A stretch of DNA of 48,913 nucleotides from assembly GCA_024244705.1 (NCBI GenBank), contig JAAEOK010000070.1, forward strand, positions 1-48,913, in the 5' to 3' direction. The notes beneath the pieces are model-generated. The model was not told the DNA's origin and ran no database searches. It saw nothing but the letters and a program-made list of their open reading frames with translations. The DNA is from Alphaproteobacteria bacterium. GTDB taxonomy: Bacteria > Pseudomonadota > Alphaproteobacteria > JAAEOK01. Positions 1-48,913 of this stretch are shown in pieces (positions within the stretch are counted from its first letter, which is position 1; every line of letters begins with the position of its first letter). Position numbers and translations under genes: made by a program.

Positions 1-307
1 AGTCCGGCCGCACCAAAATCGTCTCGAAGTGAAACCGGAGAACCCATGGCAAACCTCCATCCGTTTGCCATCTTGAATCAGAAAAACACCGTTCCGGAAA
101 GCCCCTATATGAGTCCCACTCACAGAGACTTGGTATAACCCGTCGAGAGACTGCTACTGCGCGGGCTGGCCTGGCTGCAGTCGGCAGCCGGAATGGATCG
201 ATACCTGGAACGGAAAGAAAATCGACGGCCTCGAAGTCGTCGTTGAATATCCGTGCACGAGCGGGCTGGGCGACGATTTCAAGGCCCCGCATTGGTGTGA
301 ACCGAAC

Positions 308-1087
308 GTGTGCAAGCGCGCCGTCGCGATCGGAAAACTGATCGAGGCCAAGGTGTCGCAGGGCTACCGCCGCAAGAATATTTTCCTCGGCGGGCATTCG
401 GCCGGGGCGTGGACGTCGCTGCTGATAAAGCGACACGACCCGGGCAAGTTCAACGGCGTGATCGCGGTGGCGCCGGCCTTCAACGGCCAGCGGTCGGAAC
501 GGTTTTGTATTGCCAAAGACTGCAAGGGCGAGATCGACGCCGGAAAGCGCGCTTGGTTGCGGGCCGAGAACAATGCGCATCTGGGTTCCGGCGCGCCGCG
601 CTTGGACGCCCTCGTCTTCGCCTTCCATTGCGACCGGTTCGGCTGGCCTAACGAATATCCCTTCGCCGCAAATGCCTCAGTCTCGCAGATCACCTATCCT
701 GATTTCGGCCGCGGAGTTCGGCCGCCGGGCAGCTGCGATCCGAAATTCGCGATCAGTGGGTTTTTCGACGGTATTGCAGGTGAAGTATGCAAGAAGATCG
801 AACGCGACGCCCGAAACAGATCCAGCAACAGCCCGTCATGCAGCCGCAAACGGATCGCTTATTGTCCCGCCGGATGGACCGGTACTTGCGAATTAGACCA
901 GCACACAAAGGTGCATCACAGCCAGGCATTCCAGGATTGGATAAACGACCCGGCAAATGGCAACGAATTCGTCCGCATATTCATCACGAAACGTCGGGCG
1001 GCATGGGCCAATGTCAATTATCAACCACGGAAGACGGCGCCGTGCGATTTCCTGCCGCTGCCAGCCCAATGCCAGCGGTCCAAATAG
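308..1087 (+). CDS. alpha/beta hydrolase (dienelactone-hydrolase-like), 5' end disrupted or mis-sequenced
   Basis: The frame has a clear serine-hydrolase elbow, GGHSAGAW, with Ser31 counted from the GTG at 308. It is followed by hydrophobic-strand text (VIAVAPAF) and a possible catalytic His in HTKVHH near the C-terminus. In this fold the nucleophile normally lies about 90-110 residues from the N-terminus, so a start at 308 would remove the first strands. The same frame stays open and protein-like back to 113 (WIDTWNGKKIDGLEVVVEY, then several Cys), but it contains no ATG, GTG or TTG before 308 and meets a stop at 110. The gene may be a 5'-frameshifted remnant, use a rare start, or carry a sequencing indel near 113-138. 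Many Cys residues suggest a secreted, disulfide-bonded protein (inference). Substrate unknown. It is upstream of and separate from the purine operon. Confidence 0.55.
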
Positions 1088-1148
1088 CCGACTTTCGCTT
1101 CTTATCCGGGATACCCTCGTCGGCCGCGGCAAACCCCGCCGCAATCGT

Positions 1149-1177
1149 TTGTGTTGGCGCGCCGGAGTTGCTATATG
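1149..1177 (+). promoter_or_regulatory. putative sigma-70 promoter of the purine operon
   Basis: A TTGTGT -35-like element (1149-1154), a 17-base spacer and a TATATG -10-like element (1172-1177) lie 57 bases upstream of purC. It is the best promoter match in the 146-base gap after the hydrolase gene. The -10 sits inside a perfect inverted repeat, listed separately. Confidence 0.4.
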
Positions 1178-1189
1178 GAGGCCAACTCC
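1164..1189. promoter_or_regulatory. 7-bp perfect inverted repeat over the purC -10 region (candidate operator or hairpin)
   Basis: GGAGTTG (1164-1170) and CAACTCC (1183-1189) are perfect inverted copies separated by 12 bases that contain the -10-like TATATG. Position over the presumed core promoter suggests a repressor site. An RNA hairpin is less likely, because transcription would start near or inside the right arm. No known purine regulator site was recognised. Confidence 0.35.
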
Positions 1190-1233
1190 TCCGCGGGCCG
1201 CGCCAGTGCGGCACGATACCCGGAATCCCGAAC

Positions 1234-1998
1234 ATGACGCGACGACGACAACTATACGAGGGCAAGGCGAAGGTCATCTTCGAGGGCCCGGAGCCAGGCA
1301 CCATCGTCCACTACTTCAAGGACGATGCGACCGCGTTCAATGCCAAGAAAAAGGGCACAATCACCGGCAAGGGCGTGATCAACAACAGGATTTCGGAATA
1401 CCTGATGTCGCGAATCGGCGAAATCGGGGTGCCGACCCATTTCATCCGCCGGCTCAACATGCGCGAGCAGCTGGTTCGCGAGGTCGAGATCATCCCGGTC
1501 GAGGTCGTGGTCCGAAACATCGCGGCCGGGTCGTTCTCCGAGCGCTTCGGCATGGCCGAGGGCACGGCGCTGCCGCGTTCGATCGTCGAGTATTATTACA
1601 AGTCGGACGATCTCGGCGACCCGATGATCACCGAAGAGCATATCACCGCCTTCGGCTGGGCGACGCCGCAGGAGCTCGACGAAATCATGAACATGGCGCT
1701 GCGGATCAACGACTTCCTCAGCGGCCTGTTTCTCGGTATCGGCATTCGCCTGGTCGATTTCAAGATCGAGTTCGGGCGCCACTACGAGGACGAGCAGGTG
1801 CGCTTGATCCTGGCCGACGAAATCACGCCGGACAGCTGCCGGTTCTGGGACATCAAGACCAGCGAACGCCTCGACAAGGACCGGTTCCGTCGCGACCTGG
1901 GCAAGGTCGAAGAAGCCTATCAGGAGGTCGCGCGGCGGCTCGGCATCCTTCCCGAAAGCGGTCCCACGGACCTCCAGGGTCCATCGACGATGCAGTGA
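1234..1998 (+). CDS. purC: phosphoribosylaminoimidazole-succinocarboxamide (SAICAR) synthase
   Basis: PurC joins aspartate to CAIR with ATP in de novo purine synthesis. The 254-residue protein begins [13 protein letters not shown], the usual N-terminal strand of the family, and carries the SAICAR synthetase signature LVDFKIEFG near residue 175. Its length matches the bacterial single-domain enzyme. The reading frame stays open upstream to about 787, but that extension overlaps the hydrolase gene and has no family similarity, so the ATG at 1234 is chosen. It is the first gene of purC-purS-purQ-purL-bolA-grxD; purS begins 14 bases after its stop, implying one transcript. Confidence 0.95.
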
Positions 1999-2012
1999 CG
2001 GCCGCGCAGGGG

Positions 2013-2264
2013 ATGAAGGCACGGGTCCATATCACGCTGAAGAACGGGGTTCTCGACCCGCAGGGCAAGGCTATATCGAACGCGTTGTCACATCTCGGAT
2101 TCGCCGGTGTGGGCGAGGTCCGGCAGGGCAAATATATCGAGCTCGACATTGCCGAATCGGATGCCGCCGCAGCCCACGCCGCGGTCACCGAAATGTGCGA
2201 GCGGCTGCTCGCCAACACCATCATCGAAAACTACGCCATCGACATCGACGAGGGAGCGACGTAA
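2013..2264 (+). CDS. purS: phosphoribosylformylglycinamidine synthase subunit PurS
   Basis: PurS is the small bridging subunit of the three-part FGAM synthase (PurS-PurQ-PurL), thought to help pass ammonia from PurQ to PurL. The 83-residue product begins [20 protein letters not shown], the typical opening, with the conserved [14 protein letters not shown] strand in the middle. An AGGGG ribosome site lies just before the ATG. It sits 14 bases after purC and 2 bases before the GTG of purQ. The partner PurL is the short form that needs PurS, so the set is consistent. Confidence 0.93.
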
Positions 2265-2266
2265 GC

Positions 2267-2956
2267 GTGAAAGCCGCCGTCATCGTCTTCCCGGGCTCGA
2301 ATTGCGATCGCGACGTTGGGGTTTCGCTGGCGCAGAGCATGGGGACGGCGCCGGACATGGTGTGGCACGGCGACGGCACCCTGCCCGAGACCGATCTGAT
2401 CGTTATTCCAGGCGGTTTCGCCTATGGCGACTATCTCCGCGCCGGCGCCATGGCGGCCCATTCGCCGGTCATGCGCGAGATCGTCGACCGCGCCGGCAAG
2501 GGTGTCCCGGTGCTCGGAATCTGCAACGGCTTCCAGGTCCTGACCGAGGCCGGGTTGCTGCCCGGCGCGCTAATGCGGAACGCGGGCCTGAAATTCGTCT
2601 GCAAGGATGTCCACATCCGGGTCGAAACGAGCCAGACCCTGTTCACCAGCGGATACGAGTCCGGTCAGGCGCTGCGTCTTCCGATCGCCCATCACGAAGG
2701 CAATTACGTCACCGACGATGCGACCCTCGACCGTCTCGAAGAGGGTGGTCAGATCGCGTTCCGATACTGTACCGCGGAGGGCGAATTCTGCGACGACGCC
2801 AACCCCAACGGCTCGCAGCGCCATATCGCCGGCGTCTTCAATGAAACGAAAACGGTCATGGGCTTGATGCCCCATCCCGAGCGGCTCGCCGACCCGATGC
2901 TTGGCGGCACCGATGGCCGCGGCATGTTCGACGGTCTGGTCGAGGCGTTGGGCTGA
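2267..2956 (+). CDS. purQ: phosphoribosylformylglycinamidine synthase subunit PurQ (glutaminase)
   Basis: PurQ is a class I glutamine amidotransferase that releases ammonia for FGAM synthesis. The 229-residue protein opens with [16 protein letters not shown] and has the nucleophile motif [10 protein letters not shown] (Cys near residue 86). It ends with the His-Glu of MPHPERL, completing the triad. The GTG start at 2267 is two bases after the purS stop; frames starting further upstream would overlap purS. The stop TGA shares a base with the purL ATG (TGATG), so translation is coupled and subunit supply is probably balanced. Confidence 0.95.
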
Positions 2957-5169
2957 TGGCCGACGATGGGGTCGCTCCGGACGTGACCGCCGAGGTCGCC
3001 GCCGAGCATGGCCTGTCGGCGGACGAATACGCGCGCGCCGTGGAGATCATGGGACGGGCGCCAAACCTGACCGAACTCGGCATCTTCTCGGTGATGTGGA
3101 GCGAGCATTGCTCCTACAAATCGTCCAAGGTGTGGCTGAAGACGCTGCCGACCGAGGCGCCATGGGTGATCCAGGGTCCCGGCGAGAATGCCGGCGTGGT
3201 CGATATCGGCGACGGCATAGCGGCGGTCTTCAAAATGGAAAGCCATAACCACCCCTCCTTCATCGAACCTTACCAGGGCGCGGCGACCGGGGTCGGCGGT
3301 ATCCTGCGGGACGTCTTCACCATGGGCGCGCGGCCGGTCGCCAACCTCAACGCGCTCCGCTTTGGCAGCCCCGACCACCCCAAGACGCGCCACCTCGTCG
3401 CCGGCGTCGTTGCCGGCATCGGCGGCTACGGCAATTGCATGGGTATTCCGACCGTCGGCGGGGAGTGCAATTTCCACCCCTCGTACAACGGCAATATTTT
3501 GGTCAATGCGATGACCGTCGGCCTCGCGCCCGCCGACCGCATTTTCTATTCCGCCGCCACCGGGCCTGGCAATCCGGTGGTCTATGTCGGCTCGAAGACC
3601 GGCCGCGACGGCATCCACGGTGCCACCATGGCGTCGGCCGAGTTCGCCGAGGATTCCGAGCAAAAGCGGCCGACGGTCCAGGTCGGCGATCCGTTTACCG
3701 AAAAACTGCTGCTCGAGGCCTGTCTCGAACTGATGGCGACCGACGCCATCGTTGCCATCCAGGACATGGGCGCCGCCGGGCTGACGTCGTCTTCGGTCGA
3801 GATGGCGTCCAAGGGCGGCGTCGGCATCGAGCTCGACCTCGACCAGGTGCCGCGCCGCGAGACCGGCATGACGCCCTACGAGATCATGCTGTCCGAAAGC
3901 CAGGAGCGGATGCTGATGGTCCTGCGACCCGACCGCGAAGCGGTGGCGCGGGCCATTTTCGAAAAGTGGGAGCTCGATTTTGCCGTCGTTGGACAGGTCA
4001 CCGATAGCGGTCGCCTTGTTTTGCTCGAACGGGGGGCGGTCGTGGCCGACATACCGGTTGCTCCGCTGGTCGCCAATGCCCCGGAATATGAGCGGGCCTG
4101 GACGCCGACCCCGCCGCGCGCCGTCATAGCGGCCGAGGAGGCGTCCGGCGACATCGCCGTCGGTGACGCCTTGATCCGCCTGCTCGGTTCGCCGGACCTT
4201 TGCGGTAAGCAGTGGATATGGGAACAATACGACCACATGGTGATGGCCGATACGGTGGGCCGTCCTGGCGGCGATGCTGCCGTGATTCGCGTTCATGGAA
4301 CAAAGCGCGGGCTGGCGCTGACTTCCGATTGCACGCCGCGCTATTGCCTCGCCGATCCGGTCGAAGGCGGCCGCCAGGCGGTCGCCGAGGCGTGGCGCAA
4401 CCTAACCGCGGTCGGCGCGCGGCCGTTGGCGCTTACCGACAACATGAACTTTGGCAATCCGGAGCGGCCCGAAATCATGGGCCAGTTCGCCGGCTGCATT
4501 GAGGGCATGGGCGAGGCGTGCCGGACCCTCGACTTCCCAGTCGTTTCCGGCAACGTGTCGCTGTACAACGAGACCAACGGCGCGGCCATCCTGCCGACGC
4601 CGGTCATCGGTGGGGTCGGCGTTGTCGACGATGTAAAAAGCGCCGCCACCCTGGCCTTCAAGGCGCCCGACGAAGTGATCATCGCTTTTGGCCGGACCGA
4701 GGGATGGCTCGGCTGTTCGCTCTATCTGCGCGAGATCCTGGGGCGCGAGGATGGCGCGCCGCCGCCGGTAAGCCTGAGCCGGGAACGGCGGACCGGGGAT
4801 TTCGTCCGCGAAGCGATTCGCGCCGGCCGGGTGACCGCGTGCCACGACGTCGGTGACGGCGGTTTCCTGGTCGCGCTCGCGGAAATGGCGCTCGCCGGCG
4901 GCATCGGTGCCGTACTGGCGCGCGACTTCGAGAACATCCCGGCCACCGCATGGTGGTTCGGTGAGGATCAGGGACGTTATATCGTAACGGTCCCGCAACA
5001 AGACTTCGGCCAATTGTTGATGGATGCCATGACCATTCGTATTTCGATCGTTCCGCTCGGCCGAACTGGCGGCGACTCGTTGACAGTGGAATCGGAGAAA
5101 CCTATATCCCTTGCGGACTTGCGCGTTGCGCACCAACAATGGCTGCCGCGTTACATGGACGCAATCTAG
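2956..5169 (+). CDS. purL: phosphoribosylformylglycinamidine synthase subunit PurL (short form)
   Basis: PurL uses ATP and ammonia to turn FGAR into FGAM, the fourth step of de novo purine synthesis. At 737 residues it is the short type found in alphaproteobacteria and Gram-positives, lacking the fused N-terminal and glutaminase domains of the 1300-residue enterobacterial enzyme. Visible hallmarks are the early [14 protein letters not shown] motif, [20 protein letters not shown], and the two AIRS-like halves ([14 protein letters not shown], then CHDVGDGG). It overlaps the purQ stop by one base and is followed after 23 bases by bolA on the same strand. Confidence 0.96.
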
Positions 5170-5192
5170 GAATACGGACGGAGGTCGGCACG

Positions 5193-5450
5193 ATGGCGAT
5201 GGAAGCGACCGAAATCAGGCGACTCATCCTCGAGTCCCTCCCCGACGCGGAAGTCGCGATCGAGGACCTGCGCGGCGACGGCGACCACTATGCCGCCCAT
5301 GTCACATCGAGTGCCTTCGAAGGCAAGTCGCGGGTGCAACAGCACCAAATGGTTTATCAGGCACTTCAGGGCAAGATGGGCGGCGAACTGCATGCGTTGG
5401 CTCTGCAGACCGGTTTGCCCGGAACCCTCCCGACAGGGAACGAGGAGTAG
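5193..5450 (+). CDS. bolA: BolA family protein
   Basis: This 85-residue BolA/IbaG-type protein has the class II KH-like fold expected to bind a [2Fe-2S] cluster together with a CGFS glutaredoxin. The invariant region VQQHQMVYQAL holds the conserved His of the family, and the protein ends at the usual point after HALALQT. The ATG at 5193 is chosen because GGAGG precedes it with good spacing; the frame runs further upstream only into purL. grxD starts 6 bases after its stop. Adjacency of the two Fe-S partners suggests co-expression with each other and with purine genes (purF, outside this window, is itself often an Fe-S enzyme; that link is speculative). Confidence 0.9.
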   Translation: MAMEATEIRRLILESLPDAEVAIEDLRGDGDHYAAHVTSSAFEGKSRVQQHQMVYQALQGKMGGELHALALQTGLPGTLPTGNEE

Positions 5451-5456
5451 TTACAT

Positions 5457-5792
5457 ATGGTCGACAACTCAGTATTTCAGCGGATTCAGCAAGATATCGA
5501 GGACACCGACGTGGTCGTCTTCATGAAAGGGACGCCGGTGTTTCCGCAATGCGGATTTTCGGCTGCGGTTGTGCAAATCCTGTCTCATATGGGCGTCAAG
5601 TTCAAAGGCATCGATGTGCTTACGGATCCGTCGCTGCGCCAGGGCGTCAAGGATTTCTCGAACTGGCCGACGATCCCGCAGCTTTATGTCAAAGGCGAGT
5701 TCCTCGGCGGTTGCGACATTATTCGCGAGATGTTTGAAACCGGTGAACTTCAAAAAGAACTTGAGAATCGAGGCGTTACCGCGCAATCGTGA
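5457..5792 (+). CDS. grxD: monothiol glutaredoxin, CGFS type (Grx4)
   Basis: A 111-residue monothiol glutaredoxin with the diagnostic CGFS active site (Cys32 in PQCGFSA), the WPTIPQLYV cis-Pro loop and the GGCDI glutathione-binding motif. Proteins of this class carry and deliver [2Fe-2S] clusters and form heterodimers with BolA, whose gene is immediately upstream. It is the last gene of the purC-grxD transcript: a strong hairpin plus T-run begins 24 bases after the stop. Confidence 0.95.
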   Translation: MVDNSVFQRIQQDIEDTDVVVFMKGTPVFPQCGFSAAVVQILSHMGVKFKGIDVLTDPSLRQGVKDFSNWPTIPQLYVKGEFLGGCDIIREMFETGELQKELENRGVTAQS

Positions 5793-5816
5793 TCTCGAAT
5801 TCGCCGTAGCTTGCGC

Positions 5817-5842
5817 GGGGGCTGCCCGGGCGGCCCCTTTTT
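5817..5842 (+). terminator. rho-independent terminator after grxD
   Basis: A GC-rich hairpin with left arm GGGGCTGCC and right arm GGCGGCCCC, allowing one T-G pair, is followed directly by TTTTT. It closes the purine/bolA/grxD operon. Its T-run ends about 13 bases before the ATG of the next gene, leaving almost no room for a promoter between them. Confidence 0.8.
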
Positions 5843-5854
5843 CGATTGGTGGCA

Positions 5855-6523
5855 ATGGGATTTACAAAGGGCAAGCGACCGGAGCATGGCGAGTTCGGCC
5901 GCATTTCCTACGCGCAGGAGGCCGAAGACCTTCTCCTGTTCAACGTCTACAAGCGTCAGCGTGAGGGCTTTTACGTCGACGTCGGCGCCCACCACCCGAC
6001 ACGATTTTCAAATACCCAAATCTTCTATGACTATGGCTGGTACGGGATCAACATCGATGCTCACCCGGACAGCCTGGCCCTGTTTCAACGCGATCGGCCG
6101 CGTGACATCAACCTCCAACTCGCCATCTCCGACGTCAGCGAGCCTCTGACCTTCTATATGTTCGACGAAACCTCGGTCAGTTCCTTCGACGAGGAGCTCT
6201 CGAAGGGACCGCGGCGGGCGCAGTACTCCATCCTCGGCACCACGACGATCACGCCGCGTCGCCTCGACGACATTCTGTCCGAGTTCCTGCCCGACGGGCA
6301 GAGCATCGATTTCCTCAATGTCGATGTCGAAGGCCACGATCTCAACGTCTTGCGCTCAAACGATTGGGTCCGGTTCCGACCGACCTTCGTCCTTGTCGAG
6401 TCGTTGGAACGCCGCGCCGCTGCGGTCAATGACGATCCCCATTGCCAGCTCATGACCAAACACGGATACCACCTCTACTGTCAGACCCCACGCACCCTGT
6501 TCTTCCGCGACTCCGCGGCTTGA
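5855..6523 (+). CDS. FkbM family SAM-dependent methyltransferase
   Basis: FkbM-type enzymes O-methylate sugars or polyketides, and in Gram-negatives often surface polysaccharides. The 222-residue product has the family SAM site FYVDVGAHHP near residue 32, the GINIDAHP strand after it, and the later NVDVEGHDLNVL motif where the conserved Asp-Glu sits. A TTG at 5846 is an alternative start, but the ATG at 5855 gives the usual short N-terminus. The ribosome site is poor and a terminator stands immediately upstream, so expression may depend on read-through. The next gene is a membrane phosphoethanolamine-transferase-like enzyme, suggesting envelope modification. Confidence 0.85.
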   Translation: MGFTKGKRPEHGEFGRISYAQEAEDLLLFNVYKRQREGFYVDVGAHHPTRFSNTQIFYDYGWYGINIDAHPDSLALFQRDRPRDINLQLAISDVSEPLTFYMFDETSVSSFDEELSKGPRRAQYSILGTTTITPRRLDDILSEFLPDGQSIDFLNVDVEGHDLNVLRSNDWVRFRPTFVLVESLERRAAAVNDDPHCQLMTKHGYHLYCQTPRTLFFRDSAA

Positions 6524-6610
6524 TCCGACTTCCTATTGCTATTCCGCTGCATCATCGCGACACTGCCCGCCGCCGCCATTCTGTGACATGACGGCTTTGG
6601 GTCGAAGATT

Positions 6611-8209
6611 ATGGTTTGGGTCGGGATTATCTGTCTGACGGCGATCTTCGCGCCGGCGATCTGGATTGCGCATGTCCATTTCCGCCGCTACGGGATCGAA
6701 GGGCTGTTGGGGACGCTCGTACAGGCGGCCTTCCTATACGCCGCCACCATAGCCATCCTCGGCACAGCGCTCACTGCAGTAGTCCTATTTCTACCGCTGG
6801 CCGTTGCTCTGGTGGTGCTGAACTTTCTAAATTTGAACTTCTATCTTCTGTACGGCCAGCCGATCCGGGAAAGCATGCTTGCGGAAATCCTCAAGTTCAA
6901 CCCGCTCGAATGGCGAGAATTCGCCCACGGTGTCCCGCCCAAGATCAAGGTGATTTCCCTCGGCTACGCAGCGGCCTCGCTGGTTTCGATCGGGTGGCTG
7001 ATCGCGTTTCGACCGATCAGCGACGAGGCTGGGATAGCGGCGGGCGTGCTGGCCATCGCCCTTCTGCTCGCGGCCTGGATGCGCGGCTTTCTGTTTTCGA
7101 TCTACCCGATGAAATACATCAAGCAGCTTGGCCTGGTCGTTTCACAGGGACGAGCGATCAAGCGTTTGAGAAGCGACAGCGGGCGGGAGGATATTCAGGT
7201 CGAATCACCCGCCGGATTGACCGACGAGGTGTTCATCGTTGTCATCGGAGAATCGGTACGTCGCTCCAACCTTTCGATTTACGGCTATGACCGCGAAACC
7301 ACGCCGTTCCTGGATTCGATCGAGGACGAGTTGATCGTCTTCGACGATGCGATCAGCGTCGCGAGCGTTACCCATGCCGCGTTGAAATTCGCGTTAACAC
7401 CGGCATTGATCGACGACGAGGCGCCGGTTTTCACGCGCAAGACCCTGCTCAACGCGGCCGGAAATGGCGGGCTCGAAACCCATTGGATATCGAATCAGCC
7501 GCGCGACATGGTGTTCGACTACGTGTTCGAGGTAGTGGCCGAGGAGGCCGACCACAAAACCTATCTCAACACCGACCCCTTCAAGTCGCCGCTTGACGAA
7601 GCACTGCTCCCCTTCATTTTCGGTGCCATCGATGGCCGCAAGCCGTGCCTTGTAATGGCCCATATGTTCGGCAGTCATTTCCGTTACGACAAGCGCGTCA
7701 GCGATCAATTCCGCCGCTTCACCAAGGACGCCAACTATACCCAGGACGTCAGGGATCGCGGCCTCATCGTCGACAACTACGACAATACGATCCTCTACCT
7801 CGACCATTTTCTCGAGCAGATTATCAGCGCCTGCCGGGAGCGCGAAATTGCCGCCGTCGTCGGTTTTATCTCGGACCACGGCGAAGCTCTATTCGACAAC
7901 GGCCGGGATTTTGGTCACGCCCTGGTTCGACCATCGCGCAAGGAGTTCGAGGTTCCCTATCTCTATTGGGCGTCGCCACATTTCAGGAATCGGCATCCGA
8001 ACAATCCGCTGTTCCAGGTGGCGCGGCGCGTTACGGAACCGGCGGAAACCCAATTGGTGTTCGAGGACCTTTCCGCGATCATCGGGCTGACATACGACAA
8101 CGTCACCATCAAACGGTCGAACCTGTACCCGTTCGCAATGCGGAGCGGCACCAAACGGGAAATCATGAGCCACGGGCGGGTACACGATTTCGACGCGTTG
8201 GACCCGTGA
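6611..8209 (+). CDS. membrane sulfatase-fold transferase, phosphoethanolamine-transferase-like (EptA/CptA group)
   Basis: A 532-residue inner-membrane enzyme with about five N-terminal transmembrane segments (to about residue 165), then a periplasmic alkaline-phosphatase/sulfatase-fold domain. The domain starts at VFIVVIGESVRRSNLSIYGY, matching the GE(T/S)xR nucleophile/metal motif, and ends with the metal ligands SDHGE and DFGHA. Family members move phosphoethanolamine from phosphatidylethanolamine to lipid A, LPS core or other glycans. The residue at the nucleophile position is Ser, where the well-studied EptA enzymes have Thr. It probably pairs with the FkbM gene 87 bases upstream in envelope glycan modification (inference). 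A terminator follows. Confidence 0.8.
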   Translation: MVWVGIICLTAIFAPAIWIAHVHFRRYGIEGLLGTLVQAAFLYAATIAILGTALTAVVLFLPLAVALVVLNFLNLNFYLLYGQPIRESMLAEILKFNPLEWREFAHGVPPKIKVISLGYAAASLVSIGWLIAFRPISDEAGIAAGVLAIALLLAAWMRGFLFSIYPMKYIKQLGLVVSQGRAIKRLRSDSGREDIQVESPAGLTDEVFIVVIGESVRRSNLSIYGYDRETTPFLDSIEDELIVFDDAISVASVTHAALKFALTPALIDDEAPVFTRKTLLNAAGNGGLETHWISNQPRDMVFDYVFEVVAEEADHKTYLNTDPFKSPLDEALLPFIFGAIDGRKPCLVMAHMFGSHFRYDKRVSDQFRRFTKDANYTQDVRDRGLIVDNYDNTILYLDHFLEQIISACREREIAAVVGFISDHGEALFDNGRDFGHALVRPSRKEFEVPYLYWASPHFRNRHPNNPLFQVARRVTEPAETQLVFEDLSAIIGLTYDNVTIKRSNLYPFAMRSGTKREIMSHGRVHDFDALDP

Positions 8210-8217
8210 GACGGAAA

Positions 8218-8249
8218 GGGCGGCGCCTGCCCGGCACCGCCCCATTTTT
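8218..8249 (+). terminator. rho-independent terminator after the phosphoethanolamine-transferase-like gene
   Basis: Arms GGGCGGCGCC (8218-8227) and GGCACCGCCC (8233-8242) pair with one mismatch around a five-base loop and are followed by ATTTTT. It lies between this gene and the convergent rpsD; the reverse strand has only a weak T-tract, so it acts mainly on the plus strand. Confidence 0.8.
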
Positions 8250-8268
8250 GATTCGGCCGCGCTCCCGG

Positions 8269-8883
8269 TTAGCGGGAATAGAACTCGATGACCAGATTCG
8301 GTTCCATGTGGACCGGATAGGGCACGTCCATGAGCTTGGGCCCGCGAACGAACGTTCCCTTCATCTTGGAATAGTCGACCTCGACGTAGTCGGGTATATC
8401 GCGTTCGGGAGATTGCACCGCTTCAAGAACCAGCGGCAACTCACGCGACCTGTCCTTGACCTCGATGACATCCCCGTCCTTGACCATGTAGGACGGAATG
8501 GTGACACGACGGCCGTTGACCCGGATGTGGCCATGATTGACGAACTGCCGGGCAGCGAAAACGGTCGGCACGAAGCGCATGCGATAGACGACGGCATCGA
8601 GGCGGCGTTCGAGAAGCTCGATTAGAAGCTCCCCGGTATCGCCGCGGCGCCGCACCGCTTCCCGGTAGTAACGGCGAAACTGCTTTTCCGTGATGTTGCC
8701 ATAATAACCCTTCAGCTGCTGCTTGGCGCGAAGCTGAATGCCAAAATCCGATGGTTTGCGGCGGCGTTGGCCGTGTTGGCCGGGACCATATTCGCGACGG
8801 TTAAAGGGACTTTTCGGCCGGCCCCACAGATTGACGCCCAATCGGCGATCGATCTTGTGCTTGGATTCATTGCGTTTTGACAT
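8269..8883 (-). CDS. rpsD: 30S ribosomal protein S4
   Basis: S4 is a primary 16S rRNA-binding protein that starts assembly of the 30S body. The 204-residue product has the full family layout: a basic N-terminal domain with [18 protein letters not shown], then the S4 RNA-binding domain ([34 protein letters not shown], summarised here across residues 95-130), ending in [16 protein letters not shown]. It has no zinc-finger cysteines, so it is the zinc-free form. As in many alphaproteobacteria it stands alone, away from the alpha operon, and has its own strong promoter. Confidence 0.97.
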
Positions 8884-8982
8884 CTCTTAATCCCGTATTA
8901 GCGGTGTTGTTGGTGTCCCGATTGGCCCGCTGCAAACGGCGACGGACGGAGCGACAGCTCGCATTCTCGGGAATGGGGCGCG

Positions 8983-9010
8983 AGTATAGGAAGACCGAAG
9001 GAGCTGTCAA
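8983..9010 (-). promoter_or_regulatory. strong sigma-70 promoter of rpsD
   Basis: On the minus strand a perfect TTGACA (9010-9005), a 16-base spacer and TATACT (8988-8983) point toward rpsD. The predicted start near 8976 gives a leader of about 93 bases before the rpsD ATG, long enough to carry an autoregulatory structure, though I could not identify one. Confidence 0.75.
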
Positions 9011-9113
9011 ATGGAATCGGCTCCCCACCGGTCCCGCCGAAAAGCCATCGATCGCGGCCGATATCGTCCTTGGTCAATTCGGCCGGGACCGGTTGCCGTC
9101 AACCGTCAAATCG

Positions 9114-9944
9114 TCACTCGGCGGCTTCGGCCACGTTGTAAACCGTTCGAGTCGGAAACGGAATGGAAATGCCGTTGGCGTCGAGCGCTTCCTTGATCGC
9201 CTGCGTGAGGTCGAACTTGAGCCCCCAATAGTCGCCGTTGTCGCACCAGACGCGAACCGTGAGGTCGACCGAGCTGTCGCCCAGATTGACGACCGCGATC
9301 ATCGGTTCGGGATCCGATTTGGCCCGCGCATCGCCCTTGATAACGGCTTCAATCGTGGTCTTCGCTTTTTCGATGTCATCGGCATAGCTGATGCCGATCG
9401 CCAGATCGCAACGGCGCGTGGCATGGAAGCTGTAGTTCATGACCGCGGAGCCCCAGACCTGGGTGTTGGGGATAATGATCTGGATGTTGTCCGGTGTGCT
9501 GAGCTCGGTAACGAACAATGAAACGGTCTGGACGGTTCCGGCATGTCCGCCGACTTCAACATAATCGCCGGATTTGAAAGGCCGGAATATCAGCAACATG
9601 ACCCCTGCGGCGACGTTGCTGAGCGTGCCCTGCAAGGCGAGGCCGACGGCGAGGCCGGCACTGCCGAAGATAACGAGGAGGCTGGTGATTTCGATGCCGA
9701 ACTGCGCGATGACCGCCAGAACGGTGACGGTCAGCACAAGGTACTTCGCCAGCGCGCCGAGGAAACCGGACAGCATCGGATCGATCTTGCCCGTGCGTTC
9801 CAACGAGCGTTTGACTAAGTTTCGTACGCGGCCGGAAATCCACAGCCCGACGATCAGGATAGCAATTGCGGCGACGATGCTGATTCCGTAAGTAACCAGC
9901 AATGTCATGACCGTATCGGTGACCGAGTTCATGCTCTCACCCAA
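9114..9944 (-). CDS. mscS: small-conductance mechanosensitive channel, MscS family
   Basis: A 276-residue MscS-type channel that opens under membrane tension to release solutes during hypo-osmotic shock. It has three transmembrane segments. TM3, the pore helix, shows the Gly/Ala pattern FGSAGLAVGLALQGTLSN and leads into FRPFKSGDYVEVGG of the beta domain; the cytosolic cage follows. The start is probably the TTG at 9944: AGGAGA stands 8 bases before it, whereas the in-frame ATG at 9932 has only a weak site. It lies downstream of trmJ with an 81-base gap and may be expressed alone. Confidence 0.9.
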   Translation of the reverse strand: MGESMNSVTDTVMTLLVTYGISIVAAIAILIVGLWISGRVRNLVKRSLERTGKIDPMLSGFLGALAKYLVLTVTVLAVIAQFGIEITSLLVIFGSAGLAVGLALQGTLSNVAAGVMLLIFRPFKSGDYVEVGGHAGTVQTVSLFVTELSTPDNIQIIIPNTQVWGSAVMNYSFHATRRCDLAIGISYADDIEKAKTTIEAVIKGDARAKSDPEPMIAVVNLGDSSVDLTVRVWCDNGDYWGLKFDLTQAIKEALDANGISIPFPTRTVYNVAEAAE

Positions 9945-10025
9945 TGTTCTAGTCTCCTGTCAAAAAATGCTGCGACCGTCGCGGCCTCTTCGCGGATGTC
10001 TCGCTCCGCTCTCCGTATTCCGAAT

Positions 10026-10823
10026 TCATTCCGGTAAATCACCGGATTCCTGCTTGGCCAACGCCGCAGGACCGTGAACGCTCAATCCGGTGACGATCCC
10101 GCGCAGGGTTCGAACCTCCTGCTCGGTTAGATTGGCGCGTTGGAACATATTGCGAATATTTCGAACCATTGTCGGGCGTTTTTCTTTCACTTGCAAGAAA
10201 CCGCAGCGGTCCAATTCACCCTCGAGGTGCTCGAAGAAGCCCAACAATTCCGCCTTGGTCGCGGGCCTCGTGGTGCCGATCGGCAGTGCGAAGTGGGTGA
10301 CGCTGCGGCTGGCACGATACCATTCGTAGGAAACGAGCAGAACCGCCTGAGCGAGATTGAGCGATCGAAAAGCCGGGTTGAGATCGACCTCGATCGCCGC
10401 ATCGGAAAGGGCGACATCGTCATTGGTCAACCCGCGCCGCTCCGGCCCGAACAGCACGGCGCAACGCTTATCGGCGGTGCTTGCAGCATGAATCTCGGAT
10501 GCCGCCCGCGCCGGCGACAGCACCGGCTTGATCATGTCGCGGCGGCGTGCGGTGGTGGCGTAGACTCGCCGGCAATCGGCGATTGCCGCCGCGGTCGAAT
10601 CGAAGAGACGAGCGCCCTCTATCACCGCGTCGGCGCCCGCCGCGGCGGCGGTCGCCTTGGCATTCGGCCAACCGTCGCGGGGCCGGACGAGGCGTAGCTC
10701 GGTCAATCCGCCATTCAACATGGCGCGCGCGGAGGTGCCGATGTTTTCGCCGAGTTGCGGCTCGACAAGAACAACGACCGGGCCGCCGAGAACGGGTTCC
10801 TTGGAGCGGTCGGTGCCGGCCAT
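10026..10823 (-). CDS. trmJ: tRNA/rRNA 2'-O-methyltransferase, SpoU/TrmJ family
   Basis: A 265-residue SPOUT-class enzyme. The three family motifs are all present: VEPQLGENIGTSARAM (motif 1), LFGPERRGLTNDD (motif 2) and NPAFRSLNLAQAV (motif 3), with the C-terminal helical extension typical of TrmJ, which methylates tRNA position 32. Exact substrate cannot be proved from sequence. The ATG at 10823 shares a base with the cimA stop (TAATG), so translation is coupled to cimA; the longer upstream frame runs inside cimA and is rejected. Confidence 0.88.
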   Translation of the reverse strand: MAGTDRSKEPVLGGPVVVLVEPQLGENIGTSARAMLNGGLTELRLVRPRDGWPNAKATAAAAGADAVIEGARLFDSTAAAIADCRRVYATTARRRDMIKPVLSPARAASEIHAASTADKRCAVLFGPERRGLTNDDVALSDAAIEVDLNPAFRSLNLAQAVLLVSYEWYRASRSVTHFALPIGTTRPATKAELLGFFEHLEGELDRCGFLQVKEKRPTMVRNIRNMFQRANLTEQEVRTLRGIVTGLSVHGPAALAKQESGDLPE

Positions 10824-12433
10824 TACGCCGCTTTTTCGGGGAGCACGGCGCCCGTCCGATACAATTTGTAGGTAATGCTGTCGTGGAGCGCGTTGTACGA
10901 GGCGTCGATGATGTTGGTGGACACACCGACGGTTGCCCAATGGTGGCCCTCACCATCGGCACTCTCGATCATCACCCGAGTGACCGCGCCGGTTCCGGCC
11001 TGGGGGGTAAGAATACGAACCTTGTAATCGACCAAGCGGACGTCCTCAAGGTTCGGATAAACCGGTATCAGCGCCTTGCGCAAAGCGAGATCGAGGGCGT
11101 TGACCGGTCCGTTGCCCTCGCCGACCGTCATCAAATGTGTTCCTGCCACCTCGACCTTGATGGTCGCCTCGGACAACGTGATCAGGTCGCCCTTGGCGTT
11201 CCACCGCCGTTCGTCGATGACCCGGAAACTGTTCAAGGCGTAGTAGTCGGGCACCGACTCGAGCGCTCGACGCGCCAGCAATTCGAAGCTGGCCTCAGCG
11301 CCGTCATAGGCATAACCGTCGAACTCCCGCGCCTTGACCTCCTCGACCAGTCGTTCGACCTTTTCGCCGCCGCTCTCGACCTCGATTCCGATTTCGCGAA
11401 AGCGGGCGATGATATTCGAGCGGCCGGCCTGATCGGAGACCACGATGTGGCGGTGGTTGCCGACGAGTTCCGGCGCAATATGTTCGTAGGATTTGGGATC
11501 TTTCTCCACCGCCGACACATGGAGCCCGCCCTTGTGGGCGAACGCCGATTCGCCGACATAGGCGGCATTGCGGGTGTGCGGCCGGTTGAGGTGCTCGTCC
11601 AAAAAACGGGAGATATGGGTCAGCTTTGCCAGGTGTCCGGTCGAAACACCGGTCTCGTAGCCCATTTTCAGGACCAAAGACGGAATGATCGAAACCAGAT
11701 TGGCATTACCGCACCTTTCGCCGAGACCGTTGAGGCTGCCCTGCACTTGGCGAGCCCCGGCGCGGACCGCCGCCAAGCTATTGGCGACGGCGTTTTCGGT
11801 ATCGTTGTGGCAGTGGATACCAAGATGGTCGCCGGGGATGAGGGCAACCACCTTGGCGACGATGCGCTCGATGTCGTCGGGAAGCGTGCCGCCATTGGTG
11901 TCGCAAAGAACGATCCAACGCGCACCGGCGTCGTAGGCGGCCTTGATGCAGGACAGGGCGTAATCGGGGTTGGCGTTGTAGCCGTCGAAGAAATGCTCGG
12001 CATCGAACATGACCTCGTCGACCCGCGTCACCGCCTCCCGAATACTGTCGGCGATCATCGCGACGTTTTCGTCACGCTCGATACCGAGCGCGACGTCGAC
12101 GTGGAAATCCCATGTCTTGCCGACCATGGTGACGACCGGCGCCTTGGCGCCGAATAAGGCGTTCAGTCCGGGATCGTTGGCCGTGCTGCGCCCCGGCCGA
12201 CGGGTCATTCCAAAGGCCGCGAGCCGCGACCGCTGCAAGCGGGGCGGGTCCTTGAAAAACGCATCATCGGTGGGGTTGGCGCCCGGCCATCCGCCCTCGA
12301 TGTAGTCGATGCCCAGACCATCTAGTTCGCGTGCGATTACAGACTTGTCATTGGCGCTGAAATCGACACCTTGGGTCTGCGCCCCATCGCGCAGGGTGCT
12401 GTCGTACAGGTAGATGCGTCTGTCAACGCTCAT
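10823..12433 (-). CDS. cimA: (R)-citramalate synthase
   Basis: CimA condenses pyruvate with acetyl-CoA to citramalate, the first step of the threonine-independent route to isoleucine. The 536-residue protein has the DRE-TIM opening YDSTLRDGAQTQGVDFS, the metal ligands HCHNDTENAVANS, the family region NGLGERCGNANL, and a C-terminal LeuA-type allosteric domain (about residues 400-530), where isoleucine is expected to act. CimA and isopropylmalate synthase are close; the length and TLRDGAQ start favour CimA. The ATG at 12433 follows GAGGAGGAG and overlaps the cysS stop by four bases (ATGA). Confidence 0.88.
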   Translation of the reverse strand: MSVDRRIYLYDSTLRDGAQTQGVDFSANDKSVIARELDGLGIDYIEGGWPGANPTDDAFFKDPPRLQRSRLAAFGMTRRPGRSTANDPGLNALFGAKAPVVTMVGKTWDFHVDVALGIERDENVAMIADSIREAVTRVDEVMFDAEHFFDGYNANPDYALSCIKAAYDAGARWIVLCDTNGGTLPDDIERIVAKVVALIPGDHLGIHCHNDTENAVANSLAAVRAGARQVQGSLNGLGERCGNANLVSIIPSLVLKMGYETGVSTGHLAKLTHISRFLDEHLNRPHTRNAAYVGESAFAHKGGLHVSAVEKDPKSYEHIAPELVGNHRHIVVSDQAGRSNIIARFREIGIEVESGGEKVERLVEEVKAREFDGYAYDGAEASFELLARRALESVPDYYALNSFRVIDERRWNAKGDLITLSEATIKVEVAGTHLMTVGEGNGPVNALDLALRKALIPVYPNLEDVRLVDYKVRILTPQAGTGAVTRVMIESADGEGHHWATVGVSTNIIDASYNALHDSITYKLYRTGAVLPEKAA

Positions 12434-13812
12434 TCGACTCCTCCTCGGCGGCGCCAAGTCGTGCCTTGGGGCCCGTCCTCGAGGACGATGCCGCGATCCG
12501 CGAGCTCGTTGCGAATTCGATCCGCCTCGGCAAAATCCCGTCCCTCCCGTGCCACCACCCGCTTGGCGATCAATCCGTCGATCTCCGTGGCGTCAATACC
12601 ACCACTGCCGCCGGTAAACCACTCTTCCGGCTCCTGCTGGCCGAGACCGAGCAGCCGCCCCCCCGCCAGCAACGCTCCTTTCAATCGGGCGCGCTCGTCA
12701 TCGTCGTCCGACTTATTGAGGGCCGAGACGATTTCGTGCAGATGCGAAATCGCCAGCGGCGTATTCAGATCGTCGTCGAGGGCGGCGAGAATTCCTTGCG
12801 GCACTTCGCTCTCGGTTGCGGCGATCGCCTCGACCCCACGCAATGCCCCATAGATGCGATCGAGCGCCGCGCGGGCCTGACGCAATGCGTCGCGCGTGAA
12901 ATCCAACGGTTGACGATAGTGGGTCGCGAGCAGCGTCAGTCGAACCGCTTCTCCCGGGGCGTCATTGAGAAGTTCGCGTACGGTCAGGACGTTGCCCAGC
13001 GACTTCGACATCTTCTCGTGATCGACATTGAGATAGCCATTATGGACCCAGTAGCGGGCGAACGGCTTGCCGTCATGGGCACAGGTGCTTTGAGCGATCT
13101 CGTTTTCATGGTGGGGAAAGATCAAATCCTGACCGCCGCCGTGAATGTCGAAGGTCTCTCCCAGGTGAGCCTCGCTCATGGCCGAGCACTCGATATGCCA
13201 ACCGGGACGCCCGCGACCCCACGGGCTGTCCCATCCGGGTTGATCGGGGTCGGACGGTTTCCACAGCACGAAGTCGGCGGGATCCTGCTTGTAGGGCGCC
13301 ACTTCGACCCGCGCGCCGGCGATCTGGTCTTCGCGGTCGCGCCCGGACAGGCGCCCGTAATCGGCCATCGACGGGACATTGAAGAGGACGTGACCATCGG
13401 CCGCGTAGGCGTTCCCCGTAGCGATGAGGCGTTCGATCATCGCGATCATCTCGGGGATGTGTTCGGTCGCCCGTGGCTGAACGGTTGGCAGCAGCGCGCC
13501 CAGAGCCGCCATATCCTCCTGATAAGCGGCCTCGGTACGTGCGGTCAGGTCGGCAATTGCCTCGCCATATTCGCGCGCCGCATTGATGATCTTGTCGTCG
13601 ACGTCGGTGATATTGCGCGCATAGGTGACCCGCCCGTAATGGTGACGCAGCAGACGATACAGGACGTCGAAGACCACGACCGGCCGCGCATTACCGATAT
13701 GGGCGAAGGAATAGACCGTCGGACCACAGACATACATGCGCACGTTCGCCCCATCCAAGGGCGTGAATTCTTCCTTGTCGCGCGTCAGCGTGTTGTGCAG
13801 CAATAGCGCCAC
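12430..13812 (-). CDS. cysS: cysteinyl-tRNA synthetase
   Basis: A class I aminoacyl-tRNA synthetase that charges tRNA-Cys. The 460-residue protein has the HIGH-type motif AHIGNARP, the KMSKS loop in DHEKMSKSLGNV, and zinc ligands in MYVCGPTVY, WHIECSAM and FPHHENE. I place the start at the GTG at 13812, preceded by GAGGG; this gives LLLHNTLTRDKEEF as N-terminus and the normal family length. The extra 34 residues available upstream look non-coding. It heads a tightly coupled cysS-cimA-trmJ unit. Confidence 0.95.
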   Translation of the reverse strand: MALLLHNTLTRDKEEFTPLDGANVRMYVCGPTVYSFAHIGNARPVVVFDVLYRLLRHHYGRVTYARNITDVDDKIINAAREYGEAIADLTARTEAAYQEDMAALGALLPTVQPRATEHIPEMIAMIERLIATGNAYAADGHVLFNVPSMADYGRLSGRDREDQIAGARVEVAPYKQDPADFVLWKPSDPDQPGWDSPWGRGRPGWHIECSAMSEAHLGETFDIHGGGQDLIFPHHENEIAQSTCAHDGKPFARYWVHNGYLNVDHEKMSKSLGNVLTVRELLNDAPGEAVRLTLLATHYRQPLDFTRDALRQARAALDRIYGALRGVEAIAATESEVPQGILAALDDDLNTPLAISHLHEIVSALNKSDDDDERARLKGALLAGGRLLGLGQQEPEEWFTGGSGGIDATEIDGLIAKRVVAREGRDFAEADRIRNELADRGIVLEDGPQGTTWRRRGGVE

Positions 13813-13847
13813 GACGGCCCTCAAGCATCTAATATTAAACCATTTTT

Positions 13848-13872
13848 GCCGGAAATCAGGGAGCTTTCCGGC
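13848..13872. repeat. 8-bp perfect inverted repeat upstream of cysS
   Basis: GCCGGAAA (13848-13855) and TTTCCGGC (13865-13872) are perfect inverted copies 9 bases apart in the 138-base gap between nadE and cysS. A terminator for nadE (minus strand) would need T residues after the stem in that direction; there are A residues instead. It is therefore more likely an operator, or part of the cysS leader. A TAATAT -10-like sequence lies on the minus strand between it and cysS. Confidence 0.35.
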
Positions 13873-13950
13873 GACGGCGGATGAGAGGTAGCAGATTCCG
13901 AAACGCCGGTCCACGCCTGCGGCGGCAGCGGCCGACGATAGGCAGGCGCA

Positions 13951-15615
13951 TCAAATCAAACTTTTGACCGCATTGGTAATGGGATAGCGCCGTTCGCGTC
14001 CGAACGAGCGGCGGGTGATCTTGACGCCCGGCGGCGCCTGCCGGCGCTTGTATTCGGCGATGTCGAGCATGCGCCAGACGCGGGCAACGATCGCCCGGTC
14101 ATGGCCCCGCGCAACGATATCGTCGACCGCCATCTCTCCTTCGATCAGGCATTTCAAGATGTCATCCAGCTCGTCGTAAGGCGGCAGCGTATCCTGATCG
14201 GTCTGATCGGGTTTGAGCTCCGCCGACGGCGGCTTGGTAATGATGCGCTCGGGAATGACCCGCCCGTCCGGTCCCAATCCGCTTCGCGGACGATTTTGAT
14301 TGCGCCAATTGGAGAGCGCGAACACCGCCGTCTTGTAAACGTCCTTGAGAACGGAATAGCCGCCGCACATATCGCCGTAGAGCGTCGCATAGCCCACCGA
14401 CATCTCAGACTTGTTGCCGGTCGACAGAACCATGTGGCCGAACTTGTTCGACAGCGCCATCAGGGTAATGCCGCGCGACCGCGCCTGCAGATTTTCCTCC
14501 GTTGCATCGGCCGGCAGGTCGTCGAAAAGCGGCTTGAGCATTTTGTCGAATGCCGTCATCGCCGGCTCGATCCCGACCGTGTCCAATCGCACGCCGAGAA
14601 GCTCCGCACAGGCGGTTGCATCTTCGAGGCTTTCATCTGAGGTGTAGGGCGACGGCATCATCACGCAATGCACATGATCGGCGCCCAACGCGTCGACCGC
14701 CACCGCGGCCGACAGGGCCGAATCGATGCCTCCCGAAAGGCCAATCAGCACGCCCGGGAAACCGTTCTTGCCGACATAGTCACGCAGGCCGAGCATCATC
14801 GCCTGGTAAATGTCCTCGACGCCGCCACTGCCTACCGACGCGATCTCGCCTGCTGCGCAGAGCCAACTTTCGTCGCCTCTCGTCCACACACCGGAAAGCA
14901 CCGCCTCCTCCCATGCCGGTGCTTGCAGACGGAGTCGGCGGTCGGCGTCAAGGACGAACGAGGCGCCGTCGAAGACAAGCTCGTCCTGGCCGCCGATCTG
15001 ATTGACATAGATCAGCGGAAGGCCGGATTCGGTAATCCGGGCGACGGCCAGATTGAGGCGCTCGTCAGGCTTGTCGGTTTCGTAGGGCGAGCCGTTGAGA
15101 ACGACCAGAATTTCCGCCCCCGATTCCTCCAGGCACTCGGTGACATCCGGCGTCCACATATCCTCGCAAACCATGACCCCGAGACGCACGCCGCGAAAGC
15201 TGACCGGTCCCGGCAGCGGGCCCGGCTTGAACACGCGCTTCTCGTCGAAGACACCGTAGTTCGGTAGGTCGTGCTTGAGACGAACCGCCGCGATCTCGCC
15301 ACTGTCGAGCAAGAGGGCCGCGTTGTGTAACCGCCCCTCCACCCGCCACGGCGCGCCGACCAAAAGCGCCGGTCCGCCGTCGGACGTGGACTTCGTCAAT
15401 TTCTCAATCGCGTGCTCGACACGATCCTGAAAAAATGGCTTCAGAACCAGGTCCTCGGGCGGATAACCACTGACGCAAAGTTCGGAAAAGACCACGAGGT
15501 CGCCATGCTCCCGCGCGGCCGTCTCGCGGGCGGCAAGGATGCGCGCCACGTTGCCGTCGATGTCGCCGACCGTCGGATTGATCTGCGCCAGGGAAATCGA
15601 GAGACGATTGGTCAT
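13951..15615 (-). CDS. nadE: glutamine-dependent NAD+ synthetase
   Basis: NadE makes NAD+ from deamido-NAD+, ATP and glutamine. The 554-residue protein has an N-terminal nitrilase-type glutaminase with its Glu-Lys-Cys triad (SELCVSGYPPEDLV, the Lys in RLKHDLPNYGVFDE, Cys in VMVCEDMW) and a C-terminal synthetase with the P-loop LIGLSGGIDSAL and STGNKSEMSVGYATLYGDM. This two-domain form uses glutamine, unlike the short ammonia-only NadE. The ATG at 15615 starts exactly at the first nitrilase strand. Another NAD-pathway gene, nicotinate phosphoribosyltransferase, lies 4 kb away. Confidence 0.95.
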   Translation of the reverse strand: MTNRLSISLAQINPTVGDIDGNVARILAARETAAREHGDLVVFSELCVSGYPPEDLVLKPFFQDRVEHAIEKLTKSTSDGGPALLVGAPWRVEGRLHNAALLLDSGEIAAVRLKHDLPNYGVFDEKRVFKPGPLPGPVSFRGVRLGVMVCEDMWTPDVTECLEESGAEILVVLNGSPYETDKPDERLNLAVARITESGLPLIYVNQIGGQDELVFDGASFVLDADRRLRLQAPAWEEAVLSGVWTRGDESWLCAAGEIASVGSGGVEDIYQAMMLGLRDYVGKNGFPGVLIGLSGGIDSALSAAVAVDALGADHVHCVMMPSPYTSDESLEDATACAELLGVRLDTVGIEPAMTAFDKMLKPLFDDLPADATEENLQARSRGITLMALSNKFGHMVLSTGNKSEMSVGYATLYGDMCGGYSVLKDVYKTAVFALSNWRNQNRPRSGLGPDGRVIPERIITKPPSAELKPDQTDQDTLPPYDELDDILKCLIEGEMAVDDIVARGHDRAIVARVWRMLDIAEYKRRQAPPGVKITRRSFGRERRYPITNAVKSLI

Positions 15616-15657
15616 GGCTTAAATATAGGCATTGGCGGGGAACGAGAAACACAAAGT

Positions 15658-16467
15658 TCAGGCCCGCTCGCCGTCCGTGGCGCGTTCGAAATAGCGTCCG
15701 GGAGTCTCTCCAGTCACCTCTCGGAACATTGCGATAAAAGCGCTGGGGCTGTCATAGCCGACGGAAAAGGCGACGCTTGTTACCGGTTCCCCGGTGGCCA
15801 AGCGGGCCAGGGCTTCGTGAACGCGCACCTGCCGGCGCCAGGCACGGAACGAGAGGCCGGTCTCGGCCAGGAAAAGCCGCGCCAAGGTGCGGGCGCTGGC
15901 GCCGGCGGAAACCGACCACGCTTCGAGGGTCCGGTTGTCGGCCGGCGCCGCGGCAAGGGATTCGGTGACATAGCGCAGGCGCTTGTCCTTGGGGATCGGC
16001 AGATGGAGGGCGATCAGCGGCGCCGCCGCGATCTGGTCGAGCAGGACCGCGACCTGACGCGCCTCCGGCCCTCCCGCGGCATGGTCCGGCGGCAACCCAA
16101 TCGCGGCCAAAACCAATTCCCGAAGCAGCGGCGACACTGAGAGGACGGAGCAATTCGAGTCTTCGATCGGTGCCGCCTCGGAATGGATGTAGACGGTCCG
16201 CATCTCGACATCGCCGACACACCCGACCTCGTGTTCGATACCGGATGGGATCCATACCGCGCGGTGCGGAGGGACGACCCAGGTTCCAATGGGCGTCTGC
16301 ACCCGCATCACGCCGGCGGTGGCGTAAAGGAACTGGGCATGATCGTGGCGATGACGGGCGATGACGTCGCCGTCGAGGAGATCGCGCGAGAAGGCGACAA
16401 CCGGCCGGGCCGGCCATTCGGGCCGGATCTGCTGGGACGGTGCGAGAGGTTGTCTTTTTCTCGACAT
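15658..16467 (-). CDS. AraC family transcriptional regulator with N-terminal cupin
   Basis: A 269-residue regulator. The N-terminal half is a cupin-type sensor (HRHDHAQFLYA near residue 40 and WVVPPHRAVWIPSGIEHEV). The C-terminal half is the AraC double helix-turn-helix, with SVGYDSPSAFIAMFREVTGETPGRYF as the second unit. It is divergent from an MFS transporter gene with 79 bases between start codons, the usual layout of a local regulator and its target (inference). The ligand is unknown. Confidence 0.85.
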   Translation of the reverse strand: MSRKRQPLAPSQQIRPEWPARPVVAFSRDLLDGDVIARHRHDHAQFLYATAGVMRVQTPIGTWVVPPHRAVWIPSGIEHEVGCVGDVEMRTVYIHSEAAPIEDSNCSVLSVSPLLRELVLAAIGLPPDHAAGGPEARQVAVLLDQIAAAPLIALHLPIPKDKRLRYVTESLAAAPADNRTLEAWSVSAGASARTLARLFLAETGLSFRAWRRQVRVHEALARLATGEPVTSVAFSVGYDSPSAFIAMFREVTGETPGRYFERATDGERA

Positions 16468-16485
16468 TTATTGACATGATGCCGA

Positions 16486-16515
16486 TAGACAGCCATCGGG
16501 CGCAAGCCCTATATC
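16486..16515 (+). promoter_or_regulatory. possible promoter of the MFS transporter gene
   Basis: TAGACA (16486-16491) and TATATC (16510-16515) are 18 bases apart in the gap between the divergent AraC and MFS genes. The match is moderate, with a predicted start roughly 25 bases before the TTG start codon. Confidence 0.3.
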
Positions 16516-16546
16516 GACCGCTGATGACCGATACCACGAGGGTGCC

Positions 16547-17773
16547 TTGGCCCCAACAACGATGACGACTGGCGCTCGGAGCTGGCGGCGACCGGAGATC
16601 CTTTTGATCTTGATGGCGGCGGCGGTGCCCTTGTCCCACGCGTCGTGGCAGGCGCTGCTCAATAATTTCGCGGTCGAACAGGCCGCGTTTACCGGCGCCG
16701 AGATGGGAATTCTGCAAAGCGTGCGGGAAATCCCCGGCTTCCTTGCGTTCGCGGTGGTCTTCGTTCTATGGCTGATGCGCGAACAAACGCTCGCCATTGT
16801 CGCGTTGCTGCTGTTGGGAATCGGAACCGCCGTGACCGGCTTCTTCCCGACGGTGGTCGGCCTGTGTCTCACGACGTTCATCATGTCGATGGGTTTTCAC
16901 TACTACGAGACCGTCCAACAATCGCTGACCCTGCAGTGGATCGACAAGAAGCGGGCGCCGCTAGTCTTCGGCCGCATTATTGCCATCGGCTCGTTTGCGG
17001 GGATCGTCTCGCTGGTCCTCATCTACATCGCCTTCGATCAATTGGGAATGGATTTCCGCTGGGTCTATCTGGTCGCCGGTGGCGGAACGGTGGTGATCGC
17101 CGTGGTCGCCCGGTTCGCATTTCCCCGCTTCGAACAGCCGGTCGAGCAGCACAAGCACATGGTTATCCGCCGCCGGTATTGGCTCTACTACGCGCTCACC
17201 TTCCTGTCGGGCGCCCGCCGCCAGATCTTCATCGTGTTCGCCGGTTTCATGATGGTCGAAAAGTTCGGCTACTCGGTCGCCGAGATGTCGATCATGTTCC
17301 TGATCACCGGCGTCTTGAACATGTTCCTGGCGCCGAGGATCGGCCGGCTTATTTCGCGCTGGGGTGAGCGCCGCGCCCTGATCGTGGAATATATCGGCCT
17401 AATCGTGATCTTCGTCTCCTATGCCTTCGTCGAGGATGCGACCTTCGGCGCCGGGCTCTATATCGTCGATCACGTGTTCTTCGCCCTGGCGATCGCGATC
17501 AAGACTTACTTCCAGAAAATCGCCGACCCCGCCGATATCGCACCGACCGCCGGCGTCAGCTTCACGATCAGCCATATTGCGGCGGTCGTGATTCCGGCGA
17601 TCTTCGGGTTCGTGTGGTTGGTCTCACCGGCCGCCGTTTTCATGTCCGGCGCCGGCATAGCCGTGCTGTCTCTCGTCCTGTCGATGAATGTCCCGCACAA
17701 TCCGCAAGACGGAAACGAAGTTCTCTATCGGCGGCGGCCGCGCCCGCTGCGTTCGCCGTTGCCGGCCGAGTGA
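16547..17773 (+). CDS. MFS transporter
   Basis: A 408-residue integral membrane protein with about twelve hydrophobic segments in two halves, joined by a basic central loop (FEQPVEQHKHMVIRRRYW, about residues 195-215), the layout of the major facilitator superfamily. Substrate not recognisable. The TTG at 16547 is preferred because GAGGGT precedes it closely; the in-frame ATG at 16562 has no ribosome site. Likely controlled by the divergent AraC protein. The 3' end converges on the LysE-type gene, 12 bases away. Confidence 0.8.
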   Translation: MAPTTMTTGARSWRRPEILLILMAAAVPLSHASWQALLNNFAVEQAAFTGAEMGILQSVREIPGFLAFAVVFVLWLMREQTLAIVALLLLGIGTAVTGFFPTVVGLCLTTFIMSMGFHYYETVQQSLTLQWIDKKRAPLVFGRIIAIGSFAGIVSLVLIYIAFDQLGMDFRWVYLVAGGGTVVIAVVARFAFPRFEQPVEQHKHMVIRRRYWLYYALTFLSGARRQIFIVFAGFMMVEKFGYSVAEMSIMFLITGVLNMFLAPRIGRLISRWGERRALIVEYIGLIVIFVSYAFVEDATFGAGLYIVDHVFFALAIAIKTYFQKIADPADIAPTAGVSFTISHIAAVVIPAIFGFVWLVSPAAVFMSGAGIAVLSLVLSMNVPHNPQDGNEVLYRRRPRPLRSPLPAE

Positions 17774-17785
17774 CCATGCTGCCGC

Positions 17786-18382
17786 TTAGTTGAGGATCAG
17801 CAACACCGAGGCCGCCAGCAACAAACCCATGGCGACGTTGAAGACCCTATAAGGGCGCGGACTGCGCAGGAAATGCCGGACGCCGGCGCCAAAGACCAGC
17901 CAAACCAAGGTGCTGGGCGCGGCCGCGAGCAGAAATAGAACTCCGAATAGAGCCGATTGTAGGACGGCGCTGCCGGAATCGGCATCCAGGAAAGTAGCCG
18001 CAGCGCTGCTGCAAACCAACCACGATTTGGGATTGACCCATTGAAAGGCCGCCGCACCAACGAACCCGATCGGTGCGGCCTCGATTTCCCCTTGCGGCGC
18101 GCCGGCGGTCGCGATCTTCCACGACAGCCATAACAGCAGCGCAGCTCCGCCCCAGTTGATGGCCCGTACGATTTCTGCGTCGCCAAGTATGAGTTGGCCC
18201 AGCCCGAGCGCGACCAGGAACATCATAAGGCTCATTCCGAGGACCACGCCGAACAGGCAAGGCAGGCCACGAAGGACGCCGACATTGGCGCCGGTCGCGG
18301 TCAACATGACGTCGCTCGGCCCGAGGGTCACCGCGGCGACGAACGAGAACAGAACGAATGCGACGATCTGTTCGCCGTTCAT
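17786..18382 (-). CDS. LysE/RhtB family amino-acid exporter
   Basis: A 198-residue, six-segment membrane protein. It begins with the family opening (VAAVTLGPSDVMLTATGANVG, with the conserved Gly-Pro) and contains the later AFQWVNPKSWL motif, both hallmarks of LysE/RhtB exporters that expel amino acids or small metabolites. The individual substrate cannot be told. It is divergent from an AraC regulator (239-base gap), a common LysE partner arrangement. Confidence 0.85.
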   Translation of the reverse strand: MNGEQIVAFVLFSFVAAVTLGPSDVMLTATGANVGVLRGLPCLFGVVLGMSLMMFLVALGLGQLILGDAEIVRAINWGGAALLLWLSWKIATAGAPQGEIEAAPIGFVGAAAFQWVNPKSWLVCSSAAATFLDADSGSAVLQSALFGVLFLLAAAPSTLVWLVFGAGVRHFLRSPRPYRVFNVAMGLLLAASVLLILN

Positions 18383-18621
18383 GCCGCTCGCCCTTCTATG
18401 GCTGCGCGCGGGTTGCCTCGATCGGCCTTTGCGACACTGCCATGGCGGACAATCACAAACCTGATCTTCGTATCCCCGACGCGCCGGTCGTCACTTGGAC
18501 CAGCGCGGCGGCACGACGAAGTCTTGGCGGCCGGGCGGAATATCGCGGCGGCATTGATGTAATTAGGGCCTGTTGTCATGATCGCTGTTTCTTCGACTGG
18601 CAAATGCATAAATAGTGGCAG

Positions 18622-19488
18622 ATGGTCGGCAATAGCATCAGATCGGGCGTCCAGGGTCTTGAACGATCGTGCAGCCATGGCCGCGACGACTGGTTCCGCT
18701 GCACTCCCCCAGTCGGGGGCATCGAGCTGCTCGAGGCACACTTCCGAGACCCCGCCTTTGCCAAGCACCGGCACGACACCTATGCGATCGGATTGACCGA
18801 AATCGGCGTCCAAGTGTTCGACTATCGTGGCACCACCGAAGCCAGCACACCCGGCCGTGTCGTCGTCCTCCATCCCGACGAGGCTCATGATGGTCGTGCC
18901 GGTACCGAGATCGGTTTCGGGTATCGGAATGTCTATGTCGACCCGTCGCGCATATTCGACGCGGTCTACGCAATCACTGGTGAGTATCGGCCGCTGCCCT
19001 TCGTCCGCACCGCGGTCATGACAAGCCGAACGTTGGCAGCCGCGGTGCGCGCGGTTTTTGCGTTCGAGCTTCAGCCTTTGGTGATCGACGATCTAATCGT
19101 TCGCTTTGCCGAGGGTCTCTTGGAAAACGAGTCGCCCCGCGGGAGATTTAAGCGGAACCACACCTTCGACATCGCCGCCATCAGACGTGCACGCGACTTC
19201 CTCGATACCGAGCGGACCCGGGTCGTTCGATCAAACGAGCTCGAGGCCGTCACCGGCCTGAGGCGCTACGACCTCGCCCGCCAGTTCCGCACCAGCATGG
19301 GCACCAGCCCTTACCGATATGGGCTCTTGCGGCGATTGGAGCTGGCTCGCGACCGGTTGCGTACACGTCAGTCCCTCGCCGATGTCGCCGCCGAGACGGG
19401 ATTCGCCGACCAGGCGCATTTCACGCGAATTCTCAAATCGACAATCGGGCTCACGCCCGGGCAATACCAATCGATGATCCGGGAATAA
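18622..19488 (+). CDS. AraC family transcriptional regulator, AraC-ligand-binding type
   Basis: A 288-residue regulator with an N-terminal cupin-like ligand domain (FAKHRHDTYAIGLTEIGVQ, residues about 47-65) and a C-terminal AraC DNA-binding domain (first helix-turn-helix SNELEAVTGLRRYDLARQFR, second ADVAAETGFADQAHFTRILK). It is transcribed away from the lysE-like gene and probably senses an amino acid or related compound to induce the exporter (inference from this recurrent pairing). The 239-base gap before it shows no clear promoter pair. Confidence 0.85.
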   Translation: MVGNSIRSGVQGLERSCSHGRDDWFRCTPPVGGIELLEAHFRDPAFAKHRHDTYAIGLTEIGVQVFDYRGTTEASTPGRVVVLHPDEAHDGRAGTEIGFGYRNVYVDPSRIFDAVYAITGEYRPLPFVRTAVMTSRTLAAAVRAVFAFELQPLVIDDLIVRFAEGLLENESPRGRFKRNHTFDIAAIRRARDFLDTERTRVVRSNELEAVTGLRRYDLARQFRTSMGTSPYRYGLLRRLELARDRLRTRQSLADVAAETGFADQAHFTRILKSTIGLTPGQYQSMIRE

Positions 19489-19510
19489 ACTCGATGGGTG
19501 CCGCCGCGCC

Positions 19511-20632
19511 TCAGCTTTTCCGGAACAGGAACTCGCGGCCGACCTTGACGCTGGTCTTGCCGTCATAGGCGATGATGTCCGCGGTGGCATAGGTTTCCGA
19601 CCACTTCTCGGGCAGGAATGAGCCAGTGCCGATAACATCGACCGGTGCCGCCGCGGCCGCGATGACTTTGCATTTTTCCGGCCCGAAGCCGGAGCTCGCG
19701 ACGATTTTCACGTTATCGAAGCCGGTCGCGTCGAGCTGTTCGCGCAGGTGCCAGATCGCCGCCGCGGAGACCCCGGTCCCGATCAGGTGGCGGAGCTCGG
19801 ATTCGGTCCGGTAACCGCGGACGGCATTCGGCGCATTGCGTTCAAGCACGGCGTAGGATCCTGGCGGATCAAGCCCTTCGACATAGCGCCCGCCCGGCGT
19901 ATCTATCCGCACCAACAGTCGGCCATCGGCGGCCAAATCCGGAAATCGTCGGCAGACGGCGATCGAATCGGTGACTTCGAGGCCGAAATAGTCGACCAGC
20001 ACGGTCATCGGCAGCGCGGGAAAGGATTCGTGGAACATCTCAGCCGCCCGCACGGTCGATCCGGCATATCCGATGATCGCGTGGGGCATGGTTCCGAGCC
20101 CCGACTTCTGATTGAAGTAGTGTGCGGTGGCGGTCGTCGCATTGCCGATGAAACCCTTGGCACCGACTTTCTCACGCGCCTTGCTCGACCCGACGCTGGC
20201 CGCGTAAGCCATCATGTCGGCCATCTCGGTGCCCGCACAATGGCGGGCGTCAAAGGCCATGAACGCAACATTGGGCAAATCCATGCAAATCATGCACGCG
20301 TTGTAAGCAGCGACACATGGCGGACCGAGCTTCTGCAGAAACAGAGTCTCGAGGTCGACCAGGTGGTAGAGCGAACCGGTGATATAGATCAGCGGCTCGC
20401 CGGCACCGACCCACTTGCCTTCCGCGTGCAGCACCTCGACTTCGAAACGGGTATCGCGGGTCGCGGCCATATCCTCCAACCACTGGACGGCCAGCCGCGG
20501 CGCCGAGCGTACCGGGCGCCGCATGAACACGGCGTAGGTGACGGTAACGTCGCCGAAACCCTCGGCGATCCGTTTGCTGACATTGAAGTACTGATCGGTC
20601 CAGGCCGAGATACTCGCCGCATCTGGATACAT
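19511..20632 (-). CDS. pncB: nicotinate phosphoribosyltransferase
   Basis: This enzyme converts nicotinate plus PRPP to NaMN, feeding NadE, also in this window. The 373-residue protein belongs to the short NAPRTase group. It opens with an ISAWTDQYFNVSKRIAEG helix, has the AFDARHCAGTEMADMMAYAA region, which carries the active-site His, and the phosphate-binding VDVIGTGSFLP motif near the end. It starts 26 bases after the DAHP synthase stop, on the same strand, so the two are probably co-transcribed despite unrelated pathways. The symbol is assigned by function, not by close similarity to E. coli PncB. Confidence 0.82.
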   Translation of the reverse strand: MYPDAASISAWTDQYFNVSKRIAEGFGDVTVTYAVFMRRPVRSAPRLAVQWLEDMAATRDTRFEVEVLHAEGKWVGAGEPLIYITGSLYHLVDLETLFLQKLGPPCVAAYNACMICMDLPNVAFMAFDARHCAGTEMADMMAYAASVGSSKAREKVGAKGFIGNATTATAHYFNQKSGLGTMPHAIIGYAGSTVRAAEMFHESFPALPMTVLVDYFGLEVTDSIAVCRRFPDLAADGRLLVRIDTPGGRYVEGLDPPGSYAVLERNAPNAVRGYRTESELRHLIGTGVSAAAIWHLREQLDATGFDNVKIVASSGFGPEKCKVIAAAAAPVDVIGTGSFLPEKWSETYATADIIAYDGKTSVKVGREFLFRKS

Positions 20633-20658
20633 GGGAATCGGCCTTTTTGGCGCGAGGA

Positions 20659-22038
20659 TTACAGTGCCGCGGCGACCCGCGCGCCCATCCGGTCACGCTC
20701 CGCCTTCAGTTCTTCCGAGATCAGGAAGGCCAGCTCCAGCGCCTGCGACGCATTGAGGCGGGGGTCGCAATGCGTATGGTAGCGGTTGGCCAGCGCATGC
20801 TCGGTGATCGCCTGGGCGCCACCGATGCACTCGGTCACGTCGCGGCCGGTCATCTCGAAATGGACCCCGCCGGCATAGGTGCCCTCGGCATGGTGAACGT
20901 CGAAGAAACCGCGCACTTCCTTCAAGATGCGGTCAAATGGCCGCGTCTTGTAGCCGGTCGAGGATTTGATGGTATTGCCGTGCATCGGGTCGCAGGACCA
21001 GACCACCTTGCGGCCCTCCCGCTGCACCGCACGGATCAGGGGTGGCAACTTGGCCTCTACCTGATCCGCCCCCATCCGGGCGATCAGTGTCAGCCTTCCG
21101 GCCTCGTTTTCGGGATTAAGCACATCGATCAGGCGGATCAGGTCATCGGGGTCAAGCGACGCCCCGCACTTCATGCCGAGCGGGTTCTTGATCCCGCGTA
21201 CAAACTCGATATGGGCCTCGTCGAGATTCCGCGTACGGTCGCCGATCCACAGCATGTGCGCCGAGACGTCGTACCAATCGCCTGACGTACTATCGACGCG
21301 CGTCAGAGCTTGCTCGTAATTGAGCAACAGGCATTCGTGCGAGGTGAATAATTCGGTCTCACGAATCTGGGGCACGGTCTCCGCCGTCAGGCCACAGGCC
21401 GCCATGAAGGCGAGCGTTTCGCCGATGCGGTCGGCCATCTCCTGATAGCGCGCCTGCTCCGCGTTACCGACGAAGCCAAGCGTCCATTGATGCACCTTGT
21501 GGAGGTCGGCGAAGCCGCCTTGGGCGAATGCCCGCAGCAGGTTGAGTGTCGCCGCCGCCTGATTGTAGGCCTGCACCATGCGGCCTGGGTCGGGTATGCG
21601 GGCAGCAGCTTCGAAATCTATGCCATTGACGATGTCGCCGCGATAGCTTGGCAGTTCGATGCCGTCCTGAGATTCCATTAGCGCCGACCGAGGTTTGGCG
21701 AACTGGCCCGCGAGCCGCCCAACCTTGACCACCGGACAAGCCGCGCCGTAAGTCAGCACAACCGCCATCTGCAACATGACGCGAAACGTATCGCGGATAT
21801 TGTCGGGATGAAATTCGGCGAAGCTTTCCGCGCAATCGCCGCCTTGAAGGAGAAAAGCGTTGCCGTCCGCGACCTTGGCCAATAGCGCCTTCAGGTTACG
21901 GGCCTCGCCGGCGAAAACGAGTGGCGGAAAGTGCGACAACGTCGATTCCGCGCCGACCAAGCTTTCCTGGTCAGGATATTCCGGGACTTGGCGGATCGGC
22001 TTGCCGCGCCATGATTCCGGGCTCCACTTCGCCGACAT
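20659..22038 (-). CDS. class II 3-deoxy-7-phosphoheptulonate (DAHP) synthase
   Basis: DAHP synthase joins PEP and erythrose 4-phosphate, the entry to the shikimate pathway. The 459-residue protein is the class II (plant/mycobacterial) type, seen from [11 protein letters not shown], the long mid-region [22 protein letters not shown] (summarised, about residues 265-290), [10 protein letters not shown] and the metal-binding ECIGG and [14 protein letters not shown] near the C-terminus. The ATG at 22038 is preceded by GAGGAG. The 177 bases upstream, before the GNAT gene end, show no obvious leader peptide rich in aromatic codons. Confidence 0.93.
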
Positions 22039-22215
22039 GATCGCTCCTCATTTGCTTAGGTCGCCGCAGGCAGAGGGTTTTACTCCTCTCCCGCCCGAAA
22101 ATCCAAGGCGAATTCGGGTTGAAGGTGGTCCGCCGAGGCGAGCGGACGTTCCGCTCTGGGAACATCTTGTGCCGTGGCCGGCCCAATTCAGGCTGGCGGT
22201 ATAATGCGCGCGGCG

Positions 22216-23268
22216 TTAGGCGCCGTCGGAGTAGATCATCCGCAGATCCCAGTTTTCATCCGACAGAACCGCGCGATTGCCAATAGTCCAAGAATCGGGT
22301 GGCGACGATATTTGGGTGGTCTTGACGAGCACGGAGGGTACGTAACGTCCATTGTTGTCGTCGCCAAGAGGCCGGAAGCCGGCGTCAGCAAGCCGAGCAC
22401 AGGCTTCCGGTGGCAGCGTCACCGACCAAATATCCAACTGGTGTTCGCCGCACAGTTGAACCGCGGCGTCCAACAGGGCCGACCTCGTTTCTGGCGTCAC
22501 TGCCTCCCAGTCGACCACGATCACCGGGCCCGGCTTATAGCGCGATCGCTTTAGGATCAGATAGCCCTCCAGCTCGTCACCGCGCCACAATAGAAAGCGA
22601 TATGTGCTCAAGGGGTTGCGAAATCGCCACGCTAAGAAGGATTGATCTCGCACGTGGCGAATGCGGCCATCACCGCCAATCCTCTCGATCAACCCTGCCA
22701 TCTCCTCAACCGCCGGAGTTTTGGTGAGGAAAAGTTTGCCGTTATGGCCAGGAATTCGATGCTCACCATCGCCGAACTCATCGAACGCGGCGACGCCCGA
22801 CGCGACGGCTCTATCCGCCGGACGATAAAGCGACCGATAGGGCGCGACCGGTCGCCAGCCCTGACGAACGGACCGGAAATACGTCACCCGGCTGGCGCTG
22901 AAGTTCACGATGAAGCGATGACCAGCAGCCGCTAGGTCTTGCTCTGCGGCCGCCATGATGTGGCGAAACAGGCCGCGGCTCTGGTGCTCCCGCGCGACGA
23001 CCGTATCGCCGCCGCAGGGTATGAGTGTGCCGCCGATCACGCCTTCGGCTTCCCAAACGGCGCCGACAAACCCGCGCATCCCGACCACCTCACCAGCGGC
23101 GAGCGCCAGATGTATGAAATGTCCCTGATCGAATGGGTTCTGGGTATATTTCCAGTCGAGATAGGCCCGATTGACTTCGATATCCGGGTTCCACAGGTTG
23201 GTTTGGAGGCGGAGTACGGCGTCCTTATAAGCCGGCGTGTATCTGACGATTTCGTAGCCTTGAGTCAT
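22216..23268 (-). CDS. GNAT-fold acyltransferase in a glycan cluster
   Basis: A 350-residue protein with a GNAT acyl-CoA site in its first half (GGDTVVAREHQSRGLFRHIM, where QSRG fits the R/QxxGxG/A loop) and a second GNAT-like half around WRFRNPLSTYRFLLWRGDELEGYLI. This double arrangement is seen in acyltransferases that modify surface sugars or peptides. The ATG at 23268 overlaps the upstream gene's stop by four bases (ATGA); the longer upstream frame lies inside that gene. Substrate unknown; context points to N- or O-acylation of a glycan made by the two upstream genes (inference). Confidence 0.7.
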   Translation of the reverse strand: MTQGYEIVRYTPAYKDAVLRLQTNLWNPDIEVNRAYLDWKYTQNPFDQGHFIHLALAAGEVVGMRGFVGAVWEAEGVIGGTLIPCGGDTVVAREHQSRGLFRHIMAAAEQDLAAAGHRFIVNFSASRVTYFRSVRQGWRPVAPYRSLYRPADRAVASGVAAFDEFGDGEHRIPGHNGKLFLTKTPAVEEMAGLIERIGGDGRIRHVRDQSFLAWRFRNPLSTYRFLLWRGDELEGYLILKRSRYKPGPVIVVDWEAVTPETRSALLDAAVQLCGEHQLDIWSVTLPPEACARLADAGFRPLGDDNNGRYVPSVLVKTTQISSPPDSWTIGNRAVLSDENWDLRMIYSDGA

Positions 23269-24206
23269 TGGGCTCCGGGCCAGTATCGACCGGAATCGCG
23301 TAATGCATCCAACGCCGCCGCCAACTCGTCGGGTTCCGGCGGTACATTGAAATCGGGAGCGAGCTCCTCCAATTCGGGGTAGATGCGCTTGCCGTCGATC
23401 AGAGTCATGTTGCCCAATCGCGAGATCGTATGAAAACCATCGGGGAAGGGCCATGTCGGATCGGCGAAAAGCTCAATTGCCGGCTCTTCCGTATATTCGG
23501 TCGGCGAAAGGACGAGGACGCGATTGATGACCAAGGATCCGCCGTAGGTCTTTGCACAGTTCTGCGCCGGCCGATACAGAACGCCGTCATGCACGAAAGG
23601 CGTGCCGCCGGGCCGGGCCGAACCGGCGTCGACCTTGACCGGATTGGCGGGATGGGCGTGCCAAGGACCGAACAAGGATTCAGCATGCCAGAGATGAAGG
23701 CCGGCCCGGTCAAGACCACGCAGGCGCACGGTCGCCCACAGCCAATATCGTCCATCGTGACGAACGATCGTCGGGTCGACCAACGGCAGTCCGTCGATCA
23801 GCGGACCCATGCTACGCCAACGCCCGGGCAGGCTCTCGGCTCGGAATAGGTAGGCGCCATTCGCCTGGAAAATCTCCGGACAGCAGTAGACCTGACCCTC
23901 GTCTTCGAAGATGAATGGATAGGACATGTGTACTGGAATCGAGAGGATGTCCACCGCGGCGCCGGCGACGCCGTTATCGTCAATCGAGAACGCCGCGATC
24001 CGCCCCTTTTGGGATTCGCTGTCGAACCGCTCGACAAAAACGAACAGACCGTCATCGGTTTCGACGCCGAAGGGATCTGCATAGAAATCGTCGCCGCCAG
24101 GCAGCGGCAACCACTCGACTACCGGACGAAAGCTAGGATCGAGGAAGGACTCGATGGGCGCACGAACAAGAGCGGCTCCCCATTTTTCGAAAATTTTCGC
24201 ACTCAT
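23265..24206 (-). CDS. glucosamine inositolphosphorylceramide transferase 1 N-terminal-like (five-bladed beta-propeller) protein
   Basis: A 313-residue protein without signal peptide. It has the GH43-like propeller motifs of the GINT1 N-terminal family: DDFYADPFGVE, a MSYPFIFEDEGQVYCCPE blade, DPTIVRHDGRYWLWAT, and LHLWHAESLFGPW followed by HPANPVK. In bacteria such domains are often fused to formyl- or glycosyltransferases in lipopolysaccharide or exopolysaccharide clusters. Here it stands alone, downstream of a GT4 gene and translationally coupled to a GNAT gene. Catalytic role unproven: hydrolase, transferase accessory or carbohydrate binding are all possible. Confidence 0.72.
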   Translation of the reverse strand: MSAKIFEKWGAALVRAPIESFLDPSFRPVVEWLPLPGGDDFYADPFGVETDDGLFVFVERFDSESQKGRIAAFSIDDNGVAGAAVDILSIPVHMSYPFIFEDEGQVYCCPEIFQANGAYLFRAESLPGRWRSMGPLIDGLPLVDPTIVRHDGRYWLWATVRLRGLDRAGLHLWHAESLFGPWHAHPANPVKVDAGSARPGGTPFVHDGVLYRPAQNCAKTYGGSLVINRVLVLSPTEYTEEPAIELFADPTWPFPDGFHTISRLGNMTLIDGKRIYPELEELAPDFNVPPEPDELAAALDALRDSGRYWPGAQ

Positions 24207-24283
24207 CGGCTCAAGACTTCCGTGGGCCCGTTATGGCGCGCCTTGCCGGCTCCATGTGTGCCGTCACGTGGTTGGGTTTCGAA

Positions 24284-25393
24284 CTACGCCAGGAGGGCCG
24301 CTACACTCGCCTGACTCGATTTCGTGGGTGGCATCGCATGATGCTGGCGGCATGTCATCCCCCTGAATGTGGCGAGGCTCGTGTTTTCCGTGCACGATTC
24401 AATAATCCGCGCCAAGCCTTCCCGGAAGTCATCGGCGACGTGGCGTGTCGCGCACTCAAAAGCCGACTTAACGGGATTTTCCCCTCTGGCAGTCGCAATC
24501 ACCATTTCCGTCAGCGCTGGAATATCGCCGAGCGGCGCAATTTTCAAGACCGGTGGGGGCGCCATCTCCGAGATCCCACCGACGTCCCAGGCGACCACGG
24601 GGGTGCCCGCCATCAGCGACTCGAGGATAAGCATCGGACAATTTTCGAACCGGCTCAGTATGAGCGAAACGCGGGCCCGTTCGAGGAACCGGAGACGGTC
24701 GGGACCGTCGCGATGTTCGTGCACTTCCAACGCGCATCTGATTCTCGGAGAAGGCCGGAATTCCTCGGCGTCCCGTCCGATCAGTACGGCCCTGAAATCA
24801 GCCGGTAATCGTTCCAGCACCGCATCAAGGAAATCGGTCCCCTTGGCGCGGTCGAACCTGGCGATGAAAACGAGATCGAGGGATTTTTCTTCCGCAGCCG
24901 TATGGCGGACCTCCACGGGGAGCGGATTCTTATAGACATGGATCCTCTCCGCCTTGGCACCCAAGGCGAGTTCGTCGAGAAGGCCGTAGCTCGGCGATGA
25001 CGTGACATGCGCCGAATGGATGGCCCGAAGTTGATCCTTGAATTTCTCCGTGTTTATCGCTCTGCCCTGGTAATGCTCGACGATCGCCGCCGGGCAATGC
25101 ATGCGCACGTGAACCTTGTACTCGTCCGGTAGAACAAGAGAAACGGCGCCCAACTCCGGCGTCTCGATAATGGTCGTCGCCGGATCGAAATTGTTGCACA
25201 CGCGCCGGACCATCTCGGCACGAAATTCAGGCCGTTTCATATCTTCGTCGTTGGCCAGGTAGTGTGTTTTGAATCCGAGCGAATCGACAAACTTCAATAG
25301 ACTGTTGCTATAGCTCGAGACACCGTTGATGCGCGACGACGGGAACGGATTAATGAGGACGTAGTTCAGATTTGGGAATCGAGCGGGCTGCAC
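24284..25393 (-). CDS. glycosyltransferase family 4 (GT-B) protein
   Basis: A 369-residue GT-B retaining glycosyltransferase. Its first domain starts at NYVLINPFPSSRINGVSSYS; the second shows VFIARFDRAKGTDFL and the E-x7-E motif in SRFENCPMLILESLMAGTPVVAW, which binds the nucleotide-sugar donor. Donor and acceptor are unknown. The only start is a GTG at 25393. It is the first gene of a three-gene glycan set with the propeller and GNAT genes downstream, 77 bases before the propeller gene. Confidence 0.85.
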   Translation of the reverse strand: MQPARFPNLNYVLINPFPSSRINGVSSYSNSLLKFVDSLGFKTHYLANDEDMKRPEFRAEMVRRVCNNFDPATTIIETPELGAVSLVLPDEYKVHVRMHCPAAIVEHYQGRAINTEKFKDQLRAIHSAHVTSSPSYGLLDELALGAKAERIHVYKNPLPVEVRHTAAEEKSLDLVFIARFDRAKGTDFLDAVLERLPADFRAVLIGRDAEEFRPSPRIRCALEVHEHRDGPDRLRFLERARVSLILSRFENCPMLILESLMAGTPVVAWDVGGISEMAPPPVLKIAPLGDIPALTEMVIATARGENPVKSAFECATRHVADDFREGLARIIESCTENTSLATFRGMTCRQHHAMPPTKSSQASVAALLA

Positions 25394-25512
25394 GTGACGA
25401 CATTTCCAATAATTTTTCGGCCAAGATTCCGGCGAGCGGATGGTGCCTGACCGTATTGCATGATTCGTGGCTCGGAGCCACCAAGAAATCGCGAAAACAT
25501 CGCCCGACGGGC

Positions 25513-26895
25513 CTATTCCGCCGCCGCGGTCTCCGCTTCGTCCGGTACCGGCTCGCGCATCGTGACGAATTCCTCGGCCGAGGTCGGGTGGATGCCGACC
25601 GTGGCATCGAAATCCGCCTTGGTAGCGCCGGCTTTCATGGCGACGGCAAATCCCTGGACGATCTCGCCGGCTTCGGGTCCGACCATATGCAGTCCAACGA
25701 CGCGGTCGCTCGCGCGATCAACCACGAGCTTCATCAACGTCCGTTCGTCGCGTCCGGTCAACGTGTGCTTCAAAGGCTTGAAATCGGAGACGAATACGTC
25801 AATTCCGCCGGGACAATCCCGGCGCGCGACCGCTTCGGTCTGGCCCACGGTGCCGATCGGCGGCTGGCTGAAAACGGCGGTGGGAATATTGGCATAGTCC
25901 ATCCGCTTCTCCCCGCCGCGATAAAGACTGTCAACAAGAACCATGGCCTCCACGATCGCCACCGGGGTCAGGGCCAGCCGGTCGATGACGTCGCCGAGGG
26001 CGTAAATCGACGGTACTGACGACTGGAAGCGGTCGTCGACCTTGATGGCCCCGTTCTCGGCCAACCCCACGCCGATCGCTTCGAGTCCCAGGTCGCGGGT
26101 GTTCGGTGCCCGCCCGGTCGCATACATGATGGCGTCGGCACGGATCTCTGTGCCGTCCTCGAGTTCGGCGCAGAGATCGCCGCCGGCGCGCACGATACGC
26201 GCGATATTGCTATTGAATCTCAAGTCGATGTTCTTCTTGCGCATTTCGACCGCCAGCGTCTGGCGCACGTCTTCATCGAAGCCGCGCAGAAAATGAGGGC
26301 CGCGGTAGAGTTGGACGGTTTCGACACCGAGCCCATTAAAGATTCCGGCGAACTCGACCGCGATATAGCCGCCGCCGACAATGATGATGCGTGGCGGGAG
26401 TTCTTCGAGGAAAAACGCCTCGTTCGACGTGATCGCGAGGTCGCGGCCGGGAATATCGGGCACCACCGGCCAGCCGCCGGTCGCAATCAACAGCCGCTCC
26501 GCCGAAATCGAGCGCCCGTCGACCTCGACGCGCTGCGGCCCCGTCACCACCGCCCGACCCTCGAACAAGTCGACGCCGGCATTTCCCAGCAGCCGTTCGT
26601 AGATGCCGTTCAGGCGAGCGATTTCCGTATTCTTGTTGGCGATCAGCGTCGGCCAATCATGGCGTCGGTCTGGATCGGTCCAGCCAAAACTAACCGCATC
26701 TTCGAAATCCTCGGCGAAATGAGCGGCATAGACGAACAGCTTCTTCGGAATGCAGCCCACATTGACGCAGGTCCCGCCGAGATAGCGATCTTCGGCGATG
26801 GCGACGCGTGCGCCCGCCGCGCCGGCCATGCGGGCCGCCCGGACGCCGCCCGATCCGGCGCCAATCACAAAAAGGTCGTAGTCGAATTGCGGCAT
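25513..26895 (-). CDS. gor: glutathione-disulfide reductase
   Basis: A 460-residue FAD/NADPH disulfide reductase that keeps glutathione reduced. It has the N-terminal FAD loop [13 protein letters not shown], the redox pair in [13 protein letters not shown] (Cys43, Cys48), the NADPH Rossmann loop [15 protein letters not shown], the second FAD motif YALGDV, and the C-terminal interface motif [13 protein letters not shown] with the catalytic His-Glu. Direct GCVNVGC/IHPT context distinguishes it from lipoamide dehydrogenase. ATG 26895, after AGGTGG, is preferred to an upstream frame extension. Confidence 0.93.
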
Positions 26896-26982
26896 GAACC
26901 ACCTACCTAGCAAGGACCCCACCCAATTTAGGGCGTTGCGGCAGCGATTTATAGGGAGACGCTCACTCCCGGATCGCCGCGC

Positions 26983-27876
26983 CTAAAGAGATTCCGTGAT
27001 CGCGTGCGCGAAGGCCGTGGCGGTCGACGGAATGTCGGCAAAGAAAAGCTGGGGCTCGATGAGTTCGGCCTCCATGAGGGCGAGGCCGCCGTCGGCGAGA
27101 CGCGCCATGTCGATTCGCGCGTAGATTGCTTCCACCGGCAACTTCTCCATGACCGCCTCGGCCGCGGCGCGATCGGACGGCGTCGGTTGTTCGCCGACCG
27201 TTCGGCCTCCGTACATGACTTGAGAGCGCCATTCGCCGGCGGCCGGCACCTTGCGCGCGGTATAGGCCAGTGCGCCGCGGAGAAAGACGAACGACCATTC
27301 GCCCTCGGACAGGATCGCGGGCAGGAATGGCTGCACCATGTAGGAATCGCCGGACAACTCCAGGGCGGGCGCTTCGGTCGAGCCGGTCGGATCGTCGATG
27401 CGGTAGGTCTCGAAGGCGCCGACGCCGATCGTCGGTTTGATGATAATGCCGTCCGCGACAAAGCCGCTGGGCAACGTCCGCAGCACACCGTCGGCCAGGT
27501 CGAGGCGGCTACAATACCGGGTCGGAACGACAGGTACCCCCGCCTGCTCCAACTCTGCCAGATATCGCTTGTCGTAATTCCAACGCACCGTGGCCAGCGG
27601 ATTGACGAGACGACAATGCCGCGAGAGGTCTTCCAGGACCGCGAAGAAAAGCGCCAGATCCTCAAGATAATCCCAGGTGCTGCGCAAAATCGCGAGGTCA
27701 TAGCGGCGCCAGTCGATATCCGGCCGCCGCCATGGCACACGCGTCCCCACGATGCCGTGCTCTGACAATGCCGCGATCAGGGTATCGTCTTCGGCGAACA
27801 GCCCTTCCTCGGTCGGATGATCGTCGCCAAAGAACTTTGGCAGCCGGTCGGTGCTGAGAACCGCAACCGTTGTCAT
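26983..27876 (-). CDS. ATP-grasp ligase, RimK/glutathione-synthetase-like (DcsG group)
   Basis: A 297-residue standalone ATP-grasp protein. The pre-ATP-grasp part has the recurrent ILRSTWDYLEDL motif; the ATP-grasp part has IIIKPTIGVGAF (ATP-binding Lys and loop) and a final MEAELIEPQLFF with the Mg-binding acidic residues. Members of this group include the D-cycloserine enzyme DcsG and many uncharacterised proteins; they join a carboxylate to an amine or hydroxyl. Neighbours are gabD upstream and gor downstream on the same strand, so a small peptide or thiol product is conceivable, but not shown. Confidence 0.72.
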   Translation of the reverse strand: MTTVAVLSTDRLPKFFGDDHPTEEGLFAEDDTLIAALSEHGIVGTRVPWRRPDIDWRRYDLAILRSTWDYLEDLALFFAVLEDLSRHCRLVNPLATVRWNYDKRYLAELEQAGVPVVPTRYCSRLDLADGVLRTLPSGFVADGIIIKPTIGVGAFETYRIDDPTGSTEAPALELSGDSYMVQPFLPAILSEGEWSFVFLRGALAYTARKVPAAGEWRSQVMYGGRTVGEQPTPSDRAAAEAVMEKLPVEAIYARIDMARLADGGLALMEAELIEPQLFFADIPSTATAFAHAITESL

Positions 27877-27957
27877 AGCAAATTCAGAGGCCGCCGGTTT
27901 GCGGATACGGCACCAATCCCGTCCCGCGGGAACGGCGGCGCCGTCGAACCCACCTGG

Positions 27958-29415
27958 TCAGCGGTCGATATCGCCGATGCAGAGGTACTTGATCTCGAGA
28001 AATTCATCGATTCCGTAGTGAGACCCTTCGCGCCCGATACCGGATTCCTTGACGCCGCCGAAAGGGGCAACCTCGGTCGAGATAATACCGGTATTGATGC
28101 CGACGATACCGTATTCGACACCCTCGGCGACACGCCAGATGCGGCCGATATCGCGGCTGTAGAAATACGCGGCGAGGCCAAATTCGGTATCGTTGGCCAT
28201 GTGGATCGCCTCGTCCTCGGTGTTGAAGCGAAACAGCGGCGCCAGCGGCCCAAAGGTCTCCTCACGCGCAACCGCCATGTCGGTGGTAACGTCGGCAAGA
28301 ACCGTTGGCTGAAAAAAGCTGCCGCCGAGTTCGTGGCGCCCGCCGCCGATCACGATCTTGGCGCCCTTGCCGACGGCGTCCGCGATATGCTCCTCGACCT
28401 TGGCGATCGCGTTGAGGTCGATCAGTGGGCCCTGGGTCACGCCGTCGTCAATGCCATTGCCGACCTTCAGCGCGGCAACCGCGGCACTGAGCTTTTCGGC
28501 GAATTCCTCATAGACGCCATCCTGCACCAGCAGCCGGTTGGCACAGACGCAGGTCTGACCCGCATTCCGGTATTTCGACATGATCGCGCCGTCGACCGCC
28601 GAATCGATGTCCGCGTCATCGAAGACGATGAACGGGGCATTGCCGCCGAGTTCGAGGGCCATCTTCTTTACGGTGCCGGCGCATTGCTCCATCAACAGCT
28701 TGCCGATCTCCGTCGAGCCGGTGAAGGACAGCTTGCGCACCACCGGGTTGGAGGTCATCTCGCCGCCGATCGCCGACGACGCGCCGGTGACGATATTGAA
28801 GACGCCCTTCGGAATGCCCGCTCGGTCGGCGAGTTCGGCCAGGGCCAAAGCCGAATAAGGGGTCTGTGTGGCCGGTTTGCCGACAAACGTGCAGCCGGCG
28901 GCAAGCGCCGGTCCGGCCTTGCGCGTGATCATCGCATTGGGGAAATTCCACGGCGTAATGGACGCCACCACCCCGATCGGCTCCTTGGTGACGACGATCC
29001 GTTTGTCCGCCTGGTGCTGCGGAATAGTGTCGCCATATATGCGCTTCCCCTCCTCCGCAAACCATTCGATGAAGGACGCGCCATAGGCGATTTCGCCGCG
29101 CGCTTCGGCAATCGGCTTGCCCTGCTCGGCGGTCATCAATTGGGCCAGGTCCTCTTGATTTTCCATCAACAGATTGAACCAGCGCCGCAGGATCGCCGCG
29201 CGTTCCTTGCCGGTCAGCTTGCGCCACGCCGGCCACGCGGCATTGGCCGCGTCAACGGCGCGGCGGGTCTCATCCACGCCCATCTTGGGGATGGTTCCGA
29301 GGGTGCTGTCATCGGCTGGATTGTTGACGTCGATCGTCTCGCCGCCATCGGCGTCGGTCCATTGTCCGTCGATATAGCACTGTTGGCGAAACAGGCTCTG
29401 GTCGCTGAGCTCCAT
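27958..29415 (-). CDS. gabD: NAD(P)-dependent succinate-semialdehyde dehydrogenase
   Basis: A 485-residue aldehyde dehydrogenase with catalytic Cys in NAGQTCVCANR and the general-base Glu in KMALELGGNAP. The opening FRQQCYIDGQW and the ending FGGVKESGIGREGSHYGIDEFLEIKYLCIG match the succinate/glutarate semialdehyde dehydrogenase group, which oxidises succinate semialdehyde from GABA or related catabolism. The ATG at 29415 has AGGAG about 7 bases ahead; the longer GTG-started form at 29436 would contain this ribosome site. Substrate range is inferred from similarity. Confidence 0.88.
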   Translation of the reverse strand: MELSDQSLFRQQCYIDGQWTDADGGETIDVNNPADDSTLGTIPKMGVDETRRAVDAANAAWPAWRKLTGKERAAILRRWFNLLMENQEDLAQLMTAEQGKPIAEARGEIAYGASFIEWFAEEGKRIYGDTIPQHQADKRIVVTKEPIGVVASITPWNFPNAMITRKAGPALAAGCTFVGKPATQTPYSALALAELADRAGIPKGVFNIVTGASSAIGGEMTSNPVVRKLSFTGSTEIGKLLMEQCAGTVKKMALELGGNAPFIVFDDADIDSAVDGAIMSKYRNAGQTCVCANRLLVQDGVYEEFAEKLSAAVAALKVGNGIDDGVTQGPLIDLNAIAKVEEHIADAVGKGAKIVIGGGRHELGGSFFQPTVLADVTTDMAVAREETFGPLAPLFRFNTEDEAIHMANDTEFGLAAYFYSRDIGRIWRVAEGVEYGIVGINTGIISTEVAPFGGVKESGIGREGSHYGIDEFLEIKYLCIGDIDR

Positions 29416-29456
29416 AAAAACTACTCCTGCGTACACGATGTCTGGATTCGGTGCGC

Positions 29457-29485
29457 AGTATAACGGCGGACTAGATGGGTGTTAA
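29457..29485 (-). promoter_or_regulatory. sigma-70 promoter of gabD
   Basis: On the minus strand TTAACA (29485-29480), a 17-base spacer and TATACT (29462-29457) face gabD, with a predicted leader of about 35 bases. This is one of the better promoter matches in the window. Confidence 0.6.
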
Positions 29486-29556
29486 GGTTCATCCAAAGCA
29501 CGACGAAGCGCGCGCCGGTCGCCCGACGCGCGCTCCTCGCCGGAGGTCCAGGGAGG

Positions 29557-29799
29557 CTACTCGAGACCGAGGATGGCCTTCGCTTTGGCCAGCGTGACCA
29601 TGGCCTCGTCGTTCTGCCCGGCGACGCAGAGAGATTCGCCCTCACTTCGCAAACTGCGAACTTCGGACATCTGTTGATCGGTAATCTGCGGGCCGGCGGC
29701 CAACGCTTGGTCGATTCGGCCAATATCGTCGACGCAATCCGCGAACGCCGGTAGGGCCAGCGCGGTCGACAGGATCCCGGCTAGAAGCAGTACTTTCAT
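29557..29799 (-). CDS. small secreted helical protein, paralog 1
   Basis: An 80-residue protein with a signal peptide (MKVLLLAGILSTALALPAFA), then a short mature part predicted to form a helical hairpin. The ATG at 29799 has AAGGAG about 9 bases upstream; a longer frame exists but would hide the signal peptide. The mature part is 27/57 identical, without gaps, to the product at 34635-34883 (my hand count). The shared core is IDQAL, TDxQ, EVxxLRxxGExL and TLAxAKxILGxE. It has two Cys that its paralog lacks. Function unknown; periplasmic location inferred. Confidence 0.75.
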   Translation of the reverse strand: MKVLLLAGILSTALALPAFADCVDDIGRIDQALAAGPQITDQQMSEVRSLRSEGESLCVAGQNDEAMVTLAKAKAILGLE

Positions 29800-29872
29800 G
29801 CTTGGATACTCCTTGAAGTTGCATGGTTGGGACGCCTGCAGTCTAGCCGCGAAGCGATGTCGCGGAGGTGAC

Positions 29873-29899
29873 ATTTGCCAAGCATAAAAGGGGGCAAAT
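29873..29899. repeat. 7-bp inverted repeat upstream of small secreted protein 1
   Basis: ATTTGCC (29873-29879) and GGCAAAT (29893-29899) are perfect inverted copies with a 13-base A-rich spacer, in the 243-base gap between this gene and tetR. A second perfect 6+6 inverted repeat (TCACGA-T-TCGTGA) lies at 29931-29943. No TGAAC-N3-GTTCA operator is present here. Either repeat could be a protein-binding site for paralog 1. Confidence 0.3.
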
Positions 29900-30042
29900 A
29901 TCTGACATTAAACGTAAATTTCACTTTTCGTCACGATTCGTGATCGTCGACGGGATGCCTGAAAACGAGGGCAAAGACGCGGCCGTCAGCCGCTTGGCCG
30001 GTCAAGTACAAAGGTTACGAAATGCAACGCCGATGAGGCCGC

Positions 30043-30657
30043 CTAGCGGATGCCGGTGGCGGTCGCCTTCAGGCCGTTGAGAAATGTCGACACGAAGGTC
30101 CGTGTCAGATCGGTCACGGTTTGGTCGGTGACCACTCCAAGCTTGCCACCATTGGCTAGCGAACTGATGCCGTGTATCCCGCACCACAGGATCCGTGCGG
30201 CGCGCAATTTCCGCCCCTCCTGCCGCGGTCCGAACAATGGCTCCAACGGCGCTTCGACCAGCGCCAGCAGACGCTTGATCTTTTCGTCATACCACGGCGG
30301 CAGGGCGGTCCCGGGCTTTAACCGGTGTTCGAAGAGCGCGTTCCAGCGATTGGCTTGGCGGCCGGTAAAGTCAAGATAGGTCACCGCCAAGGCTTCCAGC
30401 GACGATGCCGGTGTACGCTTCGACGATATACCCGCGAGCGCGGCATAGAGTTCGTCGAGGGTACGGCCATTCATCTCAACGATCAGATCGTCCTGGCTCT
30501 TGAACAGATTGTAGACGGTGCCGACAGAATACCCGATCCGCTTGGATATATCCCGTATGCTCAGTCGCCGAAGCCCCCCCTCCTCGACGATCGATGCCGC
30601 CGCGGCCAGGATCATGTCGCGTATCTCGGCTCGTGTGTGGTCGGAACGACGGCCCAT
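30043..30657 (-). CDS. TetR family transcriptional regulator
   Basis: A 204-residue repressor-type protein. The N-terminal helix-turn-helix is LSIRDISKRIGYSVGTVYNLFKSQDDL, typical TetR, followed by a helical ligand/dimer domain with FTGRQANRWNALFEHRL. The ATG at 30657 has GAGGT 8 bases ahead; an upstream ATG at 30687 falls inside an operator copy and is rejected. It diverges from the VIT/VWA-rhombosortase operon, and three palindromic boxes fill the 163-base gap, one directly against its own ribosome site, implying autorepression plus control of the operon (inference). The ligand is unknown. Confidence 0.88.
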   Translation of the reverse strand: MGRRSDHTRAEIRDMILAAAASIVEEGGLRRLSIRDISKRIGYSVGTVYNLFKSQDDLIVEMNGRTLDELYAALAGISSKRTPASSLEALAVTYLDFTGRQANRWNALFEHRLKPGTALPPWYDEKIKRLLALVEAPLEPLFGPRQEGRKLRAARILWCGIHGISSLANGGKLGVVTDQTVTDLTRTFVSTFLNGLKATATGIR

Positions 30658-30670
30658 CGATTTTGACCTC

Positions 30671-30690
30671 AATTGAACACCGTTCATTTA
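30671..30690. promoter_or_regulatory. operator box 1 (TGAAC-N3-GTTCA palindrome)
   Basis: Core TGAACACCGTTCA with flanks AAT and TTTA. It is the copy nearest to tetR, 13 bases upstream of its start codon, positioned to block tetR transcription or initiation. Nearly identical to boxes 2 and 3. Confidence 0.8.
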
Positions 30691-30723
30691 AAGCTTGTTT
30701 TCGGCGCGGGTTCAATCCATATT

Positions 30724-30743
30724 AATTGAACATCGTTCATTTA
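30724..30743. promoter_or_regulatory. operator box 2 (TGAAC-N3-GTTCA palindrome)
   Basis: Core TGAACATCGTTCA with the same AAT and TTTA flanks as box 1. It starts 53 bp from box 1, about five helical turns, in the centre of the divergent promoter region. Confidence 0.8.
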
Positions 30744-30774
30744 TGGCGCGCCAGCGCCGTTTTTCTCGGCGATT

Positions 30775-30794
30775 TATTGAACAATGTTCATTTA
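30775..30794. promoter_or_regulatory. operator box 3 (TGAAC-N3-GTTCA palindrome)
   Basis: Core TGAACAATGTTCA with flanks TAT and TTTA. It starts 51 bp after box 2 and lies 26 bases before the VIT/VWA start codon, where a bound repressor would obstruct the operon promoter. Confidence 0.8.
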
Positions 30795-30820
30795 ATCGCC
30801 GGAATCAGGAGGGACAGACA

Positions 30821-32902
30821 ATGATGCTACGTTCGTATCGATTCCTGTGTGGATATGCAGCCGCATTGATTTTTGCCCTGGGCGTGTCGCTCGCCGGCGG
30901 CCCCGCTACCGCCGCGGGCTTGCTGGCACCAGCCGATGGTAGCCGGGCCAACATCGAGATCAAGACGCACAATGTCACGGTGATCATCGAAAACAGTTTT
31001 GCCATCACCACCATCGACCAGGTGTTCCACAACCCGCATCCTCAAGCACTTGAGACCGTTTATTCGTTTCCGGTCCCCGAAGACGCGGCGGTCGCGGAAT
31101 TCACCTATTGGATCGACGGCCAGCCGGTCATCGGCGAAGTACTGCCAAAGGAAAAGGCGCGACAGGTTTACGAAACCGAGCAACAGGCGCAGCGCGAGGC
31201 CGGTCTAGTCGAGCAGAAGGATTACCGGACGTTCGACATCGCCGTCTCCCAGGTTCCGGCCGGTCAGGACGTCCGCACCCGCCTCGTCTATATCCAGGCC
31301 ATGCCGGTGGATACCGGCGTCGGTCGCTACGTCTACCCCCTCGAGGAGGGTGGCGTCGACGAGGACCGAAAAGCGTTCTGGCTGCTCAACGACCAGGTCG
31401 CGACGGAGTTTACCTTCGACCTCCGGCTCCGCTCGGGCTACCCGGTGTCAGACATGCGGCTGCCGGACCACCCGAATGCCCTGGTTTCACGCCATTCCGA
31501 GCAGGAATGGTCGGTGCGCATAGCCCCCAATCAATCGGCCGAAGACGACGGTCCGATTCAGCCGGCCGGGATAAGGTATCCCGGCACAGCCGCACGGCTG
31601 GATACCGACATCGTCACCTATTGGCGATTGGAAAGCGGCCTGCCGGCGGGCATCAATCTGGTTGCCAACAAAGCACCCGGCGATAAACGCGGAACATTCA
31701 TGCTGGTCGTCACGCCAGGTGATGACTTGCCACCGATCAGCCGCGGCCGCGACTGGGTATTCGTCCTCGACAAATCGGGCTCGATGCAGACCAAGTTCCA
31801 CACCCTGGCCGAAGGCGTCGCAGAAGCCGTCAGCAAGATGCCGCCGGATGACCGATTTCGAATATTCCTCTTCGACCGGACGGCGTCGGAAATGACCTCC
31901 GGCTTCGTTGCCGCGAGCTCAACCGAAGCGCGAACCGCGTTGGATCTATTGCGAGCGGTGCAGCCGGATAACGGCACCAACCTCTATGGCGGCCTCGACC
32001 TCGGCCTACGTGCCGTTGATGCCGACCGGACAAGCGGTATCGTGTTGGTGACCGATGGCGTCGCCAATGTCGGCGAAGTGCGGCAGCGGGCTTTCGTCGA
32101 CCGCGTCAGGCAGCAGGATACCCGCCTGTTCACGGTGATCATGGGGAACAGCGCCAACCGGCCGCTGCTCGAGGCGATGACCGGAGCATCTGGCGGCTCG
32201 GCGGTCAGCGTTTCGAACAGCGATGACGTCGTCGGCGTGGTCATGGAGGCGCTGAGCCGTCTCGGTCATGAAGCGATGACCGATGTCGAGCTGTCGATCG
32301 AGGGTGTTCGCACCGCCGATGTCACCCCGTCTGCTCCGGGTAATCTGTACCGCGGCCAACAGTTGTCGCTGTTCGGCCACTATTGGAATGGTGGTCCGGC
32401 GGAAGTCATATTGAAAGGCCGCATCGGCGGTGAGGACCGGGTCTACCGCGCACGGTTCGCCTTTCCCGGCGAGGCGACCCTCAATCCCGAAATCGAGCGA
32501 CTTTGGGCCTTCTCGCAGGTCGACCGACTGCTGACCGAGAACGACCATTTCGGCGAAACCGGCGACCGCGCGCAGGCGATCACTGACCTTGCCATCGAAT
32601 ACGGTCTGCTGACGCCCTATACGTCAATCATCGCGCTCCGCCCTGAGATGTATGCCCAATACGGCATCGAACGCAAACAGGGCGTCCGCCGCAGCATCGA
32701 GGAACAGGCGCAGCTGCGCCGCCTGTCGGAGAAAATCGCCAACAACCGGGCCGACGAGAACAGTCCGATGTTCCAGACCGCCCGCGCCGGTCACGGCACT
32801 GGCACGGGATCGCTCGGACTGGTCGGATTTCTGGTCGCCGCCGTGGCTGCCATCGCAGCGCTTGGCGTCGGCCGGCGAGCGGCCGGAAAGTCCACGCCGT
32901 GA
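30821..32902 (+). CDS. VIT/VWA domain secreted protein with GlyGly-CTERM-like anchor (marine proteobacterial sortase-target type)
   Basis: A 693-residue envelope protein. Layout: signal peptide (residues 1-32); VIT domain (about 35-165, IDQVFHNPHPQALETVYSFP); linker; VWA domain (about 310-490) with intact MIDAS DKSGS (317-321) and VTDGVANVGE; C-terminal domain; then GTGTGSLGLVGFL, a hydrophobic helix and a final GRRAAGK basic tail (657-693). VIT+VWA proteins of this kind are known as sortase targets, but no LPxTG is present; the tail fits GlyGly-CTERM. The ATG at 30821 follows a perfect AGGAGG. Its stop overlaps the start of a rhombosortase-like gene (GTGA), the expected processing enzyme. 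Ligand and function of the displayed VWA domain are unknown. Confidence 0.85.
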   Translation: MMLRSYRFLCGYAAALIFALGVSLAGGPATAAGLLAPADGSRANIEIKTHNVTVIIENSFAITTIDQVFHNPHPQALETVYSFPVPEDAAVAEFTYWIDGQPVIGEVLPKEKARQVYETEQQAQREAGLVEQKDYRTFDIAVSQVPAGQDVRTRLVYIQAMPVDTGVGRYVYPLEEGGVDEDRKAFWLLNDQVATEFTFDLRLRSGYPVSDMRLPDHPNALVSRHSEQEWSVRIAPNQSAEDDGPIQPAGIRYPGTAARLDTDIVTYWRLESGLPAGINLVANKAPGDKRGTFMLVVTPGDDLPPISRGRDWVFVLDKSGSMQTKFHTLAEGVAEAVSKMPPDDRFRIFLFDRTASEMTSGFVAASSTEARTALDLLRAVQPDNGTNLYGGLDLGLRAVDADRTSGIVLVTDGVANVGEVRQRAFVDRVRQQDTRLFTVIMGNSANRPLLEAMTGASGGSAVSVSNSDDVVGVVMEALSRLGHEAMTDVELSIEGVRTADVTPSAPGNLYRGQQLSLFGHYWNGGPAEVILKGRIGGEDRVYRARFAFPGEATLNPEIERLWAFSQVDRLLTENDHFGETGDRAQAITDLAIEYGLLTPYTSIIALRPEMYAQYGIERKQGVRRSIEEQAQLRRLSEKIANNRADENSPMFQTARAGHGTGTGSLGLVGFLVAAVAAIAALGVGRRAAGKSTP
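32789..32899 (+). other. GlyGly-CTERM-like sorting signal coding segment
   Basis: This encodes residues 657-693 of the VIT/VWA protein: a Gly-rich stretch (GHGTGTGS), an 18-20 residue hydrophobic helix and a short Arg/Lys tail. This tripartite order is that of GlyGly-CTERM signals cleaved by rhombosortases. The Gly stretch is alternating Gly-Thr rather than pure Gly, so the match is good but not perfect. Confidence 0.65.
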
Positions 32903-33516
32903 ATGACCGCGTGATTATGCAGAGCCATGGCGGACTATCGCCGCCATGGTTCTCTCTTTTCGCCACCGCCGGTTGCGTCGGCCTCTATTTGGCCTTTGGC
33001 GCGGCGAATGCGGATCTGCTCTATGATCGCGCGGCGATCGAATCTTTTGAGATTTGGCGACTTCTGGCCGGCCACTTGGTTCACACCGATATCGAGCATT
33101 TGGTGTGGAACGCCGGTGCCCTCCTCATCCTCGCCATGACGGCGGAAATGGGGTTTCACCGGCGCTGGCCGGATTTGATCTCTGCCCTAGGCATAGGGGC
33201 GATTAGCATTACCGTCGCATTGCTGGTGCTGAGGCCCGAATTGCGACTCTATTGCGGGCTATCAGGCGTGCTCAACACATTGCTGGTCCTCGTCCTCTAT
33301 GACGGTTGGAAGGCCACCAGGCACTGGATCTTTCCCGCCATTGCCATCGGCGACGTGGTCAAGATCACCACCGAAGCGGCGCTCGGCGAAGCAGTCTTTA
33401 CCAGCGCCGCATGGCCCTCGGTCCCCGAGGCTCACGCGGCCGGTCTGCTGGCCGGCATCGCGATCGCGTTCTATCGCGATGCGCGCGGAAAATACGATGC
33501 CCCGCTGGCGGCATAG
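32899..33516 (+). CDS. rrtA: rhombosortase-type rhomboid intramembrane serine protease
   Basis: A 205-residue, roughly six-TM rhomboid-family protease. Present are the WRLLAGHLVHTDIEHLVWN region with the rhomboid HxxxN motif (His67, Asn71), the nucleophile motif YCGLSGVLN (Ser122, preceded by Cys119 as in rhombosortases) and the catalytic His179 in EAHAAGLLAG. The compact size and CGLSG fit RrtA enzymes that cleave GlyGly-CTERM proteins for transfer to the cell surface. The GTG at 32899 overlaps the substrate gene's stop by four bases, a dedicated enzyme-substrate pair. Alternative in-frame starts at 32911 and 32917 are possible. Confidence 0.85.
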   Translation: MNDRVIMQSHGGLSPPWFSLFATAGCVGLYLAFGAANADLLYDRAAIESFEIWRLLAGHLVHTDIEHLVWNAGALLILAMTAEMGFHRRWPDLISALGIGAISITVALLVLRPELRLYCGLSGVLNTLLVLVLYDGWKATRHWIFPAIAIGDVVKITTEAALGEAVFTSAAWPSVPEAHAAGLLAGIAIAFYRDARGKYDAPLAA

Positions 33517-33526
33517 AGGTCTACCC

Positions 33527-34675
33527 GTGCCGGTCCGGCTCGGATTGACCATGGCGTCATTCCTGATGCTGGCAGCCGCGGCCGGCATCGTTGCCGTCGC
33601 GGCCGCACCTGAGGAACTTGTCCGCATGTGGGCCAAGCCCGGCCACGCAATCGATCGCTCGATCAGGCTTGCGCCGCCGAATTTTGCCGAGATCGATTCG
33701 TGGTGGTCGAGGCCGGGCCTCAACGTCGCGGCATCGAAGAACGCCGACCTCTTCTTCGTTCACGGCACCAGCTATTTCGGTAATCGGCGCTGGAACGATG
33801 GGATCGAGGCCGAGTCCGGGGACTGGCGCCTGACCACAATCGCCCTGCCGGCGATGACGGCACCGTTCCGCGACTGCTGTCGTATTTTTGCACCACGCTA
33901 CCGGCAAGCCAATTTGGCTGCCTTCCTTTCCACCGGAACCGATAGCCGCGCCGCGCTCAACATGGCGTATGAGGACGTACTCGCGGCTTTCAAGTGGTAT
34001 CTCGATCACGCCAATGACGGGCGGCCGATCGTCCTCGCCGGCCACAGCCAAGGCTCGCTGCATTTGCAAAGGCTGGTCGAGGATGTCTCCTCGGATGCGC
34101 GGTTTCGCGACCGTCTCGTGGTTGCCTACCTGGTCGGTTACCCGGCCCGCCTGCCCGTACCCGGAAATGTCCCGGTCTGTGGCACGGCGAATGAAATCGG
34201 ATGCTTTGTCGCGTGGAATACGCTTGGGATCGGCGGTGCGGCGGAGCGCTGGCGGCATCGGGTCGTCGTTTGGACCGGCACCGCCTATGCCCCGGCATCT
34301 GGGCGAAAGAGGGTCTGCGTCAATCCTTTGACGTGGTCTCGCGATGGTGCGGTTGCGTCGCCATCCGACCATCGCGGCGGACGACTGGTGCCCCTATCGA
34401 ACGCGGTGCATCCCAGTCTCGTCTCCGCCCGCTGCCACGACGGACTACTTTACGTTTCGCGTCCTTCCCATCCCGCCTACGCCGTCCTTCGGCTACCGGG
34501 ACGGGACTACCATGTCATGGAATACAATCTGTTCCACGAAGACATCAGACTGAATGTGGCGGAACGGCTCGCAGCAATGCGCGCACGGCCTCGGAGCCGC
34601 ACGGACAGCAACGCCGAATCCGTGGCCGGCCTCCTTATTCGATCCCGAGGATCTCCTTGGCCTGGGCCAAAGTAG
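33527..34675 (+). CDS. DUF3089 family alpha/beta hydrolase, membrane-anchored or exported
   Basis: A 382-residue protein with an N-terminal hydrophobic segment (LGLTMASFLMLAAAAGIVAV) followed by a DUF3089-type hydrolase. Features: ADLFFVHGTSYF, a Cys pair CCRIFAPRYRQANL, and the nucleophile elbow VLAGHSQGSLHL (Ser174). The GTG at 33527 has AGAGGT 7 bases ahead; an ATG at 33497 lies inside rrtA with no good site. It is 10 bases after rrtA, so belongs to the same TetR-controlled unit. It may hydrolyse or transfer an ester or lipid in the envelope (inference). The 3' end overlaps the convergent small secreted gene by 41 bases. Confidence 0.8.
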   Translation: MPVRLGLTMASFLMLAAAAGIVAVAAAPEELVRMWAKPGHAIDRSIRLAPPNFAEIDSWWSRPGLNVAASKNADLFFVHGTSYFGNRRWNDGIEAESGDWRLTTIALPAMTAPFRDCCRIFAPRYRQANLAAFLSTGTDSRAALNMAYEDVLAAFKWYLDHANDGRPIVLAGHSQGSLHLQRLVEDVSSDARFRDRLVVAYLVGYPARLPVPGNVPVCGTANEIGCFVAWNTLGIGGAAERWRHRVVVWTGTAYAPASGRKRVCVNPLTWSRDGAVASPSDHRGGRLVPLSNAVHPSLVSARCHDGLLYVSRPSHPAYAVLRLPGRDYHVMEYNLFHEDIRLNVAERLAAMRARPRSRTDSNAESVAGLLIRSRGSPWPGPK

Positions 34676-34883
34676 CCACCGATTGAGTGTGATCACCACT
34701 ATTGTGAAGCGCCTCGCCATCGTTGCGCAGGGTGACGACTTCCGCCCGCTGGGCATCGGTCAATGTCGTATTGGTAGCCAATGCTTGGTCGATTTTTGCG
34801 ACATCCGATGGGCATTGGAAAGCCATCGCCGGCGCGGCCAGGAACGACAACGCCGCGGCCGCTATCAGAATCTGCTTGCGCAT
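34635..34883 (-). CDS. small secreted helical protein, paralog 2
   Basis: An 82-residue protein with a signal peptide (MRKQILIAAAALSFLAAPAMA) and a mature part homologous to the 29557-29799 product (27/57 identical in my ungapped count, both ending ILG[L/I]E). GAGG lies about 6 bases before the ATG. Its 3' end overlaps the DUF3089 gene on the other strand and its 5' end overlaps the Rid gene by 19 bases. Function unknown. Together with paralog 1 it brackets the TetR/VIT/rhombosortase/DUF3089 module, both copies pointing the same way. Confidence 0.75.
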   Translation of the reverse strand: MRKQILIAAAALSFLAAPAMAFQCPSDVAKIDQALATNTTLTDAQRAEVVTLRNDGEALHNSGDHTQSVATLAQAKEILGIE

Positions 34884-35404
34884 TGGAACCTCGTATTTGC
34901 GATCCGAGAAAGGTGCATTCTATCGCCATTATTATTGCAGCGGGATGACAAATTGTGGCGCCCGCCGCGCCGGCGGTTTGGCGCCGCGGACTGTTTCGCC
35001 AGCCAGATCTCGTATTCGACCAACATACCGGGTAGCGCCAGTGCGTCGACCACCCGCAACGTGCCGGCCGCGGGCTTGACATCGACCTCGGCAAAGAATG
35101 CGGCAAAGCACCCGAAGATGTCTTGGTGGAGTGCCGGATCGACCTCTTTCGATAGGGTGAATTCGATACGGATCACGTCGTTCAGGCCGTAGCCATTGCG
35201 TTCGACATAATCCTTCAATTCGGCAAGGATCGCCTCCGTCTGAGCCACCGGGTCGCCCGGATTGCGGATGGCCATATCGGGACCGTGGTCACCGAGTCCG
35301 GCGATCAGGAACAGCTCGCTAAAATCGGATATCTTGAGGCCCCAATTGAACATGATCCTCAAGTCCGGGGCATTTTCGTTGTGGATGGCGGTTTTCTTGG
35401 CCAT
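34865..35404 (-). CDS. Rid family (YjgF/YER057c/UK114) protein with C-terminal extension
   Basis: The first about 140 residues are a Rid-fold domain (FNWGLKISDFSELFLIAGLGD, NGYGLNDVIRIEFTL, KPAAGTLRVVDALALPGMLVEYEIW as successive landmarks). RidA enzymes deaminate reactive enamine intermediates using an Arg in the segment before the LP pair. Here the Arg is one place out of register with the E. coli pattern, so catalytic identity is uncertain. About 40 low-similarity residues follow (NRRRGGRHNLSSRCNNNGD...), running over the start of the small secreted gene. ATG 35404 has GGGAG upstream. Confidence 0.75.
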   Translation of the reverse strand: MAKKTAIHNENAPDLRIMFNWGLKISDFSELFLIAGLGDHGPDMAIRNPGDPVAQTEAILAELKDYVERNGYGLNDVIRIEFTLSKEVDPALHQDIFGCFAAFFAEVDVKPAAGTLRVVDALALPGMLVEYEIWLAKQSAAPNRRRGGRHNLSSRCNNNGDRMHLSRIANTRFQCASRF

Positions 35405-35548
35405 CGCCGGATCTCCCATCGATTGATATTCGATCACCAGTATAGAACGGTTCGCTGTGAGGCCCAGCGGCAAGCAATCCTTGGCCGCGCCATGCGATGT
35501 TGACATAGGTCAACGTCAGGCTTCGTTCGAGCGCTCTAGGAATCTCCA

Positions 35549-36136
35549 ATGCCGAAATCGATCGCCATTATTCAGGGCCATCCCGATCCGAGTGGGACAC
35601 ATTTCTGCCACGCGCTTGCCGAAGCCTACGCCGACGGCGCCAGTTCAGCCGGGCACGACGTCGAGCGTATCGACGTGGCCGGACTGGAGTTCCCACTTCT
35701 CAGAACCCGTGAAAGTTTCGAAAATGACCCACCACCCGCATCGATCTTGGAATGCCAGCGGGTAGTCGAACGGGCCGGTCATCTCGTCATCATTTACCCC
35801 CTCTGGCTCGGGACGATGCCGGCGCTGCTGAAGGCCTTTCTGGAGCAACTCATGCGCCCCGGTTTCGCATTCCAACCCGCCACATCGGGACCGAACTGGA
35901 AAAAGCTGCTCGGCGGCAAATCGGCGCGCATCGTCGTCACCATGGACATGCCGGCCATTTTCTACCGCTGGTATTTCGGTGCCCACAGTCTAAAGAGCCT
36001 GGAGCGCAATATCTTACGTTTCTGCGGTATTCGCCCCATTCGGGAGAGCTTGATCGGCGGCGTCGCGGCGCTCGACCCTGCAAAAGCCGGGCGATGGTTG
36101 TCGAAATTTCGGGATTTCGGGCGGCGTGGCGATTAA
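35549..36136 (+). CDS. NAD(P)H-dependent oxidoreductase, flavodoxin-like (NQO/KefF/MdaB type)
   Basis: A 195-residue flavodoxin-fold protein: IAIIQGHPDPSGTHFCHAL binds FMN phosphate, RAGHLVIIYPLWLGTMPALLKAFLEQLMRPGFAF is the quinone-reductase core (about residues 72-105), and MDMPAIFYRWYFGAHS contains the family's aromatic loop. Members reduce quinones by two electrons or serve as ancillary subunits of Kef potassium channels; no kef gene is nearby. It is divergent from the Rid gene and convergent with the next small membrane protein. Confidence 0.85.
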   Translation: MPKSIAIIQGHPDPSGTHFCHALAEAYADGASSAGHDVERIDVAGLEFPLLRTRESFENDPPPASILECQRVVERAGHLVIIYPLWLGTMPALLKAFLEQLMRPGFAFQPATSGPNWKKLLGGKSARIVVTMDMPAIFYRWYFGAHSLKSLERNILRFCGIRPIRESLIGGVAALDPAKAGRWLSKFRDFGRRGD

Positions 36137-36147
36137 CGGGCGGTGGT

Positions 36148-36495
36148 CTAGGAACGCCAACCGAATAGGTGCGATCCAAGCAACAACAGGCCGATCGCAG
36201 CCATACCCATGAGCAACGGCGGCAAGACCGACGGCATCTGTTGCAACGCTTCGGCGCGGCGGCGGAATTCGGGATCGTCGAGCCGGCCCTCGCGCATGAG
36301 GCGGATCAGGGTCGGCATTCCCATGAACCGGTCGGAAGCCGGCAGGTTGGCCCACAGCCGTGCATGATTGGTTCGCACCCAGTCGATAATTTCGCGACGC
36401 GCATTCGATTCGGCGATCGACCGCCGCCAAGCCCATACGCAGCAAACGAGCGCAACGAATGAAAGGACGATGATTGGTGGGCTGGCGTCAAGCAT
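36148..36495 (-). CDS. small two-TM membrane protein, UspB-like topology
   Basis: A 115-residue protein with an N-terminal TM (about residues 7-24) and a C-terminal TM (about 90-111), joined by a basic helical loop containing GRLDDPEFRRRAEALQ. The same size, topology and a (D)DxEFxRRxE loop segment occur in enterobacterial UspB, but I cannot claim homology. It begins 25 bases after the glmS stop on the same strand, so it may be the third gene of glmU-glmS. The ribosome site is weak. Confidence 0.55.
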   Translation of the reverse strand: MLDASPPIIVLSFVALVCCVWAWRRSIAESNARREIIDWVRTNHARLWANLPASDRFMGMPTLIRLMREGRLDDPEFRRRAEALQQMPSVLPPLLMGMAAIGLLLLGSHLFGWRS

Positions 36496-36520
36496 GGGGT
36501 CGATGCGGAGATGGCAGTCT

Positions 36521-38344
36521 CTATTCCACGGTCACGCTTTTCGCCAGATTGCGTGGTTGGTCGACGTCGGTGCCGCGGAGGACGGCGACATGATAGGCCA
36601 GCAATTGAACCGGAATCGTGTACAGCACCGGGGCAACGAAGGGATCGACCGCGGGCAATTCGATCGTTGCGGCCGGTCCATCACCGATCCGGTCTATCCC
36701 TTGGCGGTCTGACAAGAGGACGACCCGCCCGCCGCGCGCGATCACTTCCTGAACATTCGATGCGGTTTTTTCGAACAGGGCGTCGCTCGGCGCGATGACA
36801 ATGACCGGTACCGTCTCATCGATAAGCGCGATCGGTCCATGCTTCATTTCGCCGGCGGCGAAGCCCTCGGCATGGATATAGGAGATCTCCTTGAGCTTGA
36901 GCGCGCCTTCGAGTGCGATCGGATAGGAGGTCCCTCGGCCAAGGTAAAGAATATCCAAGGCCTCGACGACATCCTGGGCCAATTCTGCGATCGTCTCGTC
37001 GTGGTTTAATATCTCGACCAGCCGCGATGGAATCTCGGTGAGGGCACCCGACAGGCGGCCCGCTTCCAATGTATCGATCGCTTCACGGGCCCGCGCCAGC
37101 GCAATCGTGAAGCAAGCCAGGGTGGCCAACTGGGTGGTAAACGCTTTCGTCGAGGCGACGCCGATCTCCGGTCCGGCATGGGTGGCCAATACCGACCCCG
37201 CCTCACGGGCCATGCTGCTCTCCGGCATATTGACAATGGCAAGGGTGGCTATGTCACGCGCGTGAGCATGGCGCAGTGCGGCCAGCGTGTCGGCCGTTTC
37301 GCCGGACTGGGAAATAAACAGGCACAGACTGTTTTCCGGCAGGATCGCCTCCCGATAGCGAAATTCCGAAGCGATGTCGATTTCGACAGGAACGCGGGCG
37401 ATCATTTCGATCCAGTATTTGGCCACCATCGCGCTATGGTACGACGTGCCGCAGGCAACGATCATGACGCGCGAAACGTCCGCGAGATTATGGGACAGCG
37501 CCGGCAAGGTGACGGCTCTCGACACCGGATTGATAAAACTCGAAAGGGTATCGCCGACCGCGGCCGGCTGTTCGTGAATCTCTTTCTGCATGAAGTGACG
37601 GAAGTTGCCCTTGCCGATCAAAGCACCGGACAACGCAGTACGGTTGATCGGGCGTTCGATCTCGTCGCCGCGGGCATCGATGATCCGCGCTCCGTTTGAC
37701 GACACCACAGCCCAATCGCCCTCTTCGAGGTAGGAAATGCGCTGCGTCAAAGGGGCCAAGGCCAGGGCGTCGGAACCGACATACATCTCCCCGTCCCCGT
37801 AGCCGATGGCCAGCGGACAGCCGCGGCGGGCGCAGAACATGACGTCATGGCGGCCGGCAAATATGACCGCGAGAGCGAAGGCGCCTTCCAGCTCTTCGAG
37901 CGTCGCGCTGACCGAGTCCTCGGGCGTCGCGCCAGATTCCAGGCTCTCGGTGATGAGGTGGGCGACGACCTCGGAATCTGTTTCCGTTTCGAAGACCCTG
38001 CCCGCGGCTTCCATTCGACGGCGCAAGGTCTGAAAATTCTCGATAATCCCGTTGTGGACGACCGCGACCTTGTCGGTGGCATGGGGGTGTGCATTTTCCG
38101 TATTCGGCGCGCCATGGGTCGCCCACCGCGTGTGGCCCAAACCGATCGTCCCGGCCACCGGCTCGCGCTCGATCAGTCCGGCTAGATTCGCGAGCTTGCC
38201 TTCCGCGCGTCGACGTTCGATGGAGCCGTTGACCAGGGTCGCGATCCCCGCCGAATCGTAACCGCGATATTCGAGTCGGCGCAATCCATCGACCAGGAGA
38301 GGTGCGACAGGTCCGTTTCCAAGAATGCCGATAATTCCACACAT
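36521..38344 (-). CDS. glmS: glutamine-fructose-6-phosphate aminotransferase (isomerising)
   Basis: GlmS makes glucosamine 6-phosphate from fructose 6-phosphate and glutamine, the first committed step to UDP-GlcNAc. The 607-residue protein begins MCGIIGILG with the N-terminal nucleophile Cys, has the glutaminase loop GHTRWATHG, two SIS sugar-isomerase domains (CGTSYHS, SQSGETADT, RGTSYPIALEGALKLKE), and ends in the standard LAKSVTVE. It starts 3 bases after the glmU stop. No glmS ribozyme is expected or seen in the 3-base gap. Confidence 0.97.
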   Translation of the reverse strand: MCGIIGILGNGPVAPLLVDGLRRLEYRGYDSAGIATLVNGSIERRRAEGKLANLAGLIEREPVAGTIGLGHTRWATHGAPNTENAHPHATDKVAVVHNGIIENFQTLRRRMEAAGRVFETETDSEVVAHLITESLESGATPEDSVSATLEELEGAFALAVIFAGRHDVMFCARRGCPLAIGYGDGEMYVGSDALALAPLTQRISYLEEGDWAVVSSNGARIIDARGDEIERPINRTALSGALIGKGNFRHFMQKEIHEQPAAVGDTLSSFINPVSRAVTLPALSHNLADVSRVMIVACGTSYHSAMVAKYWIEMIARVPVEIDIASEFRYREAILPENSLCLFISQSGETADTLAALRHAHARDIATLAIVNMPESSMAREAGSVLATHAGPEIGVASTKAFTTQLATLACFTIALARAREAIDTLEAGRLSGALTEIPSRLVEILNHDETIAELAQDVVEALDILYLGRGTSYPIALEGALKLKEISYIHAEGFAAGEMKHGPIALIDETVPVIVIAPSDALFEKTASNVQEVIARGGRVVLLSDRQGIDRIGDGPAATIELPAVDPFVAPVLYTIPVQLLAYHVAVLRGTDVDQPRNLAKSVTVE

Positions 38345-38347
38345 GGC

Positions 38348-39718
38348 CTATTTCTCTTTTTCCGGTCGCTCCGCGCCGGCGCGGGCGGCGTTGCGTTCAC
38401 GCAATTTCGGCGCGCCGCCGGCGACCTGACGAATCGGCGCCCGCGTCGCCGCCACCGCCTCTGCCTCGACATCCTCCGAGATCACGCTACCCGCGCCGAT
38501 TACCGCGCCGGCGCCGATACGGACCGGCGCCACCAATGCCGTATTCGAGCCGATGAAGGCGCCTGCCCCAATCTCGGTTCGATGCTTGCCGACACCATCG
38601 TAGTTGCAGGTTATCGTGCCGGCGCCGATATTGGCACCATTCCCGACAGCGCTGTCACCGACATAGGATAGATGGTTGGCCTTCGCATCGGCGCCAAATT
38701 GAGCGTTCTTGATTTCGACGAAGTTGCCGATGCGGACCCCGTTCCCAAGCTCGCTGCCGGGGCGTATGCGCGCGAACGGACCGATCGACGCATCGTCCCC
38801 GATTGCCGCGCCTTCAATATGGCAGAAGGCGCGCACGGTGACGCGATCACCGATGACGACGCCCGGTCCGATGAAGACATGGGGCTCGATCACGACATCG
38901 CGTCCGAGTCGCGTATCGTAGCTCAAATAGCACGTCGTCGGATCGACCATGGTCACGCCGGCCGCCAGCGCCTGTGCGCGGGCGCGGGTCTGGAAGACCG
39001 CTTCGGCGACGGCGAGGTCGGCACGCGCATTGATACCCATGAGTTCATTGGCATCGCTGCTTTCAATGTAAACACATCCATGCCCCGCGGCCCGGGCCAC
39101 CTTGACGATGTCGGTGAGGTAGAATTCACCCTTCGCGTTATCGTCGCCGATCGCCGCGAGCAGAGTGGCGAGGTGGCGGCCATCGACCACCATCAAGCCC
39201 GAATTGCACAACGCGATCTTGCGTTCCTCGGCGCTGGCGTCGCGGGTTTCGACGATCGCCTGCAACGCGCCGTCTTCGCCCGTAATCAGGCGGCCGTAAT
39301 CGGTCGCATCGGCCGGCCGGAAACCGAGCACCGCAACCGCCGCTCCGTCACTGCCCCGCTTTGCCGCCAACAAGGCGGCGTAGGTTTCGGGACTCACCAA
39401 GGGCGTGTCACCGTAGGCAACCAGGACGTCACCGTCGAAACTCTCGAGACACGGCAAAGCCGACCTGACCGCGTCGGCGGTGCCCCGCCTCTCGCTTTGA
39501 ACGGCAACTTCGGCAGGGGCGAAATCGATCGGTCGATCGGCCATTTCAGAACCGACGACGACAATGACCTTGCCGGCTCCGAGTTCGCCAAGGGCGGCCA
39601 GAACGTGACCGATCATCGGCATCCCGCCGACCTTATGCAGCACCTTGGGCAGATCGGATTTCATGCGCGTGCCCAAGCCCGCCGCCAGGACGACTATCGC
39701 TAACCGCTGATCAACCAT
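38348..39718 (-). CDS. glmU: bifunctional GlcNAc-1-phosphate uridyltransferase / GlcN-1-P acetyltransferase
   Basis: GlmU completes UDP-GlcNAc synthesis for peptidoglycan and LPS. The 456-residue protein has the uridyltransferase signature LAAGLGTRMKSDLPKVLH, YGDTPL, and a long left-handed beta-helix (hexapeptide repeats from about residue 255: IEPHVFIGPGVVIGDRV and NIGAGTITCNYDG). The acetyl-CoA-binding tail is basic/acidic and slightly divergent. ATG 39718 is chosen; the longer frame to 39943 lacks family similarity. glmU-glmS form an operon. Confidence 0.95.
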   Translation of the reverse strand: MVDQRLAIVVLAAGLGTRMKSDLPKVLHKVGGMPMIGHVLAALGELGAGKVIVVVGSEMADRPIDFAPAEVAVQSERRGTADAVRSALPCLESFDGDVLVAYGDTPLVSPETYAALLAAKRGSDGAAVAVLGFRPADATDYGRLITGEDGALQAIVETRDASAEERKIALCNSGLMVVDGRHLATLLAAIGDDNAKGEFYLTDIVKVARAAGHGCVYIESSDANELMGINARADLAVAEAVFQTRARAQALAAGVTMVDPTTCYLSYDTRLGRDVVIEPHVFIGPGVVIGDRVTVRAFCHIEGAAIGDDASIGPFARIRPGSELGNGVRIGNFVEIKNAQFGADAKANHLSYVGDSAVGNGANIGAGTITCNYDGVGKHRTEIGAGAFIGSNTALVAPVRIGAGAVIGAGSVISEDVEAEAVAATRAPIRQVAGGAPKLRERNAARAGAERPEKEK

Positions 39719-39794
39719 TTCCGATGACCGTGTATGCCACTGATTCCACGCCGTGATCGAGCGCGAGGTTGCCACATCGCCGTCTTTGACGCCA

Positions 39795-39823
39795 GGAATA
39801 GAAGACCGCCGAGGGCACGACAA
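39795..39823 (-). promoter_or_regulatory. possible promoter of glmU-glmS
   Basis: On the minus strand TTGTCG (39823-39818), a 17-base spacer and TATTCC (39800-39795) face glmU, giving a leader of about 70 bases. The -10 is imperfect. The rest of the 224-base gap between glmU and the divergent ligase gene shows no other feature I can support. Confidence 0.35.
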
Positions 39824-39942
39824 TGGGCCGTCGGCCAAGGATTTCTTGTCGGCCACATATTCCTGTGCAACCCTGCCGACGGTGCCAACACCGGCGCCCT
39901 GCGACGACCACATCCTGGCGGCAGATCCGAGCCCAAACGACA

Positions 39943-41178
39943 ATGCTGCAACGACCCATGCTCGCCGCGTCCTGGCACCGGTTCAGAGACGATCCAGCCC
40001 AATCGTTGAGCGTATTTGCACTGTTTCTGTTCGGCTTCGTCATTCCCATCGACCCGACCCTTGTCGCGGTGGTCACCGTTGTCATCGTAGTGCTATGGCT
40101 GGTGCGGGGCCGTTTTCGACGCCTGCCGGCGCAATGGAACCAAAGCGTCGTCGTGCGCGCATCGCTGATTCTTTTTGCGCTGCTCGCGCTTGGACTGCTT
40201 TATACGTCGGCCGATCTTTCCGACGGCTTAACGGCATTCAAGAAATACCGGGAGTTGCTTCTGGTCCCAATTCTCATGGCCCTGACCGACAACGAGCGCG
40301 AGCGCCGGATCGCGATTTGGGGGTTTGTCGCTTCGATGCTCTTGACCTTGTGCATCTCATTCGGGGAAGCATTGGGCTGGTACAATGTCGGCCGACCGTC
40401 GGAACCGACCGCATTTTTTAACCGCATCATCTATGGCATTTTTCTCGTCTACACGATGTTTTGGGCGGCTCATCGGGCGCTCGATGGTGCTGGAATGCAG
40501 CGGTTGCTTTGGCTGCTTGTCGTTGTGGTTGGAACCTACATGGTGCTCTATGCGACCGGATCCCGCACCGCCTATGTTCTCTACTTTGCAATGGCATTGT
40601 TGTTTGCCTGGCAAAAATTCGCTTGGCGCGGAGCGATCGTCGGCAGTCTAGTGCTGGCCGTGCTGTTACTGATCGTGTTGAACACCTCGCCAATATTCTC
40701 GCACCGTATCGACCGCGCGATCGTGTCGACGATGGAGCACAAGTGGGGCACCGGCGGGTCCCCCACCGGCAACCGCCTCGATCAATGGCGGCGCTCGGTA
40801 TTGGCGATTGGCGACGCCCCCCTCTTCGGACATGGCACAGGTGGTTACGGCGCCGCCGTTTCGCCCTATTCAAAGTGGCAGGTCCGAAACAGCCAGCCCC
40901 ACAACGAGTATCTGTTGATCACCGTTCAGTTGGGCGCCGTCGGCCTGATCGTATTCTTATGGCTGCTCGTCGCACAGTGGCGGACCGCGGGTCGGCTGCC
41001 GCCGCCCGATCGATACCTGGGCCAAGGAATCCTCGCCTGCTTCGCCATCGCATGTGCCTTCAACTCTTCATTGCTCAACAGTCCGGAAGGCCATTTCTGG
41101 GCATTTTTTGCGGCGATGCTGTTCGCGCCGCCGGAACACGGGCGCGCTGTCGAAGGCGGCGCGGTTGGAGTCGAATAG
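39943..41178 (+). CDS. O-antigen ligase / polymerase-type membrane protein (WaaL-like)
   Basis: A 411-residue protein with about ten to twelve TM segments. It has the periplasmic-loop landmarks GSPTGNRLDQWRRSVLAIGD, GHGTGGYG and NSQPHNEYLLITVQLGAVGL, matching the Wzy_C/WaaL domain where the conserved Arg and His act in glycan transfer. WaaL joins O-antigen to lipid A-core; a polymerase (Wzy) role cannot be excluded. The next gene is a heptosyltransferase, supporting LPS assembly. ATG 39943 or 39958 are both possible, neither with a strong ribosome site. Confidence 0.82.
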   Translation: MLQRPMLAASWHRFRDDPAQSLSVFALFLFGFVIPIDPTLVAVVTVVIVVLWLVRGRFRRLPAQWNQSVVVRASLILFALLALGLLYTSADLSDGLTAFKKYRELLLVPILMALTDNERERRIAIWGFVASMLLTLCISFGEALGWYNVGRPSEPTAFFNRIIYGIFLVYTMFWAAHRALDGAGMQRLLWLLVVVVGTYMVLYATGSRTAYVLYFAMALLFAWQKFAWRGAIVGSLVLAVLLLIVLNTSPIFSHRIDRAIVSTMEHKWGTGGSPTGNRLDQWRRSVLAIGDAPLFGHGTGGYGAAVSPYSKWQVRNSQPHNEYLLITVQLGAVGLIVFLWLLVAQWRTAGRLPPPDRYLGQGILACFAIACAFNSSLLNSPEGHFWAFFAAMLFAPPEHGRAVEGGAVGVE

Positions 41179-41199
41179 CGGCCAATGGAGGGCGAACGC

Positions 41200-42207
41200 G
41201 TGCGAAAGATCCTGATCGTCGGTCCGGCCTGGGTCGGCGATATGATCATGTCGCAGGGCCTGTTGAAAATCTTGAAACTTCGCAACCCGGATGCCGACAT
41301 CGATGTGCTCGCGCCGCCGTGGACGCGACCGCTCTTGGCGTTCATGCCCGAGGTGCGGCGCGCCATCGAAATGCCGTTTCGCCACGGCGAGCTCAATCTG
41401 CGCGGCCGACGAACGCTGGGCCGCTCGCTGCGACCGGAGGCCTACGACGTCGCCTATGTCATTCCCCGCACCTTGAAGGCAGCGCTGATCGCTTACTGGG
41501 CCGGCATCCCCAAACGCGTCGGCCACCCGCGGGGGCGGAGTTTCGGGATTCTCACCGACCATCGTGCAGCGGATCCTGAGAATTCCCCCCACCAAACCGC
41601 CCGATTCGCGGCCCTGGCCGATGATACCGGGCAACCCCCGGAGGCGTTCCCGCCGCCGGCGCTTTCGGTGGGGCCGGACCAGGTGACGGCCGCGCTCGAA
41701 GCTTTGAGCCTTTCGCCGCCTGAAGGGCCGCTGATGATCATCGCGCCGGGTTCCGGCAATGCGCCGGCAAAGCGCTGGCCAGCGGAACACTTTGCCGAAA
41801 TCGCCCGCCATCGCCGGACCCAAGGATGGGCGGTCTGGATCGACGGCTCGCCCGCGGATGCGCCCATCACGGCCGAGGTCGCCGACCTGAGCGGCGGTAG
41901 CTGCCTGGATCTCAAGGGCCGCGCGTCAATCGCCCAATCGGTGGCACTGATATCCCTCGCCACCGAGGTCGTCACCAACGATAGTGGCGCCCTTCACATC
42001 GCGGCCGCCCTTGGCAAACGTACGGTGGCCGTTTTCGGGCCGACGGATCCCGCCTTCGCCCTGCCGAAATCGCCGGGCGTCGAAGCGGTCCGCACCGGAA
42101 TCGAATGCAGTCCCTGCTACGCCGACGAGTGTCCACTCGGTCACTTCAAATGTATGCGGGACCTGACGCCGGCCATGGTGCTCGCCGCGTTGGACAGGTG
42201 CCAATAG
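41200..42207 (+). CDS. waaF: ADP-heptose:LPS heptosyltransferase II
   Basis: A 335-residue GT9 enzyme that adds the second heptose to the LPS inner core. It begins MRKILIVGPAWVGDMIMSQGL (start residue then the family ILxxGPxWVGDM motif) and has the donor site TNDSGALHIAAALGKRTVAVFG (summarised), with the late Cys cluster ECSPCYADECPLGHFKCM as in WaaF. The GTG at 41200 is preferred because GGAGG lies 8 bases ahead of it; the ATG at 41185 would add five residues and lies over that ribosome site. It is 21 bases after the ligase gene. Confidence 0.9.
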   Translation: MRKILIVGPAWVGDMIMSQGLLKILKLRNPDADIDVLAPPWTRPLLAFMPEVRRAIEMPFRHGELNLRGRRTLGRSLRPEAYDVAYVIPRTLKAALIAYWAGIPKRVGHPRGRSFGILTDHRAADPENSPHQTARFAALADDTGQPPEAFPPPALSVGPDQVTAALEALSLSPPEGPLMIIAPGSGNAPAKRWPAEHFAEIARHRRTQGWAVWIDGSPADAPITAEVADLSGGSCLDLKGRASIAQSVALISLATEVVTNDSGALHIAAALGKRTVAVFGPTDPAFALPKSPGVEAVRTGIECSPCYADECPLGHFKCMRDLTPAMVLAALDRCQ

Positions 42208-42222
42208 GTGGAACCACGTCGC

Positions 42223-45200
42223 TTAGACCACCAATTGGTTGTTTTCCAATAGGATATCGATGAACTCTTCCGACGTTGTCGGTACACTACCCCCATTTGC
42301 GGCAGCCCAATCGGCATTGTCTAGCCCGCTCAAAACGATCTTGAGTTGGAGGTCGAAGTCCGCGTTGTTCGCCGCTCCATCGTAGTCTACATCGATTTCG
42401 GTATCTCCGCTTGCATTGATCGAGATGTTCAGGAAGCTGTCGAGTGCTGCGCCGTCGGCCAAGGCGGGCACACCAACGAGAAGATCACTGAGATTGAGTT
42501 CATCGCCACCGATCTCGGCCAATTCAAATCCAATAACAGTGTCGACGTCGTCGTCAGCATTTTGCACCAAGGTCTCGCTCAGACCAGGCCCGTCGACCAA
42601 CTCGATGTTTTCGCCGGTAACCGTGAGCTGATAGTCGCCACTGCCGCCAGTCGTTCCGACGTTCGTTCCAAGCCGCGCCGACGATTCATCCAGATTCGCG
42701 GAGCTGACCGCCAGTACGTAACTTCCAGCCGAAAGCTGCCCGAGGACTATGAAGGGGTCGAATGTGCTGGAGCCGCCATCGCTCGCCACACCGTAGTCCA
42801 CACCGGCCCCAACGGCGGATTCCGCACCGTTGTCGTTAACCGCTATGAGCGCGCCAAGCAGTCCGGCGCCGCCAAGAACGACGGGCAGGCTGCCGTCATC
42901 TGCGAAAAGGAAAAATTCCATATCGAGGCCCGGCGAAATCGATTTGCCGTCGAACGTCACCGCCGTCGTTTCGCTGACTTCGAAGAACCAATATTGAACT
43001 GTGGTATCGGCGATCAAGTTGGCGTCGGCCGTTACCTTGTCCGGCCCGACCTGTTCGACATCCGGACTTAGGATGACCTCACCCGCCGGCCCACGGTGTC
43101 CCGAACGCCAAATGAAGATATCTTTGTCATCTGCATGACCGATGAGGTCATCGCTCCCCCGCCCACCAACAATCGTATCAATTGAACCGTCCGCACTCCC
43201 CGATTGATCATCGGCACGTATGGTATCATCGCCTGTGCCGCCGTCGACGATATCGGCGCCGGTGCCGGCAACGATATCGTCATCGCCGCCTTGCCCGAAA
43301 ATGCGGTCGCTGCCTGCGCCACCATCAATGGTATCGGACTCACCACGCGGGTCGTTGTCGAGATGCAGCGAATCCGCATTTTCTCGGATATAGTCAGCGA
43401 CTTGCTCTGCCGTCGTCGGATCACCGCCAATTTCTCTGAGCAGGGCCGCATAGCCCTCGCCGTCTATCAACGATTGCGACAACAGGTCGGTATAGATGAC
43501 GTCACCGAAAATGACATCGTTGCCGGCACCGCCGCGCAGGTCGTCGCCACCAACAGGAGACGGATTTACGATCAAAGACGGTAGCGTCTGCTGTATCGCG
43601 AAACCAAGCTGTGAGACGTTGTCGATATTCTCGGCACCGCCGGTATTATCGATTCGGTTGATCGAAGCGAAGGCGTTGGGCGCCTCGATATTGATACCGA
43701 ACGCCTCGACACCAAGGGCGGTCCATATACCTCGCCAGAAATCAAGTCCATTGCCCGCGGTGACCGGTGCTCCGGAAGTCGTTGGCGCGTCAAAGGCATT
43801 GAATGCGGCCGAATCGCTTGGCACACCATCGGTAATGAAGAAAAGTGAGTTACCGGCAAATTTCGACCCGTCGACGTCATGCAACGGTTGAAAATCGTCT
43901 CCGGCAGCCAACCCGTTGTCGGTCAGAAGTATATTAAGAGCGCTATTCAACGGATTGAGATAGTTGGTGCCGCCACTCGCGTTAATGCCCGCGAGATCAT
44001 CGTAAAAAGACATGAAAGCTGTCTGATGAAACTCGAAAACGCCAGTGCCTGTCTGTGGCAGCCCTGTCAATGGGTCGATCTCGGTGAGAAATTGGTCAAG
44101 AGTTGCAAGCGTGATGGTCGAAGTGCTGATCTCGACCGCGATTGGTGACCCGGCGGCCGAATTGAACGGAATGACTGCAAACTTGACCACAAGGTCAATT
44201 CCGGCGCGCACCGCGTCGGCGGCATGGGTTGCATAGGTCCGGGACAATTCAAGGATAGCTTCCTTGGCGGTAACAATTCTATCACCACCCATACTGCCGG
44301 ATCTGTCGAGAATCACGATTGCATTCTGTCCAAATATGCCCTCGGTTCCCGGTGCCTGTTCCTCCTCGGCACCGCCGATGTCGCCAAGAATCACATCATC
44401 CCCAATTCCACCGACAAGGCGCGGGCTGTCGCCATCGACGCCGTCATGAGGATCGATCTGGCTAGTCGATTCGGCAGGATTCTCGATGTTGTCATCGTTG
44501 TCACCAACCAGCAGTTTGTCCTCGACCTCGGTCACTGTCACCGTCACCACCGCGCTGTCGGTCAGACCGCCGCTGTCGGCGATGGTATAGGTGAAGGTGT
44601 CGGTGCCGTTGAAGTCGGCCGACGGCACATAGGTGAACGAACCGTCGCTGGCGACGCTGACCGAACCGCCCTCGGCGCTCGACGCGCTGAACGAGGTCAC
44701 CGTGATCGCGTCGCCGGTGTCGATGTCGGTGTCGTTGCTCAGAACCCCCGACGGGCCCACCGTCAACGCCATGTCCTCATCTACGAAAAATTGGTCATCC
44801 ACCGCTATTGGTGGGTCGTCGACACCGGTAATTCCGATCGAAGTGTCCGCCGTGTCGGTAAAGGTCCCATCAGACAGAGTATAAGTGAAATCGATACTGC
44901 CCAGGTCTCCCGCGGCGAGTCCTTGGAATGGATTTCCCTCCACAATCGATAGGGTGAAACTTCCATCGCCATCAATTGTTAGGAGCGCAACGCCAAGATT
45001 CGTCTCGATTGTGAAGCCGTTCTCGAAGCTGCCGCTGACCACGGCACCACCCGGCACGCCGGATACGACAGGCGTTGTCACGGCAACAATCATGAGATCA
45101 TCGCCATCGGGATCACTGTCGACACCCATGCCCGTATTGTCGGAAATCAAATTGCCGCTTTGCGACAGGAATTCATTGGGAGACGCGACCGGCGGGTGGT

Positions 45201-46317
45201 TGATTAGAATATCAAGGGTTCCACTCTCTTCCTGAGTCGTTTGACTGGAAAAGGAGAAATTGGTACCGCCAAGTGGATCCAGCGGGATCGTGGTGAGGTC
45301 AAATGCTACGTCTTCGAGGAAGGGGCCGCCCTGAATTGAATCGAGCAGAAACTCCCGAAGTCGCGCCAAACGGCCTTGAAACCCTTCAAGGTCGTAGTCC
45401 GTCTGATCGTCATCCGCCGATTGCGGCAAAAATCGTTCTGCCCCGAAGAAAAGAGAATGATAGACATCCGCATCTTCCGGGACTTCCGGCGGTTCATTTG
45501 CGCTCTTAAAAATTAGAAGCGGGTTTTCGCCGGTTAGTAGATATTCGCCTACGACATTCCAGACTGCGACAATGCTTTCCGGTGTAAATAGGTCGACCAA
45601 AGTTTCCTTGAAGATGTTGAACAGCACACCGACCTTGGTGCCGCGAATGCCGATCGTCGCCGTCGGCGTATTCACGACCATGGCATCGGGCCCGCTATGC
45701 GCGATCTCGCCCGAAACGAACACCATCGCGCCCTTGATCAGGGAAAATACGGCGGCGCCGGACCCCTCATCAGCATTGTAGACAAGCTCGTTCAGCACCA
45801 TACGGGCGCCGGCATCCAACGCCAAAGTGGTGTCGTCGACAAACCTGATGCCGATCGCCCCATCGGGACCGGTCTCGATGACATCGCCCTTGAAAACCGG
45901 ATCGCCCTCGCTGAGCTCGACAATCGAGCCGTCGGCGTGGGTCGCGCTGACATCGCCGGTCAGATCCTCGACTTCACCAATCGCATTGCCTGTCGGTGCC
46001 GGACCGGCTTGAGCATATTGACCGGGGGCCAGTGGTCCTGCCAACCGTTCTACAGTATCGAAATCCAGGGCATGACCGTCCTCGGTGACGATGCCCGAGT
46101 GATCGCCGGGACCGAAGAAGTCGCGAACGATCAGCTCATCGTCCTGGTCCCGATTCAGGACGAGGTCGTCGCCGCTCCGGTCATAGGAAGCGTCCTGCAG
46201 GTAGGTTCCGTCAATTGGAAGATCGGCCGCACCTCCACTGTCCGTGACGACGGTGGGTGCGATCTCTCCGCCGACGCTCTCCGACCCCAAAGAGGTGCCG
46301 TCGGTGGGTAAGGACAT
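42223..46317 (-). CDS. giant FecR-VCBS-cadherin-VWA-RTX protein, type I secreted
   Basis: A 1364-residue acidic protein without a Sec signal. Layout: FecR-like domain (111-235, GNAIGEVEDLTGDVSATHAD to TIGIRGTKVGV); VCBS-like domain (375-500); Ig/cadherin-like VCBS repeat (501-600); VWA domain with MIDAS DRSGS (671-675) and FFITDGVPSD (665-910); RTX nonapeptides (636-648, 923-938, 990-1036); a PPC-like beta-sandwich (1095-1235); and a type I secretion C-terminal target domain (1256-1364, DTVIGFELAEIGGDELNLSDLL). It is probably a calcium-binding surface adhesin. No TolC, HlyD or ABC exporter gene is in the window. A GGGGAGAG site precedes the ATG. It is convergent with waaF (15 bases) and divergent from a CHASE2 cyclase. 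Confidence 0.88.
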   Translation of the reverse strand: MSLPTDGTSLGSESVGGEIAPTVVTDSGGAADLPIDGTYLQDASYDRSGDDLVLNRDQDDELIVRDFFGPGDHSGIVTEDGHALDFDTVERLAGPLAPGQYAQAGPAPTGNAIGEVEDLTGDVSATHADGSIVELSEGDPVFKGDVIETGPDGAIGIRFVDDTTLALDAGARMVLNELVYNADEGSGAAVFSLIKGAMVFVSGEIAHSGPDAMVVNTPTATIGIRGTKVGVLFNIFKETLVDLFTPESIVAVWNVVGEYLLTGENPLLIFKSANEPPEVPEDADVYHSLFFGAERFLPQSADDDQTDYDLEGFQGRLARLREFLLDSIQGGPFLEDVAFDLTTIPLDPLGGTNFSFSSQTTQEESGTLDILINHPPVASPNEFLSQSGNLISDNTGMGVDSDPDGDDLMIVAVTTPVVSGVPGGAVVSGSFENGFTIETNLGVALLTIDGDGSFTLSIVEGNPFQGLAAGDLGSIDFTYTLSDGTFTDTADTSIGITGVDDPPIAVDDQFFVDEDMALTVGPSGVLSNDTDIDTGDAITVTSFSASSAEGGSVSVASDGSFTYVPSADFNGTDTFTYTIADSGGLTDSAVVTVTVTEVEDKLLVGDNDDNIENPAESTSQIDPHDGVDGDSPRLVGGIGDDVILGDIGGAEEEQAPGTEGIFGQNAIVILDRSGSMGGDRIVTAKEAILELSRTYATHAADAVRAGIDLVVKFAVIPFNSAAGSPIAVEISTSTITLATLDQFLTEIDPLTGLPQTGTGVFEFHQTAFMSFYDDLAGINASGGTNYLNPLNSALNILLTDNGLAAGDDFQPLHDVDGSKFAGNSLFFITDGVPSDSAAFNAFDAPTTSGAPVTAGNGLDFWRGIWTALGVEAFGINIEAPNAFASINRIDNTGGAENIDNVSQLGFAIQQTLPSLIVNPSPVGGDDLRGGAGNDVIFGDVIYTDLLSQSLIDGEGYAALLREIGGDPTTAEQVADYIRENADSLHLDNDPRGESDTIDGGAGSDRIFGQGGDDDIVAGTGADIVDGGTGDDTIRADDQSGSADGSIDTIVGGRGSDDLIGHADDKDIFIWRSGHRGPAGEVILSPDVEQVGPDKVTADANLIADTTVQYWFFEVSETTAVTFDGKSISPGLDMEFFLFADDGSLPVVLGGAGLLGALIAVNDNGAESAVGAGVDYGVASDGGSSTFDPFIVLGQLSAGSYVLAVSSANLDESSARLGTNVGTTGGSGDYQLTVTGENIELVDGPGLSETLVQNADDDVDTVIGFELAEIGGDELNLSDLLVGVPALADGAALDSFLNISINASGDTEIDVDYDGAANNADFDLQLKIVLSGLDNADWAAANGGSVPTTSEEFIDILLENNQLVV
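43210..43350 (-). repeat. main RTX (hemolysin-type calcium-binding) repeat block
   Basis: It encodes residues 990-1036 of the giant protein, several tandem GGxGxDxUx nonapeptides such as GGAGSDRIF, GGDDDIVAG and GGTGDDTIR. These form calcium-filled parallel beta-rolls outside the cell and are typical of type I secreted proteins. Confidence 0.85.
44518..44817 (-). other. high-G+C cadherin/VCBS module within the giant secreted protein gene
   Basis: It encodes residues 501-600 (DPPIAVDDQFFVDEDMALTV to VTVTVTEVED), a standard bacterial cadherin-like repeat. A hand count of 44521-44760 gives about 67% G+C, while three 60-base samples elsewhere in the gene (43561, 43921, 45121) give 48-50%. It looks like a recently shuffled or gene-converted domain. 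Confidence 0.55.
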
Positions 46318-46407
46318 GCTAAAGACTCTCCCCGATTGTGCCTCGTATCATGGATTCCGCGACAACAACCACACGCTTTGACTAACACGACGGGGCGAAA
46401 ATTTACA

Positions 46408-46413
46408 TATAAT
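46408..46413 (+). promoter_or_regulatory. TATAAT-like element in the RTX/cyclase divergent gap
   Basis: A perfect TATAAT lies in an unusually A+T-rich patch (about 46400-46425) of the 162-base gap between the RTX gene and the cyclase gene. No convincing -35 is found 16-18 bases upstream, so activator-dependent initiation is possible. A near palindrome TTGT-T-ACAA lies just downstream (about 46415-46423). Confidence 0.3.
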
Positions 46414-46479
46414 ATTGTTACAAAGAAGGCAGGGTCCGCGGAAACCCAATCAAATCATTCGAGTAAGAATTTGTCCTAA

Positions 46480-48750
46480 ATGATTGATAAATTTAAAGAT
46501 ATTTTTCGACAGGGAAAAATTGGGCGACCGGGCAAAGGCCTCGGGCGTTTCGGCGCCGTCGTCGGTGTCCTGCTCCTGGTTGCCATCGTCATGGTTCGAT
46601 ACATCGACCCGCCTACGGTCGAAATTCTTCGTCATCAGTTGTTCGATTTCTATCAGCGCATCGATCCGCCCGACCTCGACGGCGTGCCCATCGTCATCGT
46701 CGACATCGATGAATCGAGCCTGGCCGAGATCGGGCAATGGCCATGGCCGCGCCCGGTGATCGCGCAGATCGTGCGCCAACTGGCAGTCAACGGCGCCGTC
46801 GTCATCGGTTTCGACGTCGTGTTCCCCGAACCGGATCGCGTATCTCCGCCCATTCTCGCCGATCAAATCGTCGGAATCAGCGACGAAATTCGCCAGCAGC
46901 TGCGCCGCCTGCCCGACAACGACAACGTCTTCGCGGAGATCGTCGCGGCCACCCGCACCGTCATGGCGCAGGCCGGCAGCTTGAACGCGGACGCACTCAC
47001 CGACCGACCGCCGCCGAAGAAAACGGCGGTCGCCGAGATTGGCGGGGACCCACGCCTCTACCTGTTCAACCACGATGGCATTACGCGAAATGTCCCCGCC
47101 TTGGAGGATGCGGCACATGGTCTTGGGATGATCACCATCTTGCCGGAACGCGACGGCATCACGCGGAGAATTCCTTTGGCGCTCAATGTCGGCGGTACCG
47201 TCGTGCCATCGCTCGGAGTCGAAATGCTTCGCCTCGCCACCGGGCAAAGCACGATCGGGATCCGCATCGAAAAGGCCGAGTATTCAGACAAACCCGGCAT
47301 ATCGAGCGTTGTGGTAGGCGGCGTTCCGATCCCGACCGATCGGTTCGGTCAGGTTTGGATTCGATTCAGCAACGCGATGTCGGTGCCCTATATTCCAGCG
47401 AAGGACATTCTCGACGGGTCGGTCGACCCCGCGCTGATCGCCGGCAAGTTCGTGCTCATCGGCACCTCGGCAGCCGGCTTGCTGGATATCAAGACGACAC
47501 CGGTGGCCAAGTCCATGCCCGGTGTCGAAGTCCACGCCCATTTCCTCGCCAACGTTCTCACCCAGAACCTCCTTTCGCGCCCCGACTATCTGAATGCCGT
47601 CGAATACATGGCGATGATCTTGGCCGCGCTCATGATTCTAATCCTGATTCCAAGACTGTCGGCGGTCGCCACCCTGTTGTTCGGCGCCGCCGTCATGTTC
47701 ACGTTGGCGGGAGTCTCTTGGTACCTCTATGTCGACCAGGGCGTCTTATTCGACGTTACCGCGACTGCGGTGGCCACATTCGCCATTTATGGCGTGCTGA
47801 CCTACGTCAAGTATGTCCGCGAGGAAGCCGACAAGAAAATGGTTCGGCGGACATTCTCGCAATATCTCGCGCCGGCGGTCGTTGATCGCCTTGCGCAAAA
47901 CCCGGATCAAGTGAAGCTCGGCGGTGAAAACCGTGACATGACGATTCTGTTTTCGGATATCCGCGGCTTTACCTCGATCGCCGAACATACCAACGCCGAA
48001 GAGCTGACGGTCTTGATCAACCGCATCCTCACGCCAATGACCGAGGCTATTTTGGAGCACGGCGGTACCGTCGACAAATATATCGGAGACTGCGTGATGG
48101 CGTTTTGGAACGCGCCCATCGATGATGCCGACCACCAACGGCATGCCTGTCTCGCCGCTCTCGATATGATGCGGCGGGTGACCGAGCTGAATGCATCCCT
48201 GCAGGAGGAAAGCGCCGAATCGGAAGGCCGCGCGGCACCGGAAATCAGGATCGGGGTTGGCCTCAATAGTGGCGTGTGCTGCGTCGGCAATATCGGTTCG
48301 GACCAACGCTTCGACTACTCGGTCCTCGGCGACGCGGTCAACCTGTCATCGCGCCTCGAGGGCCAGACCAGCTTTTACGGTGCGCCGATCGTGGTCGGTG
48401 AAAGCACGGCGTCCGGCGCCGCCGACCTCGCGCTGATCCACATCGACCGGATCAAGGTCAAGGGCCGGCAGCAGCCGGTTCGTATCTTCGCCTTGGTCGG
48501 CGATCAGGCATTGGCGGAACAGCCCGATTTCCAACGTTTCATCGCCGACCACGACGCTTTCATGGAAGCATATTTCGAGCAGCACTGGGACGTCGCCAGC
48601 GACCTGCTGCCGAAGTGCCGGGCTCAGTCCGCCGGGCTCGACCTGTCGATGGACGCATTTTACGATTTGTTCGCCGAACGCATCGATTCGTTCCGCGCCG
48701 AGCCGCCCGGCGAGTCCTGGGACGGCGCCTTTGTCGCGACCAAGAAATAG
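46480..48750 (+). CDS. CHASE2-domain class III adenylate/guanylate cyclase
   Basis: A 756-residue membrane cyclase. Layout: short cytosolic start, TM (about 24-43), extracytoplasmic CHASE2 sensor (about 45-370, VIVDIDESSLAEIGQWPWPR), about three TMs (376-445), then the class III cyclase domain. The metal Asp residues are in FSDIRGF (Asp493) and DKYIGD (Asp537); GVGLNSGVCCVGNIGS and DYSVLGDAVNLSSRLE hold the base- and transition-state residues. The full catalytic set is present, so it should make cAMP (or cGMP). It is divergent from a FecR-domain surface protein, a recurrent genomic association with CHASE2 proteins. The ribosome site is weak. Confidence 0.92.
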   Translation: MIDKFKDIFRQGKIGRPGKGLGRFGAVVGVLLLVAIVMVRYIDPPTVEILRHQLFDFYQRIDPPDLDGVPIVIVDIDESSLAEIGQWPWPRPVIAQIVRQLAVNGAVVIGFDVVFPEPDRVSPPILADQIVGISDEIRQQLRRLPDNDNVFAEIVAATRTVMAQAGSLNADALTDRPPPKKTAVAEIGGDPRLYLFNHDGITRNVPALEDAAHGLGMITILPERDGITRRIPLALNVGGTVVPSLGVEMLRLATGQSTIGIRIEKAEYSDKPGISSVVVGGVPIPTDRFGQVWIRFSNAMSVPYIPAKDILDGSVDPALIAGKFVLIGTSAAGLLDIKTTPVAKSMPGVEVHAHFLANVLTQNLLSRPDYLNAVEYMAMILAALMILILIPRLSAVATLLFGAAVMFTLAGVSWYLYVDQGVLFDVTATAVATFAIYGVLTYVKYVREEADKKMVRRTFSQYLAPAVVDRLAQNPDQVKLGGENRDMTILFSDIRGFTSIAEHTNAEELTVLINRILTPMTEAILEHGGTVDKYIGDCVMAFWNAPIDDADHQRHACLAALDMMRRVTELNASLQEESAESEGRAAPEIRIGVGLNSGVCCVGNIGSDQRFDYSVLGDAVNLSSRLEGQTSFYGAPIVVGESTASGAADLALIHIDRIKVKGRQQPVRIFALVGDQALAEQPDFQRFIADHDAFMEAYFEQHWDVASDLLPKCRAQSAGLDLSMDAFYDLFAERIDSFRAEPPGESWDGAFVATKK

Positions 48751-48800
48751 CCCGGGTCCCGAAACGCAATCGGGCGCGGCGAATTCACCCGGGCTTGCTT
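48750..48800 (+). terminator. compound hairpin after the cyclase gene (probable terminator)
   Basis: GCCCGGGT (48750-48757) and ACCCGGGC (48787-48794) are perfect inverted copies enclosing a second hairpin CCCGA-N7-TCGGG, followed by TTGCTT. The T-tract is weak and merges with the tRNA promoter. It likely isolates the tRNA gene from the cyclase. Confidence 0.5.
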
Positions 48801-48827
48801 GACAGGGTCGCGGACCGGCTCTTATAT
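48799..48827 (+). promoter_or_regulatory. strong sigma-70 promoter of tRNA-Val
   Basis: Perfect TTGACA (48799-48804), a 17-base spacer and TTATAT (48822-48827), with transcription expected to begin a few bases before the tRNA at 48839. G+C-rich bases follow the -10, as in stringently controlled stable-RNA promoters. Confidence 0.75.
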
Positions 48828-48838
48828 GCGGGCCATCC

Positions 48839-48913
48839 GGGCGCTTAGCTCAGCGGGAGAGCGCTGCCTTCACACGGCAGAGGTCGCAAGTTCAATCCTT
48901 GCAGCGCCCACCA
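48839..48913 (+). tRNA. tRNA-Val, anticodon CAC
   Basis: A complete 75-base cloverleaf with encoded CCA. Acceptor stem GGGCGCT pairs with AGCGCCC; the D-arm includes GCTCAGCGGGAGAGC; the anticodon stem CTGCC/GGCAG closes the loop TTCACAC, so the anticodon is CAC (reads GTG, valine); the T-arm includes GTTCAATC. The window ends on its last base, so whether an integrated element uses this tRNA as an attachment site cannot be judged. Confidence 0.95.

Follow-up and report, generated by a model that had tools for sequence, protein, structure and literature searches.

We describe an alphaproteobacterial gene set consisting of a repressor gene with three operator-like palindromes, an envelope protein combining VIT and VWA domains, and a membrane protease predicted to trim the tail of that protein, which together form a self-contained unit. 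The gene anatomy of this set, the assignment of its protease to the rhombosortase family, the conservation of its linkage and operators and the existence of a separate enzyme lineage are established in this work, and we consider it probable that the whole operates as a repressor-controlled rhombosortase system with a single client, the product of which would be lipid-tethered toward the periplasm. The pairing of enzyme and substrate has been known since 2011, while the conserved repressor, the protease lineage and the coexistence with a sortase-dependent cousin appear to be undescribed.

Background

Rhombosortase has been studied mainly in Vibrio cholerae, where many clients and the type II secretion system (T2SS) mask the enzyme's own role. 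The V. cholerae rhombosortase RssP cuts VesB, exposing the second glycine of its motif, and the new C-terminus is joined to glycerophosphoethanolamine before export through the T2SS (PMC6219818). A 2026 study reports that GlyGly-CTERM and RssP lead to membrane association only, with a second signal needed for crossing the outer membrane, and that GlpG can release VesB where RssP is absent (PMC13393428). Haft and Varghese (2011; PMC3237569) documented VIT/VWA heads with GlyGly-CTERM (their Figure 3C), PEP-CTERM or LPXTG tails and observed that the enzyme adjoins its client in single-target genomes. A switchable cassette with one client, in hosts where no T2SS secretin is detected, would make cleavage, lipid transfer and outer-membrane transit separately testable.

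Results and discussion

Gene anatomy

The coordinates of the locus (Table 1) refer to the window, that is, the whole 48,913-nucleotide stretch of DNA that was analyzed. The envelope protein (693 residues, ATG start) contains a VIT domain at residues 47-157 (PF08487, 107.6 bits, cut-off 26.5) and a VWA domain at residues 313-469 (VWA_3, 51.2 bits, cut-off 27) with an intact metal-site motif, DKSGSM. The top Foldseek match of its structural model is human ITIH heavy chain 1 (6fpz, E 1.9e-40, about 600 columns). From this likeness to ITI heavy chains and the metal-binding VWA site, its role is probably that of binding or adhesion in the envelope. Its tail is tripartite, with a Gly-rich motif, a helix in the AlphaFold model and basic residues. 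A preliminary description had read from the letters a signal-peptide VIT and VWA protein ending in a Gly-rich stretch, a hydrophobic helix and a basic end, followed across a four-base GTGA overlap by a 205-residue rhomboid with CGLSG and a late His; open reading frames, domain models, translation and AlphaFold model agree with it on all of these points, the coordinates included.

Table 1. Features of the locus, in window coordinates
Feature	Position	Strand	Evidence
TetR-family repressor gene	30043..30657	-	PF00440, PF13305
Operator-like palindrome 1, TGAACACCGTTCA	30674..30686	.	exact pattern match
Operator-like palindrome 2, TGAACATCGTTCA	30727..30739	.	pattern match
Operator-like palindrome 3, TGAACAATGTTCA	30778..30790	.	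pattern match
Ribosome-binding site (AGGAGGG) preceding the VIT/VWA start codon	30807..30813	+	sequence reading
VIT/VWA protein, ITI-heavy-chain-like, predicted rhombosortase substrate	30821..32902	+	PF08487, VWA, Foldseek
Predicted Sec signal peptide, roughly residues 1-32, with an AxA-type end	30821..30916	+	translation read by eye; model helix at residues 2-25
C-terminal sorting tail RAGHGTGTGSLG, helix 667-688, basic end GRRAAGK	32783..32899	+	predicted
Rhombosortase (GTG start), predicted catalytic Ser122 and His179	32899..33516	+	TIGR03902
DUF3089 alpha/beta-hydrolase-like gene	33500..34675	+	PF11288, 197 bits

The rhomboid scores 109.4 bits with the rhombosortase model TIGR03902 (cut-off 84) and 22 bits with the GlpG model TIGR04239, far under its cut-off of 250; a GlpG-type enzyme is thereby rejected, and the rhombosortase assignment of the preliminary description is upheld. 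AlphaFold models the rhomboid (mean pLDDT 90.9) with the fold of GlpG, which Foldseek matches at E 3.6e-5, and the predicted catalytic Ser122 (33262-33264, within CGLSG) and His179 (33433-33435) are invariant across 20 homologues. Rhombosortase is rare in Alphaproteobacteria (2 of 385 genomes), the class that the host shares with Aestuariispira insulae, and this gene is the only one in its genome, being the sole match to TIGR03902 at E 0.001. No tail elsewhere in the genome passes the GlyGly-CTERM model TIGR03501; the lone match, of 13 bits, is internal to the frame of a CDP-alcohol phosphatidyltransferase-like membrane protein, and was discarded as a second client. In this genome the locus thus looks like a single-target rhombosortase dyad, in keeping with the one-substrate dyad originally proposed for it.

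Linkage and enzyme lineage

A search for the VIT/VWA protein across 84,980 species genomes yielded 41 loci, at 28 of which, spanning alpha-, gamma- and former deltaproteobacterial lineages, a rhombosortase gene lies next to the VIT/VWA gene. Three further loci are at a contig edge and ten have intact downstream sequence; eight of these ten genomes carry a rhombosortase elsewhere, and none was seen in the remaining two, both draft genomes. The pairing seen at the window locus is therefore recovered among its homologues, and the linkage of the two genes is not due to chance.

VIT-linked rhombosortases fall on their own side of a branch supported at 100/99 and present in all 200 bootstrap trees, apart from 39 others taken from the phylum and from genomes with a non-adjacent pair; where the VIT/VWA gene is non-adjacent, the rhombosortase groups with the general ones. 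The tree needs a single label change if the enzyme of one Hyphomicrobiales locus (L063), which has a VIT fragment just upstream at a contig edge, is counted as VIT-linked, as was done here, and two if it is counted as unlinked. Judged by their sequences, the VIT-linked rhombosortases are a separate lineage, tied to one client.

The C-terminal tail

The tail motif, GHGTGTGSLG, contains no adjacent Gly-Gly, and TIGR03501 (cut-off 15.5) matches neither the whole VIT/VWA protein nor its tail, so that the GlyGly-CTERM assignment implied by the preliminary description did not hold. This failure is weak counter-evidence, because the model also misses most of the clear homologue tails: only 10 of 33 homologues give a match with an E value of 10 or less, and the one that passes, from Mangrovimicrobium (L047), does so narrowly (15.8 versus 15.5). 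All homologue tails with an intact 3' end have a Gly/Ser motif, then a hydrophobic stretch and then a basic end, a clear case being that of A. insulae (SGGGTSGGGSS), and the signal type expected from the preliminary description is in this respect conserved. With a profile built from the homologue tails, leaving out the window sequence, the last 60 residues of the window protein score 42.9 bits, the bulk of which comes from a conserved linker, whereas segment-preserving shuffles reach 17.0 at most; the last 37 residues score only 11.4 bits. The homologue tails hence appear to place this tail better than the GlyGly-CTERM model does. Since the tail fails TIGR03501 and is without Gly-Gly, the status of the protein as a substrate is argued from linkage and homology.

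The same two properties of the tail, together with the release of VesB by GlpG when RssP is missing, would also fit a rhomboid protease that serves simply for release or quality control, cutting a simple transmembrane anchor and shedding the protein without lipid transfer. We regard this as unlikely, given that the enzyme clears the cut-off of the rhombosortase model but not that of the GlpG model, that the Gly/Ser motif is retained among homologues and that the enzyme lineage is tied to one client. According to the reading that we favor, in which a dedicated rhombosortase processes its single client, the VIT/VWA protein would be exported by Sec and its C-terminal helix would park the precursor in the inner membrane, where the enzyme may cleave near the Gly-rich motif by means of Ser122 and His179. 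The new C-terminus could then be passed to an ethanolamine lipid, by analogy with V. cholerae RssP, the one precedent for lipid transfer by a rhombosortase.

The TetR repressor and its probable operators

The repressor gene is divergent and upstream of the VIT/VWA gene, and its product matches PF00440 (41.3 bits, cut-off 24) and PF13305 (42.9 bits, cut-off 26.8). Its true start is probably the methionine of MGRRSDH (30657) and not the first ATG (30687), because the A. insulae homologue begins with MARRSDH. The pattern TGAACNNNGTTCA has three exact matches in the window, against 0.01 expected, and the three TGAAC-N3-GTTCA palindromes sit between the TetR and VIT/VWA genes. A divergently oriented homologue of the TetR gene is present at 23 of the 41 related loci. 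All 24 TetR-adjacent loci (window included) have from one to four exact operators, which are found at none of the 14 loci that are without TetR and have enough upstream sequence (Fisher p 1e-10 for the contrast); three loci (L022, L038 and L051) are truncated by the ends of their contigs. The exception is that of Pelagibius sp. Alg239-R121 (L033), where operators are present with no TetR gene nearby: three exact copies (5754-5886) lie upstream of the VIT/VWA gene, and the regulator may act from elsewhere.

Within the genome of the window, closely spaced operator pairs occur only at this locus, and a reversed control pattern was not found paired in any of 29 genomes. One Hyphomicrobiales genome (that of L046) has a second paired TGAAC-N3-GTTCA locus (L138, C70:3876-3919) on a contig other than that of its TetR cluster, which could mark another regulated gene.

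For BioQ, a member of the TetR family, TGAAC-N3-GTTCA has likewise been predicted as the binding site (PMC3398298). The identity of the palindrome with that site, along with the observed linkage, makes the TetR protein the likely binder of these operators. BioQ-type regulators of actinobacteria, with their identical predicted site, are tied to biotin genes, whereas the TetR protein described here is tied to the VIT/VWA-rhombosortase operon. By binding the three operators, it would shut off both its own gene and the operon until an inducer is present.

Coexistence with a sortase-dependent paralogue

The host genome also holds, on another contig, a canonical marine sortase (TIGR03784) adjoining its own VIT/VWA target (TIGR03788, 781 bits). 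The tail of this target consists of LPQGAT, a helix and basic residues, and the protein is 25% identical to the rhombosortase-type head. The VIT/VWA protein of the window scores 211 bits with TIGR03788, below the cut-off of 551.65, and no LPxTG-like motif was seen in the translation of its tail. The preliminary description had weighed a sortase elsewhere in combination with an LPxTG-like signal in this protein against its own reading; the former was found and the latter was not.

A tree built from 37 proteins of the rhombosortase type and 22 of the sortase type, sampled by similarity to each type so that rare intermediates could be missed, separates the two types completely (100/100), and the very long branch joining them measures about 7 changes per column. 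An over-cut-off marine sortase is encoded in 20 of 40 genomes with a rhombosortase-type VIT/VWA protein, compared with a phylum base rate of 33 in 398 (8%; Fisher p 3e-10, relatedness ignored).

The preliminary description had interpreted the locus as a sortase system in which the sorting enzyme and its recognition tail were both exchanged for those of rhombosortase and the VIT/VWA head was kept. Such a swap would agree with the membership of the head in the same broad family as TIGR03788 targets, as indicated by its 211 bits, and with the single head family bearing three tail types of Haft and Varghese, but the genome still retains its sortase pair, the two types are distant and separate clades, and both coexist in half of the genomes surveyed. 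We therefore reject an enzyme exchange at this locus and hold the swap to be very improbable. A much older swap, at the base of the VIT/VWA families, is possible. The retention of the sortase pair and the division into two clades instead indicate coexisting paralogues, and on the sequences compared the two VIT/VWA types are old paralogous families maintained side by side. The presence in one cell of sortase- and rhombosortase-anchored paralogues suggests that the jobs of the two anchors differ and are not interchangeable.

Export route and final location

Matches to the T2SS secretin GspD over the cut-off of 351 bits were found neither in the host genome (a 96.7% complete draft, with best matches of 134 and 116 bits) nor in that of A. 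insulae (99% complete), and the secretins of both are of the Tad-pilus or stand-alone type. GspD exceeds the cut-off in 10 of 15 tested genomes with a VIT/VWA protein, those missing it being the host, A. insulae and three others. A periplasm-facing end point is therefore most likely, and we anticipate with moderate confidence, GspD being the one T2SS component on which this is based, that the product would be a lipid-tethered, periplasm-facing protein.

Alternatively, the processed protein may be displayed on the surface, crossing the outer membrane as VesB does, by a route that either escaped detection or is not a T2SS. The rhombosortase clients known so far lie on the surface (PMC6219818), and the ten genomes with GspD point the same way; we nevertheless find surface display somewhat doubtful in view of the secretin content of the host and A. 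insulae genomes and of the finding that GlyGly-CTERM and RssP by themselves do not bring about outer-membrane transit (PMC13393428).

A stand-alone secretin-like protein (L080, 4286-6019 on contig C50 of G000) matches only the C-terminal part of GspD, has a long extra C-terminal region and lies outside T2SS or pilus clusters.

Comparison with known systems

The locus resembles the dyads reported by Haft and Varghese in Marinobacter, Ralstonia and Desulfuromonas (PMC3237569) in that a TIGR03902 enzyme stands beside a single client with a signal peptide and a tripartite tail, VIT/VWA heads included. It differs from them in a tail that fails TIGR03501, an alphaproteobacterial host, a conserved TetR gene with an operator array and a VIT-specific rhombosortase lineage. 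With RssP and VesB of V. cholerae it shares the enzyme family, the tail architecture and, by prediction, the chemistry; RssP, however, has six clients and feeds the T2SS, whereas the enzyme described here shares an operon with its one client, in a genome where no GspD match reached the cut-off. The marine sortase system (TIGR03784/TIGR03788) has the same head type, the same organization as a cassette of one enzyme and one client, and a place in the same genome, but employs a sortase and an LPxTG-like tail on a target from a separate clade. A literature search, with subscription journals mostly outside its scope, found no account of TetR-operator control of VIT or rhombosortase genes, of a VIT-specific rhombosortase lineage, of coexistence with a sortase paralogue or of T2SS independence.

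As a tentative proposal going beyond these comparisons, the locus might represent a T2SS-independent branch of rhombosortases, switched by TetR, that lipid-tethers a single ITI-heavy-chain-like periplasmic protein beside its sortase-anchored paralogue. If so, each cell would possess two differently anchored versions of one kind of envelope protein.

Flanking genes

The 5' end of the DUF3089 gene (33500) overlaps the 3' end of the rhombosortase gene (33516), and the two are possibly co-transcribed. As a third conserved member of the set the DUF3089 gene was rejected, a homologue being present at 0 of the 41 related loci. Two genes for small secreted proteins of about 80 residues (29557-29874 and 34635-34883, both on the minus strand), which are 45% identical (E 2e-21), bracket the block formed by the TetR, VIT/VWA, rhombosortase and DUF3089 genes in like orientation, as if the two copies of a duplicated gene enclosed the block; the protein encoded at 34635-34883 bears a weak resemblance to the BRANT family.
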